Assembly (NCBI GenBank): GCA_903926935.1
Contig: CAIYLB010000108.1
Location: 1 to 36,914 of the forward strand
Length of the DNA stretch: 36,914 nucleotides
From: an uncultured Pseudomonadota bacterium
GTDB taxonomy: Bacteria; Pseudomonadota; Gammaproteobacteria; Burkholderiales; Methylophilaceae
Reading direction: 5' to 3'
Under the pieces are notes generated by a model. That model ran no database searches. It saw only the letters and a list, made by a program, of their open reading frames with translations, and was not told where the DNA came from. Of this stretch, positions 1 to 36,914 are shown piece after piece; positions within the stretch are counted from its first letter, which is position 1; each line of letters starts with the position of its first letter. The translations under genes were made by a program, and so were the position numbers.

Positions 1-2
1 AC

Positions 3-149
3 AAAAATGAAATGTGGACACTTGGTGCTTACCACCCACTTACAAAACATTTGAACTTAGTTGCTGAGTACTCAGATGTTAAATCTTCAGTTGCTAATCT
101 TGAAGGCAAGTCAAAAACAGTATCTTTAGGTGCAATCTTATTCTTCTAG
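3..149 (+). CDS. C-terminal end of an outer-membrane porin-like protein (partial, 5' truncated)
   Basis: Open frame from the window edge reads ...NEMWTLGAYHPLTKHLNLVAEYSDVKSSVANLEGKSKTVSLGAILFF*. It has a beta-strand-like pattern and a terminal Phe typical of outer-membrane barrels. Confidence 0.6.
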   Translation, partial: KNEMWTLGAYHPLTKHLNLVAEYSDVKSSVANLEGKSKTVSLGAILFF

Positions 150-210
150 GATTAATGCAGGGTTACCCTGCAATAATTTAGAAGCTTAATTTAAGCTTAA
201 ATTTATAAAT

Positions 211-241
211 AAAAAACGGCATCTTCGGGTGCCGTTTTTTT
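211..241 (+). terminator. Rho-independent terminator downstream of the porin gene
   Basis: aaaaaaCGGCAtcttcgggTGCCGttttttt: GC stem, short loop and T-run. Confidence 0.9.
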
Positions 242-302
242 ATGTCTATTGTTGTAATATTGTAAATAAAATATTATCTGTACTAATAAAGAGGAGCCAA
301 TT

Positions 303-1244
303 TTGACGGTTTGTACTAAAGGTTTAATTCTTGTCCATCGCGCTGAGAATAGTCAGGATTTTGCGGAAATTGGTCGTCGTATGCGTAAGCTGGACCCATC
401 CATTGCCGTGCTGATGGTTCCAGACTTTATGAATCCAAAGATGTTGCCGCCTAGTTTTACAGATTTACCTATACTTATCATCTACCTCGTAAACCCTCCA
501 GCGTATGAGTTTAAAGTGATGAAGAAATTGGCTGTGAGATCTTTAAATAAGATAGAGGAGTATGAGCATCTCAAAGCTCATTCCATTCCTTGTTTGCCAA
601 TACTAATATTTCAAAAAGGCATGCAATTAGACCGCAATATTTTTGGAGATTTGGTTGTAATGAAGCCTGGGAATCTAACCTCAACTGGTAAGGATATAAA
701 TGTAGTACCAACTAAACTTATTTCAGAGTTAAAGCAGTCTGATTTCCCAGAAGGTCACTTAATACATAATGATATATATTTAATTCAGAGATTTGTTAGA
801 ACTGGTTCTAACCCAATTCACTATAGAGTTTCAACATTTCTTGGTCGTGTGCTTTATTCGACAAGATCCGAGCTGAACTTTCCATATCCAGATTACAATC
901 TGCCATTAAGCGAACTTTTAACAAGAACAGTTGCTTCCAATTACAGAGAACACAGAACTATTAAATTGCATAAAAATGAAGAGGTTATAAAACTTGCGTT
1001 ACTTGTAGCAGATTCTTTAAGTGATGTACCGCTACTTGGAATAGATATTATTCAGGACGCTGAAACTGGTGAATACTTTGTAATCGAGACAAATCCTGGC
1101 GGCAATACTTGGCATTTTACATCAGTAGCAGGCCGGGGTATGGTTAGTGACCTTGGAGGAAGAAATCAACTCATAAGGCAAAACATGGCTTGGGATGTTG
1201 CGGCTGAAGCCTTGGTAAGTAAAACACTCGAACTAGCTAGTTAA
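303..1244 (+). CDS. ATP-grasp-like ligase family protein
   Basis: 313 aa. TTG start preceded by GAGGAG (291-296). C-terminal GIDIIQDAETGEYFVIETNPGGN resembles the ATP-grasp metal-binding D...E.N signature. Confidence 0.65.
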   Translation: MTVCTKGLILVHRAENSQDFAEIGRRMRKLDPSIAVLMVPDFMNPKMLPPSFTDLPILIIYLVNPPAYEFKVMKKLAVRSLNKIEEYEHLKAHSIPCLPILIFQKGMQLDRNIFGDLVVMKPGNLTSTGKDINVVPTKLISELKQSDFPEGHLIHNDIYLIQRFVRTGSNPIHYRVSTFLGRVLYSTRSELNFPYPDYNLPLSELLTRTVASNYREHRTIKLHKNEEVIKLALLVADSLSDVPLLGIDIIQDAETGEYFVIETNPGGNTWHFTSVAGRGMVSDLGGRNQLIRQNMAWDVAAEALVSKTLELAS

Positions 1245-1342
1245 GGCAAACAAAAAAGAGTCATGCTATTGATCTTGAATTGCCACATTGTTTATGTTCA
1301 TCTATAAATATTCTTAAAATTTGGCCTAATGTAAGTGAAAAT

Positions 1343-2020
1343 ATGAATTTATATCCAGTAACCGTTATTGATAATTTTTACGATAATCCCGATGCCATCA
1401 GAAAATTTGCTTTAGCACAAAAGTTTAAATTTCGGCATGAAGAAACTGCCGATATTTGCTATGTTTATCCAGGTTGCCGAACACAAGATTTGCATAGTTT
1501 AGATAGTGCACTACAGGCCAAAGTGCTGAAAAAAATAATATCAGTATTTCATATACCCGAACATGACCATATGCGCTGGGCGATTTCAACCAGTTTTCAA
1601 AGTGTTTCTGAAATTTATAAACAAGGTGTGATTCACACCGATAATAATACGATATTTGCCGGTGTGCTTTATTTAAGCCCCAATGCGCCATTAAATTCTG
1701 GCACTTCTTTGTATCGAAAGAACGCTACATTTAATCAAGAAAAATATAAACGTGCTTATGAATTAAACGATGAACGTTTTAAAGCCGGTGAATTGGTGAT
1801 GGATACTGAGTATCACAGTATGTTTGATGAAGTCGTGAGAGTGAATAACGTTTACAACACGCTCATTTTATTTGAAGGCGATATTTTCCATGCAGCGAAT
1901 GATTTTTTTGGAAGCACACTAGAAGATTCTAGGCTGGCTCAAGTATTTTTTATTAATAAAATAGATGCGAACAAAGCCAATTCATTCCCACTCAACAGAA
2001 CAAAAGAAATTAAGCTTTAA
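1343..2020 (+). CDS. DUF6445-like protein with 2OG-Fe(II) dioxygenase-type motifs
   Basis: Likely starts at MNLYPVTVIDNFYDNPDAIRKFA. HTD (HxD) in GVIHTDNNTIFAGVLYLSP, then GDIFHAANDFFGSTLEDSRLAQVFF gives the distal H and R. Confidence 0.6.
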   Translation: MNLYPVTVIDNFYDNPDAIRKFALAQKFKFRHEETADICYVYPGCRTQDLHSLDSALQAKVLKKIISVFHIPEHDHMRWAISTSFQSVSEIYKQGVIHTDNNTIFAGVLYLSPNAPLNSGTSLYRKNATFNQEKYKRAYELNDERFKAGELVMDTEYHSMFDEVVRVNNVYNTLILFEGDIFHAANDFFGSTLEDSRLAQVFFINKIDANKANSFPLNRTKEIKL

Positions 2021-2108
2021 CTAAGCATCAAGAACTGCATCGTTCTGAGTGAAAGCCAAATGCTGATTTGGGTACCATTTTTTTATACATTTTAAGTGAG
2101 GTAATACA

Positions 2109-2363
2109 ATGAAATTGCTAATCATCAGTTTAATTTTTGTTTTAAGTGGATGTGATAATTTAATGCATGGTAGGCAGGGACTGGTTGAAGTGAAAGATGC
2201 AAAGCAACAGATTATGTACACCACTTGTAATGGTGCAGCTGAAGATTGGGGTACTTGTAATAGTAAGGCGATGAAGGCTTGTCCTAATAACTATATCGTT
2301 TTAGATAAAAAAGAGGACTCATACGGCGTATTTCGCAGTTTGACTTTTCAATGTAAGAAATAG
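2109..2363 (+). CDS. Small predicted lipoprotein
   Basis: 84 aa, signal peptide with lipobox LSGC, Cys-rich mature part. SD-like gaggt upstream. Confidence 0.65.
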   Translation: MKLLIISLIFVLSGCDNLMHGRQGLVEVKDAKQQIMYTTCNGAAEDWGTCNSKAMKACPNNYIVLDKKEDSYGVFRSLTFQCKK

Positions 2364-2395
2364 TGTCGATTAAAACAGCGCACTTTAATTATAGA

Positions 2396-2593
2396 TTAAG
2401 GCAATCTAGCCTTAGCCAAAGCTTGTTGTGCTTTTTGTACTCGTTCAGTAGCCTTAGCTTGTTGTTGCCGTTCACGTTCAGCACTTAATGCCGTCTTAGC
2501 CGTTGTTTGCTGCTGTTTTAACGCATTAATTCTGGCTTGTGGCGGTGTTAGTGGCTTGATGGGTTTTATTGTGGTGAATTTATATAAGCGCAT
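2396..2593 (-). CDS. Small, highly charged, Gln/Ala/Lys-rich hypothetical protein (predicted coiled coil)
   Basis: 65-aa ORF on the same strand as, and 22 nt downstream of, the toxin gene. Composition is consistent with a helical protein. Confidence 0.5.
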   Translation of the reverse strand: MRLYKFTTIKPIKPLTPPQARINALKQQQTTAKTALSAERERQQQAKATERVQKAQQALAKARLP

Positions 2594-2615
2594 ACAGTTA
2601 TTTATGCGTAGTGAT

Positions 2616-2897
2616 TTATTTTCGTTTCAAGTCGCGATAGAAGTTCTCGTGTGAAGAAACGGCTTCTAAGTAAATTAGGCAGATGCCATCGTCAACTGTG
2701 TATCCGAGTAGATATAATTGATTTTGGCTATAGAACTTATAGACGAAAAGGCTAGCAAGATCACCTTTTTTTCTCTCACCAATAGATGGTTGTTCTGCTA
2801 CTTCAGCAACAGCATCGTCTACATCACGACTTACATTGTTGTGTAATTTTTTATATTGACGACTAAATCTATTTTTTTGTAATACGCCGTATGCCAT
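2616..2897 (-). CDS. Type II toxin of the RelE/ParE superfamily
   Basis: MAYGVLQKNRFSRQYKKLHNNVSRDVDDAVAEVAEQP...GDLASLFVYKF...YLLGYTVDDGICLIYLEAVSSHENFYRDLKR has a RelE/ParE fold-like pattern. It directly abuts the upstream antitoxin gene. Confidence 0.75.
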   Translation of the reverse strand: MAYGVLQKNRFSRQYKKLHNNVSRDVDDAVAEVAEQPSIGERKKGDLASLFVYKFYSQNQLYLLGYTVDDGICLIYLEAVSSHENFYRDLKRK

Positions 2898-3125
2898 TTA
2901 GTTAATCTGGCTACGTGGCACAAAAGGCACAGCATTTTCTATTGGCTCAGCCATAGAGGTTAATGTCTCGGCAATAAAATCAGCGGGCAAGTCTGGATTG
3001 TCTAAAGCAGCACGACCGACTTTTGCCCAAAATTCAATTTGTCCAGCAATAGTGCGATGCTCTGCTTTTGCTTGATCGCGAGCAGAGATATATAAATCAT
3101 TTTCAATACGAACTGGCATGCCCAT
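2898..3125 (-). CDS. ParD-like antitoxin
   Basis: MGMPVRIENDLYISARDQAKAEHRTIAGQIEFWAKVGRAALDNPDLPADFI is a typical ParD-like ribbon-helix-helix sequence. The ORF track extends to a GTG at 3140; the ATG at 3125 is preferred. Confidence 0.75.
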   Translation of the reverse strand: MGMPVRIENDLYISARDQAKAEHRTIAGQIEFWAKVGRAALDNPDLPADFIAETLTSMAEPIENAVPFVPRSQIN

Positions 3126-3144
3126 TTTTATTCCAATCACAATT

Positions 3145-3192
3145 TACTACAAAAGTAGTAGATATTATATTTGCAATTATTTTTTATTACAA
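3145..3192 (-). promoter_or_regulatory. Promoter and palindromic operator of the toxin-antitoxin operon
   Basis: Minus strand: TTGTAA (3187-3192), 17 nt, TATAAT (3164-3169), then the inverted repeat TACTAC-aaaa-GTAGTA (3145-3160) just upstream of the antitoxin start. Confidence 0.7.
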
Positions 3193-3465
3193 GTGGTGTT
3201 GAAGATGACGTTTTAAACGACATTTAATCTAACATGCCACAATTTAGTTCTTAGCCTAATGTTTATCACGCTTGCATATCAAAAAATCCCAACCATTATC
3301 GATATATTTGTGCTCAATGTGCGTTAACAGACAGAGCAGAAATTGATTTCAATTTATTCTACATACACTTGGGCAGGTGGTAGTGCAACTTAATCTGTTG
3401 CAAATCATAGTCTGCTTTCATGATGATTTTTAATCATTAATTGAATAAATGTATAGGACTGAAAA

Positions 3466-3702
3466 ATGAACTGGGATCAAATAGAAGGCAATTGGAAGCA
3501 ATTAAAGGGTAATGTAAAGCTGCATTGGGGCAAGCTTACTGATGATCAGTTGGAAATGATTGCCGGCAAACGAGACAATCTAGCTGGGAAAATTCAGGAG
3601 ATTTATGGCGCAACAAAAGCCGATGTTGAACTGCAAATTCTCGAATGGCAAAGCTTGCAGAAAGATGCCAATTGTAGTGACAAAGACAGTAAGAGGCATT
3701 AG
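3466..3702 (+). CDS. CsbD family stress-response protein
   Basis: MNWDQIEGNWKQLKGNVKLHWGKLTDDQLEMIAGKRDNLAGKIQEIYG is the canonical CsbD signature. Confidence 0.95.
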   Translation: MNWDQIEGNWKQLKGNVKLHWGKLTDDQLEMIAGKRDNLAGKIQEIYGATKADVELQILEWQSLQKDANCSDKDSKRH

Positions 3703-3705
3703 TTA

Positions 3706-3930
3706 ATGAATGCGCCTACAGAAGGTAATATTTTTTGGTGTGAACTAAAGGGTCGGGCTAAACGCCAATTACAAAATTTATATACAGAGCAGCATGTCAT
3801 TGCCATTAGTCGGCAAAATTATGTTGATGATGAGGCGAATGAGCGGCAACGCCTGTCTGAGATTAGGGCAGAGAAACACCAAGTGGATTTACATCACTTA
3901 TTAAAAAGTATAGCGCCATCCACATATTAA
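3706..3930 (+). CDS. Hypothetical small protein following CsbD
   Basis: 74-aa ORF 3 nt after the csbD-like stop, same strand. Confidence 0.5.
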   Translation: MNAPTEGNIFWCELKGRAKRQLQNLYTEQHVIAISRQNYVDDEANERQRLSEIRAEKHQVDLHHLLKSIAPSTY

Positions 3931-4001
3931 ATAAGCTGAACTTATGTCAGCACTATAAATGCTGGAGCGGTGTTAAATATTAGTTCAAGGGATAATAAAA
4001 A

Positions 4002-4580
4002 ATGAACAAACATACAATAGAAAATTACGTGGCCGATGCCGCTGGCAACTTAGGCAGTTTGTCGGATATTAAAACCTTGCGTGACCGTGCCCGCAAAGGT
4101 ATCGAAGATGGAGCCGTTACTGATGGTTATGCGGCAGCGCGGATTGATGTCATTCGGCTACTAAATCAGGCATTAGCCACTGAGTTAGTATGTGTTTTAC
4201 GTTACAAACGGCATTATTTTATGGCTAAAGGGATTAACTCTGAACCGGTTAAAACTGAGTTTTTGCAACATGCTACTGAGGAAATGGCACATGCCGATCG
4301 TATTGCTAAACGCATTACCGAATTAGGCGGTGAGCCTGACTTTTCTCCCGATGGACTAAGTGGCCGTAGTCATGCTGAATATATTGCGGGTGATACTTTG
4401 AACTCAATGATTAAAGAAAATCTGATTGCTGAACGTATTGCCATTGAAAGTTATCGTGAAATGATCGCTTACCTTGGGAATACTGACCCTACAACCCAGC
4501 AGATGCTAAAAGAGATTCTAGCCATGGAAGAAGAACATGCAGATGACCTTGCCTCAATGATGGCTAATAGCAAGGCTTGA
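4002..4580 (+). CDS. Ferritin-like (bacterioferritin/Dps-type) diiron protein
   Basis: ELVCVLRYKRHYF...EEMAHADRIAKRI...ENLIAERIAIESYREM...EEEHADDLASMM: two ExxH motifs and helical Glu residues of the ferritin-like fold. Confidence 0.9.
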   Translation: MNKHTIENYVADAAGNLGSLSDIKTLRDRARKGIEDGAVTDGYAAARIDVIRLLNQALATELVCVLRYKRHYFMAKGINSEPVKTEFLQHATEEMAHADRIAKRITELGGEPDFSPDGLSGRSHAEYIAGDTLNSMIKENLIAERIAIESYREMIAYLGNTDPTTQQMLKEILAMEEEHADDLASMMANSKA

Positions 4581-4654
4581 TATAGCGGTTTTTACATTAA
4601 TGCTATTCCTATGACTAGCGATCTAAATTGTTATTGTTTGAAAGGATTAATATC

Positions 4655-5134
4655 ATGAAACTTAAATTAACATTTTTATTAGAAGATTTGCATGCCGCTA
4701 ATAAGGCTTGTGAGCAGATGTTGCAGGCTGACATTTCAAAAAGCGACATCCATTTTTTAGCTAAGCCAGGCACTAACCTAGGCTTGTTACAACCCGCTAC
4801 AGTGGTTGAAAAGTCTAATCTAGTGGTAGACGCATTGCGGGGTATTTTAATTGGCGCCGTCTTAGGACTATTGGCCGGGATATATGTGCTGATCTTTCCC
4901 GCTTGGATGACTGAAACGCCAGCTTGGTATACATTTTCAGCTTGGTATGTTGTGCTGAGTATTACTACTTTGATTGGTGCCATTTTTATGGCATTTGCTA
5001 GCGCATTAATTGGTGCTCATTTATTTAACAATCACCTTGGGCGCTATCAGAGCCGAATTAATAAAGGCGCAATACTGATGATTGTACGCGCCCCTTTTTA
5101 TAAGGTAAGTAGGATTCGTAATTTGATGCACTAG
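4655..5134 (+). CDS. Two-TM membrane protein with N-terminal cytosolic domain (DUF1269-like/uncharacterised)
   Basis: MKLKLTFLLEDLHAANKACEQMLQADISKSDIHFL plus hydrophobic hairpin GILIGAVLGLLAGIYVLIF / TLIGAIFMAFASALIGAHLF. Confidence 0.65.
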   Translation: MKLKLTFLLEDLHAANKACEQMLQADISKSDIHFLAKPGTNLGLLQPATVVEKSNLVVDALRGILIGAVLGLLAGIYVLIFPAWMTETPAWYTFSAWYVVLSITTLIGAIFMAFASALIGAHLFNNHLGRYQSRINKGAILMIVRAPFYKVSRIRNLMH

Positions 5135-5304
5135 CAATATCCTAGGGCACTATTTTAATACAGATATTTTATTGCTAATAGATGCAATTCCATGTTGTTC
5201 GCCTATACATATATTAATGTGATGGGCTAGTGGCAGTTTAGTTTTAATTAAGACCATCTTTATTGGCTGGGTCTTGTTAGTTAGAATATAAAGGGTTAGT
5301 CGAT

Positions 5305-6672
5305 ATGAAGTTATTTTGTTCTCTAGTTAGGCTAAACTTTTCTTTAGTTAAACCAAGTAAGTTAGCGATAAATGCATTATTAACAGTCTCAGTATTCTGC
5401 TTGTTGGCTGCTTGTAGTGCCGCCTCTAAAGAATTAGCGATTGCTGGAGTAGGGCCAAATCCTAGCTTGCCAGCACCGCATAGAAATTTAATCCCCACCG
5501 TTAATATCGCTCCAGCGCTAGGCTGGCCAGTTGACGCTACACCAATAGCTGCGGCAGATTTGACAGTGAGTGCTTTTGTGCGTAACTTAGATCATCCACG
5601 TTGGATGTATGTTTTGCCAAATGGTGATGTGCTTGTGGCTGAGACTAATGCTCCCACTAAGCCAGAAAGCAAGCAAGGTGTAAGAGCTTGGGTTAAAGGC
5701 GTTGTAATGCAGAAAGCTGGAGCCAGTACAACTAGTGCAAATCGCATCAGACTATTACGCGATATTAATGGCGATGGTGTCGCTGATGTAAATTCAGTGT
5801 TGCTGGAAGGTTTAAATTCACCATTTGGTATGACGTTGGTTGGCAATAGTCTTTATGTTGCCAATTCCGATGCCGTGATTAAATATCCTTATGTCACTGG
5901 CGAGATTAAAATTACGGCTAAAGGTACTAAGCTTATTGATCTACCAGGAGGGCCAATCAATCATCACTGGACTAAAAATATTATCGCCAGTGCTGACGGC
6001 AGCAAACTTTATATTACTGTTGGGTCTAATAGTAACGTAGCAGAAAATGGCATGGTCGCCGAAGAGCAGCGTGCCGCAATATGGGCCTTAGATCTTAAAA
6101 CGGCAGAGTATCGTCTATTTGCATCAGGATTGCGTAATCCCAATGGTTTAGCATGGGAGCCAAATAGCCAAAAACTGTGGGTTGTGGTCAACGAGCGTGA
6201 TGAGCTAGGCAATGATTTAGTGCCGGATTATTTGACTTCAGTGCATGAAGGTGGTTTTTATGGCTGGCCATACAGTTATTATGGTGCTCATATAGATGAA
6301 CGCGTTATGCCACAAGACCCAGCATTGGTTGCAAAGGCGCTAATTCCGGATTATGCTTTGGGTGCGCACACGGCTTCACTTGGTTTGGCTTCTGCACTAG
6401 GTAATAGCTTGCCTACACGCTATAGCGACGGTATGTTTGTCGGTCAGCATGGTTCATGGAATCGTAAACCGTATAGTGGTTACAAAGTCATATTTGTACC
6501 GTTTGAAGCTGGTAAGCCAAAGGGCATGCCGCTAGACGTTTTGACTGGATTTCTAAGTCCAGAGGGCAATGCCTTTGGCCGTCCGGTAGGTGTTGCGCTG
6601 GATAAGCAAGGCGCATTGCTAGTAGCGGATGACGTGGGTAATGCCATTTGGCGCGTGACGGCTAAAAAGTAA
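5305..6672 (+). CDS. PQQ-dependent sugar dehydrogenase / L-sorbosone dehydrogenase family lipoprotein
   Basis: Lipobox LLAAC. Beta-propeller motifs [88 protein letters not shown]. Confidence 0.9.
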
Positions 6673-6704
6673 TATCAATCTAATTAATTAAAATAGGACA
6701 TCAC

Positions 6705-7259
6705 TTGAAACATTGGTATTTAGTATTACTGTCGCTCGGGCTTTCTTTATTGGCCAAGCCAGCATTCGCCGAAGAGCCGGTTCAGCCCAGCATGTGGGCT
6801 AGTGCGAAAAGCTCTCTTGCGCAAACCTGGCAGTCTAAGGACTATGAGTTGTATATTCCAATTGATACTTGGCATAACCGCAATTATTATACTGCTGAAA
6901 AAATAAACTCATATAATGAGCGGCCTTGGGGTTTGGGGGTAGGTAAGTATCGCTACGATGACGATGGCGATTGGCAGGCTTTATATGTGATGGCATTCCA
7001 GGATTCACATAATAAAACCGAGCCAATTGCTGGTTATGCCTATCAGAAAATATGGCGTCCTGCTGAGAGTTACAGTTTAGGGCTCGGCTATACCGCTGGA
7101 ATGACCATGCGGCAGGATATGAATTACATGCCTATTCCAGTATTGGCACCATTATTTTCGGTAGCCTATAAAAAGTTAGCCTTGCAATCGACCTATATTC
7201 CGGGTGGTGAAGGTCATGGCAATATTTTATTTACTTGGCTACGCTGGCAATTACAGTAG
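6705..7259 (+). CDS. pagP: Lipid A palmitoyltransferase PagP (antimicrobial peptide resistance protein)
   Basis: DTWHNRNYYTAEKINSYNERPWGLGVGKYRYDDDGDWQALYVMAFQDSHNKTEPIAGYAYQKIWRP...GLGYTAGMTMRQDMNYMPIPVLAPLFSVAY...LQSTYIPG matches PagP signature regions. Confidence 0.93.
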   Translation: MKHWYLVLLSLGLSLLAKPAFAEEPVQPSMWASAKSSLAQTWQSKDYELYIPIDTWHNRNYYTAEKINSYNERPWGLGVGKYRYDDDGDWQALYVMAFQDSHNKTEPIAGYAYQKIWRPAESYSLGLGYTAGMTMRQDMNYMPIPVLAPLFSVAYKKLALQSTYIPGGEGHGNILFTWLRWQLQ

Positions 7260-7341
7260 TGACTAGCAGATTGATGTTAGTTTGAACTGGACTTGTGGAT
7301 GGTGTAGCTCAGTTTAAAGTCTAATTCAATTCATGGCCTAG

Positions 7342-8094
7342 TTAGGCACTTTGTCGATATTGCGCATCGGATAATAACCTATGCATTTCTTTTTTTACCA
7401 CGGCATAGCATTCGCAAGCAGTAGACTCTAAACCATGTCGATCTAATACAGAAATATGCCCACGGCGGTAATTAATAAACCCCTCACGCTGCAACTTGCC
7501 GGCAGCTTCGGTAATGCCTTCTCGGCGCACGCCCAACATGCCCGCTACTAATTCTTGGGTAATGATTAAGTCGCTACTTGGCATGCGGTCTAGGGTGAGT
7601 AGTAACCAACGGCATAACTGTTGTTCAACTGAGTGATGCCTATTGCAGGCTGCCGTTTGCGACATTTGCGTCATCAGTGCTTGTGTGTAACGTAGTAATA
7701 AACTTTGCAATAAGCCGCCGCGATCGAATTCTATTTTAAGTAAACGCCGTTCAAGTCGCAGCGCATAGCCTGCGGTTTGCACCACTGCAGAACTTGAGGT
7801 GGTGTCTCCACCCATAAATAGAGAAATACCGACCATCCCTTCATTGCCCACGCCTGAAGATTCAGCCGATGAGCCAGATTCCATTACATAATGTAACGAC
7901 ACAATTGAGCTGGTAGGGAAGTAAGCATACTGCAACTGCATGCCAGGCTCGTAAATCATTTCACCTAGCGGCATTGCAACTAACTCTAAATCAGGCGCAA
8001 GCCGTTCATACTCTGCAGTTGGCAGGGCGGCCAGCAAGTGGTTATGATTGGAATGATGCTGTTGCGGGGTAAGTATTTTCGTCATTATCAGCAA
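7342..8094 (-). CDS. Crp/Fnr family transcriptional regulator
   Basis: cNMP-binding-like N-terminus (YEPGMQLQYAYFPTSSIVSLHYVMESG...VGNEGMVGISLFMGG) and HTH (QELVAGMLGVRREGITEAAGKLQREGFINYRRGHISVLDR). Confidence 0.9.
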   Translation of the reverse strand: MLIMTKILTPQQHHSNHNHLLAALPTAEYERLAPDLELVAMPLGEMIYEPGMQLQYAYFPTSSIVSLHYVMESGSSAESSGVGNEGMVGISLFMGGDTTSSSAVVQTAGYALRLERRLLKIEFDRGGLLQSLLLRYTQALMTQMSQTAACNRHHSVEQQLCRWLLLTLDRMPSSDLIITQELVAGMLGVRREGITEAAGKLQREGFINYRRGHISVLDRHGLESTACECYAVVKKEMHRLLSDAQYRQSA

Positions 8095-8954
8095 TCGACC
8101 ACTTGTGGATCTTGCTTGCTAATCAGTTCGACACCGATGCCACGGTAGCCAGTAAACCGACAACGCAGGTCGAACATAGGCTCGCCACTCACTTGAAACC
8201 GTCTTTGTGAGCCATCGGCATTGCTACGGTGGAGTATAAATTCCAAGAACGGTTTGCGTGCGATAATAATGCTTTTTAGTTGTTCACGCTCAACTTCATT
8301 CCAACCTGATTGCAAGTTGATTTGTGGAGCGCTCATTTCTTCAGCCATTGTTGCGTCAAGATTGGCGTCAATTTGAATGCCTAGCATCTCGCGCACCGGA
8401 CCTGATATTTTGGTGAATTGCATATGTTCATTTTGCTCCCAGTACCAATCTGAGGCCAGCTCTGTCAGGCTGCGATATCGCGCTTCGCTTTCACGAAGCT
8501 CAGCGGTGCGCTCTAATACAGTTTGTTCTAATTGCTGGTTGTAGCATTCTAGTTTTTTATATAAAAGACGCACTTCTAGCATATTGCGAATTCGTGTTTT
8601 AACCTCGATAAGATCAAAAGGCTTGCTGATGAAATCTCTAGCACCAGCTTGTAAAGCATGCAGTTTGTGGTTAGGTTGTGCAGTAAGCACGAGCACAGGT
8701 AAGTAAGCATCGGCATTGTTTTGTTTGAGCGCGGCCATGACTTCAAAGCCATCCATAATCGGCATTTGTAGATCGAGCAGTATCAGGTCGTAATGGTTTT
8801 TTTGATGTAGTGTCACCACCTCTAGTGGATTCATGGTGGAAGTAAATGCACTGTAAGATGAATCTGTAAGCAGCTGCTCTAGCAGGCTGATGTTGGATTC
8901 CTGATCATCGACAATTAGGATCTTTGCACTTAGAATTTCTGATTCGGTAATCAT
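8088..8954 (-). CDS. Response regulator with C-terminal PAS domain (no DNA-binding output)
   Basis: REC: AKILIVDDQESN...DLILLDLQMPIMDGFEV...PVLVLTAQ...ISKPF. Coiled coil, then PAS: EARYRSLTELASDWYWEQNEHMQFTKIS. Confidence 0.92.
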   Translation of the reverse strand: MITESEILSAKILIVDDQESNISLLEQLLTDSSYSAFTSTMNPLEVVTLHQKNHYDLILLDLQMPIMDGFEVMAALKQNNADAYLPVLVLTAQPNHKLHALQAGARDFISKPFDLIEVKTRIRNMLEVRLLYKKLECYNQQLEQTVLERTAELRESEARYRSLTELASDWYWEQNEHMQFTKISGPVREMLGIQIDANLDATMAEEMSAPQINLQSGWNEVEREQLKSIIIARKPFLEFILHRSNADGSQRRFQVSGEPMFDLRCRFTGYRGIGVELISKQDPQVVDC

Positions 8955-11900
8955 GGAACGTTGTCCTCTTTGGCTAGTGGCGCAGGTTTTTTTTGTGTGA
9001 AATTAAGTGCTAAATCTATGGTTTCGATAAATGCATTGACCTTAATTGGCTTAGTGAGATATTGAAAGAATCCCGCTTTTAAGCCTTTTTCAATATCGCG
9101 AGCCATTGCATTGGCGCTCAAAGCTATCACTGGAATATGACTTGTTTCAGGGTCCTTTTTCAGCATGTTAAGGGCTTCAAAACCACTAAGCCCCGGTAGA
9201 TTTATATCCATCAAAATAACATCCGGCATACTGGCACGCGCCAGCTTTATCCCTCGTTCTGCATTGGTGGCACTTAATAGGCGAATATCAGATCGGCGGG
9301 CAATAATATCTTTAACTAGCGTTAAGTTTGCAGGATTATCTTCAATATAAAGGAGTGTGTACAACAGCCCGTGATTTTGCAATTTAGTTTCACTGGTGGA
9401 TATTAATAACGATGATATATCCTGCTGTGGTTCGATGGCTTGTTCAAGTTCAACCCAGAACATGCTACCCACACCCACAGTACTTTCCACACCAATACGA
9501 CCATTCATTAAGTTGATTAAGCGCTTGCACACCACTAAGCCTATGCCGGTACCCTCTTGTTTCGCATTTTGTCCTAGTCGATTAAACGGTTGGAACAGTT
9601 GGCTTATTTGCTCTGGTGACATGCCTGCGCCAGTATCATGGATGCTGATTCGTACTGAATTAGGGGTTGAAATTTCCCAATGAACATCCACCGTACCATT
9701 TAACGAATTGTATTTAATCGCGTTTGAAAGTAAGTTGATAATAATTTGCTTTACACGTGTACGGTCGCCATTGACGTAGTACGCGTGTTTAGGTTTGTTG
9801 AAAACCACCTTGATCCCACGTTTTTCTGCTTGCGGTTCTATCATCGCTTCGCATTCGCTCATGATGTCCGCCAGTAATACTGGTTCTAAAGACAGTGCTA
9901 GTTTGCCGGACTCAATCAACGCTAAATCTAGTACTTCGTTAATCAACTCCAGCAGATACCAACCGGCTTTTAAAATTTGATCTATACTTTTTTTCTGTGT
10001 GACTGTCGGCGGTGGTGTACCAGATTCTATGAGCTGGGCAAACCCCAATATCGCGCCCAGTGGAGTGCGTAACTCATGGCTCATATTGGATAGAAAATCC
10101 GATTTTGCTAGATTAGCTTTTTCTGCAACGAAAGTGGCATGCTCAAGCTCGGCATTTTTATCTTGTAATGCCTGATCAAGTCGTCTGCGTTCTTCTTCTA
10201 TCTGCTTACCCACGGTGTTGTCGGTACCAATCAGCAGATAGCCGATAATGGTGTTTTGCGCATCACGCAAAGCAGTGATCGAAACTACGGCCGGGAAGCG
10301 ACTACCGTCTTTACGAATGTAGGTCAGCTCATAAATGTCTTCAATGCCGCGCGAGGCTTTAAATACCAGGGCATCAAAGCCAGGTGTAATCATCGTATTG
10401 AGCTCTAAACTTAATGCCTGCGCTCGGGCAATTAGTTCTTCCGGATCAGAAATTTCAGCAGGCGTGACCTTGTTCATTACTTCGTCAGCGCTGTAACCTA
10501 GCATACGCTCTGCACCGACATTAAAGATTTGAATAACGCCCTTTGCATCGGTAGCAATGCTTGAGAAATTTTCGCTATTGAAAATGGCATTTTGTAATGC
10601 ACCGGCCTTGACCAGCAGTTCTTCAGCGTGTCTCCGTGCACTAATATCACGCAAAATACAGGTAAAGTAGCGTTCGCTACCCAGCCACATTTCACTGACT
10701 GCAATTTCTAAAGGAAATGGTTGATTGCCTTTACGCCAGCCTATCACCTCGCGCCCAAGACCAATAGCACGGTCCGCATCACTTGGGCTATAGTGTTTGA
10801 GTGAGCCATTACGCTGTTCTTGATCCAATTCTGGAATCAGTACACTAAAGTTTAATCCGTTAAGTTCTTCTGCGCTAAATCCAAACATACGCTGGGCGGT
10901 TGGATTGGTGGTTTCGATCATGCCGTTACTTGCATGCAAGGTGATAATGCCATCGGCGACGGTATTCAGTATGGTTTGAATGCGCGCGGCATTATTACGC
11001 AAGGCCTGTTGTACTGCGTATTCCTCAGTAACGTTACGAAACACCAATACTGCGCCAATAATTTTCTCATTGCTATCAAGTATGGGGGCGCAACTGTCAG
11101 CGATATCACATTCTTGACCATCAAGCCCGATGAGTACAGTATGGTTCGCCAGTCCTTGTATCGTACCGTGCAACAGCGTTTCCATGACCGGTATTAGCGA
11201 AGGTAGCCGCGTTTCTTTGTTGATGATGGAAAACACGTCTGCAATGGGGCGACCAATGGCTAGTGATTGCTCCCAGCCAGTGAGCTCTTCAGCGAGTGGA
11301 TTTAACAGTGTGACTCGCGCTTCGGCGTCCGTGGTTATGACTGCATCACCAATAGAATTAAGAGTTACTTTTAACTTTTCTTCACTGGCCTGCAAGGTCA
11401 GGTTAAGCTGATGCAGTCTTGAATTACTCGCTTCTTGAACCCGTAATAAATGCTGTGTTTCTAGGTGTACTAAATTTTTTATTTGTTGTTGTGACTGACG
11501 AATCCTGAAATAAATAAATGCAAGTGCAAATAGTGACCATATCAAGCTGGTAGCAATAATAATGCTAAACATTCTCTGCATACTGGTTTGCACGGCAGTA
11601 TCATTTTCATTCAGATCAGTTTGCTCAATTTTCTTGAACTCATGAATTTCGTCACGAATGGCATCCATCAAACGCTTGCCGCGGCCCTTAACTAATTCCG
11701 CTTTAATTAAGTCAATTTTATTTGCTTGGCGCAACTCGATTAGATAGGCTAATTCAGCCATTTTCGCAGTGATTAAAGGGGCTGTAGTCGCGAGGTGTTG
11801 GCTGGCTTTGCTGATTTTAGTGAGTTTGTGCAAGGTGTTGAAATCTCCTACAACGCTATCACGTACCGCCAAATAGGGTTGTAGATATACCATGTCTCCA

Positions 11901-12106
11901 GTCAGTAAATAGCCGCGCTGGCCGGTCTCAGCATCTGTCAAGTCAGACAGTAATCCATCGGCTTTGCTTATGATTTCAAAGTTATGTTTTCTTGCAGCAA
12001 CATTTTGCTGGATATTATCAAAAGACCAAAATCCAAATGCGGCTGCTATCGTGACTATTAGCCCGACTATACTGATGAAAGTAGCTAGTTTAGGTGTGAA
12101 TTTCAA
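8951..12106 (-). CDS. Hybrid sensor histidine kinase: CHASE3, multiple PAS, HisKA, HATPase_c, REC
   Basis: CHASE3-like LLSDLTDAETGQRGYLLTG, several PAS cores, H-box FLSNMSHELRTPLGAILGF, N/G boxes (NLLSNAIKYN, HDTGAGMSPEQ, GTGIGLVVCKRL), C-terminal REC (YIEDNPANL...VILMDINLPG...LTKP). Confidence 0.95.
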   Translation of the reverse strand: MKFTPKLATFISIVGLIVTIAAAFGFWSFDNIQQNVAARKHNFEIISKADGLLSDLTDAETGQRGYLLTGDMVYLQPYLAVRDSVVGDFNTLHKLTKISKASQHLATTAPLITAKMAELAYLIELRQANKIDLIKAELVKGRGKRLMDAIRDEIHEFKKIEQTDLNENDTAVQTSMQRMFSIIIATSLIWSLFALAFIYFRIRQSQQQIKNLVHLETQHLLRVQEASNSRLHQLNLTLQASEEKLKVTLNSIGDAVITTDAEARVTLLNPLAEELTGWEQSLAIGRPIADVFSIINKETRLPSLIPVMETLLHGTIQGLANHTVLIGLDGQECDIADSCAPILDSNEKIIGAVLVFRNVTEEYAVQQALRNNAARIQTILNTVADGIITLHASNGMIETTNPTAQRMFGFSAEELNGLNFSVLIPELDQEQRNGSLKHYSPSDADRAIGLGREVIGWRKGNQPFPLEIAVSEMWLGSERYFTCILRDISARRHAEELLVKAGALQNAIFNSENFSSIATDAKGVIQIFNVGAERMLGYSADEVMNKVTPAEISDPEELIARAQALSLELNTMITPGFDALVFKASRGIEDIYELTYIRKDGSRFPAVVSITALRDAQNTIIGYLLIGTDNTVGKQIEEERRRLDQALQDKNAELEHATFVAEKANLAKSDFLSNMSHELRTPLGAILGFAQLIESGTPPPTVTQKKSIDQILKAGWYLLELINEVLDLALIESGKLALSLEPVLLADIMSECEAMIEPQAEKRGIKVVFNKPKHAYYVNGDRTRVKQIIINLLSNAIKYNSLNGTVDVHWEISTPNSVRISIHDTGAGMSPEQISQLFQPFNRLGQNAKQEGTGIGLVVCKRLINLMNGRIGVESTVGVGSMFWVELEQAIEPQQDISSLLISTSETKLQNHGLLYTLLYIEDNPANLTLVKDIIARRSDIRLLSATNAERGIKLARASMPDVILMDINLPGLSGFEALNMLKKDPETSHIPVIALSANAMARDIEKGLKAGFFQYLTKPIKVNAFIETIDLALNFTQKKPAPLAKEDNVP

Positions 12107-12460
12107 AACAAAGACTTTACAGTCAAGTTGCGTTCTATTTTCATTAGTGTCAGCCTTGTGTATTGATTGGTAGAAATCCTAGCTTGCTGAGCAGTAGCCA
12201 TGAATGTGCTAACTAGAGTTATACACGCATAATCTGACATTATGTCAATTAAACTTTCAGCCTTATGTGCGTTGTCACACATTGAGCTTATTTTTTAAGG
12301 ATGGGATAGATTTAGCCGGCTGTTCATGGCAGAAAGTTCTAGCGTAGATTGCAGTTAGCTAGTGATTTTGGTTGATTGGAGTGGATGGTTGTATTCGCAC
12401 TAAAATTACAGATGTTGTATTCGCTTGTGCGCTAGCAGGCGCTAGGCTGGCACATTATTG

Positions 12461-12943
12461 CTACAAAAATCGGTCTAGCAATTTTCGGCTGTGCTGATCT
12501 AACTGGTCTATGTCGCGAATGATAAAGTTAACGCCATGGCCATCGGTAATGAGCAGGCTGGTGTGTGTCAGTCTACGGATGTGCTCTTCGGCTTTGAGCA
12601 CTAGTTCAGTGTCACCTCTATCTGTTTCAACTTGCCAAGTGCTTGGCGTGGCAAAACTGGATGCGTGGCTAATGCTACGAATTTCCGGCATAAATTCACG
12701 GCGAGCAAGTTCTTCTTCAATTAGGCTGCGTGTTGCATTTGGCAATGCTTTTAAGCTGGCTATCCATGCTAGTTCGTGGCCATTTGAACCGATTAAGGAT
12801 AAACCTTCTGCTGGCGCCGAAATAGGAAACGCACGCATGGGGAAAACGCCATCATGAATTGTACCGTCGCTGGCGGTAAGCACTAGGCGACCAGCGGCGC
12901 TTCTTATGAGGCTAAAGTTAGTAAATAAGGTGAATTGTTCCAT
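12461..12943 (-). CDS. DUF1854 family protein (cyanophycin-locus associated)
   Basis: FSLIRSAAGRLVLTASDGTIHDGVFPMRAFPISAPAEGLSLIGSNGHELAWIASL...LARREFMPEIRSISHASSFATPSTWQVETDRGDTELVLKAEEHIRRL is DUF1854-like. It directly follows the ABC transporter gene. Confidence 0.85.
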   Translation of the reverse strand: MEQFTLFTNFSLIRSAAGRLVLTASDGTIHDGVFPMRAFPISAPAEGLSLIGSNGHELAWIASLKALPNATRSLIEEELARREFMPEIRSISHASSFATPSTWQVETDRGDTELVLKAEEHIRRLTHTSLLITDGHGVNFIIRDIDQLDQHSRKLLDRFL

Positions 12944-12945
12944 GA

Positions 12946-15282
12946 CTAGGCGCTAGCTTCTTGGTGAGTCATTTGATTTTTCGTGAGTGTGTCATTATTG
13001 GCCACATCATCCAAGTCGGTATCTACATTACGCGCTTGTGCTTGGTAGAGGCGATAATAAGCGCCTTCGCGTGCCATGAGTTCGTCGTGGCTACCGACTT
13101 CAACAATTTCACCGCGGTCTAATACCACCAATCGATTAGCCTTGTGTAGCGTAGATAGGCGATGGGCAATGGCAATCGTGGTACGACCATGCACTAGGTT
13201 GTCTAAAGCTTTTTGTATCTCTTTTTCAGTTTCGGTATCTACTGAAGCGGTCGCTTCGTCGAGTATCAAAATACGTGGATCAATAAGTAAAGCGCGGGCA
13301 ATTGAAATCCGCTGGCGTTCGCCGCCAGATAAGCCCTGGCCACGTTCGCCTACCAGCGAATCATAGCCATGCGGTAGCCGTAAAATAAACTCATGTGCAT
13401 GGGCAGCGCGGGCGGCTGACACGATTTCTGCACGGGTCGCTTCTGGTTTACCATAGGCTATATTTTCGGCAATGCTACCAAAAAATAGAAATGGTTCTTG
13501 TAGCACTAGGCCAATATTACGCCTGTATTCTGCAATAGGCAGCGAGCGAATATTCACGCCATCTAAGTTGATAGAGCCGGTGGTTACGTCGTAGAAGCGG
13601 CACATTAAGTTTACTAAGGTACTTTTGCCTGAGCCGCTGTGGCCGACCAGTCCTATCATTTCGCCCGGCTGTATGATTAGACTTAAGTCCTTAATCACTG
13701 CGCGGTTGCCGTAGCGAAAACCGGCTGATTTAATCTCAATCTGTCCAACTACTTTATCAAGATGTACTGGGTTGCTTGGTTCTGGAACGCTGGAAACATG
13801 GTCAAGAATGTCAAAAATGCGTTTAGCGCCAGAAGCGGCTTTTTGCGTGACAGAAACAATGCGGCTCATAGAATCTAGCCGCGTATAAAAGCGGCTGATA
13901 TACGCCAAAAAGGCTGTCAGTACACCTACGCTAATTTCATTGTGTGATACTTGCCATATACCAAACGCCCACACTAAAAGCAGGCCGATTTCCGTCAGTA
14001 AGGTCACGCTGGGTGAAAATAGTGACCATATTTTATTGATGCGGTCATTGACGATTAAATTATGCTGATTGGCTTCGCGGAAGCGCTTGGCTTCACGCGA
14101 TTCCTGTGCAAATGCTTTTACCACACGAATGCCGGGAATAGTATCGGCCAGCACGTTGCTGACTTCTGACCAGACGCGGTCTATTTTTTCAAAGCCGGTA
14201 CGCAATCTGTCGCGCACAATATGAATCATCCAAGCGATGAAAGGTAGCGGTAGCAAGGTGACCAAGGCTAGCTTAGGGTTAATAGAGATCAGAATCGCTG
14301 AAGTCATAATAATCATCAGCACATCTGTGGCAAAGTCGAGTAGATGCAGTGATAAAAACACACAGATACGGTCGGATTCTGAGCCTATGCGCGACATTAA
14401 ATCGCCTGTGCGTTTGCCGCCAAAATATTCCAGTGAAAGCTTGAGTAAATGCTCATAAGTAATCGTGCGTAAATCCGCACCTATACGTTCGCTGACCAGC
14501 GCTAGAATATAAGTGCGCGCCCAGCCTAAACTCCAAGCCAATAGCGCCGAGCCAAGCAAGCCGCTTAATAATAATGCCACCATGCTAACATCAATCGGCG
14601 CACCGTTTTGGTAGGGAATTAATACCTTGTCCATCAACGGAATGGTTAAGTAAGGCGGAACGAGTGTAGCCGCAGTAGAAGCCAACATCAGTAAAAAACC
14701 TGTGAGCAATTGCCATTGGTATGGTTTGGCAAAACGCCATAAGCGGAATAGCGTCCAAGTGGATGGCGGTGCATCGATAGTGCTACTGCATTGCGGGCAC
14801 TCGTCTTGATCGGCTTCTAGTGGAGTTTGGCAATTAGGACAAGTTTCAGACGCTTCCGCCACGATAGGCTGGCCATTTAGAAAACTGGCAAGTTGCAGCT
14901 CAAATTGTTTAATAAAGCGCGATGCAGAAAAGTCGTTAGCCAGTGTGTAAAACCAATGGCCTAAGCGTATTTCACCGTTTTCACCGCCAAATAATTCAAC
15001 ATTGGCCACGCCTGCATTGTCGTGGTGTTTTAGGGTTAAGTTAGCTTTGAACGGATAAGTCGCATGCTTTTCTGACGCATTAGCATCCACTGAAGTTATA
15101 CTGACTAAGCGCTGGTTGGTAATGAATAATAAGCTTTTTTTAAAATGTAGCGCAGCATCAAGATTGATCTCAAGCCATGCGCAAATCTCTTCGCTACTTT
15201 CTAGTTGTGCCTGTGCCGCCGCCTGCCATGCGGCTGGTAAGGTTTTGTTAGTAATAATTGTAGGGAGTATTTTGTTGTTCAC
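12946..15282 (-). CDS. ABC transporter (fused permease/ATPase) with N-terminal domain and zinc ribbon; cyanophycin-locus associated
   Basis: Walker A GLVGHSGSGKST, signature LSGGERQRISIARALL, Walker B RILILDEATASVD, exporter TM domain. N-terminal zinc ribbon CPNCQTPLEADQDECPQC. Confidence 0.93.
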   Translation of the reverse strand: MNNKILPTIITNKTLPAAWQAAAQAQLESSEEICAWLEINLDAALHFKKSLLFITNQRLVSITSVDANASEKHATYPFKANLTLKHHDNAGVANVELFGGENGEIRLGHWFYTLANDFSASRFIKQFELQLASFLNGQPIVAEASETCPNCQTPLEADQDECPQCSSTIDAPPSTWTLFRLWRFAKPYQWQLLTGFLLMLASTAATLVPPYLTIPLMDKVLIPYQNGAPIDVSMVALLLSGLLGSALLAWSLGWARTYILALVSERIGADLRTITYEHLLKLSLEYFGGKRTGDLMSRIGSESDRICVFLSLHLLDFATDVLMIIMTSAILISINPKLALVTLLPLPFIAWMIHIVRDRLRTGFEKIDRVWSEVSNVLADTIPGIRVVKAFAQESREAKRFREANQHNLIVNDRINKIWSLFSPSVTLLTEIGLLLVWAFGIWQVSHNEISVGVLTAFLAYISRFYTRLDSMSRIVSVTQKAASGAKRIFDILDHVSSVPEPSNPVHLDKVVGQIEIKSAGFRYGNRAVIKDLSLIIQPGEMIGLVGHSGSGKSTLVNLMCRFYDVTTGSINLDGVNIRSLPIAEYRRNIGLVLQEPFLFFGSIAENIAYGKPEATRAEIVSAARAAHAHEFILRLPHGYDSLVGERGQGLSGGERQRISIARALLIDPRILILDEATASVDTETEKEIQKALDNLVHGRTTIAIAHRLSTLHKANRLVVLDRGEIVEVGSHDELMAREGAYYRLYQAQARNVDTDLDDVANNDTLTKNQMTHQEASA

Positions 15283-15337
15283 AGCGCCTGAGTGTACTAC
15301 AATCGAGTCAGCTCATAAATAGGTATAAATAGTTTAT

Positions 15338-15364
15338 TGTCAGCTTGTTGTCAGGTTTCTGACA
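15338..15364. promoter_or_regulatory. Candidate operator in the divergent cyanophycin-locus promoter region
   Basis: Perfect inverted repeat TGTCAG-gttt-CTGACA (15349-15364) plus an extra TGTCAG half-site (15338-15343) offset by 11 bp. Confidence 0.45.
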
Positions 15365-15420
15365 GCATGTTAGGGCATAGTGTGGGCCTTTTTTTCGTTT
15401 TAATTCATCTGGATAAGTTG

Positions 15421-17607
15421 ATGAAGTTCATCAAAATACTACCTCTGCGCGGACCCAATTTATGGACTTATCGTCCAGTATTAGAGGCATGGCTAGACAT
15501 AGGCGTGCTAGAAGATTCACCGTCTAATACGCTGCCTGGCTTTTATGAGCGACTTACCGCTTGGCTGCCTTCTTTAGTTGAGCATCGCTGTGGCATCGGT
15601 GAGCGCGGCGGATTTTTGCAGCGTGTCCGCGAAGGTACTTGGCCTGGCCATATTTTGGAACATGTTACGCTAGAATTGCAAACCTTAGCCGGAATGCAAG
15701 GTGGTTTTGGCAAGGCGCGTAGCACCTGTGTGCGTGGCGTTTATAAGGTGGTAGTACGGTCACGTAACGAACAAGTAAGCCGTGTGGCTATGCATGCGGC
15801 ACGGGATTTAGTTGTCGCAGCTATTGAAGATAAGCCATTTGATTTACCTGCCACGCTCAGCCAGTTACGAGAAATGGTCGATTCGCTTTGCCTAGGTCCC
15901 AGCACGGCTTGTATTGTAGACGCGGCAACTGAGCGCAATATTCCGTCGATACGTCTGACTGATGGTAATTTAGTGCAACTTGGCTATGGCGCTAACCAGC
16001 ATCGCATTTGGACGGCTGAAACTGATCAAACGAGTGCTATCGCTGAAGGCATTTCTAGCGATAAAGATCTTACCAAAAAATTATTACAATCATGTGGTGT
16101 GCCTGTTCCTGAGGGTCGTATCGTTGACGATGCGGCTGACGCTTGGGATGCGGCTGAAGATATTGGTTTGCCAGTCGTGGTTAAGCCTAGCGATGGTAAT
16201 CATGGGCGCGGCGTATCTACTGAGTTGATGACTCGTGAAGAAGTAGAGGCGGCATTTACCTTAGCCGATGCTGAGGGTAGTGAAGTAATCGTTGAGCGCT
16301 TTGTTCGCGGCAATGAGCATCGCTTATTAATTGTCGGTGGCAAATTGGCAGCAGCGGCTAAGGGCGAGTCTGTTTCTGTTGTCGGTGATGGTGTTGCCTC
16401 AGTCAGACAGTTGATTGATGTGCAAATTAATACAGATACTAGGCGTGGCGAGGCGGAAGAGTTTCCGCTGGATTTAATCTTAGTTGACCAAAATGCTTCT
16501 GTGGTTTTTGAAATCAACCGGCAAGGTTTTACGCCAGATTCAATTTTACCGCAGGGTAAACAAGTGATTATTCAACGCAATGGTAATGTGGCGCTGGATG
16601 TCACTGACCTTGTGCATCCTGAAGTCGCTGCGATGGCCGCGCTGGCGGCGCGTATTGTCGGCTTGGATATTGCTGGCATTGATATGGTGGCAGAAGATAT
16701 TTCGCAGCCTTTAGATCAACAACGTGGTGCAATTGTCGAGGTGAATGCTGGGCCAGGTTTATTGATGCATCTTAAACCCGCTGAAGGTGAAGCGCGCCCG
16801 GTCGGTAAAGCAATTGTCGACAGTCTTTTTGTTGAAGGCGCGGTGGGTCGTATTCCTGTGGTTGGGATTACTGGCTCACATGGCGCCAGTTTGACCGCGC
16901 AAATTATCGCAAGCTTGGTGCATTTGAACGGTAAGCATGTTGGTTTGGCTTGCCGTGATGGTCTTTATTTGGATAAGCGCCAAGTAGATAAGCGTGATTG
17001 TGCCACTTGGGCTGCCGCGCAAAAGCTATTGATTAATCGGATGGTAGAAACTGCCGTGATTGAAAATAGTCTCAGCACTATTTTGGCTGAAGGTTTGGGC
17101 TATGACCGTTGCCAAGTAGGCGTAGTGATTAATATCGAGCCTGAGAGACACTACGGTGAGCATTATCTAGAAACGCCAGAGCAAGTTTGTAATGTGGTGC
17201 GCACACAAGTCGATGTGGTACTGGGCAGTGGTGTAGCGGTGCTGAATGCAGAAGATTTATTAGTTGTTAACATGGCTGAATTGTGTGACGGCGAAGTGAT
17301 TTTATTCGCACAAAATGCAACATCGCCAACGATTGAAGCGCATTTAAAGGCCGGCGGTAGAGCGGTGTTGCTTAATGATGGTTGTATCGCATTAGCCACT
17401 GCAAGCCAGCAAATATTACTGACCAAATTAGCAGCGCTACCATTTTTGCAAGTGGCTCAAGAAAATGCTGCAAAAGATACGCCAAAAGACACTCAAGTCA
17501 TGTCCTTATTGGCCGCAATAGGCGCTGCATGGGCGCTAGGTATTTCTGCTGAGATTATCAGTGCGGGCATCGAAACTTTTGAAGTTAAACCTACTGAAGC
17601 AAACTGA
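15421..17607 (+). CDS. Cyanophycin synthetase paralogue (CphA'/CphA2-like) with degenerate Mur-ligase domain
   Basis: MKFIKILPLRGPNLWTYRPV...SLVEHRCGIGERGGFLQRVREGTWPGHILEHVTLELQ (CphA N-domain), ATP-grasp VVKPSDGNHGRGVS. Mur-ligase-like region has GSHGASLT instead of GTNGKTTT and stops early. Likely start ATG 15421. Confidence 0.92.
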   Translation: MKFIKILPLRGPNLWTYRPVLEAWLDIGVLEDSPSNTLPGFYERLTAWLPSLVEHRCGIGERGGFLQRVREGTWPGHILEHVTLELQTLAGMQGGFGKARSTCVRGVYKVVVRSRNEQVSRVAMHAARDLVVAAIEDKPFDLPATLSQLREMVDSLCLGPSTACIVDAATERNIPSIRLTDGNLVQLGYGANQHRIWTAETDQTSAIAEGISSDKDLTKKLLQSCGVPVPEGRIVDDAADAWDAAEDIGLPVVVKPSDGNHGRGVSTELMTREEVEAAFTLADAEGSEVIVERFVRGNEHRLLIVGGKLAAAAKGESVSVVGDGVASVRQLIDVQINTDTRRGEAEEFPLDLILVDQNASVVFEINRQGFTPDSILPQGKQVIIQRNGNVALDVTDLVHPEVAAMAALAARIVGLDIAGIDMVAEDISQPLDQQRGAIVEVNAGPGLLMHLKPAEGEARPVGKAIVDSLFVEGAVGRIPVVGITGSHGASLTAQIIASLVHLNGKHVGLACRDGLYLDKRQVDKRDCATWAAAQKLLINRMVETAVIENSLSTILAEGLGYDRCQVGVVINIEPERHYGEHYLETPEQVCNVVRTQVDVVLGSGVAVLNAEDLLVVNMAELCDGEVILFAQNATSPTIEAHLKAGGRAVLLNDGCIALATASQQILLTKLAALPFLQVAQENAAKDTPKDTQVMSLLAAIGAAWALGISAEIISAGIETFEVKPTEAN

Positions 17608-17670
17608 CTTGAAGCAGATGAATAGTCTGATCATAAATATGTTGTGTATAAAAACAAGGAAAACTGTTTG

Positions 17671-20241
17671 ATGGAAGTCTCACGTATTCGTGCGCTGCGC
17701 GGCCCTAATCTATGGAGCCGGCATACCGCCATTGAAGCTGTTGTAAACTGTAGCGAGTTGGAATGCAATATTGCCAATATTAGCGGTTTTGAATCACGCT
17801 TGCGTGCGCGATTTCCAGAAATTGGCCCATTACAATTAGCGGGCCACGAAGAGGCGGTTTCTTTAGCGCATGTGTTGCAGTTGGCGGCGCTAGCGCTGCA
17901 AGCACAATCGGGCTGTCCTGTGACTTTTAGCCGAACTGCGGCAACGTTAGAGCCGGGAGTGTATCAAGTGGTCATTGAATATACTGAAGAAGCAGTTGGG
18001 CGGCAGGCGCTTAACTTGGCGATTCACCTTTGCCAATCTGCGGTTGCCAATGCGCCTTTTGAGCTCACTACGGCATTAGCCCAGCTCAAAGATTTAGATG
18101 AAGATGTGCGTTTAGGACCGAGTACTGGCGCTATTGTGGATGCTGCGATCATTCGTGGCATTCCATTCAGACGCTTAACTGAAGGTAGCTTGGTACAGTT
18201 TGGTTGGGGCAGTAAGCAACGCCGCATACAAGCTGCTGAAACCGATAATACTAGCGCCATTGGTGAAGCGATTGCGCAAGATAAAGAATTAACCAAACGA
18301 CTACTCGATGCCGCTGGTGTGCCTGTGCCTTCTGGCCGAGGAGTTACTGATGTTGAGGATGCTTGGCTGGCGATGGCTGAAATTGCTGGCCCTGTGGTGG
18401 TGAAGCCTAAAGATGGTAATCAAGGCAAAGGCGTTACGGTTAATATCAATAGCCGCGAGCAATTAAATATAGCCTATGCCGCTGCTTCTGAAATTAGCGA
18501 AGAAGTATTGATTGAGCGATTTATTCCGGGCAGTGATTTCCGCTTTTTAGTCGTCGGTAATAAGTTGGTTGCAGCAGCTAGGCGAGAGCCGCCCTTAGTC
18601 ATAGGCGATGGTGTACAAAGCGTTCTCCAATTAGTCGAACAAGTGAATTCAGACCCGCGCCGTGGCGCAGGACATGCCACTTCATTAACCAAGATTCGGA
18701 TTGATGATATTGCGCTAGCCAGCTTGGCAGCGCAAAACTTTACTGTTGATAGTGTGCCGAACAAAGGTGCACGCGTTGTGCTACGAAGCAATGCCAATTT
18801 AAGTACAGGTGGTACCGCTACCGACGTGACTGACGATGTGCATCCTGATTTGGCAGCCAGCGCAGTAGCCGCTGCAATCATGATAGGTTTAGATATTTGT
18901 GGTGTCGATGTGGTGTGCGACAGCGTGCAACGCTCGCTAGAAAAACAAGGTGGCGGGGTCGTTGAAGTGAATGCGGCCCCAGGTTTGCGTATGCATTTGC
19001 AGCCATCGTTCGGCAAAGGCCGTCCGGTAGGTGAAGCGATAATTTCCAGCATGTTTGCAGCTGGTGACAATGGTCGTATTCCAGTGGTGACGGTTGCCGG
19101 CACTAACGGGAAAACCACAACAGTACGGCTAATTGCTCACATTATGACTTGCCAAGGTTTGAGAGTCGGTATGACTAACTCTGATGGCGTTTATATTCAA
19201 GGTAAGCGTATTGATACCGGCGATTGCAGTGGACCAAAAAGCGCACGTAATGTGTTGATGCATCCTGACGTTGATGCTGCAGTTTTTGAGACCGCACGAG
19301 GCGGTGTGTTGCGTGAAGGTTTGGCGTTTGACCGCTGCGATGTCGCGGTGGTGACTAATATCGGCATGGGCGATCATTTAGGTTTGAGTTACATCACAAC
19401 CGTAGAAGATTTGGCTGTGGTGAAGCGTGTGGTTGTGCAAAATGTTTCACCTGATGGTGTAGCTGTCTTAAATGCGGCTGATCCAATGTCTGCGCTTATG
19501 GCTAGCGCATGCCCTGGCTCAGTCACGTTTTTTGCTTTAGATCGCAACCATTCGATTATGGCTACGCATAGAGCGCAAGGTCGTCGTGTGGTTTATGTGG
19601 AAAATGGCCATATTGTGGCGGCGCAACATCAAGATGAGCATCATATTGATTTAGCTGAGATTCCGATTACAAGAAACGGTAGCATAGGCTTTCAGGTGGA
19701 AAATGTAATGGCGGCAGTCGCTGCGGCCTGGGCCATTAACGTCGATTGGCATTTGATCCGTAAAGGCGTGGCTAGCTTTGTTAGTGATGCGCAAACAGCA
19801 CCTGGCCGCTTTAACTTTTTTGATTATCGCGGCGCTAGTGTGATTGCTGATTATGGTCATAACCCTGATGCGATTTTGGCCTTGGTGGCTGCTGTGGATA
19901 GTATTCCTGCAAAAAAACGTTTGGTAGTGATTAGTGGTGCGGGCGATAGGCGCGATGTTGATATTAGCCGTCAGACTGAAATTTTAGGCGATGCTTTCGA
20001 TGAGATTATTTTGTACCAAGATCAATGTCAGCGTGGCCGTGAAGATGGAGAAGTGTTGAAACTGCTACAACAGGGCTTAATTAAAGCCCAGCGAGCTAAA
20101 AAAGTGGACGAGATTACTGGAGAATTTTTAGCGATTGATACCGCGCTGGCTAAATTGCAGGCCGGTGATTTATGTCTGATTTTAATTGATCAAGTAGATG
20201 AAGCGCTTGCGCATATTGCTCAGCGCGTCGCTGAAAGTTAA
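17671..20241 (+). CDS. cphA: Cyanophycin synthetase
   Basis: RIRALRGPNLWSRHTAIE, ATP-grasp VVKPKDGNQGKGVTVN, Mur-ligase P-loop VTVAGTNGKTTTVRLIAH, FETARGGVLREGLAFDRCDVAVVTNIGMGDHLG, C-terminal DYGHNPDAILAL...GAGDRRD. ATG 17671 with SD aagga. Confidence 0.95.
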   Translation: MEVSRIRALRGPNLWSRHTAIEAVVNCSELECNIANISGFESRLRARFPEIGPLQLAGHEEAVSLAHVLQLAALALQAQSGCPVTFSRTAATLEPGVYQVVIEYTEEAVGRQALNLAIHLCQSAVANAPFELTTALAQLKDLDEDVRLGPSTGAIVDAAIIRGIPFRRLTEGSLVQFGWGSKQRRIQAAETDNTSAIGEAIAQDKELTKRLLDAAGVPVPSGRGVTDVEDAWLAMAEIAGPVVVKPKDGNQGKGVTVNINSREQLNIAYAAASEISEEVLIERFIPGSDFRFLVVGNKLVAAARREPPLVIGDGVQSVLQLVEQVNSDPRRGAGHATSLTKIRIDDIALASLAAQNFTVDSVPNKGARVVLRSNANLSTGGTATDVTDDVHPDLAASAVAAAIMIGLDICGVDVVCDSVQRSLEKQGGGVVEVNAAPGLRMHLQPSFGKGRPVGEAIISSMFAAGDNGRIPVVTVAGTNGKTTTVRLIAHIMTCQGLRVGMTNSDGVYIQGKRIDTGDCSGPKSARNVLMHPDVDAAVFETARGGVLREGLAFDRCDVAVVTNIGMGDHLGLSYITTVEDLAVVKRVVVQNVSPDGVAVLNAADPMSALMASACPGSVTFFALDRNHSIMATHRAQGRRVVYVENGHIVAAQHQDEHHIDLAEIPITRNGSIGFQVENVMAAVAAAWAINVDWHLIRKGVASFVSDAQTAPGRFNFFDYRGASVIADYGHNPDAILALVAAVDSIPAKKRLVVISGAGDRRDVDISRQTEILGDAFDEIILYQDQCQRGREDGEVLKLLQQGLIKAQRAKKVDEITGEFLAIDTALAKLQAGDLCLILIDQVDEALAHIAQRVAES

Positions 20242-20268
20242 ATTTTTAATCTAAATATCGACACTATG

Positions 20269-20293
20269 AAAAGCCGCATTCGTGCGGTTTTTT
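20269..20293 (+). terminator. Rho-independent terminator after cphA
   Basis: aaaagCCGCAttcgTGCGGttttttggttttt: hairpin plus T-tract. Confidence 0.9.
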
Positions 20294-20418
20294 GGTTTTT
20301 ATGGGATTTCAAACGCCTAACATCTTGTTTTCAAATAAAACGAGCGCGTGTGTTTGGTCGCATTGGCTTGGTGTGTGAGGTATAATTTCGTTTTTAGATT
20401 TTAGCTATCATTTAACCT

Positions 20419-20730
20419 ATGCCAATATACGATTTTCAATGTAGTAGTTGCGGCCATAAAGCCGAAGTTATGCGCAAAATCAGCGCGGCTAGTGTCGATA
20501 TTTGTCCGGAATGCGGCGCTGAAACTTTTAGCAAGCAATTATCTGCGCCTAGCTTTCAGCTTACTGGCAGTGGTTGGTATGCCACGGACTTTAAAAATAG
20601 CGGTGGTAAAGCGCAGACTAAAGATTCATCAAGCGCTTCAGCTGCTAATAAGTCCGAGGGTGACAGCGGAAAAAAGTCTGAGGCAGTATCGTCGCCAGCA
20701 CCTTGTGCGACGGGCTGCGCTTGCCATTAA
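20419..20730 (+). CDS. FmdB family zinc ribbon protein
   Basis: MPIYDFQCSSCGHKAEVMRKISAASVDICPECGAETFSKQLSAPSFQLTGSGWYATDFK is the FmdB signature. Confidence 0.95.
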   Translation: MPIYDFQCSSCGHKAEVMRKISAASVDICPECGAETFSKQLSAPSFQLTGSGWYATDFKNSGGKAQTKDSSSASAANKSEGDSGKKSEAVSSPAPCATGCACH

Positions 20731-20822
20731 TATTTTTCTGAGCCCCATTTGTTATTTAAGCTAATTTTTTAAACCGCGATATTTCCAAGCTGTGATAATT
20801 TAACCTAAGCCATTTTAAGTCT

Positions 20823-21410
20823 ATGAAAAAATACTTTATTACAGGATTGCTAGTGTTAGTGCCTTTGTTCATTACTGCATGGGTACTTTCTAGCATTATC
20901 GGCATGATGGATCAAAGCTTATTTTTGTTGCCAGAAGAATGGCGACCTAAAGCTATATTTGGCCGAGATGTTCGCGGTCTAGGCGCGGTGCTTACCCTGC
21001 TTATTATTTTTGTCACAGGTTTAATTGCGACTAATTTTTTTGGTAAAAAATTAATTTTGTTGTGGGAGTATTTGCTGACGCGCGTGCCAGTAGTAAAGTC
21101 TATTTATGCCAGCGTTAAGCAGGTGTCAGATACGTTATTTTCAGATTCTGGCAATGCATTTCGCCGTGCAGTATTGGTGCAGTTTCCACGCCAAGGTGCT
21201 TGGACTATCGCTTTTGTTACCGGGAAGCCTGGCGGCGACGTGGCGAACCACTTGCAAGGTGATTTTATCAGTGTTTATGTGCCGACAACCCCCAATCCAA
21301 CTGGCGGGTATTTTTTAATGTTGCCGCGCACTGAGGTGGTCGAGCTTAATATGAGCGTGGATGAAGCGCTGAAATATATTATTAGTATGGGTGTTGTGGC
21401 GCCTAAGTAA
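20823..21410 (+). CDS. DUF502 domain-containing membrane protein
   Basis: MKKYFITGLLVLVPLFITAWVLSSII...IPVVKSIY-like VPVVKSIYASVKQVSDTLF...FVTGKPGG...VYVPTTPNPTGGYFLMLPR. Confidence 0.95.
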   Translation: MKKYFITGLLVLVPLFITAWVLSSIIGMMDQSLFLLPEEWRPKAIFGRDVRGLGAVLTLLIIFVTGLIATNFFGKKLILLWEYLLTRVPVVKSIYASVKQVSDTLFSDSGNAFRRAVLVQFPRQGAWTIAFVTGKPGGDVANHLQGDFISVYVPTTPNPTGGYFLMLPRTEVVELNMSVDEALKYIISMGVVAPK

Positions 21411-21453
21411 TTTTTAGCCATTATTTTTTAATTTTTTAATGTAAGAACAAACT

Positions 21454-23238
21454 ATGCGTACACATTACTGCGGTCATTTAAACCGCGAACACATCGGCCA
21501 AACGGTTACTTTATGTGGTTGGGCGCATCGTCGCCGTGACCACGGTGGCGTTATTTTTATCGACTTGCGTGACCGTGAAGGTATGGCGCAAATTGTGATT
21601 AATCCCGATGCGCAAGCTGCTTTTGCTGTTGCTGAATCAGTTCGCAGTGAATATGTGCTTAAAGTTACGTGTGTCGTAAACGCACGCCCAGATGGCGCAG
21701 TGAATACTAACTTAGCGACCGGCGAAGTTGAAATGGTTGCGACTGAGATTGAAATTCTCAACGCCTCACTAACACCTCCGTTTCAATTGGATGATGAAAA
21801 CTTAACTGAGACGGTACGTCTACAACATCGTTACATTGATTTACGTCGCCCTGCGATGCAAAAAAACATGATGTTGCGTTACCGTGTGGCTAAAACTCTG
21901 CGTGATTATTTAGATACCAGTGGATTTATTGAAATTGAAACGCCAATGCTGACGCGTTCAACGCCTGAAGGCGCGCGTGATTATCTAGTGCCTAGCCGTG
22001 TGCATGCCGGGCAGTTTTTTGCTCTGCCGCAATCACCACAGTTATTCAAACAATTGTTAATGGTATCTGGTTTTGATCGCTATTTCCAAATCACTAAATG
22101 CTTCCGTGATGAAGATTTACGTGCAGATCGTCAGCCAGAATTCACCCAGGTCGACATTGAAACATCATTCATGACTGAAAATCAGATCATGGATCTTGTC
22201 GAAGAAATGATACGTCAAATGCTCAAATCAGTGCAAAACGTAGATTTGCCAGCAGCATTTCCACGTATGTCATTCCATGAAGCGATGACGCGTTACGGTT
22301 CAGATAAACCGGATATGCGTGTGACATTAGAAATTACCGAGCTTTCAGATGTAATGAAAGACGTAGATTTTAAAGTATTCGCGGGTGCGGCTAATATGGC
22401 TGGTGGCCGTGTTGCAGCTTTACGCGTGCCAGGTGGCGCGGCGATTGCCCGTAGCGAAATTGACGCTTATACAGAATTTGTAAAAATCTACGGTGCAAGA
22501 GGTCTGGCTTATATCAAAATCAACGATGTGACTAAATTGAATGAAGAAGGCTTACAAAGCCCAATCGTTAAAAACATTCACGTGACTGCATTGCAAGCCA
22601 TTATTGATCGCACAGGCGCACAAAATGGCGACATTATTTTCTTTGGTGCCGATAAAACTAAAGTGGTAAACGAAGCGCTAGGCGCGTTGCGCCTTAAAGT
22701 GGGTCATGATAAAGGCCATGTAGATGGTCGTGCATGGGCTCCGTTGTGGGTAGTGGATTTCCCAATGTTTGAGCACGATGAAGAAAATGATAGATGGGCC
22801 GCTTTGCATCACCCATTCACGGCTCCAAAAGACGGTCATGAAGACTTATTGGTGACTAATCCAGGTGCTGCGCTTTCAAAAGCCTACGATATGGTATTGA
22901 ATGGTTGGGAAGTGGGCGGCGGTTCTGTGCGTATCCACAAACAAGACGTTCAATCAAAAGTGTTTGATGCGCTTAAAATTAGCAAAGAAGAAGCCCAAGA
23001 GAAATTCGGCTTCTTGCTAGATGCTTTGCAATACGGCGCACCTCCACACGGCGGCCTGGCATTCGGTTTAGATCGTTTAGTAACCTTGATGGCAGGTGCG
23101 GAATCTATTCGTGACGTAATTGCCTTCCCTAAAACGCAGCGTGCCCAGTGTTTATTGACGAATGCACCGAATGAAGTGGATGAAAAACAATTGCGTGAGT
23201 TGCATATTCGCGTTCGCTCGCAGAATCCAGCTGCATAA
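21454..23238 (+). CDS. aspS: Aspartate--tRNA ligase
   Basis: [43 protein letters not shown]; class II motifs including [48 protein letters not shown] and [15 protein letters not shown]. Confidence 0.98.
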
Positions 23239-23373
23239 CATAACTCGCTTGCGCTAACTTTGTTGCGCCCTCTTGCTGATCTGAACGTAAGGTCTGTGAG
23301 GGCGGGCTAGGTTAGTGTAGCGTGATTTTATTTTTCTGCATGGAATAAAGGTTTAATTTTTACATCTTCAGTT

Positions 23374-23901
23374 ATGCCTATAAAATCCCTAATCCGCACT
23401 ATTCCGCATTACCCCAAGCACGGCATTCAGTTTCGCGACATTACCACTTTACTAAAAGACCCGGCCGGCTTTCATATGGTGATTGATGCGCTCGCACATC
23501 ATTACGCTAATCAAAAAGTAGATAAAATTGCGGGTATCGAGGCGCGCGGTTTTATCATAGGGGCGGCATTGGCATACAAGCTGGGTATCGGTTTTGTGCC
23601 TATTCGGAAATCCGGGAAATTGCCTGCCGAAACCATAGGCCATGATTATTTGTTAGAGTATGGCGCGGATCGCGTGGAAATTCATGTCGATGCGATTAGC
23701 TCAGGTGAACAGATATTGCTCGTAGACGATTTGCTTGCGACTGGAGGTACGGCAGAAGCCGCAGCAATGCTGATTCAAAAGCTAGGTGGCCTAGTAATGG
23801 GTTGTGCTTTTGTGATTGATTTGCCAGATTTGGGTGGTTCAAAGCGGTTAGCTGATATTGGACTGAAAACTTTCAGTTTATGTGAGTTTGACGGTGAATA
23901 A
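23374..23901 (+). CDS. apt: Adenine phosphoribosyltransferase
   Basis: IRTIPHYPKHGIQFRDITTLLKDPAGF, KIAGIEARGFIIGAALA, PRPP motif ILLVDDLLATGGTAEAA. Confidence 0.96.
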   Translation: MPIKSLIRTIPHYPKHGIQFRDITTLLKDPAGFHMVIDALAHHYANQKVDKIAGIEARGFIIGAALAYKLGIGFVPIRKSGKLPAETIGHDYLLEYGADRVEIHVDAISSGEQILLVDDLLATGGTAEAAAMLIQKLGGLVMGCAFVIDLPDLGGSKRLADIGLKTFSLCEFDGE

Positions 23902-23988
23902 TATTTTTCTGATTGTGGCTAAATTAAGCGCACGATTAATTTAATCGGCGCTACTAACATACACTTTACTTAAGGTTGTAATAAAATT

Positions 23989-24369
23989 ATGCCAGTCACC
24001 GAAATTAACCATTACAACCTACGTGCTCCGCGTGATGTGATGCATGTGTTGAAAGATTTTTACTGCAATATTGTCGGCCTGCAAGAAGGCCCGCGTGCTG
24101 GTTTTGCTAGTTATGGTTTTTGGTTATATATAGGCGATAACGATGTATTACATCTTGCCGAATATAGGGGTGAAGGTGTGCCGTTGACCAATGTCACGAC
24201 TACCTTTGATCATGTGTCATTTACTTGCACTGATATGCCGGCGATGGAAGCGCATTTAAAGGCCAATAATGTGACTTACACGACACGTGATATTCCACTG
24301 ATTAAGGTCAAGCAGATCAACTTTAAAGATCCGGCCGGTAATGGAATCGAACTGAATTTTAATATGTGA
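23989..24369 (+). CDS. VOC family (glyoxalase-like) protein
   Basis: ITEINHYNLRAPRD-type opening VTEINHYNLRAPRDVMHVLKDFYCNIVGLQEGPR...FDHVSFTCTD...INFKDPAGNGIELNF. Confidence 0.92.
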   Translation: MPVTEINHYNLRAPRDVMHVLKDFYCNIVGLQEGPRAGFASYGFWLYIGDNDVLHLAEYRGEGVPLTNVTTTFDHVSFTCTDMPAMEAHLKANNVTYTTRDIPLIKVKQINFKDPAGNGIELNFNM

Positions 24370-24503
24370 TCTTTGTCGAACGACAAATACTTTAAAAATT
24401 GTGAAATAGCTTCATCTCAATATTCCTAGGCAAATTAACTATGCGGCTTACTATTTAAAGAATATAGTCATTGTTGCAGACCATTAGAAGTTTTGGAGAA
24501 TGT

Positions 24504-25307
24504 ATGAAATTAAACCGATTTATTGCTAGCGCACTAGTTAGTACAGGGTTGTTCTCGACCATGAATACGATGGCTTTTGCTGAGCCGGATGCAAAAATTT
24601 GGCCAGTAGTGAAAGAGGCTTTTTTTGCACAGCGAGATATTCAAGAAGCCGATTTTATGAAAATTGAAGCGCCACGTCGTGCGGAAAGTGGCGCGCAAGT
24701 GCCGGTGACTTACAGTATTGATAATGCCGCAGCAAAAGGCGTGGTGATTAAAAAGTTGTATGCAATTGTGGATGCAAATCCGATTCCGCTAACCGCGACT
24801 TATCATTTAACAGACATGCTTGGTAACTTTCAAATGTCTACCCGTGTACGTTTTGAAACGGATTCATTTGTACATATTATTGGCGAAACCGCTGATGGTA
24901 AGTTATATATGGCGACACGTGAGATTCGTGCAGCAGGTGGTTGCGGCGGTACGGTTGATGGCGATGACGCGGTGATTCGAGCGGCTGCCGGTAGAATCAA
25001 ATTAAAAGTGGAAGATCCAGTTAAAGTGGGTAGCGAGACATCTACTATTTTTAATATCAGACACCCGATGCGTACAGGCTTGCAACGCGATTTAGTTTCG
25101 CAAGGTTATGTGCCTGCATTTTATATTAATAATGCTAGATTTACCTTTAATGGCAAACCTGTATTGACGATAGATGTGGGCGTAGGAACGTCTGAGGATC
25201 CATATTTCAAGTTTAATTTTGTGCCAGATGCACCAGGTAAATTAGAAGTGAATGCTACAGATAATGAAGGAAAAGCCTTTGTGCAACAAGTGGATGTAAA
25301 AAGCTAA
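24504..25307 (+). CDS. Quinoprotein dehydrogenase-associated SoxYZ-like carrier protein
   Basis: Signal peptide. SoxY-like half with swinging-arm-like AAGGCGGTVD followed by a SoxZ-like half (IKLKVEDPVKVGSETSTIFNIRHPMRTGLQRDLVSQGYVPAFYINNARFTFNGKPVL). Confidence 0.85.
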   Translation: MKLNRFIASALVSTGLFSTMNTMAFAEPDAKIWPVVKEAFFAQRDIQEADFMKIEAPRRAESGAQVPVTYSIDNAAAKGVVIKKLYAIVDANPIPLTATYHLTDMLGNFQMSTRVRFETDSFVHIIGETADGKLYMATREIRAAGGCGGTVDGDDAVIRAAAGRIKLKVEDPVKVGSETSTIFNIRHPMRTGLQRDLVSQGYVPAFYINNARFTFNGKPVLTIDVGVGTSEDPYFKFNFVPDAPGKLEVNATDNEGKAFVQQVDVKS

Positions 25308-25323
25308 CATTTTTGCTGTGATG

Positions 25324-25356
25324 AAAGGCCTCCGATTTTATCGGGGGCCTTTTTAT
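25324..25356 (+). terminator. Rho-independent terminator after the SoxYZ-like gene
   Basis: AAAGGCCtCCGAttttaTCGGgGGCCTTTTTat. Confidence 0.92.
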
Positions 25357-25438
25357 TTGGTGCGGTGCTAAAATTACTTGCAAGACTTAATATTCAAACA
25401 ATTTTTTAGATTTACATTTGGAAACTAGGGCAGAAAAT

Positions 25439-25858
25439 ATGAAAAGCTACCGTAAAGAACTTTGGTTTAATCCACCGACTCGCGTGGCATTTATTCGCAT
25501 TACCGAGCAGGTCAACGAATGCTTGCGTGAAAGTGGAATTAAAGAGGGCTTGATATTAATTAATGCGATGCATATTACCGCTAGCGTATTTATTAACGAT
25601 GATGAGCGTGGTTTGCATCATGATTACACGCAGTGGCTAGAAAAGCTTGCGCCACACGAGCCAGTTAGTAGCTATCGTCACAATGATACCGGTGAGGATA
25701 ATGCCGATGCACATATGAAACGTCAGTTGATGGGGCGTGAAGTGGTGGTGGCTATTACCGAAGGTCGGTTAGACTTTGGGCCGTGGGAACAGATTTTCTA
25801 CGGTGAGTTTGATGGTAGGCGTAAAAAACGCGTGTTAGTTAAAATTATTGGTGATTAA
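25439..25858 (+). CDS. Secondary thiamine-phosphate synthase (YjbQ) family protein
   Basis: [39 protein letters not shown]...[48 protein letters not shown] is UPF0047/YjbQ. Confidence 0.93.
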
Positions 25859-25950
25859 CTGATACATATCAAAGCTGGCTAGTGGGCTGTTTGGTATTGT
25901 TCGTACCATTTTTCTAAGCATTTGGCTTGGATGTTTTGAGTACATGACTG

Positions 25951-27318
25951 ATGAATAGCCCAGAATTACTAGCCCCAGCGGGCGATCTAGACCGCATGCG
26001 TACCGCGTTTGATTATGGTGCAGATGCGATTTATGCCGGTCAACCGCGTTATAGCCTGCGCGCACGAAATAACGATTTTACAATGGCGAACCTCGACATT
26101 GGCATTAAAGAAGCGCACGCACGTGGTAAAAAGTTTTTTGTGGCGAGTAATATTTCACCGCATAACGCCAAGGTTAAAACCTATATGGCGGATATGGCGC
26201 CTGTAATCGCCATGCAACCTGATGCGCTCATTATGTCTGACCCTGGCCTTATTATGATGGTGCGCGAAAAATGGCCAGATATGCCAGTGCATCTTTCTGT
26301 GCAAGCCAATACGGTAAATTTTGCTACGGTAAAGTTTTGGCAGGCGCTAGGTTTAAAGCGGGTGATTTTATCGCGTGAATTGTCTTTAGATGAAATTGAA
26401 GAAATCCGCCAGCTTTGCCCGGAAATTGAATTGGAAGTGTTTGTTCACGGTGCGCTGTGTATCGCTTATTCTGGCCGCTGTTTGCTTTCTGGCTATTTTA
26501 ATCAGCGTGACCCTAACCAAGGCACTTGCACCAACAGCTGTCGCTGGGATTACAAAGTGCATGATGCCAAGGAAGATGCCTCTGGTGTTATTCGCGAAGC
26601 TGCAGGCGTTATTAGCCTAGAAGAGTTTGATTTTCAGGCCGAGATGGAAAAATCCAGCCTTTCTGGATGCGGTAGTTTGCCTCGCCACCCTTTGGCAGAC
26701 AACGTTTATCTGATTGAAGAAAAAGGTCGGCCAGGTGAATTGCTGCCAATATTAGAAGACGAGCATGGCACTTACATTATGAACAGCAAAGACCTACGTG
26801 CTATTGAGCATGTAGAACGGTTAGTTAAAATGGGTGTACATTCGCTAAAAATTGAAGGGCGTACCAAGTCGCGTTATTACGTAGCGCGTACTTGCCAAAA
26901 CTATCGTAAGGCGATTGATGATGCGGTTGCCGGTCGTCCCTTTGATTGGAATTTACTTAGTGATTTAGAAAACCTAGCTAACCGCGGTTATACCGATGGT
27001 TTTTATCAGCGCCATCACACGGCCGAGCATCAAAATTACAAGCAAGGTTATTCAATCTCAAATCGTAGTTTATATGTCGGCGATGTGGTGGCTTATGATG
27101 TTAAAACAGGGTTGGCTGATATCGAAGCGCGTAACAAGTTTGGCGTAGGTGATCGTCTGCAAATTATCCATCCATCAGGAAATTCAGAAATTTTGGTTGA
27201 ACATTTGTTTAATAAAAAAGGCGAGAATGTGCAAGAAGCCTCAGGCAGTGGGTATTTTGTCCGATTGCCGATTGCCGCCAAAGATCTAAATAATGCGATG
27301 GTTGCTAGGTATTTGTAA
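25951..27318 (+). CDS. trhP: U32 family peptidase-like tRNA hydroxylation protein (TrhP/YegQ)
   Basis: PELLAPAGDLDRMRTAFDYGADAIYAGQPRYSLRARNNDF, VFVHGALCIAYSGRCLLSGYFNQRDPNQGTCTNSCRWDY, MGVHSLKIEGRTKSRYYVA. Confidence 0.9.
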   Translation: MNSPELLAPAGDLDRMRTAFDYGADAIYAGQPRYSLRARNNDFTMANLDIGIKEAHARGKKFFVASNISPHNAKVKTYMADMAPVIAMQPDALIMSDPGLIMMVREKWPDMPVHLSVQANTVNFATVKFWQALGLKRVILSRELSLDEIEEIRQLCPEIELEVFVHGALCIAYSGRCLLSGYFNQRDPNQGTCTNSCRWDYKVHDAKEDASGVIREAAGVISLEEFDFQAEMEKSSLSGCGSLPRHPLADNVYLIEEKGRPGELLPILEDEHGTYIMNSKDLRAIEHVERLVKMGVHSLKIEGRTKSRYYVARTCQNYRKAIDDAVAGRPFDWNLLSDLENLANRGYTDGFYQRHHTAEHQNYKQGYSISNRSLYVGDVVAYDVKTGLADIEARNKFGVGDRLQIIHPSGNSEILVEHLFNKKGENVQEASGSGYFVRLPIAAKDLNNAMVARYL

Positions 27319-27368
27319 TTTATATAGCAATTTAAATAGTCGAAAAATTTAATACACTAATATTCTTG

Positions 27369-27410
27369 GCGCAATAAAAAAGAGAGCAAATGCTCTCTTT
27401 TTTATTGCGC
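27369..27410. terminator. Bidirectional Rho-independent terminator, perfect palindrome
   Basis: GCGCAATAAAAAAGAGAGCA-AA-TGCTCTCTTTTTTATTGCGC: 20-bp perfect arms between convergent trhP (+) and pqqA (-), with a T-run on each strand. Confidence 0.93.
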
Positions 27411-27424
27411 TGCATTCAAGCAAT

Positions 27425-27496
27425 CTACTTGTTCATTACGTACATAGTCACTTCAAAGCCAAAACGCATTTCTGTTGCTGCTGGTGTAGTCCACAT
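27425..27496 (-). CDS. pqqA: PQQ precursor peptide PqqA (23 aa)
   Basis: Reverse complement reads ATGTGGACTACACCAGCAGCAACAGAAATGCGTTTTGGCTTTGAAGTGACTATGTACGTAATGAACAAGTAG = MWTTPAATEMRFGFEVTMYVMNK*. It carries the conserved E-V-T-M-Y core; SD AGGAG upstream. Not in the ORF track. Confidence 0.95.
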   Translation of the reverse strand: MWTTPAATEMRFGFEVTMYVMNK

Positions 27497-27738
27497 GATA
27501 GATCTCCTGTTATTGATTAATTTCACTACAAACATTCAACTTATTGATTTAATGGCTGTTTGTTTGTGTGATTCAATTATGCGCCACTCGCTAGTTTCAA
27601 CCCTATCGTAATCCATTAATAGCCATTAGTTATTATCATTAGCTCAAGCTCATTAAATAACGATGGTATTGGGTTTGGCTTGATTCCTTGTCTCAGATGC
27701 TAGCGGCTAGCCACGCAAAACTATTAAATATAATTATG

Positions 27739-27771
27739 TTGACACTGCAAATGATAATGATTATCATTTGC
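27739..27771 (+). promoter_or_regulatory. Fur box overlapping a sigma70 promoter upstream of hemP
   Basis: Perfect 25-bp palindrome GCAAATGATAAT-G-ATTATCATTTGC (27747-27771). TTGACA (27739-27744), 17 nt, TATCAT (27762-27767). Confidence 0.9.
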
Positions 27772-27775
27772 TTTA

Positions 27776-27988
27776 ATGGTTAAATCTAACAAAATCAATA
27801 GCACTAAATCGCAACTACTCACGACGGCATCGGTTATTACTGATTTAAAAGAAAGCAGTGATGAATTGTTTAGAAAAATGACGAGTGAAGTGTTGTTTTG
27901 TGGCAAGAGGATGCTAGTCATCAAGCATGCGGGTGAGGAGTATCAACTGCGCCTGACCAATCAAAATAAGTTGATATTAACCAAATAA
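27776..27988 (+). CDS. hemP: HemP family hemin uptake regulator/protein
   Basis: ...TSEVLFCGKRMLVIKHAGEEYQLRLTNQNKLILTK is the HemP C-terminal signature. Fur-box proximal, upstream of tonB. Confidence 0.85.
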   Translation: MVKSNKINSTKSQLLTTASVITDLKESSDELFRKMTSEVLFCGKRMLVIKHAGEEYQLRLTNQNKLILTK

Positions 27989-28732
27989 ATGATGGCCCTT
28001 AATCAAAATTCTTACAAGTTAGAAGCTAGCAGTCGGAGCGCATTGTGTCTAGGCTTGGTTGTCTTTGCTCATATTGTCATTTTGTATAGTCTGATTGCTA
28101 TTAATAAGACATTACCAATTGCAAAAGCATCAGTCTCGCCAATGATGGCAAGTTTAGTCATGCCAAATACAGAAACGCCGAATTTAGTGAATAAGATAAA
28201 TCAGAAAAGAGTGCTAGAGCAAGCCGTTGAACAAAAGCCTAAGCCATTGACTAAAGCTTTAAAGCCAGTGGAAGTGTCTAGGGATGTCGTACCTAGGCTT
28301 ATGCCTGAAGCAACGCTCAAGCCATCTGCAGAGATATCCGAGGTGCGTTCTGTGGAGGTGAATTCAGAAAAAGCGACACCTGAAAATCAGACGTTAGAAA
28401 TAAAGCATGAGGCTGAGCAGGCGATAGCCCAGGTAAAAGAGTTGGCAATTGAGCTGCCAAGGTTCGGTGCCGCTTATTTAAATAACCCATCACCAGAGTA
28501 CCCAGCAGCTTCAAGACGATTTAGTGAACAAGGCATCGTTCTGTTACGGGTGTTGGTATCGTTAAGTGGGCAAGTTGAAAGTGTACAGATTCAAAATAGC
28601 AGTGGTTATAGCCGCTTAGATCAAGCCGCAATTAAAGCTGTAAAAATGTGGAGTTTTATTCCAGCAAAACGCAACAACCAGCCACTAAGTGCTTATGTTT
28701 TAGTGCCGGTAAAGTTTTCGCTGACAGGGTGA
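27989..28732 (+). CDS. tonB: TonB family energy transducer
   Basis: N-terminal TM anchor, linker region, C-terminal NPSPEYPAASRRFSEQGIVLLRVLVSLSGQVESVQIQNSSGYSRLDQAAIKAVKMWSFIPAKRNNQPLSAYVLVPVKFSL. Confidence 0.94.
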   Translation: MMALNQNSYKLEASSRSALCLGLVVFAHIVILYSLIAINKTLPIAKASVSPMMASLVMPNTETPNLVNKINQKRVLEQAVEQKPKPLTKALKPVEVSRDVVPRLMPEATLKPSAEISEVRSVEVNSEKATPENQTLEIKHEAEQAIAQVKELAIELPRFGAAYLNNPSPEYPAASRRFSEQGIVLLRVLVSLSGQVESVQIQNSSGYSRLDQAAIKAVKMWSFIPAKRNNQPLSAYVLVPVKFSLTG

Positions 28733-28807
28733 ACGGTAAATTAAGCGTTAAATTAGGCCCAGATTAAAACATTATTTAAATTAAGTAAGCGTTAAAAGGA
28801 CGTAAAA

Positions 28808-29563
28808 ATGCAAAAAGGATATGAATTTAATAGCTTGGATTTTATTGCCGCAGGTGGCATGGTCTCAATGTCGGTGGCGATTATATTGCTACTGATGTCA
28901 ATTGTAAGCTGGTATTTGATCGTGACAAAAGGTTTATTGGCTTGGCGTTTACGTGCTGCATTTAAAGCTTATGCACAAGAATTTTGGAGCAAGGTCAATT
29001 TATCGAATCTTAGCAATTTTCTCAGCACAATTAAACAAGACGACCTTGCTTTAGCGCGCTTAGCAAAACAAGCACTCGCTGCCAGTGAGCATTTTCAATT
29101 GTATGAAGCTAAAAAAAATGGAACAGTTGGGCAGGATGAATTTGTCGCGCGAGCGATGAATCGTACTATTGCGGATGAAAGCGCACAAATGGAAAATGGC
29201 TTAACGGTATTAGCTTCGGTTGGTAGCGTAGCACCATTTGTAGGTTTATTCGGTACGGTTTGGGGGATTTATCATGCACTTGCCAGTATAAGCTTAAGTG
29301 GTCAGGCCACCCTTGATAAAGTAGCTGGCCCAGTCGGCGAAGCGCTCATTATGACTGCGCTAGGGCTTGCAGTGGCAATCCCAGCGGTACTGGCCTATAA
29401 CGCAATTGTGCGTAGTAACCTTATGCTAACTAGCCAAATTGAAAGTTTTGGCTATGATCTTCATAATTTACTGATCACAGGCGCAGTAATTAATCCTATG
29501 TCGAATATAAAAGCAGTTATTCCAGCAACAGAACGCTTACATGCGGTTGAGGTGTCAGCATGA
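28808..29563 (+). CDS. exbB: MotA/TolQ/ExbB proton channel family protein
   Basis: NGLTVLASVGSVAPFVGLFGTVWGIYHALASISLSGQATLDKVAGPVGEALIMTALGLAVAIPAVLAYNA. Confidence 0.95.
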   Translation: MQKGYEFNSLDFIAAGGMVSMSVAIILLLMSIVSWYLIVTKGLLAWRLRAAFKAYAQEFWSKVNLSNLSNFLSTIKQDDLALARLAKQALAASEHFQLYEAKKNGTVGQDEFVARAMNRTIADESAQMENGLTVLASVGSVAPFVGLFGTVWGIYHALASISLSGQATLDKVAGPVGEALIMTALGLAVAIPAVLAYNAIVRSNLMLTSQIESFGYDLHNLLITGAVINPMSNIKAVIPATERLHAVEVSA

Positions 29564-29985
29564 TAGGGAGCGGAAAAGGCGCTGTGATAGGCAGTCATAC
29601 AGCCCCAATGTCCGAAATTAACACTACACCATTAGTGGATGTAATGTTGGTGTTGTTGGTGATTTTTATCATCACCGCACCATTGTTGACGCATGCTGTA
29701 AAAATAGATTTGCCGCAGGCCAGTAGTCAACCCTTAGCCGATAAACCTGAGATTATTTCATTAGCGATTGATGGTGCAGGCACTATGTATTGGAATGATG
29801 TGCCTATGGCGAAAAGTGAACTGAAAGAAAAGTTACTAGAGAATGCAGATAAAAAGCCGCAGCCAGAGTTACAAATACGTGCCGATAAAGAAACGCGTTA
29901 CCAAATTTTGGCAGAAATCATGGCCGATGCCCAAAATACAGGCATTACCAAAGTGGGCTTTGTGAGTGAGCCAAAACCAAAGTAG
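29560..29985 (+). CDS. exbD: ExbD/TolR biopolymer transport protein
   Basis: MSEINTTPLVDVMLVLLVIFIITAPLLTHAVKIDLPQA. ATGA overlap with exbB. Confidence 0.96.
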   Translation: MIGSGKGAVIGSHTAPMSEINTTPLVDVMLVLLVIFIITAPLLTHAVKIDLPQASSQPLADKPEIISLAIDGAGTMYWNDVPMAKSELKEKLLENADKKPQPELQIRADKETRYQILAEIMADAQNTGITKVGFVSEPKPK

Positions 29986-30115
29986 TGATAATTTAAGCAA
30001 GTTTTGCTAACGATAAACCCCATTAAATAAGCAACACAACAGCAAGCCACCGCGAATCATCGCCTTTAGCCAGCTAATTTTATAATTAAATAAATAGTTA
30101 AATAAAAGGCTAAAG

Positions 30116-32380
30116 ATGAAAAAATTGCATGACAAAAAAATAAGTCCGTTATCGGTAGCTGTTGCCATGCTATTTACCGTAGCGCCTGCAAGCTTAATAG
30201 CCGCAGAAATGGCTCAATCAGAAGCGACCCAATCAAAAACAACTAAACCTACGGCAGAAGCACCTACAAACGATCAAACGCTAGCAACTGTCAATGTTAC
30301 AAGCACTAAGGAAAATGAAGTCGTTGATGGCTATCAAGCGACAAAGACGCGCGTAGGCAAAGTATTGCAAGACCCACATGATATTCCTCAGGCAATCACC
30401 ACGGTGACGCATAGCCTGATGCATGATCAGCAAGTCGGTACGTTAAAAGAAGCTTTGCGCAATGTTGCTGGCCTTACTTTTAATGCGGCTGAAGGTGGGC
30501 GTTCTGGTGATAATATGAACTTACGAGGTTTTTACACCTTTGGTGATATCTATTTAGACGGCATTCGTGACACCGCACAATATAACCGTGAAACTTTTAA
30601 TTTGGAGCAGGTTGATGTATTGCGCGGTTCTGCGGCTATGTTGTTTGGTCGCGGTCAAGCCGGCGGAGTGATTAATCAGGTTTCTAAAACACCCAAACTT
30701 AAAGATGAAAACACGGTTTCAGGCAGCCTTGGCAGTTACGATTATCAACAATTCACCGGTGACTTTAATAAAAAACTAGGTGACACCACTGCTATTCGCA
30801 TCAATATAATGGATAGGACGGAAGAGACTTATCGTAAGAATCCAGCCAATGGTGATCGCCCAGAGTTGAATAGAGCCGGTATTGCGGTAAGTTTAGGTAC
30901 CGGAATCGGTACGGAAAATGAGTTCTTATTAAGCCATATTTACACCAAAACGCGGGATGTGCCAGATTATGGTATTTCATTTTTAAATAAAAGGCCTATC
31001 AATACGGCAGCAATTAATGATAAAACGTTTTACGGCGGATCTAAAAATTTTGATGATAGCGACACCAACGTCACCACCGGAACATTTACGCATCAGTTTT
31101 CAGCAGATACCGAATGGCGTACACAAATTAGGCATGCTGAGTATGAGCGTCAATATTGGGCTAAAACGCCTAGTAATAGTTTATTGCCGGAAGCTAATTA
31201 CAGTGTAGGCGGTAACGTAACGCGAGCCATGGACTACAAGACCGATACCTTGCAATCAGATTTCAATACTAAGCTAGATATCGCCGGCATGAAGCATCAA
31301 GTATTAGCTGGTTTTGAATATATGAAAGAAGACTCATCGCGTACTAGTTTGCTGGCGCTAAACCCTAATACTGACATGCCTTTTACTGGTAGCCAAAGTG
31401 CTAGTGACGATGGTGTTTATTACGATAAAAATAGGCTGTCTAGCGCCAATCCAACCACATTTACTGCCGATAACTATGCGATTTACGCGCAAGACACGGT
31501 AACCTTGGTGCCTAAGTGGGATGTGCTAGTCGGTGTGCGTCGCGACGAAATGAAAGCCAATTATTCAAGCACAACTTCACCACAACTCAATTACGGCGAA
31601 AATAGTTACCGAACAGGTCTTTCATGGCACCAGTCAGCAGAAAATCACTATTATGTGAGCTGGAGTGATTCATTTAGTCCTACGGCTGATCTATACCAAT
31701 TAACGGTAACGCCGCAACCTCCTGAACGCAGTAAAACCATAGAAATGGGGGCTAAATGGTTATTGTTAGAAGGTGACCTTGCTTTACGTACGGCAATTTA
31801 TCAATCGACTAAAGATTGGGAGCGTAATACAGACTTAGAATCTACCGCTGCCATCTTAACAAAAAAACGCCGCACAGATGGCGTGGAGTTTGAGCTGGCT
31901 GGGCGCATTACTGATGATTGGGAAGTGTTTTCTGGCTTAGCCTTTATGGATGCCAAAATCCTAGCCGTAGCCGAGAATGTGAATGCAGTCACTGGTATCA
32001 TTACCAGCGCAGACCCCAGATACGTAGGTCAGCGTGCGCGTAATACAGCAAAAGCCACTTTCAATGTCTGGACAACTTATAAACTATCTAGTCATTGGAA
32101 AATAGGCGGTGGGCTAGAGGCCAAGGGCGATCGATATGGGTACAACCCATCAGCAACTGTTGCTACACAATTCGTGAATGGAGTATTTCAGCCTAATGTA
32201 TTGCCAGGCTATACACGCTTAGATGCAATGCTGACTTATGAAGAGAAAAAATGGGCGGTACGATTAAACGTGAAAAATCTGCTGGATAAAACCTATTATG
32301 ATGCACTGTATGACAACGGTAGTTTTTCAGTACCGGGAAATCGCAGAACAGTCATTGTTACTACTGAATATAAATTTTAA
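30116..32380 (+). CDS. TonB-dependent siderophore receptor (catecholate/Fiu-like)
   Basis: Signal peptide; plug DPHDIPQAITTVTHSLMHDQQVGTLKEALRNVAGLTFNAAEGGRSGDNMNLRGFYTFGDIYLDGIRDTAQYNRETFNLEQVDVLRGSAAMLFGRGQAGGVINQVSK; C-terminal barrel ending in F. Confidence 0.95.
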   Translation: MKKLHDKKISPLSVAVAMLFTVAPASLIAAEMAQSEATQSKTTKPTAEAPTNDQTLATVNVTSTKENEVVDGYQATKTRVGKVLQDPHDIPQAITTVTHSLMHDQQVGTLKEALRNVAGLTFNAAEGGRSGDNMNLRGFYTFGDIYLDGIRDTAQYNRETFNLEQVDVLRGSAAMLFGRGQAGGVINQVSKTPKLKDENTVSGSLGSYDYQQFTGDFNKKLGDTTAIRINIMDRTEETYRKNPANGDRPELNRAGIAVSLGTGIGTENEFLLSHIYTKTRDVPDYGISFLNKRPINTAAINDKTFYGGSKNFDDSDTNVTTGTFTHQFSADTEWRTQIRHAEYERQYWAKTPSNSLLPEANYSVGGNVTRAMDYKTDTLQSDFNTKLDIAGMKHQVLAGFEYMKEDSSRTSLLALNPNTDMPFTGSQSASDDGVYYDKNRLSSANPTTFTADNYAIYAQDTVTLVPKWDVLVGVRRDEMKANYSSTTSPQLNYGENSYRTGLSWHQSAENHYYVSWSDSFSPTADLYQLTVTPQPPERSKTIEMGAKWLLLEGDLALRTAIYQSTKDWERNTDLESTAAILTKKRRTDGVEFELAGRITDDWEVFSGLAFMDAKILAVAENVNAVTGIITSADPRYVGQRARNTAKATFNVWTTYKLSSHWKIGGGLEAKGDRYGYNPSATVATQFVNGVFQPNVLPGYTRLDAMLTYEEKKWAVRLNVKNLLDKTYYDALYDNGSFSVPGNRRTVIVTTEYKF

Positions 32381-32402
32381 CGGCTATTATTTAGGATAAA
32401 AA

Positions 32403-33083
32403 ATGTTATTGCGCGTACCTCAAGTATTAAATGCCGATGAGCTTAAGCAGATGCGGTTGCTTATGGCAAAGGCTGAGTGGGTCGATGGTAAAGTAACTGC
32501 TGGCACACAATCTGCTCAGGTTAAACGTAATATTCAATTACCTGAATCGTCACTAGAGGCCGAAGCCGCAAGGAAAATTGTGCTTACAGCACTTAGCCGC
32601 AATGCGCTATTTTTTTCTGCCGCGCTACCTAAAAAAATCTATCCGCCACTATTTAATCAATACCGTGATGGTATGGATTTTGGCGCACATATTGATAATG
32701 CGGTACGCACGCATGCCTTGACAGGTTTGCATGTACGTACCGATATTTCATGCACTTTATTTCTGGCGGATCCTGATAGTTATGATGGCGGTGAATTAGT
32801 GGTGGAAGATACTTATGGACAGCAAATGGTGAAATTACCTGCTGGCGACATGGTCCTTTACCCTGGCACCAGCTTGCATCATGTCAGGCCAGTTACCCGT
32901 GGCGCTAGGTTGGCTAGCTTTTTTTGGCTGCAAAGTATGATACGAGATGATGCACAAAGAACGCTGTTATTTGATATGGATGCTGCCATTGTGACGTTGC
33001 GTCAGGAGGTGGGGGACAATGCGGCGGTCATTCGACTCACTGGCAATTACCATAATCTTATCCGTATGTGGGCGGATACCTAA
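32403..33083 (+). CDS. piuC: PKHD-type Fe(II)-dependent hydroxylase (PiuC/YbiX)
   Basis: [92 protein letters not shown]. Located after the receptor gene, as is common for this family. Confidence 0.94.
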
Positions 33084-33172
33084 GCATTAGTCTGCAAGAT
33101 TGCGTATGCCATAAGATAAATTTTCGTATCAGTTAACCGCATGGCCAAGGCAAGCAATGTAACAGAGAATAC

Positions 33173-33604
33173 TTAGCTTTTAATATAGCTCTCTAATTGT
33201 TTAATCAGCTCTTGCTGATATGCCATAGTTTCTTTCACTAAATCGCCAATAGAAAGCATGCCCAGCACTTTTTCATTGTCTACCACCGGCAAGTGGCGAA
33301 TACGTTTTTCAGACATTAGCGACATGGCATGTTCTACATTATCACTCGGTTTAGCTGATAACACCTTATCTGTCATCACTTCACTAACCTGTGTGGTTTT
33401 TGAAGACCTTCCTTTAAGAATAACCTCGCGGGCATAGTCGCGCTCAGAAAAAATACCGACTAATTTCTCGCCATCGATGACCAGTAATGCGCCAATCTTA
33501 TATTCAGCCAAAATGACTAATGCATCAAACACCGGTCTATCTTTGGCAATTGAAATTACTTCTTTATATTTTTTACTATCTAGTAATTGCTGTAAGGTTT
33601 TCAT
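33173..33604 (-). CDS. CBS domain-containing protein
   Basis: Two CBS repeats: ALVILAEYKIGALLVIDGEKLVGIFSERDYARE and HAMSLMSEKRIRHLPVVDNEKVLGMLSIGDLVK. Confidence 0.94.
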   Translation of the reverse strand: MKTLQQLLDSKKYKEVISIAKDRPVFDALVILAEYKIGALLVIDGEKLVGIFSERDYAREVILKGRSSKTTQVSEVMTDKVLSAKPSDNVEHAMSLMSEKRIRHLPVVDNEKVLGMLSIGDLVKETMAYQQELIKQLESYIKS

Positions 33605-33697
33605 ATCACCTCGTTATTGGGTTGGTGGATCAACAATATTAAATATACACCAATTAATATTTTCGCCAATATCTAGTCAACAAATTAAGTAAATCTA

Positions 33698-33739
33698 TTG
33701 ACATAGTTAGCCAGCTAATTATAATGATGCTAACTATGT
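33698..33739 (+). promoter_or_regulatory. Consensus sigma70 promoter embedded in MarR-type operator
   Basis: TTGACA (33698-33703), 16 nt, TATAAT (33720-33725). 11-bp inverted repeat ACATAGTTAGC (33701-33711) / GCTAACTATGT (33729-33739). Confidence 0.8.
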
Positions 33740-34239
33740 TGCAATTAAAAGATCTTCCTACACCTGAAGTGCTAGACCAATTTGCTGAACGCTATCCAGA
33801 TGCGGATGTGACGGCAGTGGCTGGTTTTCTACACTTATTAAGTGTCGCTACCGATTTGTCAGTAGCGCTGGATACTTGTTTGAGTAAGCATGGCTTATTG
33901 CAAGGTCGCTGGTGGGTGTTAATTCTGCTGATGCGTGAACAAACGAAAACTTCTACACCATCAAGTTTGGCGGACAAGTCTGGCGTTTCACGCGCCACCA
34001 TGACCGGTTTGCTAGATGGTTTAGCGCAAAATTGTTTGGTAGAACGAGTGTTTGCCAAAGAAGATAGGCGCAGTGTGTTAATACACTTAACGGAGGCGGG
34101 TCAGACTAAGCTTGATGCGGTAATGCCTGATTATTACCGTCGCGTCAGAAATTGCATGCAGGCCTTAAATGAAGAGCAGCGCACACAATTGCAGTTGATA
34201 TTAGGATTGATCAGATCAGGCATTCCAGCACTTGTTTAA
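33736..34239 (+). CDS. MarR family transcriptional regulator
   Basis: GRWWVLILLMREQTKTSTPSSLADKSGVSRATMTGLLDGLAQNCLVERVFAKEDRRSVLIHLTEAGQTKLDAVMPDYYRRV. The ORF track begins at 33724, but promoter position favours the in-frame ATG at 33736. Confidence 0.92.
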   Translation: MLQLKDLPTPEVLDQFAERYPDADVTAVAGFLHLLSVATDLSVALDTCLSKHGLLQGRWWVLILLMREQTKTSTPSSLADKSGVSRATMTGLLDGLAQNCLVERVFAKEDRRSVLIHLTEAGQTKLDAVMPDYYRRVRNCMQALNEEQRTQLQLILGLIRSGIPALV

Positions 34240-34308
34240 TTTTCACTAATTAAGCTTTGCAGTAATACATACAATTTTTTTAATATTTAATCAAAGAGAG
34301 TCTAAAAA

Positions 34309-34686
34309 ATGACAGTTATTAAAACGCAAATCGCAGCGATCAATGCTGCGTTCGATCAAGCATTTAACGCTAAGGATGCAGAAAAAATTGCTCAGCTTTA
34401 TGATGTAAACGCAGTAGTAATGCCAGCACCTGCCGGTGCGCCAGTGCTCGGTGTTGCCGCAATTCAAACATTTTTTGCCGGCTTAATTAGTGCAGGCGTG
34501 ATTGAGCACCAATTGACGCTAGCCGATGCGGTAGAAGATGGCAACATTGCATATCAACGTGGTAATTGGGCTGGCGCCATGATCGATGAAAGCGGTGTAA
34601 AACAAACTTTTGGTGGTAACGTACATCTTGTTTACCGTAAACAAGCGGATGGCGGTTGGAAAGCGGTTACGCATATTTGGAACTAA
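34309..34686 (+). CDS. SgcJ/EcaC-type (NTF2/SnoaL-like, DUF4440) protein
   Basis: IAAINAAFDQAFNAKDAEKIAQLYDVNAVVMPAPAGAPVLGVAAIQTFFAGLI...KQADGGWKAVTHIWN. Confidence 0.88.
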   Translation: MTVIKTQIAAINAAFDQAFNAKDAEKIAQLYDVNAVVMPAPAGAPVLGVAAIQTFFAGLISAGVIEHQLTLADAVEDGNIAYQRGNWAGAMIDESGVKQTFGGNVHLVYRKQADGGWKAVTHIWN

Positions 34687-34783
34687 GCCGCCAACAACGC
34701 TGATTTGATGAATGCAAAAACCTAACCCAAAATCCAGGCTAAAACCCAGTCTAACCCCTAGGTCAAGTGACGGAAAAAACACC

Positions 34784-35677
34784 ATGCGAGCGTTTGCTGC
34801 ATTAATGGTGCTGACTGTTATCTGGGGATATAACTGGGTGGTGATGAAAAGTGCATTGCAATACGCTGGCGTATTTCAATTTATTGCCTTGCGCATCGGT
34901 ATCGGCGCTATTTGTTTGTTTTTGATTGTTTTATTTCTACGCAAGCCTTTTAAAATCAAATATATTGGTACTTTAATCTTATTGGGCTTACTTCAATCTG
35001 CTGGTTTTACCGGGCTACTTATGTGGGCATTGGTGGAAGGTGGTGCCGGAAAAACCTCGGTACTCACTTACACCATGCCCTTTTGGGTAATGCTACTGGC
35101 ATGGCCATTACTCGGTGAAAAAATCAGCGGCTTGCAATGGCCTGCAGCCATTCTTTCAGCGATGGGTGTGCTGTTTATCCTAGATCCCTTACATCTAGGT
35201 ACCGATGGTTTTAGCATGTTGCTCGGTGTGCTATCCGGCGTCAGTTGGGCGATGTCGGTCATCGTGGCCAAGAAATTACATCAGCGTGCACCAGAGTTGG
35301 ATTTACTGACACTCACCGCCTGGCAAATGTTATTTGGTGCTATTCCTATCGTCATTGCTTCCGTGCTGATTCCAGCACCGGCGATTCAATGGACACCCTA
35401 TTTTATTGGCGCGGTTATTTTTAATGCGGTATTTTGTAATGCTATCGCCTGGTTGTTGTGGCTTTATGCATTGCAACGATTAAGCGCTGGCATTGCAAGC
35501 ATGGCAAGCTTATTAACACCAGTTATCGCCGTTGTGGCAGCTTGGATACAACTTAATGAAGTGCCAAATAATACCGAATTGATCGGAATGCTGCTGATTT
35601 TAATGTCATTAGTCATAATCTCTATTATCAGTATGCGTAAACATACGACCATAGATTCTGCAATGGGCCAGGATTAA
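34784..35677 (+). CDS. EamA/DMT family transporter
   Basis: About ten hydrophobic helices; VIWGYNWVVMKSAL, LEWMVLA-like PFWVMLLAWPLLGEKISGLQW, C-terminal SLLTPVIAVVAAWIQLNEVPNNTELIGMLLIL. Likely start ATG 34784. Confidence 0.92.
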   Translation: MRAFAALMVLTVIWGYNWVVMKSALQYAGVFQFIALRIGIGAICLFLIVLFLRKPFKIKYIGTLILLGLLQSAGFTGLLMWALVEGGAGKTSVLTYTMPFWVMLLAWPLLGEKISGLQWPAAILSAMGVLFILDPLHLGTDGFSMLLGVLSGVSWAMSVIVAKKLHQRAPELDLLTLTAWQMLFGAIPIVIASVLIPAPAIQWTPYFIGAVIFNAVFCNAIAWLLWLYALQRLSAGIASMASLLTPVIAVVAAWIQLNEVPNNTELIGMLLILMSLVIISIISMRKHTTIDSAMGQD

Positions 35678-35796
35678 TTACATCTAACGGTAATAACAAA
35701 CCACTTGCGCCTTGCCGTAACTGTAAACTTGAGTTTTTACACATGCCCAATATGATAAAATGGCTTAATATGTAATAAACCAATCAAGGAAATAGT

Positions 35797-36522
35797 ATGG
35801 CAGGTCATAGTAAATGGGCAAATATCCAGCACCGCAAGGGTCGTCAAGACGCAAAACGCGGAAAAATTTTCACCAAAATCATTAAAGAAATCACGGTCGC
35901 AGCACGAATGAGCGGCGGCGATGTGACCATGAATCCACGCTTGCGCGCGGCTGTGGCTGAAGCTAAAGAAGAAAATATGCCTGCGGACAATATTATCCGT
36001 GCCATTAAAAAAGGCACGGGTGAGCTTGAAGGTGTGAACTACGAAGAAATTCGCTACGAAGGCTATGGTATTAATGGAGCCGCTATTATTATTGACTGCT
36101 TAACTGACAATAAGCAGCGCGCAGTGGCCGATGTCCGTCATGCGCTCACTAAGTTTGGCGGAAATTTAGGCACCGACGGTTCTGTGGCCTTTATGTTCAA
36201 ACATTGCGGCAGCTTAATTTATGAGCCAGGCACCGATGAAGATAAGGTGATGGAAATTGCACTTGATGCGGGTGCAGAAGATGTGGTGACGGATGAAGAC
36301 GGCAGCATTGAAGTGATAACACCGCCAAATGAATTTTTGACGATAAAAGAAGCGATGGAAGCGGCTGGTTTAAAAGCAGTTCTGGCTGAAGTGACCATGA
36401 AGCCTAGTATTGAAACAGTGTTTACTGGCGACGATGCGCTAAAAATGCAAAAAATCTTAGATGCATTAGAAGATTTAGATGACGTGCAGGATGTCTACAC
36501 CACGGCGGTTATCGAAGAGTAA
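35797..36522 (+). CDS. yebC: YebC/PmpR family DNA-binding/translation regulatory protein
   Basis: [42 protein letters not shown] is the invariant YebC N-terminus. Confidence 0.98.
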
Positions 36523-36533
36523 TGACAAGATAA

Positions 36534-36914
36534 GTGGCCATTACTGCAATCATCACGCCGGCGATTAGAATCCTAGGCATCGACCCCGGCCTACGTATTA
36601 CTGGTTTTGGTGTTATTGAAAAAATAGGTGAAAAAATCACCTATATTGCTAGTGGTACGATTAAAACGGCGAGTGGTAAAAAAAATGTAATTGAAGGCGA
36701 AGATGATCGAGAAGAATTGCCCGCGCGCTTAAAAATTATATTGGATGGGCTATTTGAAGTGATTGACACTTATCAGCCCAACCAAGTGGCGATTGAAAAA
36801 ATATTTGTCAATGTGAATCCGCAATCGACACTGTTATTAGGCCAAGCCCGTGGTGCAGCAATTAGTGCTGCGGTTATTCGCAATTTAAGTGTCGCAGAAT
36901 ATACGGCATTACAG
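36534..36914 (+). CDS. ruvC: Crossover junction endodeoxyribonuclease RuvC (partial, truncated at window edge)
   Basis: GTG start; [34 protein letters not shown]...[35 protein letters not shown]. Confidence 0.95.

Follow-up and report, generated by a model that had tools for sequence, protein, structure and literature searches.

A tandem cphA'/cphA gene pair with complementary active sites as a predicted divided cyanophycin synthetase

Can the activities of a cyanophycin synthetase be divided between two neighbouring genes? CphA1 is a polymerase with a built-in primer-making site, and cutting and building are then not separately regulated (PMC9262961). SuCphA1 (Synechocystis UTEX2470) and TeCphA1 (Trichodesmium) carry three activities on one polypeptide, whereas in the window, the 36,914-nucleotide stretch of DNA analyzed here, these appear to be divided between two proteins of the same N-G-M architecture and fold. 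A preliminary description of the locus had proposed that two adjacent synthetase genes had reciprocally lost active-site motifs. Both open reading frames, and the motifs quoted for them, were recovered by us on alignment. The window is part of a draft genome of 2.2 Mb, to which Methylophilaceae/Methylotenera are the nearest named relatives, and cphA had no match in 14 other sampled members of this family. The locus is organized as follows.

12461 to 12943, minus strand: DUF1854 protein (NCBIfam NF052234, cyanophycin metabolism-associated)
12946 to 15282, minus strand: divergent ABC transporter upstream of cphA' (NCBIfam NF052233, cyanophycin metabolism-associated)
15421 to 17607, plus strand: cphA', CphA1 paralogue of 728 aa, start ATG at 15421
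17671 to 20241, plus strand: cphA, predicted polymerase of the pair, 856 aa, start ATG at 17671
20267 to 20294, plus strand: terminator-like hairpin 3' of cphA, at a position fitting an operon end

The two genes lie on the same strand, 63 bp apart. In related genomes the gap has a median of about 38 bp and does not exceed 100 bp in 147 of 158 complete pairs; because of these short gaps, cphA' and cphA likely form one operon. Terminator-like hairpins as a class were no more numerous than in shuffled sequences. The ABC transporter was found at 60 of 65 related loci and the DUF1854 gene at 58 of 65, while neither adjoined the solitary cphA1 genes at the loci checked. Our literature search found no paper linking cyanophycin to 'J-loop' or DUF1854.

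In order to determine which sites survive in each protein, we mapped their residues onto SuCphA1 and TeCphA1, two enzymes in which mutants and cryo-EM have established the sites (PMC9262961, PMC9427784). The following features were located in cphA'.

15589 to 15663, plus strand: Cx19HxxEH metallopeptidase motif (C57/H77/E80/H81) of the predicted endo-cyanophycinase N domain
16363 to 16365, plus strand: Gly315, replacing the Asp-binding Arg323 of TeCphA1/SuCphA1
16585 to 16593, plus strand: site in the ATP-grasp domain at which the large G-omega loop (NLSTGG) is deleted, with loss of Ser396
16762 to 16764, plus strand: Leu448, replacing the Asp-binding Arg458
16873 to 16896, plus strand: Mur-ligase P-loop GSHGASLT, degenerate, with Ala489 at the position of Lys499
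17062 to 17097, plus strand: ENSLSTILAEGL, replacing ETARGGxLRxGL
17200 to 17214, plus strand: Arg594 and Asp598 of the Mur core, at the positions of Su S603/E607

Cx19HxxEH is the motif of the CphA1 N-domain endo-cyanophycinase (PMC9262961). It occurs literally in CphA', for which a complete N-domain block had been described, and the N-site was complete (H55, C57, F65, R68, H77, E80, H81, E85), including the second-shell residues H57, F67, R70 and E87 in SuCphA1 numbering. The ATP-grasp domain had been called intact. This held for the ATP and metal residues but not for the aspartate site, in which R323 has become Gly, R458 has become Leu and the loop carrying S396 is deleted; Ala mutants at N394, R323 or R458 impair TeCphA1 (PMC9262961, PMC9427784). 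The Mur loop was degenerate, in agreement with the preliminary description, and the Mur C-terminal lobe was missing as well, since Pfam Mur_ligase_C matched CphA only. CphA' thus lacks the aspartate-binding residues, the Mur catalytic residues and the Mur C-lobe of a CphA1, and scored 744 bits against the NCBIfam equivalog TIGR02068, below its cut-off of 850. The Mur-core positions S603 and E607 of SuCphA1 line the substrate cleft of the N-site and contact the chain (PMC9262961). The AlphaFold model of CphA' (pLDDT 92.7) had as its best PDB match 7txv, the SuCphA1 E82Q complex with a chain in the N-site. CphA' is predicted to be an endo-cyanophycinase subunit that has lost its Asp-ligation and Mur sites.

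A complementary set of features was located in cphA.

17869 to 17883, plus strand: HVLQL, remnant of HxxEH in the N domain
18421 to 18423, plus strand: Gln251, replacing the catalytic His267 in the ATP-grasp P-loop (Gln in 161 of 163 CphA)
18796 to 18813, plus strand: intact G-omega loop NLSTGG (N376, S378)
19099 to 19122, plus strand: intact Mur P-loop GTNGKTTT
19804 to 20184, plus strand: Mur ligase C-terminal lobe (Pfam Mur_ligase_C), CphA only

Here the N-site reads L54, L56, H67, Q70 and L71, and the segment spanning F67/R70 of SuCphA1 is deleted. Relocation of the site within CphA was considered and ruled out, Cx19HxxEH being absent from every CphA reading frame tested. The ATP and aspartate sites were present (K261, R309, R323, N394, S396, R458), as were the P-loop, ETARGG, DH and C-lobe of the Mur ligase. 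The earlier view of CphA as a protein with intact ligases and no N-block stands with one correction: the position of His267, which is catalytic in characterized CphA1s and whose Ala mutant is inactive, carries Gln in CphA, while CphA' keeps His. CphA scored 990 bits against TIGR02068, above the cut-off, and its AlphaFold model (pLDDT 90.8) had CphA1 as its best structural match. CphA is thus the predicted polymerase of the pair, with both ligase sites intact and the N-site lost.

The preliminary description had also allowed that CphA' might act as a CphA2, repolymerizing beta-Asp-Arg dipeptides with its ATP-grasp domain. The conserved ATP site, the absent Mur C-lobe and the change of R458 to a hydrophobic residue, the last two as in CphA2, are in keeping with this proposal, and CphA2 proteins (Gloeothece 7TA5, Stanieria 8FXH) likewise combine an ATP-grasp domain with a truncated Mur domain. 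However, a G-domain alignment extracted with a masked query indicated that R323 and the G-omega loop N-x-S, both lost in CphA', are present in 7TA5, and the N-site motif retained by CphA' is absent from CphA2 (PMC9262961). Further ATP-grasp substitutions, at P-loop or metal-site positions, occur in the CphA' of three pairs from another order (see below). Because CphA' lacks R323 and the G-omega loop, we disfavour the CphA2-like reading, the part of the preliminary description that is not supported, and regard it as very improbable.

We next asked how general the reciprocal loss is. The alignment comprised 66 loci from contigs of related genomes, plus 100 regions found by surveying the order Burkholderiales, where 148 of 399 genomes gave a match. 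The gene order, CphA' followed by CphA on a single strand, was the same in 162 of 162 pairs. The reciprocal pattern (N-site C-H-E-H in CphA' only, aspartate site in CphA only) was found in 161 of them, the lone exception being cut by a contig end. Among 138 non-redundant pairs, C59, H83 and E87 were kept in every CphA', F67 and R70 being also invariant, and all five positions were free or deleted in CphA. Conversely, K499, R561, D585 and H586 were kept in 138 of 138 CphA and drifted in CphA'. This invariance in both proteins indicates that the reciprocal loss is not due to chance, and the split is far more general than one window. At the cleft positions S603/E607, CphA' carried R in 167 of 167 proteins of the census and D in 166 of 167. 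W672, a tetramer-interface residue whose conservation might have pointed to heteromers, was conserved in neither protein. Solitary CphA1s of the same class had all three sites in 13 of 13 cases, leaving out one odd protein without N-site (G623), and so did most of the other solitary CphA1s surveyed.

The constraint was unevenly distributed over the domains. Mean pairwise identity in the 138 pairs was 0.65 for the N domain of CphA' versus 0.61 for that of CphA, and 0.48 versus 0.69 for the Mur core. Median dN/dS values in CphA' were 0.26 (N), 0.29 (G) and 0.48 (M-core), compared with 0.24-0.26 for the corresponding CphA domains; synonymous sites being partly saturated, only the relative values are meaningful. 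The raised M-core value and the progressive loss of the Mur domain are what a decaying pseudogene copy would display. However, the frame of cphA' is intact in essentially all loci, its N and G domains are under purifying selection, and order and strand are constant in 162 pairs, so that conservation already refutes this explanation, to which we give practically no weight.

Could CphA' instead lack catalysis and serve as a structural or regulatory subunit, stabilizing CphA or sensing ATP, with an N-site retained for binding? Its fold is retained at high confidence in the AlphaFold model, and the ATP site of its ATP-grasp domain (K220, K261, H267, R309, D431, E450) is 97-100% conserved in Burkholderiales in the absence of an aspartate site. 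This conservation also speaks against a role of CphA' confined to its N domain, which does not account for it. Yet every tested residue that holds the metal or acts as general base (C, H, E, H), like H57 and E87 in the second shell, is invariant, beyond what chain binding would need; we consider a dead subunit unlikely.

The pair was also present in three genomes of another order (family f93: G091, G608, G702), which extends beyond Burkholderiales the co-occurrence that the preliminary description had suggested surveying. HCFRHEHE is preserved in their CphA', in contrast to the decayed residues of ATP-grasp and Mur, and R and D again occupy the S603/E607 positions. In G091 the ATP-grasp domain lacks most catalytic residues and is not recognized by Pfam, and the Mur site is dead, while the N-site is perfect; in G608 and G702 the decay affects G-domain positions. 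Judged from their sequences, these pairs outside Burkholderiales are the strongest natural experiment. Two further pairs, at loci labelled Akkermansia/Akkermansiaceae (L067, L070), are very similar to betaproteobacterial ones; misbinning is likely and they were not counted as another phylum.

These patterns acquire a functional meaning from published work on CphA1, from which the site functions and trans-complementation are taken; anatomy, conservation, phylogeny and co-occurrence come from the present analysis. Cutting of cyanophycin by the N domain yields mainly (beta-Asp-Arg)4, an efficient primer. N-dead TmCphA1 becomes robustly primer-independent in the presence of SuCphA1 inactivated in G, in M or in both, and an N-G+M+/N+G-M- heterodimer of SuCphA1 is active (all PMC9262961). 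That engineered pair, built from point mutants, divides the labour in the same way and works. The natural pair, known here from sequence, has diverged and is encoded by two genes; in its predicted sites it matches the published constructs site by site. Since a ligase-dead, N-active CphA1 rescues an N-dead CphA1 in trans, the proposed division of labour is well supported, including the assignment of CphA as polymerase and CphA' as trimming or primer-making protein put forward in the preliminary description, whose interpretation as a whole is partly supported.

We therefore favour, as the probable explanation, a divided cyanophycin synthetase in which CphA' cuts chains into primers and CphA polymerizes. 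CphA would elongate the chain, adding aspartate through its ATP-grasp site and arginine through its Mur-ligase site, but would be unable to make its own primers because the metallopeptidase site of its N domain is lost. CphA' would ligate neither residue; with its N-site and the cleft-lining residues of its Mur core, it would convert long chains into short oligomers, which CphA would use as primers, whether the two proteins act in trans or form a mixed oligomer. Its dead ligase domains would be retained mainly for folding of the N domain and chain binding; the isolated N domain of CphA1 is insoluble until an M-contacting loop is mutated (PMC9262961). That CphA' cuts, CphA polymerizes and cutting serves priming in this organism is what we infer from this comparison.

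Three observations keep our confidence good rather than complete. One is the ATP site of CphA'. The second is Gln267 of CphA, which makes its activity less than certain because the Ala mutant of this His inactivates other CphA1s. TmCphA1 (Tatumella) resembles CphA in having intact G and M sites and no N-site (PMC9262961); however, the primer-dependent TmCphA1 and AbCphA1 (Acinetobacter) keep H267, whereas CphA has Q and accompanies CphA'. No report of TmCphA1 or AbCphA1 as members of such a pair was found in the literature searched. The third concerns the R. eutropha H16 homologues: in the passage of PMC8560796 that cites Adames 2013, their expression is stated to have given no detectable cyanophycin. 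The split could explain why these CphA proteins yielded no detectable polymer.

The same cutting activity could serve another end, CphA' being mainly a depolymerase that mobilizes stored cyanophycin with its N-site, priming being secondary. A cyanophycinase above the TIGR02069 cut-off was found in 22 of 22 genomes with a solitary CphA1 and in only 6 of 58 genomes with the pair (Fisher p about 1e-14, uncorrected for phylogeny). The lack of a betaproteobacterial cyanophycinase has awaited explanation since 2002 (PMC5178258), the enzyme being found in 2.8% of Betaproteobacteria (PMC10206079). Against a mainly degradative role, the N-domain activity is slow and halts at tetramers rather than dipeptides (PMC9262961), and cphA' probably shares an operon with the polymerase gene. 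In addition, the genome of the window encodes an S51-like protein (contig C35, L244 1312-2307, minus strand) with a signal-peptide-like start and GGTSAG, scoring below the cut-off; it is possibly an exported cyanophycinase-like enzyme and might degrade cyanophycin outside the cytoplasm. We thus hold this alternative to be possible but doubtful. CphA' may nevertheless also help to degrade the polymer, a role that would need further enzymes because tetramers and not dipeptides result; Asparaginase_2 had no match in the genome of the window. More speculative still is the idea that in Burkholderiales CphA' replaces the missing cyanophycinase, one endopeptidase subunit setting both chain starts and polymer mobilization with a balance tunable by subunit ratio. 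CphA' is in any case a candidate for the long-missing cyanophycin-cleaving activity of Betaproteobacteria.

How did the pair arise? In a G-domain tree built without the trait columns, CphA' and CphA formed sister clades (support 100 for CphA', 95 for CphA and 96 for both together). This suggests that the pair probably goes back to a single duplication of an ancestral three-site CphA1, after which the two copies lost sites reciprocally. Duplication and loss shared among the pairs by descent count as a single origin, not as 161 independent events. A swap of N domains was rejected, the N, G and M trees each separating CphA' from CphA. About ten CphA' (Cupriavidus-like) retain a full Mur domain with GTNGKTV and have already lost the aspartate site, which suggests that this site was lost first in CphA'.

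The paired cphA/cphA' homologues of Betaproteobacteria were reportedly described by Fuser and Steinbuchel in 2007, and Adames 2013 is said to have noted a missing loop in CphA'. Those of R. eutropha H16, Accumulibacter (PMC10687191) and Sideroxydans (PMC5178258) are the same gene pair, and its adjacency, its co-expression in Accumulibacter and the missing cyanophycinase have been published (PMC10687191, PMC5178258). In the open-access literature searched, we found no account of a complementary split of active sites or of a primer-making role. The tandem pair is thus already known, while the complementary division of the three sites is apparently new. A large bacterial group would then separate cutting and building into two genes.

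Several unusual CphA-like genes were encountered. The unpaired synthetase of G477, whose N-site carries C59S and H79R, adjoins an S51 cyanophycinase (L196 3486-6164 and 1666-3489), and a further CphA copy lies on a separate contig. A Mur-only CphA-like ligase was found 3' of solitary cphA1 genes (L250 7686-9443, L251 2567-4729, L237 6317-8053), in some cases with cyanophycinase and beta-aspartyl peptidase genes adjoining. On a Legionella adelaidensis plasmid, a CphA1-like gene (L240 3501-5369) joins N to Mur without ATP-grasp; genes for a cyanophycinase and an isoaspartyl peptidase lie beside it. A CphA-like protein of 775 aa (G128, L119 1090-3414, minus strand) is degenerate at its N, aspartate and Mur sites alike. 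In G123, CphA is encoded by two overlapping reading frames (L228 3267-6081), through a frameshift or an assembly error. Finally, a CphA-like ATP-grasp stretch lies inside a CapA-family protein on a Microvirga plasmid (L239 2006-5020).
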